Position numbers and translations under genes: made by a program
Notes under the pieces: generated by a model
Told to the model about the DNA's origin: nothing
The model's input: only the letters and a program-made list of their open reading frames with translations
Databases searched by the model: none
Assembly (NCBI RefSeq): GCF_032362555.1
Contig: NC_083509.1
Location: 11,369,001-11,433,000 of the forward strand
Direction of reading: 5' to 3'
Length of the DNA: 64,000 bases
Origin: Amyelois transitella
Taxonomy: Eukaryota; Arthropoda; Insecta; Lepidoptera; Pyralidae
Part shown: one piece after another, positions 1 through 64,000 of the stretch
Layout: each line of letters opens with the position of its first letter
Numbering within the stretch: the first letter of the stretch is position 1

Positions 1-781
1 TGTAATAAGTAAAAATGTATTTAACTGTTTTTTGTCTTGCAGTGTCTGTTTTACCATGTTTTTGATTTTACGAATCCAGATTACGAAATTTAGAGTGCTT
101 CCTAATCAGAATAATATCTAGACACCTATTTCTTACATATTTAACAGTCTGTTCAACTTAGCACCAGTAGGCACCATAGTGATAATATTTCACATACCTT
201 TCCTCATGAAAACAATTCCATTGCATGTCATTCACCTGACCTATATAAGTTTATATTAGTGACAGGATATTGTTTAAGGAAAATAGTTACCCAACTATTT
301 CACAAGAATCACGGTTTAAACAATAAAAGAATCATCAACTCAAAAGTAGCTTATGTGTTATTCTGGGTCTTCAGCTACATATATACCAAATTTCATCATA
401 ATCGGAGCAGTACTATTTGCGTGAAAGAGTAGCAAACATCAATACATACCCACAAATTTTCACATTTATAATATTAGTATGATTCTCTAACATCTTAGAA
501 GAGTAAGCTCCACTTAACTCTACACAAAAGCTATTATTATAAATTCTATTACTACATATCTCAACTACTAATAAAAACCACCAATATTATAATGGAACTA
601 TTGGACCGCTAGTCAATTCTTTACTCTGTAGAATTTATATCTACCTATCTAGAATTTTTTTTAAACTTTATGCATCTTGTATTTTTTTGCCACTGATAAT
701 ATTTTTTTTTCTGGGTGAATGACACAAGCTTAGACCTTTTAGCCTAATAGTTTTTCATTTAACACAATGAATTTACCTCAG
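1..781 (+). other. Intron of the Yippee gene
   Basis: AT-rich intron ending in the acceptor at 779-781. Bases about 355-480 are a degraded reverse copy of the Helitron-like repeat seen more fully at 28930-29112 and 42080-42283. No other gene is visible. Confidence 0.6.
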
Positions 782-1211
782 GTCGGGCATTTCTATTCCA
801 TAAAGTGGTGAATCTGGTTTACTCGGAGGTGCAAGACCGTGTGATGCTGACAGGTCGCCACATGGTGAGAGATGTCTCGTGCAAGAACTGCGCCACCAAG
901 CTTGGATGGGTTTATGAATTTGCTACTGAAGAGAATCAAAGGTATTTTGTTCTCGAGACTTCTTTTTTTAACATTCATTCATATAGTCCTATCAATATCC
1001 CTTGCAGGGTAGACAGAGCCAGCAGTCCTGAAAGGCTGATTTCTTTTATATATTTGGAATAATATCTTTAATAGCCATAAAAGTTGATAAACAATATTAA
1101 AAAGTACTTTTTCTCTATTACAGATACAAAGAAGGCCGTGTCATCCTTGAAAGAGCTTTAGTCACTGAAAGTGATGGCATAGAGGAAATTCAAGTGAATA
1201 ATGATGATTGA
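782..1211 (+). CDS. YPEL5: Yippee-like zinc-binding protein, YPEL5 type (last two exons)
   Basis: Two exons are visible, 782-941 and 1124-1211, joined in frame across an AG|A arginine codon; TGA ends at 1211. The protein starts mid-domain ([12 protein letters not shown]), runs through [19 protein letters not shown] and [13 protein letters not shown], and ends with [11 protein letters not shown] and a short acidic tail (VNNDD). That is the C-terminal two thirds of the Yippee domain, including its second CxxC zinc pair (SCKNC) and the YPEL5-specific extension. Known family role: YPEL5 is a conserved small zinc protein associated with the CTLH/GID ubiquitin ligase and with centrosomes. The first exon, with the start codon and first CxxC pair, is not found in bases 1-781 and must lie upstream. 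Confidence 0.95.
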
Positions 1212-3350
1212 TATGTTGTAAATATTAAAATTATTGTAATTTTCTATGTTTTATGTAATAGGTATGATGACAAATTTTTGTTTTGGTGTTTTAATAATTT
1301 AGTAAAACAAAAATTAAAACATTGGTGAAATAATCGCATCTATATACATAAAACTGCCGGAAAACAGAACAAACAGCTTCTTCAATTTGGAGAGCAGGGA
1401 TTTTGATATATGACTTGTTTTTGTAGTAATGGTTTGAAATATATTTTTTACCTCCTCTGTTGTATTATTTGATTAAAGCTTTTTACTTTATTAAGATGTA
1501 ATATAAATTCAATCAAATCATGAAAGTTGTATGTTATTCATCACATGTCATTCATTAGGTATGTCTAAAAGATTTTTCCTAGTTTTTAAGTTTATAAATA
1601 AATTAGCACTCCACAATTTTAAAAATTATTTGTTTGTCTAGAATAAATGATTAAATTATATAAGATAATGTGCTTTTGTTTTAATTTTTTCTCTTCTTAG
1701 AGAACAGAGCAAATTGGTAAAATGCATGCTCGAAATTAACCAACTCTGCACCTGAGCTTATTCTTATATTTAAAACTAATTCAATTGTTTAGGCGTCCCC
1801 TCTAAGTGGAAACTTTGTTTTTAGTTATTTCCTTACATTTGCAAAGACTAGGTAAGTATATGCCATTCCTTATTTGAGTAAAAAAATATCGACAGCTAAT
1901 AAATCATTTTGAAAGCAGTCTCAACGTATTACTAAGATGCCACAGATAATATATACCACCCTTTCGTTTGATACATTTTTTTGTTGGTATTGTTGGGATA
2001 TTGAATAAAAAAGCTCAAATAAATATCACATTTTATTATATTTAACACAACATATATCTTTAGCAGATAACATAAAAAGTCTCTATATTCCTTTATGCAA
2101 TTTCTAAGCTCAGCTTTACAAATTGGAATCTAGTAAGTAGTTTAAATAAAATGCCAACAACTTAAATAACCAGCCTGTCTAATTGAGACATCACATCAGA
2201 AAAAATAAGGTGTTATTTATTAAAAAAAAACTCAGTTTTTATATTTTTACCATTTTGAAAACCGCGACCAAAATTTCTTCTCTTTGGTAACCCCATGATA
2301 GATAAGGAGTTGTCCATGGAATTAAATGGGTTTATCGTCGGTAATAATAGGTACCTATTGTGTAAGTTTAGTTATAACAGAAAAAGTTAAATGACATACC
2401 GAGTGGCTTTTTCAACACCAGCCAAATTTTCGGAGCAAATTACACAAATCTTAACAATTTGCCATCCTATACTAAGCTATCAGGATATGTAACTTTGTAT
2501 TGAAGATATTGTGTTCCATGTGTGTTAAAAGTCATCCTCTGTAATAACTGAAAAATTTAGAGACTAAAACATTATTTTCCCGCAATAATGTCTCAATTCA
2601 ACTAGCGATCACCCGAGCCTTTACAGAATTGGTACCTTGTCAATCGACACAATGACACAAGAATTTAATTTTTCCTTCATTTCATATCAAATTCCATTTC
2701 AAAAAAGATCACACGCATATTCCTTTTGAAAATTTTACTTATTGACTTTTGCACTTGTCTGTACACACATTTGCTGAGAACCGAATCAAAAACAATCTAA
2801 CGGACATTTTACACTATTAAGAAATCAAAATACAAGTTAGAAATCCTAACTTATCTGTCATAATTCTTCATCTGTGGTTTTAGTTCTCAGTACGAACCGC
2901 CATCTATGGAACTTTTTAAGCACATTTGTTGGTAAAGTTTATTTCTTATTTTTTCTCTCTCCCTCTATCATTAAGGTTAACCGACAGAAAACATGTGCCT
3001 TGTTAACATTGTGAATAGTCCCAATAAGCATCCCATTGCAATAAATCAAGTATAATAAAACGATCACAGCGATACACAATGTCCGTTAGACTCATTTTCT
3101 GATTAAGTGCAACAAGTATTCAAAGTTTTCAACCATTTCATCAATGCTAAAATTACATTTTAAAAGTTGTTTATCAATAAAAATATCACTATCTTGGTTC
3201 GCAGCCCTCAAAATTCATTCAGTAATCATTATTTATGTTACAATTATCTGGTACATAATATTTAGTTACACCAGGATCCTCGTGAAAATAATTTTAAAAT
3301 TATATTTTTATATCTATTATGTCCCGTTGCTAGGTAAAAGTATTAGTCTA
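1212..3350. other. Intergenic, no gene seen
   Basis: AT-rich sequence downstream of the Yippee gene. AATAAA-like signals occur after 1590 and could serve its 3' end. I see no supported ORF or recognised repeat; the short open frames have no protein-like composition. Confidence 0.5.
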
Positions 3351-5788
3351 AGAGCTACTGAACCCTCCGAGTAACGGTGTTCCTGTAAGGCTAGAAATTT
3401 GTAGAGTGATGATTCATAGCACATCAAGGCCAAAAATCATGACCTGGCAGGCATCTGCCCTGCACGTCATCATCACTTTTATTTCTTAAAATGTAAAAAA
3501 AATAGGAAAAATAAACTTCCTGCTGTAAGCTTCAAAATTTAATATCATCTATTTTATTTATTGATAATTATGAAAAAATAATTGCCAGGCGATTAGAGTA
3601 AGCACAAGTACCTGCCAGGTGCATCGAGAACTGCACATTTTAGGAAGAAAAATAAACTTTCTTCTGTAAAGTTGAAATTTAAGTATATGTTTCAGTATAT
3701 CATTTAGAAGAAATGTGTACAATGACAGGCGGTTCTGAACAGCATAAGACCTTGACTGGCGAGGGGAAAGATGCTAAGAGCGTGCGAGTGTCAACGATTT
3801 TTATATGAAGACGAATCCTACTTTTGAATTACTACGCCGCATATTTTGAGTGACTTTGAAAATTTAAATTTTATATTATTATATATTGCTATCTTGAGTA
3901 ATGTGAAGGAAATACTTTCGAGGAAGGTAATGTGTGTTATTTATTTGGATGCTATGCGGGTGTTGCTATACGCTCTTTTGTTTGATAATGTAATAAGTAA
4001 GTATGAATATGTACATATGTGCAAATTTTTAACGTATAATATTATTATTATACATGTGTAATTGATTATAATGTTCATTTTATGTATTATTGTAAATTTA
4101 AAGTGCAACTTGCTTAAAGCTGTGTTGCTGGGTATCGTTGAAATGATTTATACTCTTAACTTATTGGCGTCATTTGAGGTGGGTTCCTAGTTTATACTAC
4201 GTAGATTGGTATATTTAAGTGTATAAGTTTATAAAGTGTTACATAAAAGGTGTATATTGTTTTCATGTGGTAATCTACGTTTTGGCCGGAAATGTGTTGT
4301 AGTGAGTAGATTAAGTCATATTCTTATTTCTTTTTCTAAGAATGGCTGTTTTTGTTTCTGATAAAAAAATGAAAAAAGAATTATCGATGCGTTTTTGTTT
4401 TCTGTTGTAATAAATTAAAAATCTACATCTAATATGGCACCAACAATTTAAAAAAATGGATCAACATTTCTGAAGTATACGAAAAATTGGGACCCTCGAT
4501 ATGTCAAAGCTTACCAGGATTTCTGCATTTACCGGTTGCGATTTTAACCCGTCCTTTTTAAGAAGAGGAAAAAAAAGACCTTTTAAACTATTAGCAAAAT
4601 CTCATCAGTATCAAAAGGCATTTGCAGCATTAGGAAGTGCAGAAATAATAGAGAAGAAAGAAGAGATTTTTTCAATACTAGAGAAATTTGTGTGCCAAAT
4701 GTACGGTTGAAAATGTCAAAAATTGAATGAGGCACGTTATGAGAAGTTCCTTACCACCTACGACACGAATAATACCAAAATATTTATGAAAAAAATAATA
4801 AGTTATGATGCACCAAATCTACCACCGTGTCAACGCGAACTGCAACAACAATTATTAAGGGCTGCATATATTACAAATATCTGGCGAAATAGTCATTTAA
4901 AGGAACCAACGTTTCTTACTCCTGAAAATAACGGTTGGAACTTAATCGATGACCTCTACGATTTCAATTGGTTTCAAGGGGATACGGTTCCCTCTTCTAT
5001 ATATGACATATTACTACAAGAACCAACTAATGCTGATACTGCCGAAGCACAGTCAACTGAAACTGAAGAATATATTTCAAGTAATATACAGTTATTTGAT
5101 TCAATATACTATAATTGAACGCGATATTCCATTCTTAATCACATTATTAATTGATTGAAATATATTTTTCTTTTCAGAGGAGGAAGAGTCGGATGAAGAT
5201 GAAAAAAGTAGTAGTGAGGAAGTGTCGGATGAAGATGCTAATTAATGTGAAAAATAATTTAAATTACATAACAATAAGTAAAAGATATTGCATCTTTTAT
5301 TTTTTTCTTTCATGTCACTGACTCTACATGCAATTACGTTACGCCTGTTACTAGCACGTTCTGAGCATCTTTCCTCTCGCCTGTCAAGGTCTTATGCTAT
5401 TCAGAACCGCCTGTCATTGTACACATTTCTTCTAAATGATATACTGAAACATATACTTAAATTTCAACTTTAGAGAAGAAAGTTTATTTTTCTTCCTAAA
5501 ATGTGCAGTTCTCGATGCACCTGGCAGGTACTTGTGCTTACTCTAATCGCCTGGCAATTAATTTTTCATAATTATCAATAAATAAAATAGATGATATTAA
5601 ATTTTGAAGCTTACAGCAGGAAGTTTATTTTTCCTATTATTTTTACATTTTAAGAAATAAAAGTGATGATGACGTGCAGGGCAGATGCCTGCCAGGTCAT
5701 GATTTTTGGCCTTGGTGTGCTATGAATCATCACTCTACAAATTTCTAGCCTTACAGGAACACCGTTACTCGGAGGGTTCACTAGCTCT
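3351..5788 (+). mobile_element. Decayed DNA transposon with about 440-bp terminal inverted repeats
   Basis: Bases 3351 to about 3795 reappear in reverse complement at about 5345-5788, differing by a few substitutions and small indels. The outer ends read AGAGCTA[C/G]TGAACCCTCC inward. Repeated CCTGCCAGGT and GACAGGCGG words lie inside each arm. Between the arms is one degraded spliced ORF (4448-5245). I could not fix a target-site duplication. The long inverted repeats around one ORF indicate a cut-and-paste element; I do not assign a superfamily. Confidence 0.75.
4448..5245 (+). pseudogene. Broken transposon ORF (GCD-motif protein)
   Basis: An upstream frame reads KWINISEVYEK...CQSLPGF and then shifts at about 4510 into the frame starting at 4501, which reads ISAFTGCDFNPSFLRRGKKR. 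That frame hits an in-frame TGA at 4708-4710 after QMYG, but continues open from 4711 to 5080 (NEARYEKFLTTYD, LPPCQRELQQQLLRAAYI, GWNLIDDLYDFNWF). A phase-1 donor at 5081 and the acceptor at 5175-5177 join it to a short acidic tail (ESDEDEKSSSEEVSDEDAN) with its stop at 5243-5245. The combination of an AFTGCD motif, an LPPC motif and a W/GW block recurs, to my knowledge, in repeat-encoded hypothetical proteins of insects. A PIN/FEN-like nuclease fold is only a guess. One frameshift and one stop make this copy inactive. Confidence 0.6.
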
Positions 5789-8008
5789 CCAGCTATATCT
5801 CTTTATAAACAATAAAATTGAATGAGGTATTGAACCTACTTCGCTCTTAATGTGAACGTAAAACTAGATTGTCACCTACGCATAAAAACGAAAAAAAGAT
5901 AAAAAAAATATCGCACCATTAACCGTGAAACGGACCCTTACATAAAAGCACCTCAATTTTGTATTTGACAAGAATAAAAATGTAAAAACACTTCCTTTTA
6001 CTTCATTTGAAAACAAAAAAAAATAGTTATAAAAAAGTAAGGTACCTAATCAAATTATACAGCTAATCCTTTTTTTTGAAACTGTTGAATGGATAGTTGA
6101 GGTTAGAATTTGAAGTACAACAAAGGTATACGTATTTTTTATATTACATATTTAAAATCGCTCAACATATTCCTCTAACAATTCAATATTTGAATAATGC
6201 CAAAGAAAAATAACAAATTCGAAATTAGCATATTCTTTTTTATATATTCTTTGTTAGAAAGATATTTTGTCGTTACACGTTTCGATTTACGGTGTCCTAG
6301 AGGCGACCGTAAATTTTCTTATAAGGGACACCATTGAAAGATTTTTTAAAATCTTTATGGTATTAAATAAAAAGTATAAAAAGTTAGTTTTTTCGGTTTA
6401 CGTTTAAATGCTTTATCTACCCATAACGGAGTATATACCCACAATAAAAAATGTAACGACGCTCGGTAGAAAATAACCATTTGCTGTATAACAAGACAAA
6501 AAAATGGTATGCAAAAAAATTGACACAAATTCAGAGCTTGCCAAGAAATTCCCCAGCAATTTGTTTCTAGAGTGTTATCCATTTTTACACACAATCTAGA
6601 TTTTTTTAAAAGCTAAAATTATCATCTGTTTGAACTGCAAACATTCGCCAAAATGATATCTAACAAAAAAATAACATTCTGCTTAATACAAACTCCCAAT
6701 TCGAGATCACGTTGGTCGACTCTTAGACCTCTTGTAGTACAAATTTAAAGCAACAATTTGAAATATCAGGTCTCAATTTTATTTCTAAGGCGTCGATCGC
6801 ACGATCAGCGGTTTGTTCTGTGGTTCAATATATAAGTGATCATTTATTATTACTTCACTATCTTAACAATTCAAAAACCTACTTATAAACCATCTGGAAG
6901 AATATTTACATGATAGTGAAAATCAAATCATAAACCATTGAATTGATAAGAATATATATAAACAGACAGGCAACAAGCGGTTTATTTTTAAACATGTTCT
7001 ACGTTTTTCCAACTTCCTTCTCTCTGTATGTGATACCAAGAATATTTCACAAACAGCAGTAATAAATAAGGTATTCTTTACTTTAAATTCTTGTTTATTA
7101 TATAATAACTGTATGATATGTACTCAAAAAGAATTGAATAATTAATGAAAAAAAAATCCATACAAAAGTAACAGAACTGGAAACCGCTACTCGTGTGAAG
7201 GTCGCCTAATTTATTAGTTTTAAACTACGAATAACTACCCACCGTCAACATCAATATATTCAACTCTTCAGTAAAACTATCAGTGTAATTTATTCGAATA
7301 AAATAATGTAAAATTTCATACTTTTGAAAAAATATTTAAGAATTATATTCACATATGATTGAGTCACTTAACTTCTAATTAGTGCCTCATCAAACTGTAA
7401 TCTAAATATACATAATAATAATTTATTTTACAACAATTAAACTCTTCATATAAAATGATCGCGTGGTATACAGGTAAAACTTTAAGACGCCCAATTGTAC
7501 AAATTATTTTAATGGATTCCCTGCCCATAGACAGACATAAAGCAACAAATGAACTTTCAAAGTCTTAAATTGATTTGCTTTTAAATATTGGTTTAGCACA
7601 GAGTTCATAATACACAAGGTTGTCATTTATATTAATCACTTATTGTTGCACATGTAAACAGGAAAGCAGCTTGAAACAATAATTTTAATGTGATGACACT
7701 ATTTTGTGTTTCTTATACATGAGGAATAAATACGTATTTCATTTATGTTACATATACATAGTATGAAGAATTTACATGACTCTTTAGACGTCACTATATA
7801 CCCGGCAACCCAACTTATATCAAACATTTTTGTCTTATCTTATTAATTAAAAAAGGCTGTTATACTTTTAAAAAGTCAGGGTAATAATAAAATTCATTAT
7901 ATTAGGTACAGTAAAATTACCACCAGTTATTGTATTAAAAATCTATGAAACCCTACTGTTCTCTTTTAAAAAGTTTTGACAGATTTGTTTTCGATATTTG
8001 CGTATCAT
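5789..8008. other. Intergenic, probably with the csw 3' untranslated region
   Basis: AT-rich sequence with no convincing gene. The part nearest 8009 should be the 3' UTR of the minus-strand csw gene; several AATAAA signals on the minus strand are candidate poly(A) sites. A 79-codon minus frame at 6355-6594 has no recognisable features. Confidence 0.45.
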
Positions 8009-9910
8009 TCATAAAAAGGGAACGCCCCTGATCGCGGACGTGGAGGGCGCGGGCTCCTTCCCCAGGCCGGTGCGTTGCTTCACAGTCTGAATGAACTCCA
8101 AAACGGCCATATAAATAAACTTGTACTGCGCCTCGTTTTGCACCATACCCGATCTCTGATCCCGCACCATTTGCACAGTGCGGTGTATATCGATCTCGCA
8201 GTCGAAACCCTCCTTCCTTATTTGGTCCAGAATCATATCAATAACAATAAAAGTGCCAGTCCTGCCTATGCCTGCGGAGCAGTGCACGCAAACCACGGCC
8301 TGCGCCGGCGGCTGCGGCCCGGTCATTATCTGCTGCAGCCTACTGTTTACCACCAGCAGGATGTTCAACACGCGACCTGGCTCCGACGGGACCCCGTGGT
8401 CGGGCCAAGCCGTAAAATGAAAATGGTATATAGTTCTTTTCGCATTAGGCTCGTCTGTCTTCGTCACCACGAAACGTCTCAATGTGTAGTCCTGCGTTGA
8501 TGATTCTGATTCGTTGAATATCGCATATTTGTTCAACACCTCCGTTTTGTTCAGATCGGGCCAGTAACGTTCGCATTTGACTTTTCCACGCTCGATTTCC
8601 TTTGTCGTCATTATTATTATGCGGACGTCCTCCTGCCATATCATAGACCAGAATTGGTAAATGGTCGTAGAGAGACAGCCCTGTGTTGCTATATAGGTTT
8701 TGTTGTAAACGTTTTCGGCAACGAGGCTTTCGACCTTGGTGGCCGTCTTGGGTATCGTGGTGTTCACGTAATTGGGGTTGGCGCGTAACACGCTCGGCTC
8801 GAACGGAGGCAGGGAGGGCTTGTGCACTCCATTGCCGTAGCCTTTCGTGCTCTCTTCGGTGATCACCACGCTCGTATGGTTTGGAGAAGACTTGCCTTTA
8901 TTTTTAGAGGGCGTGCCGTCCCTGCTAGGCGGTGAGCCGTTCTCATTAGCCCCGTTAATGGGATCTTGCGAATCTAAACTTCCATCAATACTATCGCATC
9001 GAATGTAATTCGCGTTTATATAATCAGAACCCGGAGGTGCATCAGCCGGTATATCTTTGAGGACAACTCTGGTGTGGTCAAATGGTATAATGTTCTTGTA
9101 TCTATTTTTCCTGATATTTTCTGGTTTCGATCCCTCCATTCTGTCGAATTGGAAGTTCTCCATCATTTGTAGCGTCTCAAACTCTTCCCAGAATCCTTGT
9201 TTGTACGCCATGCTTTCAATGGGTCCTTCGGTTTCCTTTAGGAGTTGTTTTACTCTGGTGTGGAAGTGTCGTACTTGTATTCTTGTGGCGTTGAACGGTT
9301 GGATGAGTCTTAAAACTTCTCCTGAGGTTTCTACCATGGGGAAGTTTCTGTAGTGCTCTATGAGACTGACGAGGTCGTCGAACTGCTTCCCACCACCGAC
9401 GTCGTACTTGCTGTCTTGTCGGCGTACGATGACATGGGTCACGCGATCCCTGGTCCGCACAGATAGAACGAAATCGCCGGGTTGCCGTTGCGACTCGCGG
9501 ACGAGAAATGATCCGTTCTTTCCGTTTTCGAGCATAATTTTCTCTGCTTCTTTTGCGGTGAGCTGTCCGTGGTACCACCGCTCCGTCGTGGGGTCGGCAC
9601 AATTTAAAGGGGTTTTCAGTCTAATAACACTTCCGTTCTTTTCTCGCAGTTGTCCCTGATTGTCCATGTAGTATTGTACGAGTTCGGAGAGCGTTGCAAA
9701 TTTCTCTCCTCCATAAAGGTCGAGGAATTCTCCATTGTTTTGTATCTTGATGTGGGTGACTTCGTCCCCGCGGCGCACCGACAGTGTGAAGTCTCCCTTG
9801 TTGCTCATACTGGGCCTCGCGAGGAAGTACCCGTCCCGCCCGCACTCCATCAGAAGTTTCTCTGCGTCCACTCCGGTCAACAAGGGGTGGAACCATCTTC
9901 GGGTGATCAT
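8009..9910 (-). CDS. csw: Corkscrew/SHP2-type non-receptor protein tyrosine phosphatase
   Basis: A single uninterrupted 633-residue frame. N-SH2 at about 6-102 has arginine R32 in FLARPS. C-SH2 at about 112-205 has R138 in FLVRES. The phosphatase domain spans about 236-612, with KNRY at 269-271, WPD aspartate D504, the catalytic loop HCSAGIGRT with C544 and R550, and Q-loop QNEAQ at 591-595. The N-SH2 residues at the autoinhibitory interface (E76, A72) are kept. A poorly conserved stretch at about 304-403, rich in S, P, G and N, splits the phosphatase domain, as in Drosophila Corkscrew. Known role: the phosphatase transduces receptor tyrosine kinase signals to Ras/MAPK, with SH2 release by phosphotyrosine ligands. 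The C-terminal tail is only about 20 residues, without the tyrosines of SHP2. The start is well supported because MITRRWFHP aligns with the family N-terminus. Confidence 0.96.
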
Positions 9911-12910
9911 CTTACACTAACAAAAAGCACCGATACTTACTATACTATGTCACTATCAGATTAATTTTCTTCTGTCCCGATTCTCAATGCTCCATACATC
10001 TTCTCCAATCATCTGGAAAGAGTAGAAGGAATCTCTTTATAACACAACTGCATGTGAAGCTGTTTTGACTATGAACTAATATTATTATGATGGTTGTGCT
10101 ATATTTGCTGTAAACAAGGTTGGAAATGCTTTATGAGAAACAACAGAATTGAGAAGTAATAAATCGACAATAGCCGTCAAACAATACAGTACCTATTGTT
10201 AGGTATCTGTATAGAGGCAATTAAATATTGTTATTTATTTGTAGTACTTGCAAATAGACAACTCAAGGACTTTTATGCTTCTACTGGTACTACACTGGAA
10301 ATTAAAAGGATCTTTTTATTGCTATGTTGAATTAATAAAAAAAAAAAAGTATGCTTTGCATTGTACCAATAATATTATATTAATTAGGTGGTGTGCCCAT
10401 TTAATCAAAATTATAAATTCAAATGATTTTTTCTTGACCTGGGTCTGGAAATTATATTGTTTTAGCTGGCTTTTATCGATTTAGTGTGTTGTTTTCTTTC
10501 TATTACATTTTAGGTAAAGATAATCTAGGATTCCTGTAGATCCTTGAATAAATGAATAACTTTAAATTGTTCATTAAAATCATAATTCAGTAAGGCATAA
10601 TAAATTTCAATAATACAATTAGTGGTCTTAAAACTTCACCCGTGATACATACATGCCTATAAAAACTGCAAAAAATGTATCTACATATGTGGCATGTGCA
10701 GATGAATTTGACAGGAGTTTAGATGATAGATGTATGTGTAATTTGTACCGAACTAAGGCATCAGAAGTAACTAAAAGTTGCTCGTTGTGGAAAAAATCTA
10801 AACTACGGACAACAGATACACATACTTTTTATAAAACTCATTGACCCAATCAAATGACCTAGAGATGTGAAATATTATATTATTGCCATGCACTTGGTAT
10901 TATATTGAATTGGGGGGAAAACTAATGTATTTCATTCAAAAACAGATGATCCACAAATTTTTAAATAGGACTTTTTATAGTAAGTGACAGTAAAAATTTT
11001 GCCACATTAATGCATGGCGTGTCCCAAATCCTGACTCAGGGCTTGGAACATGCTATGGGTTAAGTTTTGTTCGCATACACCCACTTGAAGCTGAAAGCTG
11101 AGAATGCAATCATGGATGCCAACTATGAGAGGAAAATTATTCCATGGTTAGTTTGCTTTTGTATGTTTTCACTACACTTTACAAAGTACTTACACAATTG
11201 TTTTCCTTTTAACTTGGGAAATGGAATAGTTTTTGTTTTTTGTAGAGATGTTACTATGAAAATTGTAAGAATGAATATTTTTCAAGAATACAATGAATCA
11301 GTCTTTCCATACAATTGTATACAATCTCTACGACAATAATATGTGATGATAGCCATGACTATAAGTACCTACATGAACTGAATACCCAATACCACAAAGA
11401 GATCATGATTTTACGCTCGCTTCACGACAAACAGTGAAACATTGTTGCTATTCTAATTATAGAATGATAAACTTACCTCATATAGACACCCGTGCGAGAT
11501 ACAGCACCCGCTATTCCCTTTTCAATAGGAATTTTATGGATCGCACTGCTGTTGCTATGCTGAGTTAAGATTTTTTTTGAAACTCGGTTTTCAAGGGCGT
11601 ATTCGCCAGTACACTAACACACATGTACATGAATCTAAATATTATAACCTGATAAAAATTATATGTCCAAGTAGCAAATAAACAAATTAAATGTTACACA
11701 AAACAATTTTTCACAAAAAGCTGAGAAAATGTCTAATATTTGTGGGTGCTCGCGATGTCTAATTTTACTTGCTCTGTTCTTCTTTCGCTTACATTGCCAT
11801 TGCCAGTTTACTGCCACTTGCGTTCTGTCATCGTGCCGATAGGATGGCAAGCAAAGTTTTTGACACATTCCGTTTCTAAACGTAACGTACTGTGAACGGA
11901 CTATCGACTACGACTCATGGACGTAATAATACTACGACTAGATATCCTTTCGTTGCTAGTAACGAATTATATGATAGGTAGGTACTATTTTTTACACATT
12001 TGGAAAAATCATTAAAAGTCTTACGAGTATCTTCTTATTTATCCAAATTGTATATAGTGATATACATTTTATTAACTAAAAAGACAGGTCAAACAGCTCC
12101 CGAAAAATTTAAACAAGAGTCCCTTCAAATTTGACCGTGTGGGCAGAAGTGTAGCGTCTGCCTTTTCTCTTATCTAACGAGCTTATACATATTAATTTTA
12201 TAAGCTCTTCTAAAGTGATCTATACATTACCATAAACTCTCCATCATCTTTAAAATATACAATTATTGAATGGCATCATCGAACTTCCGTTTTCTCATGG
12301 ATAAACTGAAAAGAGTAGGTACCTATCTACCATATTAGAATAGCGTATAGATACTTAATAGTTTCATTTAAGTTGGTCAGAGTGGAAAGACAGTAATTAA
12401 AAGCACTTTTATGTGCCATCGCCATCCCAGAACACCGTGCCGAGAGGTCTTTTGCGTCACTCTAAAGTGAAGAATGCAATTAGATATCTATACAATTTTG
12501 AGGCTACCTACAGACCGATTTAATTAATTTATTAACCCGAAACTAGTATGACGAAGAAACAGCGCGATTATCTACTAGTCGCATTTATTCTGTGGGCAAG
12601 AACGCATCTTTCCTTTTTTTTGCTTATAAGTCGATGCCAGGCGAAGACTATTTTTGAAATGCATTAATTTATTTTTCTCAGCTTTATTTTTTTTTTAATT
12701 AGATGCGAAGAGTCGATCTACTGAGAATGAAGGCGATCACGGTACGGCACTCTTCCGGCAAAGGAAAATAGGTTAGGGATCGCTTGCAAGGGTTGCTTCG
12801 AGTAAAACCTCAATGAATCAAATATATTAAAAAAAATTACGGCCGGCAAAGTAAAAACCTTAGTAATACATGTTTTAAGTTTATTCATTACAAAATAACC
12901 ATAACAATAT
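9911..12910. other. csw upstream region; candidate 5' non-coding exon near 11.48 kb
   Basis: On the minus strand a consensus donor (GTAAGTTT) occupies 11469-11476, with an exon candidate beginning at 11477 and running upward. The csw start codon lies directly after an AG (TTAGTGTAAG|ATG), so csw may have a 5' UTR intron of about 1.5 kb. This is inference. Short plus frames at 10653-10844 and 11067-11339 have no recognised domain. Nothing else is seen. Confidence 0.35.
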
Positions 12911-13459
12911 TTAATTTTCTTCAGTTCCTGACGGAGTTTTAGATTTGCCAAAGTAACTAGACAGAACTTTCCTCACCGGCATTCTCTTGGTTTGACCACT
13001 TGAACATTCTCCTTGTTGATTCGTTACCTTATTCCAGTGATCAGTAAAAGTCTGGCGTCTGAAAACTTTTCCTAAGGACTGCCATTTCAGTTCAGGCGCT
13101 ATGTCCTTGTCTTCAAATTTCTCTGTACTACCAGAAGAGTGATCGCCCTGAGAATAAGAATATCTTAGAATATAGACGGCACTGCTTTATTACGTAATTT
13201 GAATAGGACATAGGTTACTATTTCTGATGGATGCAGGCATAGGTAGATAATTTACCAGATTACTTACATCGTTAGATTTAGTTGATCGAAGCTGATGGCG
13301 AAAAAAATTGGTGATAGATTTCTTCCACGTCTTCGGATTTTTTAAATTTATTTCTAAGCTACCAGTGCCTTCTACTGGGACTTTCCTACTCTTTTTTGGG
13401 CAGGTATCCTCTTTAGGAACATTTTCTTTTGTAACTGTTTCTCCTTCAGGGCAAAGCAT
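12911..13459 (-). CDS. Small basic protein of unknown function (two exons, 142 aa)
   Basis: Exon 13268-13459 (ATG at 13459) ends in a perfect GTAAGT donor. Acceptor TTCTCAG precedes exon 12911-13147, which ends in TAA. Both are in phase 0 and give 64 + 78 residues. I do not recognise the product. It is lysine-rich and low in hydrophobic residues, so probably mostly disordered. Two short segments stand out: KKSITNFF (residues 46-53) and RKVLSSYF near the C-terminus. Both fit the PCNA-interacting box pattern with a basic residue in place of glutamine, as tolerated in translesion polymerases. A further exon-like block lies upstream at 14054-14105, so the true N-terminus could be longer. The start lies in a plausible context but has no homology support. 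Confidence 0.55.
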
Positions 13460-14053
13460 TTTAATAATATTGAAAAATCTTCTGAACTTTTCACATAAAC
13501 GTATTCAAAATTATTTTAAAATTTGTCAGTTATGATGTGACAGAATTGCAAACGTAAAATATTTGACTTGTTTAAAAAAGGAAAATATATTTTTTCGACT
13601 TGCGATCATAGCGAACCTCTTTATCTCTACGATAATAACTCCTTTTATTCTTACGCCACGGGGCTATTCACTATCTATGATTATGTATTTATTTTATATT
13701 ATTTATATTTATTTATTTACGCCAATAATACAACGGTGGTTGGTGTAACCATATCTTAAAGTATTTGGCAAGGAATTCTTATATAAAAAAATCTTGACAG
13801 TCCTCATTTCAAGTAAAAAGGATAAATAACAAGTATAAAATGTGCAAGAAATAAAGAAGTTATAGAAACAAACAAGTTGAAGAACATTATTTTCACAAAA
13901 TAACAAAAATGTTCTTATAATCGTTATGACATGATCGGGAACATTAACAAGGCATAAGTCTTCTCGGGTATCTCCTTTGATAATCCTAATGAGTCATATT
14001 TATTTAATATTTAAGTACAACTTAAAGTAATCTTACTCTTACTACTTACTCAC

Positions 14054-14105
14054 CTTCAGGACCATCCCATACTCTATGGTAGTATGTCTTAGCCTCAAAC
14101 TCGGT
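14054..14105 (-). other. Candidate minus-strand exon
   Basis: A 52-base block is flanked on the minus strand by a strong acceptor (T-rich tract then TTTTCAG) and a strong donor (GTGAGTAAGT). One frame reads TEFEAKTYYHRVWDGPE, which looks protein-like. It does not join the exon at 13268-13459 in a compatible phase through any good acceptor I found, so its gene partner is unresolved. Confidence 0.3.
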
Positions 14106-14247
14106 CTGAAAATAAAAAAAAATTAAGCTACTGGCAAAAGCGGGAAAATCATATATTGCGCCGGGGATAGGAAGGAACATTTCAAAGCACTCTTTTATTT
14201 TACAAAATATTTATACATAACACTAATCTCGTAAACATTAGACGAAA

Positions 14248-17200
14248 ATGCAGGCAATAGCAACTCCTATGACTCAGGTAATATTTCGTGCTATTTCAAC
14301 ATTATTTCAACATTAGTTATTATAATATGTACCTATGTGGAATATAGTGACGGTAGTTGATTATTTTACACCCAAGTCAAATTGTATACTATTTTTTTGC
14401 AGGCCATGAAAGAATGGACCAAAATATTTCCAAAAAATATGACTGAAAACTATACCAGCTCAGTAACATTTATGAAACAGCTTACAGTGGTGGCTATTAG
14501 CACAATAACATATTTGAAAAATTTTCCGGACGATAGTTACACGCTGGAACAGTTCGCTGGGCTAAAACTTAGAATTTTGAAGAAAAAGTGTAGGGATGAG
14601 TTTGCCGATTTTATCAGCACAGCTCTAACGCAAGCTTTTGAGGCCTTTGATAAAAAATATGTAAGTAGATCCATGCACAAGGCTAGTTTATGTCGCATGC
14701 GGGTAGTAATTTGGATCACGGATCAGCTCATTCGCTAGTTGTTTGAAAGAAATTGATATAATGCGTGATTTTATCTATATCTATACTAATATTATAAAGC
14801 TGAAGAGTTTGTTTTGTTTGTTTGTTTGTTTGTTTAAACGCGCTAATCTCAGAAACTACTGAAACGATTTGAATAATTCTTTCACTGTTAGATAGTCTAT
14901 TTATCGAGGAAGGCTATAGGCTACATTTTATCCCAGATTTCCTACGGGAAACGTCAACAATGCAGGTGAAAGTTGAATGAGTCGGCCATCTGCGAGCTTT
15001 CCACGCGAACGCTGCGCAAACCAACAAAGATATAGTAAAACAATGTACTAAAGATGTGAAGTACTCATTTTTTGCCACAAAAAAGTCCGCGAGAGCATAT
15101 ATCTATCTCTTAAGGTTTACTTACAATAACCACTTTTATGTTAATTTTTTAAGATTATTTTTTCATTATAAACATAAGTTATTTTGAAACCAATTTTCTT
15201 TAATTCAGTATTAATCCTTATCAAAATAAATATGTTTATTACTTTCGGCTTTTCATGTAGACTAAAATTGCCATTTACAGTATATAAATCAGACGAATAG
15301 GTTTTGAGATATAGTCGTTATAAGCATTTTGCAGCGAAACATTTAATACGGCGAACCAGCGTTCTTCCTAATACGCCTGACCGCCTGCAAAAATAAATAT
15401 GATGCCCAAAATAAGTATTTCACGCGGACGAAGTCGCGGGCACAGCTAGTGTATGTATAAAATCTGTATGTATCTCCCTCCGAATATCGATTTATATTCG
15501 GGCACCTTTTCGTTTTCTAGAAAAAAAAAAACTACACCTAACACCATTACTTCCAGTTACACCAACTAGCGCTATGTTTCTACAAAGACGAATTCACAAC
15601 GGAAAATCTGTTAGAGTATTACATCTTCGAGTATTCTTACAACAAAGATGGGGTGTCCATGAGTGTCCATTCAAAAACTCGGGACAGCGAGCGGAAAACA
15701 AGCAAATTCACTTTCGATAATGTCCGAGACAGGACTGTCCAGTTGATTCGAGCTTGCATGGTCATCATGCAGACAACGCAGCATAATTCCATTGAGTTTT
15801 GCGACGTCAGCTTAAGGCTCTATTATAATGAAGGTATGGATAAAATTAACATACATACATACATATGGTCACGTCTATATCCCTTGGGGGTAGACAGAGC
15901 CAACAGTCTTGAAAAGACTGAATGGCCACGTTCAGCTATTTGGCTTAACGATAGAATTGAGATTCAACTAGTGACAGGTTGCTAGCCCATCGCCTAAAAA
16001 AGAATCCAAATTTGTAAGCCTCTATGTAGTATTTATCTATTATAAAATATAGTATCGTTGAGTTAGTATCTCTTAACACAAGTCTCGAACTTACTTCGAG
16101 GCTAACTCAATCTGTGTGATTTGTCCCGTATACCTATTTATATTTATTTATATTTTGCGTATAACAGTTGAACCAAAAAATCGTGTTACGATCGCTATGC
16201 TCCACCTTTATCAGTTGCTTACAATGTGTAGATTTTCTCTCACGATGTTTTCCCTGATCGAAGCATCTGTTAGCATTCATGTACAGTCGCTTGTACAAAA
16301 ACTATAACATAAAATAAAGATAGGTATGTTTCTAACTAGTTCTACATTCATTCATGTTTTTTAATGTAGACAATGTGCATTCGTCCACGATTTAGATTTA
16401 AGAGATCTATATTTGTAAATTGACGTCCGATGAAAATGCTGCAGTGTAGTTTGTTCCGCCGCTCCTTCTACACATGCGCTTCGGAAGCGGTAGCAGTTAT
16501 AATTAGATTTAAGTGATGCGACGTCAATAAGTGATACCTTGTATCCAATTTTGAAAATAATTAACGTCCGATGAAAATGTTACAGTGTAGTTTGTTCCGC
16601 CGCTCCTTCTACACATGCGCTCTGGAAGCGGTAGTAGTTATAATTAGATTTAAGTGATGCGACGTCAATAAGTGATACCTTGTAACCAATTTCAAAAAAA
16701 ACATTCTATTCTCGTAGACGCGCCTCCAGGTTACAACGTATCAGGGTTCACAGCCGCGGGTCCATCGGAAGACCACATCGGCGAGACCATAGAGCAGGCC
16801 ATAAAGCTTGGCAGCGTGGAGACGCCGTACCATAGAGTGATGGCCAGCTCCTTTGTGAGAGACAGCCTGCTTGCCAGCCACGAGGCTATCGTGAGTTGTT
16901 CACCCGATACACTGAATATGTCACGTCTGTATCCCTTACGAGGTAGACAGACTCGAAGACCACGTTCAGCTGTTAGCCTTACTGATAGTATTAAGATTAA
17001 TATAAAGTGACAGATTAGAAAAAGAAGAATCCCAAGTTTATAAGCCTATCCCTTAGTCGCCTTTTACGACATCCATGGGAAAGAGATAGAGTGGTCCTAT
17101 TCTTCTTTCTATTTGTGCCGTGTGGTTCTCGGAAGACCACATCGGCGAGACCATAGAGCAGGCCATAAAGCTCGGCAGCGTAGAGACGCCGTACCAAAAA

Positions 17201-20200
17201 GTGATGGCCAGCTCCTTTATGAGAGACAGCCTGCTTGCCAGCCACGAGGCTATCGTGAGTTGTTCACCCGATACACTGAATATGTCACGTCTGTATCCCT
17301 TACGAGGTAGACAGACTCGAAGACTACGTTCAGCTGTTAGCCTTACTGATAGTATTAAGATTAATATATAAAGTGACAAGTTAGAAAAAGAAGAATCCCA
17401 AGTTTATAAGCCTATCCCTTAGTCGCCTTTTACGACATCCATGGGAAAGAGATGTAGTGGTCCTATTCTTCTTTCTATTGGTGCCGTGTGGTTCTTGGAA
17501 GACCACATCGGCGAGACCATAAAGCAGACCATAAAGCTAGGCAGCGTAGAGACGCCGTACCAAAGAGTGATGGCCAGCTCCTACATGAGAGACAGCCTGC
17601 TTGCCAGCCACGAGGCTATCGTGAGTGGTTCACCCGATAAACTGAATATGTCACGTCTGCATCCCTTACGAGGTAGACAGACTCGAAGACCACGTTCAGC
17701 TGTTTGTCTTACTGATAGTATTAAGATTAATATAAAGTGACAGGTTAGAAAAAGAAGAATCCCAAGTTTATAAGCCTATCCCTTAGTCGCCTTTTACGAC
17801 ATCCATGAGAAAGAGTTAGAGTGGTCCTATTCTTCTCTCTATTGGTGCCGTGTGGTTCTCGGAAGATTACATCGGCGAGACCATAGAGCAGACCATAAAG
17901 CTCGGCAGCGTAAAGACGCCGTACCATAGAGTGATGGCCAGCTCCTACATGAGAGACAGCCTGCTTGCCAGCCACGAGGCTATCGTGAGTGGTTCACCCG
18001 ATAAACTGAATATGTCACGTCTGCATCCCTTACGAGGTAGACAGACTCGAAGACCACGTTCAGCTAAGTGGAAGAATAGAGATTTAGACAGTGTCAGGTT
18101 GCTGGCCCATCGCCCAAGAGTAAGAAACTTTTCCTTTGATAGACCTTTACAATTTACCCGAGAAGAGAAGCAGCTGCGTTAGGTATTGTAAATACTTAAC
18201 ATAACATATAATCACGTCTATATCCCTTGCGGGGCAGATAGAGTCAACAGTCTTGAAAATACTGAAAGGCCACGTTCAGCTGTAATTAGCTGTTTGCCTT
18301 ACTGATAGAATTTAGATTCATATAAAGTGACAGGTTGCTAGCCCGTCGCCCTTAAAGAAGAATCCCAAGTTTATAAGCCTATCCCTTAGTCGCCTTTTAC
18401 GACATCCATGGGAAAGAGAGGTCCTATTCTTCTTTCTATTTGTGCCGAGAACCACACGGCACCAATAGAAAACAATAGAAATGGTTTGTCATCGTCTTGC
18501 ATCATAATTACTCGATATTTATTCGACGCACACGCAAGTTGCAAATTTGTATGTTTTGTTTTCAGCCATCCCAGAACGCACCAATGATGACGCAAAATGA
18601 CGATGACGATTTTGAAGGTATGTACCTCCTTTATTATCATTTAGTTTTTTGTTAAATTAACGAAATTCGGGATATTCCTGTATTGACTTCATAGATATTC
18701 AGACAGACAGCCCTCTGGTGATAGTAAGACTTGCTTGCATCCTCACCACTCTGGAAAGCACCCAAAGTGCGCCTTTAACCTAGTGTGGCGAAATCTATAC
18801 GCCACTAGTCACAAAAATAAAAAATGGAATCACGCTACGCTATCAGTCATAAACAGAGAAAAACCTAAATCGCGCAAGCAAAGATTTCACGGATTGGAGC
18901 TATATATACAACCTCCGACACAACATCGTCGAAGCCGCGGTTCCCCAGGCATCACACCTAGCCTGGCGGAAGATCTTCCCTTTGGTGGCGGTCGAGCCGA
19001 ATCATCGCTCCCGCTACACTTGGATCCTGGATGGGGTGAATCAGGTTTTAACACAAAGCTTCTACCATTTGACCTCCACAACCTTTGCAGGGGAACCCAA
19101 CCCGTATTGTATCATCGATCTTCCAGTTGCCTGAATGTGCAGGTTTCCTCACGCTTCCTCTTAACGTAAAAGCATCGGTTAGCACTAAAACTAACGTACG
19201 TAACCCAGAAAAGAGGTATTGGTGTATGGCTAAATTTAGATTTGAACCTGTGCCTTCACGAACATTGGTCACCTTATCGATTTGACTACACACGCTCTGT
19301 CTTCCCAGAAATTTGTGTCCTGTTACAATTGTTCTCATTGATGGCCTCTGTGGCGCAGCGGTAGTAGGCTTGTCTGTAATACAGTAGGTCCCAAGTTCGA
19401 ACCTCGGCTGTATGTTGATTAAGACACAATTAAGTGTTTGTTGTAAAATATAGTATCGTTGATACTATAAAATTAGTATCTCGTAACGTGCCGTGTGGTT
19501 CCCGGCACCAATAAAAAAGAAGAATAGGACTACTCTATCCCTTTCCCACGAATGTCGTAAACGGCGACTAAGCGATAGGCTTATAAAGTTGGGATTCTTC
19601 TTATAGGCGATGGGCTAGCAACCTGTCATTATTTGAATCACAATTCTATAATCAAGCCAAAAAGCTGAACGTGGCTTACCAGTCTTTTCAAGACTGTCGG
19701 CTCTGTCTAACCCGCAAGGGATATAGACATGACTATATGTTTATATGTAGTATCTCGGTAACAAAAGTTTCGAACTAACTTCGAGGCTTACTCGATCTGC
19801 GTAATTTCAACTGTACATAAAAAAAATTGTGAGCCTATAGCCATCAGCTTTTTATTATTAGAGTTCTTATAAATTTTGAAATCATATTACACCTGGTCAG
19901 CAAGTTGGCTTAGAATTTAAATTCTTCATTAGAAGAGGCGAACGCTTGGAGCGAGAGCCGGGTACGATGTCCGTGCAACAAACGAGACGAGAACGTGTTG
20001 ATGCTGACGTGCTTGTAAGTAATTTTAACATACAATCTCGTTTTCATCCTTCATAATAATAAAACATTGTTATCTGGGGACACGGCAGTGCCCCCGCCAA
20101 GTCGAGCAAAAAAAAGCGGCACGGCCGAGAAAAGAATGGTACATTCGAGAAAAGAATGGTACAAGCAAGAAGCAATTCAGGCTATTTTCGACCCCCCTAT

Positions 20201-23200
20201 AATTTCGTTGTGGATAAAACAAGAAGCCTGAATTTTCAGTGTTCGATGTTCAAGTCGATCTATTTATTTAAAACGTAAGACTATTGGGATGGCAAAAATA
20301 ACTATGATTTATATAATTGTTAATATTATCTGAGACCTTAAATCTTCACACATTTTAAACGTAAAATATTTTTAATATTAGCATGATAATAACTTATGTA
20401 ATAACTTAAGGCAGAAGGTCCTTAAAGTAGAAACTAAATAGATTAACCGACTTGGTATTACATGGATCTCACAACTTTTTACGGTACAAAGACTGAGCTG
20501 CGAGACTTGGGTTTTTTTACAGGATGTTTTTGATGGCATTTCGTCTACCGGTGTCATGCTTAAATATCTTCATCATAGCCTTAAGCACTTTGAATTGAAA
20601 CCTTCAACTTGCGTACCAATACAAAAAGCCGCCATCTATACTAACATTATAAAGCTGAAGAGTTTGTTTGTTTGTTTGAACACGCAAATCTCAGGAACTA
20701 CTGGTTCGAATTAAAAAATTCTCTTTGTGTTGAATAGACCATTTATCGAGGAAGGCTTTAGGCTATTTATCATAACACAAGTCTAGAACTTACTTCGAGG
20801 CTAACTTAATATGTGTTTAAAAAAAAACTATTGGCAGCGAAGAAATAATGGAAAATGTGAAAAATACGGGGAAAGTTATTCATCCTTGAGGGCTTCAATG
20901 ATGCCCAAAATAACTATTCCATGCGGACGTAGTCGCGGGCACAGCTAGTCTTAAATTTATGTCGTTTAGTTAGAAAGTTCCTTCAAATGGACGAAAACGG
21001 ACCGACTGACTTACAACAGACAGAATAAATTACATATCGTTTACTTGGTTGACGCCCGTAAACGGTATTAACTTACCAGCTTTAGCTGAGACTAGCTGTG
21101 CCCGCGACTTCGTCCGCGTGGAACAGTTATTTTTGCCATCCCAATAATCCGTATCTCTCCCATGGATATCGTAAAAGGCGACTAAAGTAGATGCTCATAG
21201 AAATAAGCACCCATCCTTAGCTATTGCAACACTCGCCAACACGCGGAGTGTTTCGGCGTGAGGAGCCCCCGCGCGGCGGCGCACTGCTGCGAGCGCTGCG
21301 CGGGCGCGGGCCGCCAGCGGAGCCCTACGGACGGACAGCTGGCCGAGCTGCCGCCCAGGAAGAGGGAGGTATTGTGACATTTATTCTTTGTAAGTTATTC
21401 TACATACATACATATGGTCACGTCTATAACCCTTAAGTTATTCTCCCGTGTGAATTAAGGACCATCTACATACACACATATGGTCACGTCTATAACAGGG
21501 AAAATAAACTTGTATGACCATCTACTAATGTGGATAAATGGCGATTAGTTTTTAAGCGAAGTAAGCTTTTTTGTGACATTTCGATCACGTCTGTATCCCT
21601 TGTGGGATAGATACAGCCAACAGTCTTGAAAAGACTGATAGGCCACGTTCAGCTGTTCGGCTTAATGTTAGAATTGACATTCAAAGAGTGACAGGTTGCT
21701 AGCCCATCGCCTAAAAAGAATCCCAAGTTTGTAAGACTATCCCTTAGTCGCTTTTTACGACAGTCATGGGAAACAGATGTAGTGGTCCTATTCTTTTTTG
21801 TATCTGTGCCGGGAACCACGGCCATCTAAGTTATTCTCTCGTGTGAATTTAGGAGCATCTACATACATACATATGGTCACGTCTATAAAAGGGAATAATA
21901 GACTTGTATAACTATACTAATGTGAATAAAGGCTCATGGCGATTCGATTTTAAGCGAAGTAAACTCTTTTTCTGATATTTATTTATTTTTACAAACGTAC
22001 ATATACATATATTATCACGTCTGTATCCCTTGTGGGGTAGATATAGCCAACAGTCTTGAAAAAGACTGATAGGTAGGTCACGTTTAGTTATTTGGCTTAA
22101 TGATAGAATTGAGATTCAAATAGTGATAGGTTGCTCACCCATCGCCTAAAAATAATCCCAAGTTTGTAAGCCTATCCCTTAGTCGCCTTTTACGACATTC
22201 ATGGAATGGTCCTATTCCTATTCTTATCCTATTCCCATAAAAAGATGATTTGAGAAAATCCCTTTGAAAATTCTAGTGTCTGTGCATATTCCGTCGCGCG
22301 CTTATGTACCTGACTCGAGTATCGGAAGTGACGGCGGAGAGTGTTGCCAGCCATCTCGGCATCACCAGTCTCAACATGGCGAAGCTGATGAAACTGCTTT
22401 ATTTCCACGGTATCTTGCTTGACGGACGAGAGTGAGTATTTGTAAAGTTGCAAACATAGGTACTTACACTTTTAAAAGAGGGTTGTAGGTATTAAGAAAA
22501 AATAGCGATAATTCTTCTTGGCTTCCATTTATTTATATCTAGAACACACTTTAAACTATCTGTCATACGTTGACATTGACGTATGATCATGTCTATATCC
22601 CTTGCGGGAAAGACAGAATCAACAGTCTTGAAAATACTAAAAGGCCACGTTCAGCTTTTTGGCTCAATGATAGAATTGAGATTCAAATAGTGACGAGTCG
22701 CTAGTCCATCGCCTAAAAGAAGAGTCATAGAGTTCATAAGTCTTTTCCTTAGTCGCCTTTTACGTAAAAGCTAAAATAGTCCTATTCTTTTTTCTATTGG
22801 TACCGAGAACCAGACGGCACTAAACTATTTGTATATAAAAAAAATATCGTTTAAATTTTCCTTACAGTTCCGAGGCACCAAAAAAGGTTCTCACAGAGAA
22901 GTTAAACGCAGTCATAAGTAAATATTTTCAAACATCAGAAAACAACATTGTAGATCGGCTCTTAGCCGAAACTTTCGCGTCACAAGAAAGTACACCCGAT
23001 CCAATTGGGGACGTACTAGAACCTTTAGAGAAAGTATCCCTTCAAAACACCGACACTCTCGGTCGGGTTATAGACAATGTCGCGCGATCCCCCGTCGTCG
23101 AAGATTCGACTTTATTGCAATACAGAGAAGCCGTATTATCGAATTATCAGCGCGACGAAGAATTACCTCTAAGCGGATCACATAATCCGGTTAAGGATAT

Positions 23201-23306
23201 GGAGAATTTGGGTAAGAAATTGGGAAAGAGGAAGACTGATGATGGAGACAGGCCCAATTTGAGGTCAGCGAGTCTCAAAACTAAGAGAGCCAAGTTAAGG
23301 GCGTAA
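14248..23306 (+). CDS. HORMAD1: HORMA-domain meiotic chromosome-axis protein (HORMAD/Hop1 type)
   Basis: Nine exons join in frame: 14248-14277, 14403-14660, 15557-15833, 16718-16890, 18566-18617, 19933-20014, 21221-21368, 22277-22431 and 22868-23306, giving 537 residues. Residues about 15-235 are a HORMA domain (SVTFMKQLTVVAISTITYL, FEAFDKKY, YYIFEYSYNKDG, LIRACMVIMQT, DVSLRLYYNE). A DDDDF patch follows. Then a C4HC3 PHD-like finger has C276/C278, C290/C293, H298/C301 and C314/C317. A winged-helix-like block (RALMYLTRVSEVTAESVASHL) covers 341-391, and the end is a basic tail (TKRAKLRA). Known role: HORMADs coat meiotic chromosome axes, promote double-strand breaks and bias repair to the homologue; PHD plus winged helix is the chromatin-binding region of yeast Hop1. 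The first exon codes for only 10 residues and its start is the least certain point. Confidence 0.9.
14780..15450 (+). mobile_element. Non-autonomous Helitron (Lepidoptera CTAGT type)
   Basis: It starts TCTATACTAATATTATAAAG and ends in a GC-rich hairpin followed by GCGGGCACAGCTAGT. It lies in HORMAD intron 2. The 720-bp copy at 46381-47100 is nearly identical apart from an indel of about 50 bases near the 3' end. Confidence 0.8.
15859..16017 (+). repeat. SINE-like repeat family A, truncated copy
   Basis: Family A is the commonest repeat here, about 250 bp. It begins with a (ACAT)n run and TATGGTCACGTCTATATCCC, passes through GGGGTAGACAGAGCC and GACAGGTTGCTAGCCCATCG, and ends near GGTGCCGGGAACCACACGGC. 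This copy stops after the CCCATCGCC block. It starts about 20 bases after the HORMAD exon 3 donor. Confidence 0.7.
16030..16150 (+). repeat. Tail of tRNA-derived SINE family B
   Basis: Contains AAATATAGTATCGTTGAGTT and the self-complementary AGTCTCGAACTTACTTCGAGG, then a TTTATTTA-rich end. The same tail recurs at 19450, 30091-30195 and 43460-43590; at 19342 and 43355 it follows a tRNA-like head. Confidence 0.6.
16361..16717 (+). repeat. Repeat family D, two tandem copies ending at the HORMAD exon 4 acceptor
   Basis: Family D carries GACGTCCGATGAAAATG, a CCGCTTC/GAAGCGG stem, GACGTCAATAAGTGATACC and an (ATTCT)n-like tail. Here two copies lie in tandem about 140 bp apart. The tail (CATTCTATTCTCGTAG) is itself the pyrimidine tract and AG of exon 4. 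Confidence 0.7.
17136..17254 (+). pseudogene. HORMAD exon 4 copy 2 (fragment)
   Basis: Encodes HIGETIEQAIKLGSVETPYQ, then KVMASSFMRDSLLASHEAI, and a GTGAGT donor. The SINE end TCGGAAG precedes it and could serve as an acceptor that keeps phase with exon 3. It lacks the 54 bases encoding the first part of exon 4. Confidence 0.75.
17502..17620 (+). pseudogene. HORMAD exon 4 copy 3 (fragment)
   Basis: As copy 2, with GETIKQTIKLG and YQRVMASSYMRDS changes; frame and donor are intact. Confidence 0.75.
17866..17984 (+). pseudogene. HORMAD exon 4 copy 4 (fragment)
   Basis: As copy 2, starting with a changed YIGETIEQTIKLG and SVKTPYHRVMASSYM; frame and donor are intact. After it the SINE part diverges from the other units. 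Confidence 0.75.
18209..18470 (+). repeat. Repeat family A copy
   Basis: Near full-length copy in HORMAD intron 4, from the CACGTCTATATCCC start to the CCACACGGCACC end. Confidence 0.7.
18880..19340 (+). repeat. Interspersed repeats (families H and G)
   Basis: Bases 18880-19020 match 25085-25260 in reverse (ATCTTCCCTTTGGTGGCGGT). Bases from about 19020 match 60950-61250 and, in reverse, 33675-33900 (GAGCATCGGTTAG-like and CTTTGCAGGGGAACC words). Both lie in HORMAD intron 5. Confidence 0.6.
19342..19486 (+). repeat. tRNA-derived SINE family B with tRNA-like head
   Basis: GTGGCGCAGCGGTAGTAGGC resembles a pol III A box and AAGTTCGAACC a B box, about 50 bases apart. The AAATATAGTATCGTTGATAC tail follows. 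The head is degenerate and I do not call it a functional tRNA. Confidence 0.65.
19487..19745 (-). repeat. Repeat family A copy
   Basis: Full-length minus-strand copy inserted at the end of the SINE B tail in HORMAD intron 5. Confidence 0.7.
20635..20949 (+). mobile_element. Non-autonomous Helitron
   Basis: Begins TCTATACTAACATTATAAAG and ends CGCGGGCACAGCTAGT. It contains a fragment of the SINE B tail near 20773-20820. Confidence 0.75.
21091..21190 (-). repeat. Helitron 3' end fused to a repeat A fragment
   Basis: Bases from 21091 are a reverse Helitron end (ACTAGCTGTGCCCGCGACTT). From about 21155 a piece of repeat A (CCCATGGATATCGTAAAAGG) follows, only 30 bases before the HORMAD exon 7 acceptor. 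Confidence 0.6.
21496..21575 (+). pseudogene. Degraded sulfatase exon 4 copy 1 in HORMAD intron 7
   Basis: ACAGGGAAAATAAACTTGTA through TTTTTAAGCGAAGTAAGC matches, with substitutions and deletions, the 3' part of ARSB exon 4 (minus strand, 32313-32370) and its intron start. A family A repeat follows it, as at the ARSB locus. Confidence 0.65.
21579..21836 (+). repeat. Repeat family A copy
   Basis: Full-length copy in HORMAD intron 7, next to the first sulfatase exon relic. Confidence 0.7.
21892..22005 (+). pseudogene. Degraded sulfatase exon 4 copy 2 in HORMAD intron 7
   Basis: Matches the ARSB exon 4 end (AAAGGCTCATGGCGATTCGA, TTTTAAGCGAAGTAA) and then the ARSB intron as far as TATTTATTTTTACAAAC. 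A repeat A copy follows at the same relative place. It is about 400 bp from copy 1, so the two form a tandem. Confidence 0.75.
22008..22245 (+). repeat. Repeat family A copy
   Basis: Near full-length copy directly after the second sulfatase relic. It ends about 30 bases before the HORMAD exon 8 acceptor. Confidence 0.7.
22577..22822 (+). repeat. Repeat family A copy
   Basis: Diverged full-length copy in HORMAD intron 8, ending about 45 bases before the last exon. Confidence 0.7.
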
Positions 23307-23959
23307 GATCGCTGTCTCATGTAGACTGTATCTGTAAGAAAAGAATAGCGATATAGCGTGTTTGACAGTTCCTTATTTGAAATATATCGTTTTCAATTTT
23401 TTTTAAAGTACCTACCACGCACGTATATACGTAAATTTATTTATTATTATATTTGTTTTTAATGTAAGAATGTATTTTTATGATCTGCTTTAATTTTGAT
23501 AAAGAACACAAAATTGATTAATTTAATTTTGTAGTGGTTTTGGTTTCTATTAAAAACTATAATTTTCATGATTAAAAATAGTTCAAGGAAAAATGAATGT
23601 TTTGTTGTGCCTTCATACTCATTTTATCTGTGTGAGAGAGTAATATTTTGATTGAATTAAAATAAACAAATTATTTACTTATTTTGGTTTAATTACTTCC
23701 ATGTAATTATCTCATTAGCTGAATATAACAATATTGTACTTTAATTATAAACTCAGTCTTTGGGCTTCAAACTGCAAAAGTTAAAGTTGGAACAAAATTG
23801 GTTTGACTTAACGCCCGATAATAATAATAATAAAATTCCAGTTCCTGGCACGTAACTTTTACACATTGCACGTTTAAATTTAAATTCAGATATGAAACTC
23901 CCAAATACATTCGCGATCGCCGCCATTTTGGTTCGACTTATGTGCCGTGTATTGCCGTT
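23307..23959. other. Intergenic between convergent HORMAD and ARSB
   Basis: Holds the HORMAD 3' UTR, with an AATAAA-type signal (AAAATAAACAAA) near 23660, and the 3' UTR of the minus-strand sulfatase. No gene is seen. Confidence 0.5.
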
Positions 23960-26900
23960 TTATCTGGATCGTGGCGTGTCAAAGTCTCCGAAGTTAAAGT
24001 ACACTCGGCTCCAGAATTTAGGGTCCCCGTGGGGGTCCAACGGCCGATTGTTTGGAGGCACTGCTGTGCTGTTCAGGTCAGATAGGTCCTTTAGAAGTCG
24101 CTGGAGAATGGCGGGCTCACTGGAAAAAGGTTTTATGTTCATCAATTCATCATCCTTCTAAAATTTGTCAAGGTTGCGTCTTTCTTGGGAAGGAGCCTCG
24201 GGTCCGATTTTAACTACCATTTTAGAGGGGGTAAGTGTTCACAAGAAATGTCTCCCGCCTCACATTCGAATAGTAAGTATAAATTTGAAAATAATATGGT
24301 TACAACGTTTACTTTTTGATCTTTTATTTGATCATAATTTTTATTCTTGGTCTTCGTCATACTTATACATACATACATAAAATCACGCCTCTTTCCCGGA
24401 GGGGTAGGCAGAGACTACCTCTTTCCACTTGCCACGATTTCTGCATATTTCCTTCGCTTCATCCACATTCATAACTCTTTTCATGCAAGCTCGGCGGTTT
24501 CGGATACTTTTGACTTTCGTCATACTTTCTTTCCATTAATGCAAAAATTAAACTTTACGACATACCAACAAATTAAAGAAAAATACAAAGAAAAGACATC
24601 TCTTTTCTATTCTTCATTCATCAATGAAGGGCACTCTACTTAACTCCACCGACAAGAGTCAACTATTAAGAAGAAGAATGGATAAAACATTTCCGCGTTG
24701 CCAACCGTTAGAAAAATTTAGTGGCACACATGCCACGTTTTTTCGCTTATTGGCTAGACAGAGTTATAGTCACAAGCTGAAACTAGTATAGATTAAAAAC
24801 TACTTACGCGTCGGCTAAGTTGTTCCTCTCGCACGGATCTAACTGCACGTTGAATAAACACGGAGACTGCAGCGGTTTGCATCTTACTGCTGATGTGTTC
24901 TCAGAGCAGGTCACTGTTGTTGATTTTCTAGAAATAAAAAAGGGCAGGTTGTAGTAACTAGATTAACAATAAGAATGAGAATGTTCGAGACTTTAGTTAG
25001 GGAATGGTAATTATGTGACGATTAGCCAAACCATCTTTCAATATAGGTATTGTAACGGGAAAGAAAGAAAGAAAGAGAAGATCTTTCGCCGCTCTAAGCA
25101 GCTGTAGCGGGAGCGTTGATTCGACTCGACCGCCACCAAAGGGAAGATCTTCCGCCAGGCTAAGTGTTATGCCTGGGGAACCGCGCGACAGACAATGTTG
25201 AGTCGCAGGTTGTATTTAAGCTCCTATCCGTGAAATCTTTGCAAGCGCGATTTAGCCTCTTCATTCTTATTGGCTGAGCGCGTCACATGCTTCGCTATGA
25301 TTGGCGGATGGCGTATGACGTTAGTGATGTTGCCACAGTACTAATAAAAATACCTCTTATGTTTACGATGTGGTTTTCACTTCTTCACTTCTCATTGGTT
25401 TATCTGCTCCTGACTGTATTTACATACGAAACCATTAAATTAATTCAGCTGTAACTTGAATGATAAGGAAGGATTTTTGAGTTCGGACGCTGGAATTTAA
25501 GACTATTATAATAGACTATGAGACCAATAGGTCTTCGGGGATCACAATTTTACGTTGTGCACAATGAAACCAACTTACCGTATAAACGCGACAGTGTTAT
25601 TATTTGGCATAAGTCCTAATTCGGCGACTGCTTTCCCGGCCCGGGAACCGAACACCTTGTCGGTGTCGTAGTGTCCTCGCCGCCCCGCGGGACCGTACCA
25701 CGAGTCCCAACTGCCGTTGTAGTTTGTGCCTGAAATATTTTAAACATTTGTTAAAAAAAAATCGTTGGCGCGGGACTTCCCCTGGGTATATTTTTGGTTA
25801 GTGTCAATCTCAAGGGAACAGTAGATTTTCCTGCATAAAAGGTAACCTATATCCTTTTTAGTACTCTCAACTATGTTTACCTATGCGAAATTTAATAAAA
25901 AACGACACCCGTTTAATTTACTTTTCCCTCACAAGGGAAAATTAACCAATAGGTACTTGATGAGTTGCATTAGATGAAAGTTCATTCATTCAGAGATTCA
26001 TCTATCCTTTAGTTTGGATATAGTTAGGATGGATTTATAGAGATGGGAGCAAACTTCGTAACCTGCGGGGCACGCATAAAATACTATCGCTGTCCCGTTT
26101 CACATCATAATAAAAAGCAAAACAGCGATAGTTAGTCCCGTTGGTCAATAAGAGATTTCTCTTATGATATGTTGTGGTCCAAATGATAAATTGGGCATTA
26201 TAAATAATGCCCGGTCATTATGAAAAATGCCCAATCTGAGAGAGCAATTTAATAATAATTGTTCAAATAATCAAATTGACCGGGCATTCTACATATTGTA
26301 CATCACCATTATTCATAATGCTCGCACATTATGAATAATGAATTTTATTTATATAAGTAACAAGGACTCATTTGTATTAGTAATGCTTACAAACTATGTT
26401 AGTACCTAGGGACAGCATGATTTCTAAAGTGGCCATTCTTGCACCACTCCCCCCGAAATGGCGCAAGAATGGTTGACATATTGGCAGTCTAGCCTGCCTG
26501 CAATCATATTCAGGATGCCGTTATCGCTGGCCCGCACCCTGCGCATGCGCACCAGGGACGCGCACCGTTTGCGCATTGTTGCGTAGAAACAGTCTACACC
26601 TGCTGCGGCCAACATCCCCGATGCACTACAGATAATGCCCGCATTAATCACCTAGTCCATAACAGATATACGACTTACCCTGGACAAGTTTCCAAGGCCA
26701 CACGGTGAGGGCAGCGCTGCCCCACACGTCGTCTATATTGTGTAAAACGGCGTTCCGCTCCGAATCCAGGTCTTTGGATAAGGCGTCCCATTGGTTCACT
26801 CCGTCTATAGAACCGAGAGCGCTGGAAATATGCTTTATTTATTTATAATGAAATGCTGTGTATTCTATTAAATGGCGTCAAAATTTAGGACTCTTAACTA

Positions 26901-29900
26901 CTTATCAGACGTCAAAATTTAAAACTCTTAACTACTTATATACCGCTGAGTTACAATCGATTGGAAACCTTGGTTATTTAGATGAATTATAGTTGTGAAT
27001 GATTTGCTCTTTAGTCGCCTCATTTATAAGACATTAAAACGAATAGATCACTTGATCTGTTTTTTCTCATCTTAGTGACCAAAAAAAAACCAAGCAAAAC
27101 GTAGGATGGCGAATAGCTATTGTGTGGACGGAGTTTTACTATACGGCAAAATGAAGCATCATTAGTATGCCAGCCCACTGTATATATTAACGCCTCCAAC
27201 CAATGGCAAGTCGGCCGCCATTACGTCATAGATTATCTCATTTTCTTTCACTCACACATGCGTACAATGCCGCCATTATGATGCTTCACTTTTCTTCAAA
27301 CCACACAACGTCTGCTCTTCTTCTCTACGTCTATGTAGTACGTGAGATATCCTCCTTTAAGCTCTAGATAATGAGCAACCAATCGTGTAGACGTGTATAA
27401 GTTTTGCGACATTATGGTAGTTAGACAAAATAGAAAATAGCTTCAATTGCTATTCTTATGTCGACGATTATAAATTAAAGATTCATAATATTTCCACTTG
27501 CGGCGTCCAAATAACCAAACAAAAGGCTAATAGCTATATAAATATAACTAGCTGTGTCCGCGACTCCGTCCGCGTGGAAAAGTTATTTTGGGCATCATTG
27601 AAGCCCTCAAGGGTAAATAATTTTCCCCGTTTTTATTTCACATTTTCTCATTTGATGTTATATATAACCTAAAGCCTTCCTCGATTTGATCCAAAGAATT
27701 TTTCAATTAGAACCAGTATTTCCTGAGGTAAGCGCGTTCAAACAAACAAACAAACTCTTCAGCTTTATAATATTAGTATAGATATAGAGCTAGACAATTT
27801 AGATCTACGATTGATAGGTAAAAATAACTTACGTAAGATTTCCACCTGCGGCGCTGTATAACGTGGGCAGCCAATCAGAGATGTGCATGAGTTGCGTGGC
27901 CGCGCGGCTCCGCTTGTGTATGAGGGGACTGAATACGAGTCCCGCGCCGCGGACGCCGCCCTCCCATAGTGTGTTCTTTACCTGTAATAAATATTTATTG
28001 ACCATATGGTCATATATGTTTAAATAGGTAAGTGTTTTTTCCGACACTTTAAAATTTAACTATTACATACATGTGCCGTGTGGTTTCCGGCACCAATACA
28101 AAAAAGAATAGAACCACTCCATCTCTCTTCCATAGATGTCATAAAAGGCGACTAAGGGATAGGCTTACAAACTTGGGATTCTTTTTTTAAGGCGATGGGC
28201 TACCAACCTTACTATTTGAATCTTAATTCTATCATTAAACCAAACAGTTGATCATGGCCTATCAGTCTTTACAAGACAATCGGCCCTGTCTCCTCCGCAA
28301 GGGATAAAGACGTGATTACATGTATGTATTACCCCTCTTAGCGGATAGTTAGAAGCAGCGTTATCGTTGAAGCCGGCCGCGGGTCCACCGTTGTCTGTGC
28401 TGAACACTATCACTGAATGGTTCAACAGTCCGTGTTCGTGTAACGCTGAAACCACACGGCCAACTGACTCGTCCAACTTCGTCAGCACGCCTGGAATTAA
28501 ACGGCCATTATTGGTTTTGCGGTAGCAGGAATACCTACGTGACGTACCAGTAAATAATATTGTTGCACGTAGTAGGTACAAACACAGCGTGGTTATCCCA
28601 CTTCTCACAATTTACCTTAGTATAAGCTGTTGATTAATCTTAATAATTCATGCATTAATTCCTATATTATTAACCGGTCTTTGTGGTTTCATTTACCGTC
28701 GCCATAATTGATTTTAAATAACTTTACTACATCTCACTATTATGGGGTGGAACTTACTACAATTAAATTATTTTTTTCGCTACACTTATGGGAAAATATA
28801 ATAAATGGTTTAAAGTAACTAAATAAGATTTTGTTCAAGATACATATATGGCTGTATGTTAAAAAAAAATCTTCCGATTTTTTATTGGTTTACTAACTAA
28901 ACTTAATTTAATTAAATTATTTAATAACTACAGGCCGCCCGCGACTTCGTTCGCATGGAAACCCTATCAATCCCGCGGGAACTCCGGGATAAAAATCAGC
29001 TACCTACATACCAAATTTCATCGTAATCGGTTCAGTAGTTTTTGCGTCAAAGAGTACCAAACATTCATACTGACATACTCACAAACTTTCGCATTTATAA
29101 TATTATAAGGATATTTTTACGACACCAATGGTAACACTGTGTATTAGTATCGTGAGAAACTAGATCATTAACGCTTGTCTTTTTATTTTCGTATGACACA
29201 AGAACAGCCATCTTGGTCGCAAGAAATCAAATGTTTATATAACATAAACCTCCTATTCTCTGATAAAAATATCATCACAATAAAGATAAAAAATTAAATG
29301 ATAATTTTGAAAAAAATACCAGCAAATTTCTGTCGTTGTCTGTTCTCTATGGTTTTGAACTGGTCTATGACGTCATCGGGCGCTCGGATTGGCTCGTACG
29401 GGTTACCGCTGTGCACCGCGGCGTGAGCCACCATCAGGAAAAGAGGGGTGCTGTTATTATGCGATGATATTATCTGGATAAATCAAATAGGGTATATTAT
29501 TTTCTAGGAGTGCTTAGAGTGCTGGTGCCGTGTGGCTCCAGGCACCAATACAAAAAAGAATAAGACCACTCCACCTCTTTCCCATGGATGTCGTAAAAAG
29601 CGACTAAGGGATAGGCTTACAAACTTGGGATTCTTTTTTAAACGATGGGCTAGCAACGCTGTCACTATTTGAAACTCAGTTCTATCGTTAAGCCTAACAG
29701 CTAAACGTGGCCCATCAGTCTTTTCAAGACTGTTGGCTCTGTCTACCCCGCGAGGGATATAGACGTGACCATATGTAGGTGTGTATTTCCTAGAGCGTTG
29801 GTGGTTACATCGGTAAGGTGTCCGGTTGAAAATGCGTGATGCATATAAAAGACACAGGTTCAAATCCCACCGCAACCTGTCACTATTTGAATCTCAGTTC

Positions 29901-32900
29901 TATCATTAACCTACTGCTCTGTCTACCCCGCTCACCTTAATTGCCTCGTCTGTAAACACATCGGTTGCGTATTTACCAAATAGATCGTCAGAAACCAATG
30001 CATCAGAATCTGCAAAATTTAATTTTCGATATAATATAGTAGCTGTGCCCGCGACTCCATCCGCGTCGAATAGTTATTTTGGGCATCATCAAAATATAGT
30101 ATCGTTGAGTTAGTATCTCGTAACACAAGTCTCGAACTTACTTCGAGGCTAACTCAATCTGTGTAATTTGTTCCGTATATATTTATTTATTTATTTCATC
30201 AAGGGTGACTAATTTTCCCCGTTTTTTTTTAACATTTTCCATATTTTTTTCGCTGCTAATAGTTGCAGCGTGATGTTATATAGTCTGAAGCCTTCCTCGA
30301 CAAATGGTCTATTCAACACAAAAAGAATTTTTCAATTCGAACCAGTAGTTCCAGAGATTAGCGCGTTCAAACAAACAAACTCTTCAGCTTTATAATATTA
30401 GTATAGATTGTAGTGGCATATAAGTAGTGTCCGACCGAAGGTCTATTTTTGGCCGAAGCCGAAGCCGAAGCCGATTAATCGGCTATCGCCACAACCTTCG
30501 GCCGAAGCCGAAGCCGAAGCCGAAGGTTTATATTCTCTCAGCACTCAGTAATTAATTTTGTTCAATATTGTCTACAAGCTACAATTAATATTAAAATCAT
30601 TTCAAAACCTCAATATTGAAGGTTTATATATTGACTGTCTCATATAGAAGTTGATGATATATCATAGAGGTGGTTGGTTTAGAGATAAACTAGCTGTTGC
30701 CCGCGACTTCGTCCGCGTAAATTTCGAGTTGAATTTTAATCATACAGTCAGATACAGACAGACAAAAAATGTAAAAAAAAATTCTCTATCCGTTTCAGTC
30801 AAAATATTAAATGTACAGAAAAAATATTTTTACCGTTTTATTATATGTAGTATTTTGATTTTCAGTTTTTTTACATAAAATACTCAAACAATACAAAAAA
30901 AATATACATATTTTTAATAATAAAAAATATCTTGTAATTGTTGGGATTCGAACTTGGACCGCCAACTTCACAGTCTCACGGGCTAACCACTGGACCATCG
31001 AAGCCGTTGCGTTGGTGTCGAAATTAAAGTAGACTACATACATATGGTCACGTCTTTATCCCTTGCGGGGTAGACAGAGCCAACAGACTTGAAAAGACTG
31101 AATGGCCACGTTCAGCTATTTGACTTAATGATAGAATTGAGATTCAAAAAGTGATAGGTTGCTCGCCCATCGCCTAAAAAAGAATCCCAAGTTTGTAAGC
31201 CCATCCCTTAGTCGCCTTTCACTTAAATTTATATGTTATAGGTATAATGCCGTCGTATAATGATAAATGACTTTGAATTTTTAATTTCGTAACTTATTTG
31301 CCGGCATACTGATGCCTTGAGTTCATTCAAATGTTATAACTTTTTTTTTTTTGTGAACCGATTTTGATGAAACAAACTTTAAATGTTATTCTGAGTTAAA
31401 ACAAAGCAATTGATGAAAGTTTGAAGTAAATCGGTTTAGTACTTTCGGAGATAATCGTGATCATACATACAGACAGACAGACAAGAAATTAAAAAAAAAT
31501 ATTTTTGCTTTCTATTATTCATTCTAAGTGTCCCTCTATCCATTTCAGTCGTAAATACTAAATGTACAGACAAAATATTTTTACTGTTTTATAATATGTA
31601 TAGATAAAAGTTTGTGATTTACCTACTGGTAAAAATAATGATTTGATTTCTTACAAAAACACTTGTTTAAATACACGTACGGACTTGTTTTGATGCATGC
31701 AATCAGCAATGTGATATTTTGACAGTGACTCCCCGCCGCCTCATGACTTTCGTAACAGTTCGTTCAATCTCGACGGTCGCTCGGACCTTCGGCGAAACCT
31801 TCGGCTTCGGCCGGATTTTGGGCCGAAGCCGAATGTTTCGCCGAAGGTGGATTTTTTGGCCGAAGGTGGCCGAAGCCGAAGCCGAAGCTTCGGTCGGACA
31901 CTACATATAAGTGAAAATGTATGAGAGCGTCGTTGGTCGAATCGGTAAGTTGCCCGGTTAAAATGCATAAAGGCACAGATTCGAATTCCACCTCGGCTAT
32001 GTACCAATGACTATTTTCGAAGTTATGTACAAAAAGTGTTCGTTATAAAAATAAGTTCGATCATGGATGTCGTAAAAGGCGACTTAGGGATAGGTTTATA
32101 AACTTGGGATTCTCCTTTAAGGCGACGGGCTTGCAACCTGTCACTATATAAGTATGTATGAACATCAATTCTATCAATAAGCCAAACAGCTGAACGTGGT
32201 CCATCAGTAATTTCAAGACTGTTAGCTCTGTCTACCCCGCAAGGGATATAGACGTGATTATATGTATGTACCTATGTTTGTAAAAATAAATACAAGTCAA
32301 AAAAAAGCTTACTTCGCTTAAAATCGAATCCCCATGAGCCTCTCTCTACATTGGTATGGTCATACATGTCTATCTTCCCTGTAATGTAGCCAGTATGCGT
32401 GTCAAACCTAAAAATAAAATTGCCATACATACGTATAATCACGTCTATATCCCTTGCGGGGTAGACAGAGCCGACAGTCTCGAAAACACGTTCAGCTGTA
32501 TGGTCTTCCGTATTCAAATAGTGACACAGGTAACCAAAGTTGTGTTACGGTAATCAAGACTAGGTTAATCTCGTAATTAACAAAAGGAATAAAATGAAAA
32601 GGAAATTATTCCTAGCACTTTCAACATCATCGTAAAATAATTGAGTGAATGATGCTTTAATTTATATGCGTAAACTATTTATGTAAAGTATTACGTTAAC
32701 CAATTACTTATATGTATATCAATTTTGTCAATTGTTACCTATGTTGTCAACACACTAGCATAATTTATATGTTTTTTGTTAAATTTTTCGGCGCTATTTG
32801 TCTATTTAATATGTAATTGTTATTGTAAAAATGTTGTAATGACTGTTTGTGCCAAAATAAACTAAAAAAATTAAATTTACAAGGTCTGGGATGTATTTTT

Positions 32901-35084
32901 AGTTTACACACTCTCTCCCATTTTTTACGTGTTCCCTGTTGCACCCTCCGCCACATTGCCTCGGGACCTAAGGTCCGCTTTTCAACACTTTTCTTTCCGC
33001 ATTTGTCTGTTTTCACCTTCTTCGTTTAAAAGACCATTCGCCCTCATTTCATCTTTTATTTTATACCTACCCTCTATTTCTCGGTAAATATTCTTTCTTG
33101 TAACTGCCGAGATGCCACTTCCCTATCAAGTGGGTTTTGTATCCCAAGTCCTTCAGATACTGTGGTAAGATCTTCTCAGATAACGGAAGACCCCGGGGTT
33201 CTGCCCCGTAAATAACCCCGTGTTGCATGCCTGAAATTCACGATATCATTACAATGACATGTATTTTTAGACTAGTACCAATAGAAAAAAGAATAGAAAT
33301 ACTCCATCTCTTACCCATGGATGTCGTAAAAGCCGACTAAGGGATAGGCTTATAAACTTGGGCTTTATGTAGCCGATGGGCTAGCAATCTGCCACTCATT
33401 GAATTTCAAATCTATCATTATGTCAAACAACAGTGTGGGTTATCAGTCTTTTCGAGATGATCATATGTATGTATGTTAAGGCTAGAATTTTTTTTAGTGC
33501 TAAGACATCCTTGATCTACATACAAACATAAAATCACCCCTTCCCGGTGGAGTAGGCAGAGACTAAATCTTTCTATTTTGCACGAACTATCATAAGTTCT
33601 TTCCGTTCATACACATTTTTATTTCTAGCTGTTTTTAACTATTTTTGTCAGTGTTACAAGCCTGCCAATAACAATATCCACGATTTACCATCAAACATTA
33701 AATCACGCGTCTTTCCCGGCGAACCATGATCAATCCAATACGGGTTAGGTTCCCCTATAAAGTCATGGAAAAGTCGCTTCATGGAAAATCCTGACACACC
33801 CAATCCAGGATCCATGGTCAAAGGCATACCCCAGGCTGCTCTCCAGAGTGCTGAGGATGCAACCGGGGCTAAAGCCAATAGGAAGAAGGTATAATACAAT
33901 ATTACTTACAAATGCCGTGTGGTTCCCGGCACCAATAAAAAAAAGAATAGGACCACTCCATCTCTTTCCCATGGATGTCGTAAAAGGCGACTAAGGGATA
34001 GGCTTACAAACTTGGGATTCTTTTTTAGGCGACAGGCTAGCAACCTGTCACTATTTGAATCTCAATTCTATCATTAAGCTAAATAGCTGAACGTGGCCTT
34101 TTAGTCTTTTCAAGACTGTTGGCTCTGTCTACCCCGTAAGGGATATAGACGTGATGATATGTATGTATGTATGTACTTACCAGTATGTATCGGGTATTTT
34201 CCAGTCATGAGCGCGGACCTAGATGGGGTACATATGGGTGATACATAATAGTTGTGGAGTGGTAACCCGGCGTAGGCCAGGGCGTCGATGTTGGGAGTGG
34301 GGATCTGGTCGGAGCCATGGAAACCTACGTCGTTCCATCCCTGTTTAGGCACAAAAAGAACATGACATACAAAAACTTAAGACAAAGAATTGGGATTGAC
34401 AAGACATCTCATTTAGAATTTCAATTAAATCAATTCATCATAACAATGTATTGTCTTATCAAAATTTTAAATTCTTAGTTTGAATTATGGTGCAGTTGAC
34501 GTTGTTGAAGAAAATGCTGCAGTGCAGTTTGTTACCGCTTCTTCTGCACTGACGCTTTGGAAGCGGGACAAAACCTAAATTAAAATAGTTTCGACGTCAA
34601 CACATGTTGTAAAACTAAAAGATTATTAAGTTATGTTCTAAATGTCCCATCTCCAATAATTTATACTTATAAATGATAAAATTAAAAAACAATTCATTTC
34701 GAAACAGTGCGCCCTTTTTATAAAATAACTTCGACTGCCATGCAGTTGAGCAAAGAAATTCAGACCGGGTCAGAATTATTTTTGGTAAGTAAATAAGGTT
34801 GCGTAACACAATCATATTACTATACTACACACCAAAAGAAATTATGACACATTTCTTATTGTTCACTTATAAGTTCACAAATTATAATTGGTGATAAAAT
34901 TTCCACGTTGATATATTAAATAAAGTATGTACTTAACTATTTTTAAAAAATATATAAAAGTTGTATCTACATAAAAAAAATCTCAAATCTTACTCACCAG
35001 ATCATCAGCAAGGATGAAGACTATGTGCGGTCTCGCCGTTCCATCGGCCACACAGAACAGTGACAACAAAATCGTAAACCACAT
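23960..35084 (-). CDS. ARSB: Arylsulfatase B-like sulfatase
   Basis: Exons on the minus strand: 34998-35084, 34181-34340, 33071-33230, 32313-32407, 29936-30009, 29320-29473, 28333-28490, 27833-27981, 26679-26821, 25579-25729, 24808-24927 and a terminal 23960-24157. All junctions except the last keep phase. The start [15 protein letters not shown] is a signal peptide. [10 protein letters not shown] holds the metal aspartates D27/D28, and CTPSR holds the formylglycine cysteine C66. [43 protein letters not shown] and LHNIDD follow. Known role: the enzyme removes sulfate from N-acetylgalactosamine 4-sulfate of glycosaminoglycans in lysosomes or secretions. Exon 11 ends in phase 2 but the terminal exon ([22 protein letters not shown]) needs phase 0, and reading through exon 11 stops after NNLADA. 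Either a small exon was missed or the tail is broken. Confidence 0.9.
24362..24515 (+). repeat. Repeat family C copy
   Basis: Starts with (ACAT)n and reads CCCGGAGGGGTAGGCAGAGA, then CTTTCCACTTGCCACGAT. The family shares its (ACAT)n start with family A but not its body. Confidence 0.65.
25085..25260 (-). repeat. Interspersed repeat family H copy
   Basis: Reverse-complement match to 18880-19020 (ACCGCCACCAAAGGGAAGAT). It lies in ARSB intron 10. Confidence 0.55.
26082..26132. repeat. Hairpin repeat (ACTATCGCTG palindrome)
   Basis: ACTATCGCTGTCCCGTTTCA pairs imperfectly with the GCAAAACAGCGATAGT arm. Related hairpins occur at 37928-38000 and 49561-49612. Confidence 0.55.
26193..26340. repeat. 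Nested GGGCATTAT palindromes
   Basis: GGGCATTATAAATAATGCCC (26193-26212) is a perfect palindrome. CATTATTCATAATG (26307-26320) and CATTATGAATAATG (26327-26340) are perfect inverted arms around 6 bases. The GGGCATT word also occurs near 26282. It looks like a small foldback element in ARSB intron 9. Confidence 0.6.
26424..26651 (-). pseudogene. Possible retroelement ORF fragment
   Basis: A 75-codon minus frame reads [40 protein letters not shown]. It is GC-richer than its surroundings and sits between two sulfatase exons. The composition recalls the C-terminal end of insect LINE polyproteins, but I cannot name a family. Confidence 0.3.
27548..27782 (-). mobile_element. Non-autonomous Helitron, reverse
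   Basis: Begins with ACTAGCTGTGTCCGCGACTC and ends CTTTATAATATTAGTATAGA, that is, the reverse of the canonical element. ARSB intron 8. Confidence 0.75.
28073..28327 (-). repeat. Repeat family A copy at the ARSB exon 7 donor
   Basis: Full-length minus copy, same strand as the gene. Its (ACAT)n start overlaps the donor: the intron opens GTAATACATACATG and runs straight into CACGTCTTTATCCC. Confidence 0.75.
28930..29112 (-). mobile_element. Helitron-like repeat, second family
   Basis: Reverse copy with CCCGCGACTTCGTTCGCATG at its left and TTTATAATATTATAAGGATA at its right. It is related to 42080-42283, which ends CCTCTAGT. Confidence 0.6.
29523..29790 (-). repeat. Repeat family A copy
   Basis: Full-length minus copy in ARSB intron 5. 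Confidence 0.7.
29791..29935 (-). repeat. tRNA-like SINE piece plus repeat A fragment at the ARSB exon 5 donor
   Basis: TTGGTGGTTACATCGGTAAG and ACAGGTTCAAATCCCACC look like A and B boxes of a tRNA-derived SINE on the plus strand. From 29875 a repeat A fragment in reverse runs to the exon: the donor reads GTGAGC followed directly by GGGGTAGACAGAGC of repeat A. Confidence 0.6.
30041..30415 (-). mobile_element. Non-autonomous Helitron with nested SINE B tail
   Basis: Reverse Helitron (AGCTGTGCCCGCGACTCC to CTTTATAATATTAGTATAGA) in ARSB intron 4, interrupted by the SINE B tail at 30091-30195. Confidence 0.7.
30935..31010 (-). repeat. tRNA-like SINE head
   Basis: On the minus strand TCGATGGTCCAGTGGTTAGC resembles an A box and AAGTTCGAATCCC a B box, 45-50 bases apart. 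It is nested in the hAT-like element. Not called as a functional tRNA because the acceptor stem does not pair convincingly. Confidence 0.5.
31034..31222 (+). repeat. Repeat family A copy
   Basis: 5' three quarters of the repeat, nested in the hAT-like element. Confidence 0.7.
31920..32275 (-). repeat. tRNA-like SINE piece and repeat family A copy
   Basis: 31920-32000 resembles 29791-29876 (GTTGGTCGAATCGGTAAG, ACAGATTCGAATTCC). 32062-32275 is a minus copy of repeat A ending about 37 bases from the ARSB exon 4 donor. Confidence 0.6.
32431..32525 (+). repeat. Repeat family A fragment
   Basis: Starts ATAATCACGTCTATATCCC and breaks off after the GTTCAGCTG block. It lies about 25 bases upstream of ARSB exon 4 on the gene strand. 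Confidence 0.6.
33277..33478 (-). repeat. Repeat family A copy
   Basis: Diverged minus copy in ARSB intron 2. Confidence 0.6.
33516..33900. repeat. Repeat family C and reverse family G copies
   Basis: 33516-33640 matches family C (CCCGGTGGAGTAGGCAGAGA). 33675-33900 matches family G of 60855-61255 in reverse (AATCCAGGATCCATGGTCAA). Confidence 0.6.
33913..34178 (-). repeat. Repeat family A copy at the ARSB exon 2 donor
   Basis: Full-length minus copy. The donor reads GTAAGT followed at once by ACATACATACATACATAT and the repeat body, so the repeat starts at about intron position +7. Confidence 0.8.
34494..34600 (+). repeat. Repeat family D copy
   Basis: GAAAATGCTGCAGTGCAGTT and the GGAAGCGG stem identify it. 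It lies in ARSB intron 1. Confidence 0.6.
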
Positions 35085-36295
35085 AGCTGCGCGTGCGCAT
35101 CCCAAGTGCGAGGTTATCGGAGCCGGTTTATGCCAGGAGATATTAAATTACAATAAGTGTGCTTTCTCATCATTTGTTCTCGGTTGCATTTTTAAAGTAA
35201 GTCAGTTGAAAACCATAAACAAAATAACCAAACAATGATAGTCTTAATATTATTATAACGATGAACTATTAATTTTCTTTGCTACAATATTAGCCTTATA
35301 TACCTATTATCAGCTAGCTAGTTTTGCACTCCTAGACCTAATTTTACACCTTAAGACCAAGTGGAACATCAAAAAATTGTTAGTTATCATCTTCAGCAAA
35401 AATTACAGTGATTTAGAAAGATCTGAATAACGCAGCGGCTACAGCAGTTTACACGCTAGCTTAGCCGCGGGCGGACGCTAGTTAATAAATACGAGTTAAA
35501 TACTTTAATTTTAGGATTTAGTTCGATATAAACTAAAACAGAACTGTTTACACTATTTTTTTTTAATTTTATCAACATTAGGTATAAGACGGTTCGAATA
35601 TTTAAATTTTGGTCCTGTATAACCATGACTTCAAGGTAAACAAGTTGGCAAGACAATAAATTACACTCATTTATATTTTGTTCAAAATTCTCGGATTAGT
35701 ATAAAATGGTTGGCATGGTTTCTTCGTGCTTCGTCACTAAGTATGTTTATCTATTCTTATTTTTGTTCTCGATCATTTCTCACACAGTAATTTATTATTT
35801 ATTATTATAATATAGGTATATTTTTTATTGTAATCAACCAATTTTTATCTGACTCAAAACCAAAGAATTACGTAAAACGTGAGGAGTTAACTAACAAATA
35901 TTAGTTGGAATTAGGGTAAACTAATTTAAATTTATTTATTTCAATTAGTTTTTAGTTTATATTAATTAGCTTTTAATAAACATAAATTGTTTTACAACAT
36001 CATATCGTTAAAAAAATTGTAGATAAATCTCAGTCAGATTCTGTTTAAAATTACTTATTTACACTATTTATAACATAAAGTAACATATATACAAGGTGTT
36101 TATAAATTGACGTAATAGCCTAATCTGCAACACTTTATTGTTAAGAACGAGGTTGATAAAGGGGACACCCGCTCAATTGAAGCGTACACCGAGGACAAAC
36201 AGACAAACGTTAATAATAGAATTTATTATTATGTAAAATAAGATACATTTTAGAGGTCGAACAAAATTACTTTTCGGACGAGTATGAAATTGCAT

Positions 36296-36532
36296 ACATA
36301 CCTACATATAATCACGTCGTTATCCCTTGCGGAGTAGACAGAGCCAACAGTCAGTGAAAAGACTGATAGGCCACGTTCAGCTGTTTGGCATAATGATAGG
36401 AAAGGTTGCTAATCCATCGCCTAAAAGAATTCCAAGTTTATAAGCCTATCCCTTAGTTGCCTTTTACGACATCAATTGGAACGAGATGGCGTGGACTTCT
36501 TTTTTTTTATTGGTGCCAGGAACCACACGGGA
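36296..36532 (+). repeat. Repeat family A copy
   Basis: Full-length diverged copy, CACGTCGTTATCCC start to CCACACGG end. Confidence 0.65.
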
Positions 36533-37927
36533 AGATTTTGATATTGAAATCGCAAGGTTTTGTAAAGCTCTTTCCATTTGGAGTTCATCTGGTTGTGTCC
36601 TACTCGTATTAGATTTACTAAAAATGAGGTAAACCCGAGACATTAAGCAAGTTATCATATTAGCTTTACAGGCAAACTGCCATGTTATAAGAACTATAGT
36701 TATTGCTATTGTTCTAACCTAATAAAATAATACTATTGTCGTTATATCTCAAGTTTAATATAGTTGATACATACATATACCTTCATAAAACTGAGAAAAA
36801 CAACAAATTAAACAGATAAATAATTTAAATTTAGTCCTTGTTGACTTCTATCGACTCTCCAATCAGTTTTCATTAATTAGAAATTATCGATTTAAATTAT
36901 CAGTATTCGTGATTCATTCTCATGTAGCTAAGTGCGAGATAAAATACCAATTATATTTGTATGAGGACATTGAAGTAACAACTAACGTGGTAAATAAATA
37001 CATTGCATGATACAATCCGGTGATCCGTGTGGTTTCCGGGACTTAAAAAACACTGAACAAATAATAATAAATAGTTTTTTTTTTGCATACTTTACGTCAC
37101 TTTAAAACTAATTTAGTTATTCATACTTATATCAGTATGTACAATATCTTTTTAAAAAGAGAACCGCCTAGTCTCGATATCCTTCTTCCTTTTTAAAGTC
37201 TGTTAAATTTGAACCTTCTTTTCAGTGTGATTTCTGACAACCGCATTAAAATCGGTTCAATGAAACGCGAGATAATCCATATAAGTACAACAAAAAAGTT
37301 TACTTCCTCAAACTTATTTGTCATATTTCATTTTATTACACCCTGTCAAACTTTTCGTACAAATAAAACACCGAAATATAAATATTTTATTTATTAATGT
37401 TTAATTACAGTCCATTAACTTGTACCTAATCACTCACACGCACATACGAACAAAAATGCATAGAGACAAATATAAATAAATATTTTATACATATTATATT
37501 TTATACCAGTTACCTTACAAGGTAGTATATAATAAGGTCATGCTTTCCATAACTTTACTTCATAGTAAATGCAATATGTCTAAGTTATTTTCTTATTTTT
37601 TTTTAAATTACAGACATAATAATAAAAATGTATAAAGAAAGAAAATTATAAATTATATTATAGGCATTTGATCAATTCAAAATTGATCTGCGTCTTATAA
37701 ATATAGAGAAGAAGAAATTTTAATATACTCGAGTGATGTGGTAAGCATGACCCATTACACAATCAATATATTATGTTATAATGTTATTTGTAATAATATA
37801 ATACAAATCCATTTCGGGCCAGTACCTTAATGTTCCCTATTGCTTTGGTTATAAAGCTTAATTTTAAAGTTATTGAAATCGTAAGTCATCAGTCCACTGA
37901 GCACGGCATGCGCAACGCCGTTTTCAT

Positions 37928-38000
37928 CGCGCGAAAATCTTTTGCTGTCAAGTTTCGACGTTATAAAAAAAAAAGCGAAACAGCGATTGTTTTTGGCGCG
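37928..38000. repeat. Hairpin repeat related to 26082 and 49561
   Basis: CGCGCGAAAATC at one side pairs with the TTTTTGGCGCG side. GAAACAGCGATTGT matches the arms of the other copies. Confidence 0.5.
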
Positions 38001-39129
38001 TTAAAAACGGCGTCGCGCGTGTCATGTTACAGCTACATGAAACTAACAATTTAGAAAATATATCTTAAACTACACATCACACACTTAAAATGCGTTCTAG
38101 ACATGAATGTTCACGCTTTTTACGATAGAAAAAAAAATGCAATGAACCTAATTTTAAAAAAACCAGCACTGGCACAAAATAACCTATATTCTCCAAAAAC
38201 AATATCTTACAATCAGCTGATATCTATCCATTCTGTACTATTAACGAAATTATTAAAAAAAAAACTACGTTCACATTTTGTTCATGTGTTGTTACAACAT
38301 AAACACTGGTCTCTTTGGCAGGAAAGAAAAAAGCAATTTAAAAAAATATATAGCAAAGAAATCTTTACACTCGTGGCTTTCAGTTTTATGACAAAAATCT
38401 TTAAGTAATTAGGTATAATAAGAGTCACAATTAATCCATTTGTTTACTTGTCTGCTGGTACAATTAATAAGGGAAAACGCTATGGATCGACGTTTAATTA
38501 ATTTTTGTGATTGAAACGAATTGTAGTAATTTGAATTTTTAAATATTAATTTAGTATATTGTAATTAATAATCACTACTCAATGAACACAATAATTAAAT
38601 ACTAATTATCGAAATTTAGGCACGGTATTTTCAAATCTGACTATGGAAAACATTTCAAATCAAATGGTTCAGTTAAGATCAAATAATATTGCATTGAATT
38701 GAAGAATTGATAATAAAATTAATTGAATGTGGTTTAGGACAAGAATACAAATTCATCTACCATATATAATAATATTTTGAACGTTTACACACAAAGCTAA
38801 ATTTTGTTACAAAATTATATCAAATTCTAAAATTCTGTCGCTAAATATAAAGAAATTCGTAAAGTTTTTCTATAAGTTATCTTACTTCGACTCATATTCG
38901 TAGTAAAAACAAACAATCATAATTAACATTTGGCAGAAATTTAAAAAAAAAAATCGACATGAAATTTCAAGATGTCCATCTAAAAATAAAACTGTAAAAC
39001 AAGTGAATAAAAAAAAGAAAGTTCCAAAAGGGCGGAAAAGCAAAAAGAGGGGGTAGTTTGAACAAAGTAAGAAATAATACACTACAAATGTACCTCGCAC
39101 TGACGAAATCATTTGAACAACTAGTTATG

Positions 39130-42100
39130 TTACTCCTTGCGCGGCTTCCGTTTCCTGTGGCCGTCGCCAGCGCCATCTGTGTCCACGAGTGGAGTGGTCT
39201 GCAACAATAAGAAATAGAAAAATAAAATTTGATGTTAACAGAATCTATAAGAAATATCTATATATCTATATCTAAGATCTATATATATCTAGAAGCTTCG
39301 TCATGTCCGTCTGTCATAGCCATTCTTTTTGTAAAATCTCAGTTGACGTCAGAGTTCTGGTTGCCGAGGTCAGAACGGGTGCCGCTTCGTGTGAAAACAT
39401 CACTTTACTACAAATCACTTATAAACAATGCCCAGTCCAAACCGCAGAGTCTAGTGACTTGAATTTTAGCATGCTGATTCCTTATGTGTATTCTGTTATG
39501 TATGTATGTATAGAATAGAATATATTTATTTTCAAAATTGGATACAAGGTATCACATCACTTAAATCATATAAATATACTACCGCTTCCAAAGCGCATGT
39601 GTAGAAGTAGCGGCATAACAAACTACACTGCAGCATTTGCACCGGACGTCAATTTACAAAATATACATCACTTAAATCAAAATCGTGGACGAATGCACAT
39701 TGTCAACATTAAAAAAATATGAATAAATACTGACGTCCACTTCGTCGGGCTCCGGCTCGGCGTCGAGGTCGGCCTTGCGCGGCCGCCCGGCCTCCGCCCC
39801 GGCCTCCGCCCCGGCCTCCGCCTCCGCCTCGCCCTCCGACTGCTGCGGGTCGTCTTCCGTTACACCGTCACTCTTTTTTAAATCACCATCTGAGTCCTAT
39901 ATAGCAGATATAGTTCTACATTAAAATTTGATTTATTTAACAAAATCTTTATTGAATAAAACTGAAATACAAATCTATCGTAATTATGAACAAGTTTAGC
40001 AAAAATTAAGTTAAGGAGAAGAATTCCAAACGGATTCATCTATTTTTCATATGTTGTACATAAATTGATGTCTGAATATTTTTAAGTGGGCATGACAGGC
40101 GAAAATATCTTCAAAGACAAGTCTGACATGGGTAAAATTTTAAATATACTTAGAAAACTACAATAAAAGAATTACCACACAATTATCGATATTTTCATAA
40201 CGCCATTTACCAAAATGTACGTAAAACCTGTAGTAATATGTTTTATTCATACAAAGTCGACAGCTAATTGATAATATAAAATGTCGAATTTAACATATAT
40301 GTATTCAATTTTTTTTATAACCAACCATGAATTTAATAATATAGGTATAAAGTATAACCCACATAACATTAAAAAAAAAATTTAACATACAAACTAAAAA
40401 AAAAACTACAAATTCCAAAATTAAATCAAATAACAACTCACAGATTTAGGTCCACAGCACATATACGCGAGGAACCCGACCACGATGAAGCTGCCAATGA
40501 TGACCACCGCGTATATCCAGGGGTTCTCGCCAGCGAACTTCAACGCTCGCTCCACCACGGAGTCCTGGGGGAATAGCGCTACTTCACACACTAGCATCTA
40601 CTACTTACAAGGAACATAATTGACCCCCTTTTGAAATTTATGTTGAATTAGCCTCGAAATTTTAAAAAGGCCAAGCCTTGATGTTGTTTTGCCTTTTAAA
40701 GTGGTGGGGGGTGAGTTTTTTGCGTATTACATTTTAAGTAAGACCATGTCAACAACATCTAATAAAACCGCGTTAAGATCGTAGCAATGGTTTTCGCATG
40801 ATGTGGTCACAATCATACGACCAGAAAGAAAGTTATAGTCACGTTTTCGGCTTGTCGGTCATATATAGATCTCCCGTACAGATTTTTTGCCAAAATATTT
40901 CATGTACAGATATCGGTCAGTTATAATTTTAATTTATGACCACCGCGTATATCCAGGGGTTCTCGCCAGTGAACTTCAACGCTCGCTCCACAACGGAGTC
41001 CTGGGGGCATAGCGCTACTTCACACACTAGCATCTACTACTTACAAGGAACAAAATTGACCCCCTTTTTTGCCTTTTAGAGTGGTGGGGGTGAGTTTTTT
41101 TGCGTATCAGTTTTTAAGTAAGACCAAGTCAACAACATCTTATTAAACCGCTTTAAGCTCGAGGCAATGGTTTTCGCGTGATTGGGATACAATCATGGAG
41201 GTGGGGGAGAATTTTTTGTGTACTAGTTTTAAGGTTGGAACAAGCTTAACACACCTGATGCACCATATGGTCTTTTTTTTTAAATATTTCAAGTACAGAT
41301 ATCGTCCAATTAATGTTTTTTAAACTTCATCGCTCACTCCACTAAGGAGTCCGGGGGAATAACGTTACATCACACATTACCATCTACTACTTATATTCTA
41401 TACATATCACAACTTGTCTGTACATAGATGATATTGAAGAAATATAAACATTAGTTAATAGAAGCCAAAATGTTCATTTTGAAATTTTTTTTTGTCTGTA
41501 TGTTTGTTCACGTATCAAAGAAAAACTTAAGAATATGACAGCTAATGTGCTGCATGAAACCTTCAAGATTGCAGTGGTCATTCCATTAAAAAAGGCAGAA
41601 ACATTACAAAAGATACTAAAGATTTAAATATTAAAGATAATATTGATATAGCTTAGTTCACCCACACAAATTCTAGTTTTATGCTACAAAATAATAATAC
41701 CGCCTAACGAGAAACGCTTTTTAGGCAGGCATACAAAAAAATAGCGCAATAAAACGTACTATACAGCTTGCTCCACTAAAAACCTGGCCTTATACGCTAC
41801 ATATAGTCTTTATATATAAATATATATATTTATAAGAAACCTCTTTATATCGCTTGACGAGAAACGCGATGTAGATCGATATAGGTATGGCGCAGTATAT
41901 AGCATACATGGCCCAGTAACCCGGTTTGTAGTTGATAGCGCGAAGTAAACGGCCCCAAATCGTTTGCTGCGTTGAAATACCAAAATTAGTTCTAATCCTG
42001 ACATTCAATATTAAAGAATTCAAATTTTCGTGATATAAATTTGTTTTGATTAACAGTTAACAGATCAGGATTACATCCTACTACTATTATAAAGGCGAAA

Positions 42101-45100
42101 GTTTGTATGGATGTATGGATGTTTGTTACTCTTTCACGCAAAAACTACTGAACCGATTACCATGAAATTTGGTATGTAGGTAGCTGAAGACCCAGAATAA
42201 CACATAGGCTACTTTTTATCCCAGAGTTCCCGCGGGATTGATAGGGTTTCCATGCAGACGAAGTCGCGGACGGCCTCTAGTACATACATATAATCATGTC
42301 TATTTCCCTTACGGGGTAGACAGAGTCAACAGTCTTGAAAATACTGATTGGCCTCGTTCAGCTGTTCGGCTTAATGTTAGAATTGAGATTCAAATAGTGA
42401 CAGGTTGCTAGCCTATCGCCTAAAAAAAGATTCCCAAGTTTATCAGCCCTATCCCTTAGTCGCCTTTAAGACATTCATATGAAAGAGATGGAGTGTTCCT
42501 TTTTTTTTCTATTGTTGCCGTGTGGTTCCCGATAGATGAGGTTTATTCAAACATAACGGTTGGGATTCAACACAAAACTTGAGATTCTTCTTTTAGGCGA
42601 CAGGCTAGCAACCTGTCACTATTTGAATCTCAATTCTATCATTAAGCTGGTTGTGGCCTATCAGTCTATTCAAGACTGTTGGCTCTGTCTACCCCGCAAG
42701 GGATATAGACGTGATTATATGTATATATCTATGTAAAAAAAAGAGAACTCACCGAATCCCTGGATATTTTGGCCTTCTTGAGCGCGAAGGATTGCATCGC
42801 CCACTGTTCAGCGACCGCCACGTCGTCGGTGATTATCAGGTTGTCGAATAGCAGCATCGGCGACATGGACCACAGTTCGAATCCGACAGCGTGCTGGAAA
42901 CAATTTCAATTATTACATACATTGTATATCTTATACTTATATAAAATTCTCGTGTCACAATGTTTCGTCTCCGTACTCCTCCGAAACGGCTTTACCGATT
43001 TTAACCAAATTTTGTATTCAAATACAAAAATTCAAAATTCAAAATTTTTTATTCATTATTATAGGATATTATTGTATCGCTTAATAATTGTCGTATGGTT
43101 TAACAACTTGGTTGACGTCAAATAAATTACTTAAAAACTAAGTTTACTGCCGCTTCCAAGGCGTCAGTGCAGAAGAAGCGGTAACAAACTATGCATGCAT
43201 GTATGCATGAGTAAGTCTGAGAATCGGCTAACATCTATTTTTCATAGGTTTATAAACTTGGGATTTTTCTTTTAGGCGATCGGCTAGAAACCTGTCACTA
43301 TTTGAATCTCAATTTTATCGTTAAGTACTAACAGCTGAACTTGGCCTATCAGTCTTCTTTTACGCTAGTCCGTGACACCGGAGGTCCCGGGTTCGAATCC
43401 CAGCCAGGCCTTGTTGAGAAACGAACTTTCTCTGATTGGCCTGGTTCTTGCATGTTTAACTATATAAGCATTTGTTATAAAATATAGTATCGTTGAGTTA
43501 GTATCTCGTAACACAAGTTTCGAACATACTTTGATGCTAATTCAATCTGTTTAATTTGTATATACATTTATCTATGTAATTAATCTATATGTATTAATGA
43601 ATTTCTTAATGATTAGATCATTGTCACTAGATGATAGATAGATATACTCACGATGGGCGTCATGCGGTAGGGGCGGTCGTCGCGGAAGTAGTGCGGGTTG
43701 CGCACGCGGCGCGGCGCCCAGCGCCCGCGGTAGTGCGGGTTGGCCACCAGCGGCGCGCGCCACGGGCCCTGCGCAGGCGCAGCGCGCGCTTGTTACACAC
43801 ACACACACACACACACATACAGTGCCGCGTGGCTCACGGCACCAATAAAAAAAAGAATTGGACCACTCCGTCTCGTTCCTATGGATGTCGTTAAGGCAAC
43901 TACGGCATAGACTTATAAACTTGGGATTCTTCTTTTAGGTGATGAGCTAGCAATCTGTCAATATTTGAATCTCCATTCTCAATTCTGCCAAACAGCTGAA
44001 CATAGCATATCAGTCTTTTCAAGACTATTTGTTGACTCTGTCTACCCCGCAAGGGATATAGACGTGATAATGTAAATGTACATATGTGTGTAAAGGCGTG
44101 ATATTATGTATATACATTATATCACGCCTTTATATTATGATTTGATTAATTTATTGAAATGTCAAATGACGTGAGAAGTGCCAGCGCAGGCCTATTTCAT
44201 GAATAAAATTAGATTTTAATTTTGAACCCTCTCATCTCTCTGCGTGCTCCCCCACAGAAGTGTTACGGGGCCCGCCTATTCTTCATTTTGTACATTCACC
44301 TTTGGATGCGTAATGTTCACAATCGGTTCTCTATCTATTAGCATAAAATTTTGTGTCATAATTTTACATGGCATACCTTTGTTTAGCCTAATAATTGTTA
44401 CGCATAATATTATTTGGCATAACTTTTTATGCTATTAACATAACCTAACCTAAGAAGTACTCGCCTTAAAGCGCATTACAATACATCTGCTCCGCGCAAA
44501 AAATAAATTAGTCTAATCTATATTTATGCCTATTGAAATAGTATGCCAAAACCAATTATGCCAAAAAACCATTATGACAAAAAAATTGTATGCGTAACTC
44601 GTTATGCCAAACTAAAATAGGACAAAAAAATTAGTTGAGTGAAATGGATCCCTTCACAATCACCTTGTAGTTGGGGTTGGGTATGGTGGGCGGTTTCCAC
44701 TGGCCGCATCCGGGCGCTGCGGTACATTTGGGGTTATCAATCAGCGGCGCCTCCCACTCGCCGTCCATGTCTTCGTCCCAGTCTGAAGGCTTCACCGCTG
44801 CGGGGTCTGAGAGATGATAACACTTGTCAATAGTCACGTCTATATCCCTTGCGGGGTAGACAGAGCCAACAGTCTTGAAAAGACTGAATGGCCACGTTCA
44901 GCTATTTGGCTTAACGATAGAATTGAGATTCAACTAGTGACAGGTTGCTAGCCCATCGTTTAAAAAAAGAATTCCAAGTTTGTAAGCCTATCCCTTAGTC
45001 GCCTTTTACGACATCCATGGGAAAGAGATGGAGTGGTCCTATTCTTTTTTGTATTGGTTCCGGGAACCACACGGCAAAGTCAAATTATTTATTGCAAATG

Positions 45101-48100
45101 TAGGTAACACAAGGGATGTTATATACATATGTACATATAAATAGTACCGCTACATTTTACCTTTCGGCATGCAATTACTGAAGTTCAGATTTTATGTACT
45201 TGGTGAAACCATGTTATAAATCTAAACTTACTAATATTATAAAGCTGAAGTTTGTTTTTTTGAACGCGCTAATCTCAGAAACTACTGGTTCGAATTGAAA
45301 AATTATATTTGCGTTGAATAAATCATTTATCGAGACAGGCTTTAGGCTGTATAACATCACGCTGCGACTACTAAGGAGCAAAGAAATAAAGGAAAATGTG
45401 AAAAAAAAAAACGGGGAAAATTATTCATCCTAAAGGGGCTTCAATGATGCCCAAAATAACTATTTCACGGGGACGAAGTCGCGGGCACAGCTATTTTATA
45501 ATAAAATCAATTCACGCATCTGTCCCTCTACATGTTTATATATATTTAAAACAACACGACGTATTTTGATGCAGTTTTTTTAATAGATAAAGTGATTCAA
45601 GAGGAAGGTTTATACATATGTATTAATCCTGCCCGTGCGAAGCCGGGGCAGATCGCAAGCACATATATATAATTACGTCTTTATCCCAAACGGGATAAAC
45701 AGAGCCAACAGTCTCGAAAAGTTTAAAAGGTCACGTTCAGCTGTATGGCTTAGTGATGACACCTGTTTATTTTTTCTGATTTTATTTTTCCTTTGGTGCG
45801 ATAAAGAGTTTATCTATTGAATTCAGAAAATGACAGGTTGCTAGCCCATCTCAATTTTAATATCACTGAGAAAATGACAGGTTGCTAGCCCATCTCAATT
45901 TTAATATCACTGAGAAAATGACAGGTTGCTAGCCCATCTCAATTTTAATATCATTGACCTAAATTGTGTTTTACACCTTACTACCATTATTTTGATGTTA
46001 ACAATAAAAAAACAGACTGTTTATGCCAAAATAAATAAAAACTAAAACATCGTCAAACACATTTTTTTACCAGGAATCATCTCCGGCTCGTCGTCGAGCC
46101 ACCCGTCCGGTTTGACAGCGTTGGGGTCCACAATCTGCGCGGGCGCATCTTCATCCCAGTCCTCGGGCTTGGTCGCTGTTGGGTCTACAATCTGTAACAA
46201 ATATTTGTTTTTACATGAAAAGCTTTGAAAGTAGTTCGTCGGCACGACGCGTCGCGACCAATATGTGTCTGTAATTTTATTTTTTAAACTGTTTTTATTA
46301 TTGAAGACCTATAATTGGCTCTAAAATGTTAATTTTAAAAGCCAATGATAGTAAAACTTGCTGTTGGTCTTCCAAATATATCTATACTAATATTATAAAG
46401 CTGAAGAGTTTGTTTTGTTTGTTTGTTTGTTTGTTTGTTTAAACGCGCTAATCTCAGAAACTACTGAACCGATTTGAATAATTCTTTCACTGTTAGATAG
46501 TCTATTTATCGAGGAAGGCTATAGGCTACATTTTATCCCGGATTTCCTTCGGGAAACGTCAACAATGCAGGTGAAAGTTGAATGAGTCGGCCATCTGCGA
46601 GCTTTCCACGCGAACGCTGCGCAAACCAACAAAGATATAGTAAAACAATGTACTAAAGATGTGAAGTACTCATTTTTTGCCACAAAAAAGTCCGCGAGAG
46701 CATATATCTATCTCTTAAGATTTACTTACAATAACCACTTCTATGTTCATTTTTTAAGATTATTTTTTCATTATAAACATAAGTTATTTTGAAACCAATT
46801 TTCTTTAATTCAGTATTAATCCTTATCCAAATAAATATGTTTATTACTTTCGGCTTTTCATGTAGACTAAAATTGCCATTTACAGTATATAAATCAGACG
46901 AATAGGTTTTGAGATATAGTCGTTATAAGCAATTTGCAGCGAAACATTTAATACGGCGAACCAGCGTTCCTTCTAATACGCGTGACCGCCTGACCGAGCT
47001 TAGCAGCTATAATTGATAAAGCCGAGGAGGATGTTTGCAAAAATAAATATGATGCCCAAAATAACTTTTCCACGCGGACGAAGTCGCGGGCACAGCTAGT
47101 AAAATAATAAAAATAATAAAAAAAAAACGTACGCGAGATTTTTCAAGATGGATTAAAGAATAGAATAGAATATTTATTACTAGGGTTTTGTTTTTAACTA
47201 GGGTTTACAAAAGTTATAAAAACAAAACATCTTTCCTTATTATATTATACACAAGTCACTTAAGTCAATTAATTAAATCTTAATTAAATGATGAAAATAA
47301 AATGTCAATTTGTTAAAATAAATAAAAAATTTAAAAAAAAAAAAAATTAATATTTGTCAATATTTGATTTCAAGAAAACAAAATAATTATTTATGAACAA
47401 ATTTAAATTTTTATCTAAAAAACTACAATTGACTTAAAACCGACCTTCTCCCTCTCGTCCCAGTCATCAGGCTTCTTATCATCAGGGTCGTCGATCTCCT
47501 CCGGCGGGTTGACGGGCGGGGTGAAGTCCTCCAGCAGCGAGCCAGCGTTCACCTCCTTGTTGTCCACCATGATGGAGAACGTGTTGTCCGGACGAACTAT
47601 GAGCGTGTACAGATGCGGCTCTTTGTCCTTGTAAATGTCATCTAGGCGTTGGCTGTAAGAAGAATAATATGTATATGTCAGGTCAGTCTTTGCTCCACAA
47701 TATAAGTTAGCTTTTATTTATTTATTCTTTATTGTAACAATTACAATTTGTAAAGTACAATACTTTTACATACATATGGTCATGTCTATATCCCTTGCGG
47801 GGTAGACAGAGCCGACAGTCTTGAAAAGACTTAATGGCCACGTTTACCTATTTGGCTTAATGATAGAATTGAGATTCAAATAATGACAGGTTGCTAGCAC
47901 ATCGCCTTAAAAAAGAAAAGTTTGTAAGCCTTTCCCTTAGTCGCCTTTTACGACATCCATGGGAAATAAAAGTTAGCTCTTAAATTTAAGAAGAAGAGTA
48001 TTTAATGTTAGTCTTAGTTTAGTTGCCGGCAGTTTAGAATAGGATCTCTCCATATCCAGGAACCACACGGCAATTTAGAAATTAATCCTGACACAATCTT

Positions 48101-51100
48101 TCTTCGTTCGTTTCATCCACATTAATGATCATGAAAACTCATTAATATAGAAATCATGCCTCTTTCCCCGAGGGGCAGGCAAGGACTGCACCTTTCCACT
48201 TTCTATTTCTTTTACCAGAACTAATTGTAAATAATAAACATGAATATCGTAAAATTACTAGGAGATAGGCTAATAAACTTAAGGGATTCTTCATTTAGGC
48301 GATAGGCTAGCAACCTGTCACGGTTTGAATCTTAATTCCATCTTTAACCCATACAGATGAACGCGGCCTATCTTGTCTCGCAAGACTACTGGCTCTGTTT
48401 ACCCCGTAAGGGATAACGGCGTTTTTACACGTAGAACAATAAAGGTCAGGTCAAGAGTATCCGAAACCGCCGAGCTTGCATTCAGAGAGTTATGAATGTG
48501 AATGAAGCGAAGGAAATATGCAGAGACCGTGGCAAGCGGAAAGAGGTAGTCTCTGCCTTTTTTTTAATGTATGTATCACTACATAGTACATAAAACAAAG
48601 TCGCTATTTTAGTCTGTTTGTCTGTATGCTTAAATCTTTAAAATTACGCAACGGTTTTTTGTAACAGGTAGAGTGATTCAAGAGGAAGGTTTTTATGTAT
48701 AACAACATTTATAATTTTGCACCCGTGCGAAGCCGGGGCGGGTCGCTAGTGTACAATAATTGTAAATACGAAGATTCGAACCTGGGTTTCTTGCTGTGCT
48801 TCTCCTCAACGGTACCATTCTTCGGATTCTTGTGTCTGAAGATGAAATGCAACTTGTTATCGTTGCCACACTTGTCCGGACCAAACATGATGGTGTACGG
48901 AGTCTGGTCGTGGAACTTCTGCAAGTCAGCTTTGGTGTTGGTCCCTTTGGATAGGAGTTTGATGTATGCACCGCCACAATTCTGCCCTTCCTGAAAAAAA
49001 ATAATAATAATTTAAGTTTATATTCTCTCGTCCACATTTCTATTCTCAATTTGGATAATTGTGAAGTTGATTGTAAGAAAATGCTGCAGTGCAGTTTGTT
49101 TCCGCTTCTGTTGCATTGACACTTACGAAGCGGCAGTAAACTTAGTTTAAAGTCATTTATTCGACGTCAACCATGTGGTGAAATCAAAAGATACCTATGA
49201 CAAATCTACTACCGCTTCCAAAGCGCATATCCTACAATCCAAGTTTTCTAATGCGAGGTTATGGACTTGAAACTGAAGATGTCAAAGACCGGACAAATTA
49301 GGAGAGACATTTCGGTAAGCTGACTCCAATCCTGAAGCATATAGTTGAGGGTGCAACTCGGATCATGCAAGAATGAGAGAGTAATTTTCGAATACTTTAA
49401 TTTTCACTGGAAGGGCAAAGAATTGACGGTGAATGTAGTCAGTTTAAGGAGAGTCAAGACTTGAGTTTGCATGATCCCACTTAATTTCTTTAGCATATAA
49501 AAATCTATTAATCTATATAAATAATAAATTTTAATAATGTCTTATGTCTCACGCGCGAAAAACTATCGCTGTTTCACTTTTTAATATGACGTGAAACGGG
49601 ACAGCGATAGTTAAAACGGCTGCTTTCAGCTGAAAGAGATGTGTTATGAAATAAACGGAACCTACATGTAAACTACTTTCTCTTGTGTTTATCATTCTTA
49701 TATGTGTTCTGTGTACATTGGCAAATAAATAAATAAACTTCTATTGCTTTTCCTATATTCGCTAAAAAAATATCAATACTGGCCCGTTAGTCAGTCAGTC
49801 TAAACCATCACTCATTAAACTAATACACGACCATTAAACTGCCAAATTTTTTTGGAACCATCAACAACAGATATCTGTGAATTTACAAACTACGCACATA
49901 GAGCTTCCGAAATCCATTCTGGCGCGGCGCCAGCCATTTTGTATACTCCTCTTTGTGATATTTTTGCGTTTACGTTTTTTAAATAAAGAACTTTATTAAT
50001 GGAAGATGCGTATGCGCTCGCGTGACAATGAACTGGCGGGAAGTCGTCACTTCAACGTGTGCTTTGTTTACTTGAGTTATGTACTCATTTTCGAAGAAGC
50101 AAGAAGTAGCGAAGAAGAGCTTGGTGTATAAGACTTTAAATCAGGAATTTTCTATATACCTACGTGGTAAATATACGCGGCCATTCAGTCTTTGCGAGAC
50201 TGTTGGCCCTGTTTACCCCGTAAAGGACAAAGACGTGATTATATGTATGCATATTTTCCATATTTCAGTAATAATATTAACCAATCTGCCTTTGCCTGTA
50301 ATTTGTGCCTTGTGGTTCCCGGTAGGTACTTAAGAATATTATCTCGCTATCTCTTTCCCATGTATAATCGTAAAAGGAAATAGGCGCATTTTTATCTTGT
50401 GCAATCTTCCGTGCTGTTCTGGCAGAGAAGAAAAAGAAGCGTGTGCCAGTTGCTTCCCTTTCCGTACAGATTGCCAATAGAATGGATTTATTGTCAAAAT
50501 TGGATACAAGGTATCACATATTGACGTCACATCACTAAAATCTAATTATAACTACTACCGCTTCCGAAGCGCATGTGTAGAAGTAGCGTCGGAACAAAGT
50601 ACACAGCAGCATTTTAACCGGACGTCAATTAACAAATATAGATCTCTTAAATCTAAATCGTGGACAAATGCACATTGTCATGCTGAAAGTCATTTCGGAA
50701 AACGGATCATGGAAAAAACTTATAATCTTGCGATTAGATTCGTCTTTTAGGCGATGGGCTGGCAAACTGTCACTATTTGAATCTGAATTCCACTGTTAAG
50801 CCATACAGCGGAATGTGGCCTTTAGCATTTATAATGAGATTTATTGATTATGTGGCTTATAAAGGCTAAAGCTAAAGGTTCCCGGCACCGATACAAAAAA
50901 GAATAGGACCACTCATCTCTTACCCATGGATGTCGCAAAAGGCGACTTAGAGATAGGCTTACAAACTTGGGATTCTTTTTTAGGCGATAGGTTAGCAACC
51001 TGTCACTATTTTAATCTCAATACTATCATTAAGCCAAGTAGCCGAATGTGGCCATTCGGTCTTTTCAAGACTGTTGGCTCTGTCTACCCCGCAAGGAATA

Positions 51101-53936
51101 TAGACGTGACCATATGTATGTATGTGGCTAATTGAACTAAATCTTAACGAACATAACTCAATTATAGCGCCGAAGAAAATACTGGAACAACTTTGAGTAG
51201 GTAATATGTCTTCAGCTATAAAGTGAGTCAACGTTAAGCCAATTATATTTTATCGGCGCGACATTACTGTAGCAAGCGGTAGCGTAATTATATCGGCCAT
51301 AACATGTTGCTTTTATAAAGATACTAGCTGTGCCCGCGACTTCGTCCGCGTGGAATAGTTATTTTGGGCATTATTGAAGCCCTCAAGGATGAATAATTTT
51401 CCCCGTTTTTTTTCACATATTCCATTATTTCTCTGCTCCTTACAGTTGCAGCGTGATTTTATATAGAAGCCTTCCTCAATGAATGGTCTATTCAATGCAA
51501 AAAGAATTTTTCAATTCGAATCAAGTCCTGAGATTAGCGCGGTTCAAATAAACAAACTCTTCAGCTTTATAATATTAGTATAGATGTTAATTATAACAAA
51601 TTTTCGCGTTTTATTTATATGGCATAATAGGCAATGTGGTTTGGTTCCCGGCGCGGTTATAATAGGACATTTCTTTCGCAGGAATGTCGTATAAAGCGAC
51701 TAAAGGATAGGCTTATAAGCTTGTGATTCTTCTTGTAGGCGATGGGCTAGCAACCTGTCATTATTTGCATCTCAATTCATACAGCTGAACATGGCCTTTC
51801 AGTATTTTCAATACTGTTGGCTCTGTCTATACCGCAAGGTATATAGATGTGATTATATGTATGTAAGTACATATAAACCAAAATCGTAATTGTTCCACGT
51901 AGGTTATTAATTTCCCACTCCATAGATTGTTGTTTTAGGGTTTTTGAGTTTACTAGGCGTTCATTGCGAACTAAGATCTCGCGAACAATAACTACTCTAC
52001 TCAAAAACTACTAAACCAATTTTGTAGCACCACAAACATAAAAATTCTATTGACAGATCATAAAAGAAGAAAAAGGAAACACTGTGTGTTATTATAATTA
52101 GCAACCTTTAAGTTAATAACCTAATTCCCCATGACAGCAACACTGAAATATTTTTTTTTTAAAAGTTATAACACACCTGCATGGTAACTTCATACTGCAC
52201 GACCAAAGGTCTGTCATTGAACTCGAAGGGCTTATTGAGCAGTGCCGAGATGGCTGCGTGCTTGGCTTCCGTCGTGAGCACCAGACCCATATCACCCTTG
52301 AAGATCTTCCGAGTAGGAGTTTGTAGCTGAAATTGAGAGTATAAAATGTAATGTATGTATGTGTTTTCTTTTAAATATTGAAGGTACTAATGTCTTCAAA
52401 CTGTTTGGAATATGTCATAAGTTAAGAGTTCTTTATTCCATTGTGCCGAGTGGTTCCTGGCACCAATAGAAAAAAGAATAGGACAACTCCATTTCGTTCC
52501 TATGGATGTCGTAAAAATCGACTAAGGGATAGGCTTATAAACTTGGAATTCTTTCTTAGGCGATTTTAAGTCTAATTAATAGATATACTATTATAACTTC
52601 CAATTAACGAAACCGCCGAGCTTGCATGAAGAGAGTTATGAATGTGGATGAAGCAAAGGAAGTATGCAGGGATCGTGGCAAATGGAAAGAGGTAGTCTCT
52701 GCCTACCCCTCCGGGAAAGAGGCGTGAGTTTATGTATGTATGTATGTATGTAACTTCCAATTGGAATTTAACAGGTTTATTATTAGTTCTAGTTTAAAGA
52801 CAGCTGTCAATACTTTGATAATTAAATAAAAAGAAAACTTGAAATGTGTTTAAGTGTGTTTGCGAGGGATTTTCTCCAAAAACCAAAGACAATATTTTTC
52901 TGAACACCCAACTATGACCCTAATTATAATTCCCCTGAATAGATGACAGCCCTAATATAAATCAGTATTGAATAATAAACTTAAAGTCACAACATTACTG
53001 ACCACTTTCCCATGAATGGCACTTTATTTGTGTGTTTATAATTATCCAATTGGTTAAATTGATATTGGAATTCCTGTTTATTAAGGTTGCTTCAGCTGTT
53101 CATATAAAACTAGTGTTTTACCCTGGGTTTGCTTCAACAGCAATGCAGAATTCTTGGCCTATGTTGTTATATATAATTTTAAACACAATGCAGTGGATTT
53201 GTTAATAACTTATAAAGTGGGTCTTTAATAACCTAGTTGGTGTTTTATCAACCTATAAAAGACATACTACAATAAAGCTACATTTAATAATCTAAATATT
53301 GAAGCTTAGGTTTAATATAAGTATGTAAAATTATACATTTTACATGCATTACCTAATGTGTTTTTGTATATTTAAGAAAATATTAAAACAAAAATAAATG
53401 AAGAAATAATTACTCACCTCCCATTTACCATCATACTTTGCAATGTTTTCATCAACACCCTGTTTCTTGGCCTCAGACTTAACCCACTTCTTCTTGAAGG
53501 AGTTCTCATCATCAAAGTGCTCAGCGAGGTACACTTTGTTTGGGCTCACTTGTGGACTATGGTATTGGTCCTCATCTTCAGTCTGCAAAATAAAAATAGT
53601 TTTACAAATTATTTCAATATATTTTCTCTTTTTCAATATAGTAATAATAATTGGATAGCTATTATATCTAAAAAGAATACTTCATACATATTCAGTGTGC
53701 AAGAGAACCAATAAGAGAAAGGCATAAAAGTGTGTTATTTAAATAAAACCGGCGATAAAAATTATCAGGTGTATGTAGGTATACGAACTAGACTCCTTTA
53801 ATTAGGTCACCTAACCTTTACTAACCTCAACTGTGACGCCATCCTCAGAGTCTTCCGCAGCAGTACTTACGGAAGCAGTCCCTAATAGAACCAGTAAGGC
53901 ACATGATATTAACACATTACGCCTAACCGGAGCCAT
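39130..53936 (-). CDS. Cnx: Calnexin, ER lectin chaperone
   Basis: Coding exons on the minus strand: 53826-53936, 53418-53582, 52177-52326, 48782-48990, 47445-47652, 46071-46191, 44664-44806, 43652-43768, 42753-42893, one of two transmembrane exons (41841-41966 or 40442-40564), 39735-39896 and 39130-39198. All join in frame to about 573 residues. A signal peptide ([19 protein letters not shown]) precedes the lectin domain ([44 protein letters not shown]). The proline-rich arm has four KPxxWD-type and four GxWxxPxxxNP-type repeats. [15 protein letters not shown], the membrane segment, an acidic tail and KRKPRKE, an ER-retention signal like the vertebrate RKPRRE, complete it. Known role: it binds monoglucosylated N-glycans and holds folding glycoproteins in the ER. 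Confidence 0.95.
39514..39715 (-). repeat. Repeat family D copy
   Basis: Near full-length reverse copy (TTGGATACAAGGTATCAC, CCGCTTCCAAAGCGCATG, CATTTGCACCGGACGTC) ending 20 bases from calnexin exon 11. Confidence 0.7.
40442..40564 (-). other. Cnx: Calnexin transmembrane exon, version b
   Basis: Encodes 41 residues: [20 protein letters not shown], then [21 protein letters not shown]. It is a luminal stub, a hydrophobic membrane helix and a CC pair, which resembles the vertebrate calnexin membrane segment. Phase 0 at both ends with a consensus GTGAGT donor, so it can replace exon 41841-41966 without shifting frame. Confidence 0.8.
40925..41368 (-). pseudogene. Two partial tandem copies of calnexin exon b
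   Basis: 40937-41003 repeats the 5' half of exon b with its CCCCCAG acceptor ([16 protein letters not shown]) but runs into a stop. 41325-41368 is a more decayed third piece. The flanking intron words (ACTTCACACACTAGCATCTA) are duplicated too, so intron and exon were copied together. Confidence 0.8.
41841..41966 (-). other. Cnx: Calnexin transmembrane exon, version a
   Basis: Encodes 42 residues: [20 protein letters not shown], then [22 protein letters not shown]. It is a luminal helix, a membrane segment and a basic stop. Acceptor CAACGCAG is good; the donor GAG|GTTTCT is weak. Read through, it would end after about 17 more codons, so it may be mutually exclusive with exon b or an alternative terminal exon. 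Confidence 0.7.
42080..42283 (+). mobile_element. Helitron-like repeat, second family
   Basis: ACTATTATAAAGGCGAAAGT start and GAAGTCGCGGACGGCCTCTAGT-type end; ends in CTAGT like the other Helitrons. Confidence 0.65.
42286..42534 (+). repeat. Repeat family A copy
   Basis: Full-length copy starting directly at the Helitron end, in calnexin intron 9. Confidence 0.7.
42557..42735 (-). repeat. Repeat family A copy, partial
   Basis: Minus copy lacking its 3' end. Its (ATAC)n side is within 20-35 bases of the calnexin exon 9 donor. Confidence 0.65.
43121..43590 (+). repeat. Cluster: repeat D piece, repeat A piece and SINE B with tRNA-like head
   Basis: 43121-43192 is family D. 43250-43345 is reverse family A. 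43355-43590 is SINE B: a tRNA-like 3' half (GGAGGTCCCGGGTTCGAATC), a body, and the AAATATAGTATCGTTGAGTT tail. Confidence 0.6.
43823..44090 (-). repeat. Repeat family A copy
   Basis: Full-length minus copy beside a (CA)n microsatellite (43797-43817) at the 5' side of calnexin exon 8. Confidence 0.7.
44300..44640. repeat. Array of TTATGCC/GGCATAA words
   Basis: At least eight GGCATAA- or TTATGCCA-like heptamers in both orientations, with A-rich spacers, over about 330 bp in calnexin intron 7. It looks like a low-complexity foldback repeat; the family is unknown to me. Confidence 0.5.
44829..45076 (+). repeat. Repeat family A copy
   Basis: Well-conserved full-length copy about 22 bases upstream of calnexin exon 7 on the gene strand. 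Confidence 0.75.
45232..45653 (+). mobile_element. Two Helitron fragments in tandem
   Basis: 45232-45494 is the CTAGT-type Helitron (end GCGGGCACAGCTATT, last bases changed). 45500-45653 matches 48594-48750 (CCCGTGCGAAGCCGGGGC), another Helitron-like family. Confidence 0.6.
45659..45760 (+). repeat. Repeat family A fragment
   Basis: 5' third of the repeat only. Confidence 0.55.
45826..45957 (+). repeat. 44-bp tandem repeat, three units
   Basis: GACAGGTTGCTAGCCCATCT plus CAATTTTAATATCA repeats three times almost exactly. The unit is a piece of repeat A (GACAGGTTGCTAGCCCAT) amplified locally. Confidence 0.85.
46381..47100 (+). mobile_element. Non-autonomous Helitron, 720 bp
   Basis: Starts TCTATACTAATATTATAAAG, ends GCGGGCACAGCTAGT. 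Nearly identical to 14780-15450 over its whole length. Calnexin intron 5. Confidence 0.85.
47764..48060 (+). repeat. Repeat family A copy with internal insertion
   Basis: 47764-47968 is the body. The CCACACGGCA end follows at about 48060 after foreign sequence. Confidence 0.6.
48150..48570. repeat. Repeat C, reverse repeat A, reverse repeat C
   Basis: 48150-48225 family C (+), 48268-48425 family A (-), 48440-48568 family C (-; ATGAATGTGAATGAAGCGAA). Calnexin intron 4. Confidence 0.6.
48594..48753 (+). mobile_element. Helitron-like fragment
   Basis: AAGAGGAAGGTTTTTATGTA then CGTGCGAAGCCGGGGCGGGT and a CGCTAGT end, only 28 bases from calnexin exon 4. Confidence 0.55.
49065..49220 (+). repeat. 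Repeat family D copy
   Basis: GAAAATGCTGCAGTGCAGTT, stem and GACGTCAACCATG words; partial. Confidence 0.55.
49561..49612. repeat. Hairpin repeat (AACTATCGCT palindrome)
   Basis: AACTATCGCTGTTTCAC pairs with GTGAAACGGGACAGCGATAGTT-type arm around a short T-rich loop. Related to 26082-26132. Confidence 0.6.
50184..51125. repeat. Repeat cluster A, D, A, A
   Basis: 50184-50255 family A fragment (-), 50478-50685 family D (reverse), 50735-50830 family A fragment (-), 50881-51125 well-conserved family A (-). Calnexin intron 3. Confidence 0.65.
51323..51584 (-). mobile_element. Non-autonomous Helitron, reverse
   Basis: ACTAGCTGTGCCCGCGACTT to TTATAATATTAGTATAGA; calnexin intron 3. Confidence 0.75.
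51638..51872 (-). repeat. Repeat family A copy
   Basis: Diverged full-length minus copy. Confidence 0.65.
52442..52750 (-). repeat. Repeat A fragment and repeat C copy
   Basis: 52442-52564 is the 3' half of family A in reverse; 52606-52750 is reverse family C ending in (TATG)n. Confidence 0.65.
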
Positions 53937-55412
53937 CTGAAATAGAATAAGTTTTAAAAAAAATTAATAACACTGCACTATTATATCGGCAACGAACGAT
54001 CAACTAACACTGCTATTGCTACAGGTTCAGCCACGAACAATCTTAATTTAATTAATGAAGTGGAATTTACATTCGCCGGGAGTAAAAATATATAACAAAA
54101 TAAAGTAATCGCCGGATATCCTCAATAAAAGGAATACCGACAAAACAATATTTCAATTTTAAAACTTCACTTACCTCACTCTGACTTAAATATATTTTTA
54201 TTGCTGAGTTTAATTCCTTCTATATTATGCTAGTTCTATTTAACTATTTCTTCCTTGAGGAATGGAAAAACCAATTCTTGTTGCTTGACGGACGAATGAA
54301 ATCCAATGATTTTCGTTTTCCTCTGAAAAAAATTTCAACCAATGAAAAGTAAACAGTTGTCAAAGGGCGCAATCAAGGGCGCAATTCAGTATTTTTGGAT
54401 GCGTTCAACAATCGTTCAATCTACTACTATCGCTACATATGCTCAACCTTTGTCGAGGTCGGTCGGTTTTGTTTTTCGTTTATACATATATATTTAATTA
54501 AATATTTCCAGAGATAGTTCTATTCCATGCCGCTAAGTGGAGTCCTCCATTAGTTTTTTGGATTAATCGCATGGACGTACCTACTTAATCTAAAGGCCGA
54601 ATCGTACATTCAAAGCGATAGAAAAAAATCGCATACGCATATATAACAGTGCTGGCCGACACACTGTCACTTATGAGTATGGTTAGCGTCGTACAAAATG
54701 TATGTAACAATAATCATTTTTCACTAACGCTAATGGCCAAATTACGCCACGGTACGTGCCGGCACTGTAATGTGAAAATTGGCCTTAAACCCACGAGATA
54801 CTATATACCCACGTCAGTGTGTCAGCCAGTTTCGCGTCAAAGCGTGAACGTCAATGTCATTCAATTGTTTTATTTTCTTTTCAGTGTCGGTTCGGTGTGT
54901 TTATTTTGTTGATTTTTTGGGTTTCACGAGACGACGTTGTCTTGAATCGAATTGAATTCGCTCTTATCTTAATGTTTTATTAAATAATGTTCCTGGTCGT
55001 AAAATTATTGTGCATATTGCTGATCTAAATTTATAAATGGTAGGGTTTCAATTATTTTGCTTTAAAGGTGTTGATCACAGTGATGAAACTTTTAATGTTG
55101 TTTTTTATTCTTTCTTGTTTTATTGTATAGATATTTATTGCGCTGATATAAGCTAGCTAGCACAACTAGTTGGAAAGCCTACTCATTTTTGTATTTTAAT
55201 GGCAAAACTTTTCTGTTGTAAGGAGAGGTTTCTATTCTTGAACTAGCAGTGTATTATGCAGCAGCAGCTAGAGATGGTGTCTTCAAAAATATACTCCTTT
55301 ACATACTTACAAAATAAAAACACGGTTCCCAAGTTAGAAATTTTGTTCCCAAATGTTGAAGAAGTTTAGTCGTAACATTTGAATTTTAATTTAATAAGGA
55401 TTGAAATTTCAG
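53937..55412. promoter_or_regulatory. Head-to-head promoter region of calnexin and the GalNAc-transferase
   Basis: About 1.5 kb separates the two divergent start codons. On the minus strand a consensus donor (GTAAGTG at 54168-54174) marks a calnexin 5' UTR exon beginning at 54175. It would splice to the acceptor just before the calnexin ATG. On the plus strand the transferase ATG follows a TTTCAG acceptor at 55412, so it too has an upstream non-coding exon. CCAAT words lie near 54310 and 54340. Core promoters therefore lie between roughly 54250 and 55380. Confidence 0.5.
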
Positions 55413-55415
55413 AAA

Positions 55416-58400
55416 ATGGCTGTGTATAGAAGAGTGTTGACACGCATGCTACGTCTCCGTAACTTACTGGTCCTGGCATTATTACTCTTTATCCTGTACA
55501 TGCTCAGGTCCAGAAATGCCCTGGAGCATCCAGAAATGCTGGTTTCACAAATGATTCACACTAAAGTATTCAAAAATGAAAAAGTCTGTGTTCCAAACAG
55601 TTCAAAGGTAGTTTAAAGTTATTAGTTAACTTTATTTTATTTTAATACAAAACAGCAACTTACATATAGTCAAATAGATATAGAGTTAGCCATCAAAAGA
55701 GCCAATTAAAGGTCCTTGCAAATAAAAATTACAATAGGCAACTAAACTGCATTTTAAAAAAAAACCTTTTATCTAACTATTGTATGGCCTTCTAATTTAA
55801 ATGTCAGCTGGTGCATACAACCTTCATTTCTCATGCCTATTTCAGAAAATAAAAGATTGTAAGGCTTTGTTAGGGTCATAAAGTCTTACAATTAATTTTT
55901 TAATAACTGGAATAAAAAAGCAAACGAAGTATGCAGGGATGCAAGTGGAACGAAGTATGCAAGTGGAAAGATGTATTAGAGGCGGGATTTCATTTATATA
56001 TGTAACTGAAAATATGAGGTGAACAATTTTTTTCTTCAGGATTACTATCTAATACATACACATGACCAAGTTTCGAACCACTTTTAATAGTGATGACAAT
56101 GTTTTGCCTTCCTTTTAAATGTTGCAAGTGCCTGCCTATGCCTAAACTCACTGCATGACTTGTTTGTTTGCAGAAAATTGACTGGCATAACTACACTCAA
56201 ATAAATCATGAACGCAGCCGTAAAGGTAAGGAAAAATCATTGAATTCAACCTGTATACTAGTATACTTTTAATGAGGTTTATATTAAGGCTGTAAATTAT
56301 TATTGTCAGCAGCTGAATTCGTTTCTCAGTAATGTCTTGGGTTCGATTCTCAGTAAGATCACAGTGAAAAATTAATTTTTCTTTATTGACATGTTTCTTG
56401 GATGCTTAAATTTGTGGGTAACATAAACAATTTAAATAACAATGTTGGCATTCCATAATATAGCACTTCCTCTTTTATAAGTCAGTAAGAGATTAGCAAT
56501 AGGCCGTTCGGTTCGCAGGTTTGAATGGTGCGCTCTGATAGGCTGAAATAATTTCGCGCCATACAAAAATTACTTTTGCATAGACACATTTTTGTAACTT
56601 ATAAAATTGGTTATTATACTGTAGTCGTACTAGTTTCGAATTTCGGAAAGTTAGGTTAAGGTAGAGTATTTGATTTTAAACAGTTTTCATATACATACTT
56701 ATTTGACAAAAAAATTTACACACTTTGGGTGTGGTATTGATCAAGAAACACTGATATTTAAAAAAAAAATACCTATCTCGGGTCTGCTGGAAGAGATTTC
56801 TTTTGAAATAAGCAGAACCTTTGTAATTTTGTTTCTAAATATGTACGTAAATAAATAAATAAAAAATAATTTCAATGTTAAATATTTACCTTTCTAATGA
56901 TATATTATAAGTAAAAACTTTTTTCTTAGGTATAGGCGAGCAAGGCCGCCCAGCTTATTTGTCGGGAGAGGATGCCGATTTGGAGAAACGGCTGTACCAA
57001 GTGAACGGCTTCAACGGCGCGCTCAGCGACAAGATACCTCTGAACCGCTCCTTGCCTGACATCAGGTAACTTTTTTTTAGTAGCCTTTCAAATAAATGTT
57101 ATGCCGTGTGGATCCCGGCACCAATAAAAAAAAATAGGACCACTCTATCTCGTTCCCATGGATGTCGTAAAAGGCGACTAAGGGATAGGCTTAATAACTT
57201 GGGATTCTTCTTTTAGGCGATGGGCTAGCAACCTGTTACTATTTGAATCTCAATTCAATCATCAAGCCAAAAAGCTGAATCGGTCTGTTCAAGACTGTTG
57301 TTATCAAGTTATGTGACGTCAATAAGTGATACCTTGTATCCTATTTTGAAAATAAATCTATTCTATTCTATTCTATCATCTCACCAGGCACCGCGGCTGC
57401 GCCAGTAAGCTGTACATCGAGTGTTTGCCGACGGTGAGCGTGGTGGTTCCCTTTCACAACGAGCATTGGAGCACGTTGTTGCGGACGGCTTACTCGGTAC
57501 TCTACAGGTCGCCTGCGCACCTCATAAAGGAGATCTTTCTTGTCGACGATGCTAGTAATAAAAGTTAGTATTGTGTTTATTTAAGAAGATTTCTCGTATT
57601 CTCTCGTCCGTTTAGTCTAAGTTTGGATAGTTGTGAAGTTGAAGTTGTTGATGAAAATGCTGCGGTGTAGTTTGTTACCGCTTCTTCTGCACTGACGCTT
57701 TTTTAGTATTGATTGAATTTTTGAATTTAATTTCAGTTAGGCTATTACCGAATTTTAAAACGACATTTAATGCAAGTTTATTTTCCCTCTCACTCTCTCT
57801 TCGGTTAGGTATGAGGTTAACCAAGAAGAGAGAGACAAGGTGCATTATATTCCCTTTGTTTTCATTTTTTTTTTTCATAAAGTATGAGAAGGGCATGTTA
57901 AGATATAAATACTGGTTTGCATTCTAGCAGGGCTTGCTTTACCGTATTGATTCTAGAATTAAAAAAGAGACTACTCTTCCTTAGTTCTAGATTCAAATTA
58001 TCACCAAGAAGGCGTCCCATGTCGATCCTGGCAAGTTTCCAACTTTGCAATTAGTTCATTCACTCGTGTAGAGATTGTCTAAGCTGAAGTGACGCGCCCC
58101 ACTACTTAATTAGTTTATTTAGATGTGTGAGTGCAAATATTAATGACGACACTTCATCTGTGTGGTAGCGTCGATTGTTCAGTGAACTACGATCTGCACG
58201 TGAACAATACGGTCGACTTGTCGGGCGATAAATCCGACCACGCTCGCTCTATGGAGCAGCGCCGTCATATTGTATGAAACAAAACGTCCTCTCCTCTCGA
58301 ACGTTTAAGTTCAACTAAACTAGTTGGGCAACAAAATTCAACAAATTTGAGAAAAACGGTTCTTAGCAAGTACGGTCTACAAAGAAATTCTAAAACTTAA

Positions 58401-61400
58401 GCGAAATAATTTGTTTACGTATTTTAATGTAATGTTTTATTTTCATAGGTTTCAGTACAGGCATATTAAAATAATAATTTGTGAATTATTTATTTACTTT
58501 ACAATTATATATAATTACAGTTATGATAGAAGTTAAAATATATGTTTATGGTTCTCAAAGTATCACTATTCACTCATCTCAACAGAGTCGCTTTCGTCTG
58601 AATCAGAGTCATTAACATTAATAATAAATTCATTATCCATATCAAAGTATTGCGAATATTGTTTTTCTGTGTCTTCAACATGCCGACACGTGTTTGCCCA
58701 CATTGTACGATCAATCATTTCAAGTCGTTTATTTATTAGTGCCATAATGGATGTTAAATTTTGAGCAACATTTTTACTAGCGACGTAGTTTTTTAATATC
58801 CCCCATATTTTTTCTATGGGATTAAGTTCCGGGTGGTAAGGGGGTAATCGTAGAATTTCAAACCCTTTCGATTCAACTAGTTCATCGATAACAAATCTTT
58901 TGAATTTATCTTTGTTTTTCAAAATTAAATCGTAAAGTTGTATTTTTTTCATCGTTTCGTCAAACGGAATATTTTTTTCGGCAAGCCATGTTTGCATTTC
59001 ATTCTTGTTTGAGTTCGAGTTAGGTGCTTTTTCTAGTAAAGCATTGTGGTAAGAAGCGTTATCCACAACGATGACAGAGTTTTCTGGGAGATTGGGCAGC
59101 AATTGTGTGCTAAGCCACTTTTTATAATTATTCAGGTTCATGTTGTCGTGATAATCTCCACTTGTTGAATTTGCTTTATACACTAAGCTAGCATTTGGGA
59201 CAAATCCTTCACACCCACCAGCGTGGACAATAATGACCCGCAAACCTTTAGATATTTTTTTTGTACTGGTGACACTCCTTTCGCTAGTTTCCAGCACATG
59301 TTCTGAATATGTGTTGTGTGAACGTAACTTTCATCCGTGAAAACGACATATCGGCCATCATCACGGTAATTTTTTAATCGCCTTAAATATTGGAACCGCA
59401 GCATTTGTATGTCGTGCTTTTCGACTAGAGCTTTACGGTTGTCATCTATTTTTGACCACTCGTAGCCTGATTCCTTCAAAATAGTGCGCAGTGTTTCTAT
59501 ACACCCAGTAAAGCCAATTCTTTCTATTAATATCTGTTTAAGCTTTCTTAATGTTGGTACTTCATTAAATTCTGTATGGAATGAAGCTATTGTTCTTCGA
59601 AGCACACCTATATCAAAATCATCAAGCTTTGACTTAGGACGCGCTCTTTTTGGTTTTGAGGGAGATTTAAAAATTTTCGGCGATACATCCTTTGATGTTC
59701 CAGCTTGTTTTTCTTCTTTTAAAATTCGCGTAATCGTGGATTCACTAACACCAACGGCTTGGGCAGTTCGCCACCTAGCATCAGTAAGTTTTTCCACTCC
59801 ATTTTCCGCTTCAAATTTCATTCGGTGGTATACTTTAGCAATAATTTCTTTTGCCTGTAAAAAAATCAATAGCATTTATTTTTCAATTCAGTATACAGCA
59901 AAAAAAAAAACATTCAGTCTCATATAATTTGGTAAAATAAATAAAAAAGTCTGACGTAACTTTACATGTTAAAAATCAAATAAGTTTTTTTATATTTTAT
60001 TTACCTGGCTTCGAAGATGTTTTTTTGTCGACATGCTGACGGTACTTTTGAGATCGAACGATGCGTGCTCCTACGTTTGAGCCTAACCGGCAAATGAACG
60101 ATTGATGTTTAGGTGTATTGCGTCCATATTTGATATTTGCTTGTGTGCGTAAATACGAAGGTGGGGCGCGTCACTTCAGCTTAGACAATCTCTACATATA
60201 TCGACCAAAAATCGCTTGTGATAAGTGGTAATTGAATAAACTTTGTGAATAATACATTTTTTTGACAAAGTTTATTGCTAATAACTAGGTACCTAGATGT
60301 TACATTTTGAATTTGTAAATAAAATTGTTATTATTATATTTTCAATTGGCTGAGCACGTTAAATTGTATTAATTTTACCCTCCAACTAGTGCATCTGATG
60401 CGCGCCATCTATTTTAATCAATGAATAACATTAAAAAGCACCTCGATGTGCTGTTTTGGCGGGCAGCATCTAGTACCCAAGATATTAACTAGATGGCGTT
60501 TTATACTTGTAAAATTTGACAGTTGCCATTTACTCTCTTCCTCTTCCGAATATACATCAGCACGCAGTACACATTCTTTTATTTAAATTCCAAATTAAAC
60601 AGTCCAGTAGAAGCGTAGACAGGATGTTAATTTTCTTTGTGTAAAAATTAATTATTATTTACAGATTTCCTACATAAAAAACTAGACGACTACATAGAGA
60701 AGAATATGCCTAAAGTGAAAGTATTAAGGCTGAAATCGCGGAGTGGGTTGATAACGGCGCGACTGGCCGGCGCTGAAAAGGCTACTGGAGACGTTTTGAT
60801 ATTCCTGGACTCTCATACTGAGGCTAACGTGAATTGGCTTCCGCCTTTGTTAGGTGGGTCTCTATTGTGTCTTCTCTTCCTGTTTGGAGTCCCGGTTGCA
60901 TCCTCACTATTCGGGAGAGGAGCCCGGGGTAAGCCCTTGACCATGGATCCTGGATTGGGTGAGTCAGGTTTTTACATGAACCGACTGCCATCTGAGCTCC
61001 GCAACCTTTGCAGGGGAACCTAAGCCGTATCAGATCATGATTACACAACCTGTTGCCTAAATGTGCAGGTTTCCTCACGATGTTTTTTCTTACCGTAAGA
61101 GCATCGGTTAGTATTAAAACTAATGTACATTATTTCTAAAATAGTGGTACATGGCCGAGTACAATCATCCGACTTTCGATTTGAACCAGTGCCCTTCTGC
61201 GCATCACGCATTTTAATCGGACACCTTACGGTTTCGACCACCGACGCCGGGAACCACACGGCACTTGCTTTTTACCATTATTCTGTTTTCTGTAGTGATT
61301 TACTAACTTTGCGACTGTACTTCCCACAGAGCCGATAGCGTTAAACTATCGAACGGTTGTGTGCCCGTTCATAGACGTGATAGCTTACGACACGTTGGAG

Positions 61401-63583
61401 TACCGCGCCCAGGACGAGGGAGCCCGGGGCGCGTTCGACTGGCAGTTCTTCTACAAGCGGTTGCCGGTATTGCCCAGGGATGAGGAGAACATGCCGGAGC
61501 CTTTCGAGTGAGTGGTCTACTTCATTTGGTGTCGTGGTGTCGAAGACTCGTTGGAGTGCCGCGCCCAGGGCGAGGGAGCCCGGGGCGCGTTCGACTGGCA
61601 GTTCTTCTACAAGCGGCTGCCAGTGTTACCCAGGGACGAGGAGAACATGCCGGAGCCTTTCGAGTGAGTGGTCTACTTCATTTGGTGTCGTGGTGTCGAA
61701 GACTCGTTGGAGTGCCGCGCCCAGGGCGAGGGAGCCCGGGGCGCGTTCGACTGGCAGTTCTTCTACAAGCGGTTGCCAGTATTGCCCAGGGACGAGGAGA
61801 ACATGCCGGAGCCTTTCGAGTGAGTGGTCTACTTCATTTGGTGTCGTGGTGTCGAAGACTCGTTGGAGTGCCGCGCCCAGGGCGAGGGAGCCCGGGGCGC
61901 GTTCGACTGGCAGTTCTTCTACAAGCGGCTGCCAGTGTTACCCAGGGACGAGGAGAACATGCCGGAGCCTTTCGAGTGAGTGGTCTACTTCATTTGGTGT
62001 CGTGGTGTCGAAGACACGTTGGAGTGCCGCGCCCAGGGCGAGGGAGCCCGGGGCGCGTTCGACTGGCAGTTCTTCTACAAGCGGCTGCCAGTATTGCCCA
62101 GGGACGAGGAGAACATGCCGGAGCCTTTCGAGTGAGTGGTCTACTTCATTTGGTGTCGTGGTGTCGTTCAGCATTTGAAATAGGTCCACTACTATCTGTT
62201 TGGATGTCGTAAAAGTGAAGGCGTGAAGGCGTGATTGTATGTATGTGTGTGTCGTATACGGGTTCAGATCGTATCTTTCGTATGGATGTCGTAAAAGGCA
62301 ATGTAAAACGCAAGGGATAAAGGCGTGATTATTATGTATGTGTGTATCCTATACGGGTTCAGACTCCCCTGCAAATAAGATGCCACTTAGACGATAAAAA
62401 TATTCATTTAAGATTAATAACTATTGTTTTTGGTTTTAAATTTAGATTATTTCTGGTTTTAGGAGCCCTGTAATGGCGGGAGGGTTATTCGCGATATCGC
62501 GCGCCTTCTTCAACGAGTTGGGGGGGTACGACCCTGGGCTGGATATTTGGGGGGGAGAGCAGTACGAACTTAGCTTTAAGGTATATTTACAGTCTAAATG
62601 AATGAATGAATGAAAACATAATTTTCTTTTGAAAAGAATACACATCTCTGACAGTAAGCTTCAAGATTTGTGTTCCTATAGTAAAAGTGGTAGGGAGTTT
62701 ATGTGTCTATCAATGAACTATATTTTTATTTCCCTCTAAAAAGATTACAAGTCTCTAACAAAGTCCTAGTGGCTTCTTTCTTATCCGTTATCAGCGTGGC
62801 GTTTGCTCAAGGGATGAGTAATTAAATAAATCGAGACGATCTTGCATGAAGATTACCATGGAAGAAAAGAATTATGAATAAGGATGAAGTGAAGGAATTA
62901 TGCAAATGATAAAATAAATGCCTGGTTGCAATTTCTTTGCATTTTTTAATATCATGAAAAAATAAAATAGGCTTTGGGTTCATAGTCTAAAACTTAATAT
63001 CTAGTCGGTAAAAACACAGAATAGCGCCATCTAGCGCAATTCAATGAAACTACAACGCGGCGATAACACGTTACATCTCCACTCAATATAAGCCTTGAGT
63101 AATTTACTAGAAATAGATCGTGGCAATTGGATAGATGTAGTCTATGCCTACCCCTCCGGGAAATAGGCAATGTATGTATTCTTTTAATGTTAGTGTGTAG
63201 CCGTGTGGTTCCCGCTACCATTACATAAAAGAATAGGACCACTCCATCTCTTTCCCATGGATGTCGTAAAAGGCGACTAAGGGATAGGTTTATAAACTTA
63301 GGATTCCTCTTTTAGGCGATGGGCTAGCAACCTGTCACTACTTGAATCTCAGTTCTATCATTAAGCCAAATAGCTGAACGTGGCCATTCAGTCTTTTCAA
63401 GACTGTTGGCTCTGTCTACCCCGCAAGGGATATAGACGTGACCATATGTATGTATGTATGTTATTGTGTTAGATATGGCAGTGCGGCGGTCGGATGTTGG
63501 ACGCGCCGTGTTCCCGCGTTGGACACATTTACCGCAAATTCGCGCCGTTCCCCAACCCCAACCATGGGGATTTCGTTGGCAAG
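55416..63583 (+). CDS. Polypeptide N-acetylgalactosaminyltransferase (3' end beyond window)
   Basis: Eight exons join in frame: 55416-55607, 56174-56225, 56930-57065, 57388-57563, 60665-60853, 61330-61507, 62463-62580 and 63473-63583. The N-terminus is type II membrane: a short basic cytosolic part ([11 protein letters not shown]), then [15 protein letters not shown]. The GT-A catalytic domain follows: [40 protein letters not shown], the metal motif DSH in [30 protein letters not shown], and the acceptor-site block [10 protein letters not shown] with [12 protein letters not shown] conserved histidine sits in [11 protein letters not shown]. Known role: it adds the first GalNAc of mucin-type O-glycans to Ser/Thr in the Golgi. 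The lectin (ricin-B) domain must lie past 64000. I cannot name the paralogue. Confidence 0.95.
57101..57378. repeat. Repeat A (minus) and repeat D (plus) before GalNAc-transferase exon 4
   Basis: 57101-57300 is a minus family A copy. 57305-57378 is the 3' end of family D with its (TCTAT)n tail, which runs to within 9 bases of the exon 4 acceptor at 57387 and forms its pyrimidine-rich tract. Confidence 0.75.
57607..57702 (+). repeat. Repeat family D fragment
   Basis: GATGAAAATGCTGCGGTGTA and CCGCTTCTTCTGCACTGACG; intron 4 of the GalNAc-transferase. Confidence 0.55.
58071..60192 (-). mobile_element. Tc1/mariner-superfamily element, DD82E (Sailor-like)
   Basis: Perfect 32-bp terminal inverted repeats start GAGATTGTCTAAGCTGAAGT (58071 inward and 60192 inward) and are flanked by TA on both sides (58069-58070, 60193-60194). 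That gives a 2122-bp element inside intron 4 of the GalNAc-transferase, on the opposite strand. It carries one transposase gene. Identical inverted repeats and few lesions suggest recent insertion. Confidence 0.92.
58566..60034 (-). pseudogene. DD82E transposase with one frameshift
   Basis: Exon 60005-60034 ([10 protein letters not shown]) splices in phase 0 to 59854 downward ([20 protein letters not shown]). A helix-turn-helix region ([20 protein letters not shown]) precedes the DDE core. The first aspartate is in [13 protein letters not shown], the second in [11 protein letters not shown], and the glutamate in [11 protein letters not shown]. 82 residues separate the second D from E. The frame breaks at an eight-T run (59255-59262, A8 on the coding strand) between GVSPVQKK and [15 protein letters not shown]. 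Otherwise the gene looks intact to its stop at 58566-58568. One base change in that run decides whether this copy is active; it could also be a sequencing error. Confidence 0.85.
60855..61255 (+). repeat. Interspersed repeat family G copy
   Basis: Begins at the exon 5 donor region and matches 19020-19340 and 33675-33900 (CTTTGCAGGGGAACC, AGAGCATCGGTTAG). The end (ACACCTTACGGTTTCGACCA) resembles the tRNA-like pieces at 29791 and 31920 in reverse. Confidence 0.6.
61392..62132 (+). repeat. 156-bp tandem array of GalNAc-transferase exon 6 (five units)
   Basis: The last 116 or so bases of exon 6 (ACGTTGGAGTACCGC to the donor) and the first 38-40 bases of its intron recur four more times. GTGAGT donors lie at 61508, 61664, 61820, 61976 and 62132, exactly 156 apart. 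The extra copies share CGCCCAGGGCGAGG where the true exon has CGCCCAGGACGAGG. Units 2 and 4 carry the same CGGCTGCCAGTGTTACCC variant, so the array probably grew by two-unit steps. Long open frames across the array result from the period being a multiple of three. Confidence 0.92.
62840..63172. repeat. Repeat family C pieces
   Basis: TTATGAATAAGGATGAAGTGA near 62875 and TGCCTACCCCTCCGGGAAAT near 63150 are reverse family C words; intron 7 of the GalNAc-transferase. Confidence 0.5.
63197..63463 (-). repeat. Repeat family A copy before GalNAc-transferase exon 8
   Basis: Well-conserved full-length minus copy. Its (TATG)n start ends only about 10 bases before the exon 8 acceptor (TTATTGTGTTAG). 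Confidence 0.75.
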
Positions 63584-63698
63584 GTAAGAATTTTTTTTTT
63601 TTTAATATAATCCTTATTACTTCCTTCGGGATTAATTTTCGTAAGAGAAATTTGTGATGCGGCGACATATCTAAGTCTCTAAGTCTAGTGGTAACAGC

Positions 63699-63900
63699 CA
63701 ATAGAATACATTTATTTTCAAAATTGGAAACAAAGTATCACTTAATGACGTCACATCATTTAAATCTAATTATAACTATTACCGCTTCCAAAACGCATGT
63801 GTAGAAGAAGCGGCGGAAAACATATCGTGGACGAGTAATATAAAATTAATGATTTCAATACGAATACGAATTGTTCGTGGTACATACATGCACATTGCAC
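63699..63900 (-). repeat. Repeat family D copy
   Basis: GAATACATTTATTTTCAAAA start, GACGTCACATCATTTAAATC and the CCGCTTCCAAAACGCATGTG stem; partial at its far end. Confidence 0.65.
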
Positions 63901-64000
63901 ATTCACATTGTTTATTACTTTTAATTATGTATGTGCTCAACAAATGTATTTTGATAGTGAACAAAGCTTTTATCTATTTATCTACATATCTAATATTTCA

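Follow-up and report, generated by a model that had tools for sequence, protein, structure and literature searches.

Repeat-associated partial duplication of exons and the exonization of SINEs are known kinds of event. Duplicated exons may also be used alternatively, and the examples of docker/selector RNA pairing in the accessible part of one source are Dscam exon 6, 14-3-3zeta and Mhc (PMC6071210). In the accessible part of a study on worms, the safety belt of HTP-1 comprises residues I227-S248, and the beta6-beta8' loop lies within this belt (PMC13381836). A silkworm paper names the lepidopteran HORMAD1 homologue HOP1 and places the HORMA domain of Bombyx mori HOP1 at residues 28-234; the available portion of that paper makes no mention of an exon array in this gene (PMC10151401). 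Nothing equivalent to the locus described here appeared in titles and abstract openings concerning exonization, lepidopteran repeats or the tandem duplication of exons.

The window (the whole 64-kb stretch of DNA that was analysed) contains a HORMAD/HOP1-like gene (Table 1). The joined exons score 126 bits for the HORMA domain PF02301, where the cut-off is 24, covering positions 1-209 of the 209 in the profile, and it is the inclusion of exon 4 that brings the match up to position 209. The top PDB match is human HORMAD1 (8j69, E 5.1e-19), and in this alignment the residues KKYL, which span the join of exons 2 and 3, are matched in the human protein. The six PDB sequences at E <=0.01 are HORMAD1, HTP-1, HTP-2, HIM-3, HIM-3/HTP-3 and one "HORMA domain-containing protein". 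Judged by these matches, the gene is of the HORMA-domain meiotic axis protein kind (HORMAD/HOP1) and nearest to the meiotic HORMADs; the HORMAD identity proposed in an earlier note on this DNA is thus borne out by the domain score and the match to human HORMAD1. A retrocopy made from spliced mRNA was also sought, because it would reveal which exons are used. None was found in the genome (327 Mb, 33 contigs): all seven scored candidates of the protein search are at the HORMAD locus, and all four scored candidates of the exon 4 DNA search are in the array described below.

Table 1. Features of the HORMAD-like locus and of a second array, in positions of the window
Feature	Positions	Strand	Basis
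HORMAD exon 2, start of HORMA domain	14403..14660	+	acceptor GCAG, donor GTAAGT; HORMA match; protein hit
HORMAD exon 3, phase 1 end (GAA G/gt)	15557..15833	+	sequence read; protein hit
True exon 4, 173 nt	16718..16890	+	acceptor TCGTAG, donor GTGAGT; protein hit
Whole tandem array, period 364, 3.6 units	16765..18065	+	TRF
SINE-like part of unit 1 (approximate 5' edge), with tip loop reversed relative to ordinary genomic tip	16916..17132	+	sequence comparison
Selector-like site after exon 4	17115..17132	+	18-nt Watson-Crick run to 18445-18462
Copy 2 of exon 4 end, open frame, intact donor	17136..17254	+	sequence comparison, genome search
Selector-like site after copy 2	17472..17495	+	24-nt run to 18448-18471
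Copy 3 of exon 4 end, open frame, intact donor	17502..17620	+	sequence comparison, genome search
Selector-like site after copy 3	17838..17862	+	25-nt run to 18445-18469
Copy 4 of exon 4 end, open frame, intact donor	17866..17984	+	sequence comparison, genome search
Intron 4 SINE-like element in the same orientation, not part of the array (approximate edges)	18204..18463	+	sequence comparison
Docker-like site, ordinary tip of the 18204-18463 element, hairpin when alone	18442..18471	+	fold, complementarity
Exon 5	18566..18617	+	sequence read; exon 4-5 join in frame
GALNT-like exon end and GTGAGT donor, five copies, period 156	61389-62166		TRF, translation

The 3' part of exon 4 lies in a tandem array whose units match at 95% of positions. 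In each unit the end of exon 4 is followed by a SINE-like repeat, and unit 4 retains just 81 nt behind its exon part. The four 119-nt segments, the first of which is within exon 4 itself (16772-16890), are spaced 364, 366 and 364 nt apart. The exon 4 frame is open in all of them and GTGAGT follows directly, so TRF and the sequence comparison agree with the earlier note on the number, spacing, frames and donors of the copies. A genome search with the exon 4 DNA returned four scored candidates, namely exon 4 itself and three matches of 96, 94 and 93% identity, all in the array, a result far above chance; no fragment of exon 4 was found outside the array in the 327 Mb and 33 contigs searched. The copies have equal length and the same phase, yet are partial compared with the 173-nt exon, since all of them lack the true acceptor and the initial 47 nt of exon 4. 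The copied length of 119 nt given previously holds for the exon segment, but the stretch in common with exon 4 starts at 16765 (TCGGAAG) and is therefore 126 nt. The copies are joined to the repeat as had been described, but the junction before the third copy is CTTGGAAG and not CTCGGAAG.

The repeat is a short, dispersed, high-copy element, and its ordinary tip (TCTATTNGTGCCGNGAACCACACGGCAC) has 28,164 genome matches at <=2 mismatches. It is called SINE-like because no tRNA-, 5S- or 7SL-derived head was matched in Rfam at E <=1 in 14000-20100. The sole Rfam match at that threshold in this region is mir-2774 (18923-18988; 21.3 bits vs a gathering score of 51), which is outside the array. A literature search with one piece of the tip sequence did not find it. 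In the array the direction of the tip loop is reversed relative to the ordinary tip, and the TCGG at the end of the tip coincides with a TCGG inside exon 4. A search for the flipped tip gave 809 matches, a number rejected as a flipping frequency because ordinary tips on the other strand also match. Among eight of these loci that were inspected, three are the HORMAD locus, four are ordinary tips on the other strand, and at L025 the orientation of the tip is ambiguous (the others are L020, L024, L026 and L027). A 34-base piece of the element occurs at 495 places in the genome at <=2 mismatches, with three exact matches in unit 1, in the downstream element at 18204-18463 and on another contig. 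The exact match between unit 1 and the downstream element suggests a local origin. By overall identity the downstream element is not the closest relative of the array (84% in the matched part vs up to 87% for other genome copies), which speaks against this step.

Repeat-associated tandem duplication followed by neutral divergence, with the copies removed together with intron 4, is the likely explanation for the array. A SINE-like element would have been present in intron 4 directly behind exon 4. A rearrangement may then have joined the tip of the element (...TCGG) at the same four bases within exon 4 (CCATCGGAAG), which would result in a single tandem duplication of the exon 4 end, the donor and the element. 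Unequal crossing-over could afterwards have expanded this to about four units, and the units would then have diverged neutrally. We infer this order of events, the microhomology as their cause and the exclusion of the copies from splicing. Transcripts should contain the true exon 4, with the copies spliced out as part of intron 4, while occasional use of a copy would yield either a HORMA domain minus the 18 residues before the safety belt or a premature stop. We know of no isoform from the HORMAD array.

The divergence of the units is consistent with this explanation. Compared pairwise, the units diverge by 4.2-7.6% in their exon parts and by 0-5.0% elsewhere; some changes are specific to one unit, and there is a 2-nt indel. 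The earlier note had held that equal substitution in the exon and SINE parts would, together with a lack of junction reads in germline RNA, tell against alternative exons, and in units 1-3 the two parts do vary alike (9 variable columns of 119 in the exon part vs 14 of 238 behind it; Fisher p=0.65, on few changes). It had also stated that the copies vary in amino acids while length and frame are kept, and this agrees with the alignment: across the four copies, 8 of the 12 variable exon columns are nonsynonymous, as classed by hand, compared with a neutral share of 0.74 (p=0.53). Two observations speak against neutrality: in the suggested dN/dS comparison pN is below pS in 6/6 pairs, each having only 2-4 synonymous differences, and the 3' end of the exon copies and the donors do not vary. 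Open frames in all three copies are maintained in 75% of the runs of a neutral simulation (14 hand-set changes on the tree). Since the changes are few, power is low and weak selection would be missed. The neutral share, the parity of exon and repeat, and the simulation fit best with copies that behave as neutral leftovers rather than working exons. At a butterfly mutation rate of 2.9e-9, the repeat divergence of 2.5-5.0% would take about 4-9 million generations to build up. With homogenisation this figure would be a minimum, and the array is therefore expected in related species.

Use of a copy would depend on the sequence at the repeat-copy junction. An AG in the right phase after a pyrimidine-rich stretch had been reported there, and it is present as AAG. 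The base at -3 is C or T in all six acceptors read (four in the HORMAD-like gene and two in the GALNT-like gene discussed below), as is the general preference, and the AAG is a weak-looking candidate acceptor. The shared phase that had been described is correct, with exon 3 ending in phase 1 (GAA G) and every copy opening with the last two bases of that codon. The predicted loss of 18 residues also follows from the sequence and the joined translation. The missing residues are DAPPGYNVSGFTAAGPSE, which align with TPPDYQPPGF in HORMAD1, DAPSNFRIDGF in HTP-1 and KAPKDYTPEGY in HIM-3. A gap-free extension of this alignment would assign the lost stretch to the beta6-beta8' loop, with the safety belt falling within the segment that was copied. 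Exons 2 and 3 joined to the copies give HORMA scores of 92.8, 91.1 and 91.3 bits ending at profile position 169, compared with 126 bits and position 209 for the true join, a drop that mixes the 18-residue deletion with the substitutions in the copies.

Exon 4 is asymmetric; therefore, skipping it or adding a copy to it yields a stop. This is the case for exon 4 with copy 2, exon 4 with copy 3 and the direct join of exons 3 and 5. The copies might accordingly act as a poison exon: a copy sometimes joins exon 4, translation stops at the seventh codon and the HORMAD level is lowered by nonsense-mediated decay, as noise or as control. The donors are intact, and exon 4 followed by copy 2 or 3 reads TTSARP and then a stop, as this explanation needs. 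It is nevertheless unlikely, since it requires the same AAG acceptor, and pairing of the downstream docker-like site with the selector-like site after exon 4 would loop out all copies.

The other way in which the copies could be spliced is as nascent mutually exclusive exons, where exon 3 joins either exon 4 or a copy, the resulting HORMAD isoforms have different safety belts, and pairing between the repeat tips helps the choice. The frame suits such use, the donors are intact, and a stop results both when copy 2 or 3 is added to exon 4 and when exon 4 and the copies are all left out. Clusters with the docker on the right exist (PMC6071210, accessible part), and the functions of worm HTP-1 and HTP-2 differ by substitutions in the belt (PMC13381836, accessible part). 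The locus also has competing RNA pairings as predictions, with one docker-like site and three selector-like sites. The docker is predicted to form a duplex of -54.2 kcal/mol with the selector after exon 4, of -58.3 kcal/mol with the one after copy 2 and of -56.9 kcal/mol with the one after copy 3, while by itself it forms a hairpin of -17 kcal/mol. As a control, other 61-nt stretches of 14400-20000 were tried as partners for the selector that follows exon 4, and the best were other array units (-44.6, -40.4 and -40.0), because the tip is palindromic. The next among the best eight listed were an opposite-orientation element at 19463 (-39.4) and a stretch at 18975 (-36.6). In the minimum-energy fold of 16700-18620 the partner of the docker is the selector behind copy 2, whereas the ensemble of 16891-18570 favors the selector after copy 3 (0.80 vs 0.01 and 0.02, and 0.0 for the docker's own hairpin). 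The two folds thus disagree on the preferred selector, and over 1.7 kb such folds are rough and ignore co-transcriptional folding. Since the tip is palindromic and extremely common, the docker/selector layout is probably accidental.

The asymmetry of exon 4 and the docker/selector complementarity were absent from the earlier reading, and they keep the alternative-exon reading alive.

Between the two readings that the earlier note had left open, neutral copies are better supported, as the exon and repeat parts vary alike. Mutually exclusive use is quite unlikely: the acceptor was not copied and the AAG differs from the C or T found at -3 in 6/6 acceptors, 18 HORMA residues before the belt would be lost, and there is no detectable signal of selection among the copies. 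Still less probable is that a docker/selector cluster is just arising here, with mutually exclusive safety belts, in which the palindromic tip of a common repeat, inverted in the course of the duplication, would have supplied the docker and three selectors in one step. The belts would differ by E/K, A/T, H/Q, R/K, F/Y and V/M. If this were true, a meiotic axis protein would be gaining swappable belts that bind closure motifs, with the asymmetric exon barring double inclusion.

It is highly improbable that the copies serve as gene conversion templates for exon 4. In its favor, the four copies show no difference in the donor or in the last 35 nt of their exon parts, and all 12 variable exon columns fall in the first 84 of the 119 nt. 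The probability of this clustering by chance is 0.015, but the test is post hoc, ordinary homogenisation would give the same pattern, and the repeat part of units 1-3 also holds long invariant runs. An assembly artefact in which haplotypes were stacked in tandem has nothing in its favor beyond the repeat itself and is scarcely credible, as the divergence between units (4.2-7.6% for the exon parts and up to 5.0% otherwise), the unit-specific changes and the 2-nt indel exceed what is expected between haplotypes.

The window also has a second array of a partial exon. The exon matches Glyco_transf_7C with 28.5 bits and belongs to a gene that we take, from sequence and recall, to be GALNT-like. The copies are open with intact donors. 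Compared with the true exon, each of the four extra copies has 5-8 differences in 118 positions; all five share the same 33 nt behind the donor, and the gap between copies is 33-38 nt. Gaps of this size exclude introns between the copies but would allow one copy to replace the exon, so the array is a parallel and is weaker as a control. All that it demonstrates is that the 64-kb window has two cases of partial-exon copies with open frames and donors. Of 35 loci that were compared, 15 lie at the HORMAD gene; no array of period 60-500 was found at the 20 others, which are near repeat copies (~61 kb, a non-random set).

The neutral explanation of the HORMAD array still leaves it instructive, since a common repeat beside an exon can yield most parts of a mutually exclusive cluster, apparently without selection. 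The parts yielded are in-frame copies, donors, a frame barrier and competing RNA pairings; a clear acceptor is lacking. If the copies were spliced, the locus would offer a rare look at the formation of such a cluster, and this in a meiotic gene.

As with Bombyx mori HOP1, the gene is a lepidopteran HORMAD1 homologue with a HORMA domain (PMC10151401, available portion). Like the docker/selector clusters in the accessible part of PMC6071210, the HORMAD exon copies are in tandem and include intron parts, and as in the right-docker variant, one downstream site is complementary to sites after exon 4, copy 2 and copy 3. As in those clusters, the frame is lost when copy 2 or 3 is included together with exon 4. 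Unlike them, the HORMAD array copies only the 3' part of the exon without its acceptor and shows no detectable selection, and its pairing sites are the tips of a very common repeat. The locus differs from SINE exonization in that the candidate AG sits at the repeat-exon junction, but resembles it in that a dispersed repeat beside the HORMAD exon joins the tandem duplication and supplies a candidate acceptor.

The array in the putative GALNT-like gene is built from units that each contain the end of an exon together with its GTGAGT donor. Relative to the true exon, a Y to C and a D to G change are common to all four extra copies. When the array was searched against the genome, the sole match was the array itself.

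The HORMAD/HOP1-like gene has a 141-bp repeat in intron 3; therefore, exon 4 is flanked on both sides by separate tandem duplications. The SINE-like element in the HORMAD array terminates genome-wide in a palindromic tip, which has 28,164 matches with at most two mismatches, or about one per 11.6 kb. Some of these tips also carry a second, longer inverted arm. The piece TGACAGGTTGCTAGCCCATC in the 44-bp repeat is a fragment of the same element that is present in the HORMAD array.

Features of the window and their positions
Feature	Position	Strand	Description
GALNT-like partial-exon array	61389-62166		array of five copies with a period of 156 and 97% matches
Tandem repeat, 3 x 44-bp	45825-45957		includes SINE-like element piece TGACAGGTTGCTAGCCCATC
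Tandem repeat, 2 x 141-bp	16418-16692		94%; intron 3, immediately upstream of exon 4
635-aa open frame	8009-9916	minus	encodes a tyrosine phosphatase domain as well as two SH2 domains

Since the 635-aa frame is uninterrupted, it could be a retrocopy. The frame resembles corkscrew/SHP2.
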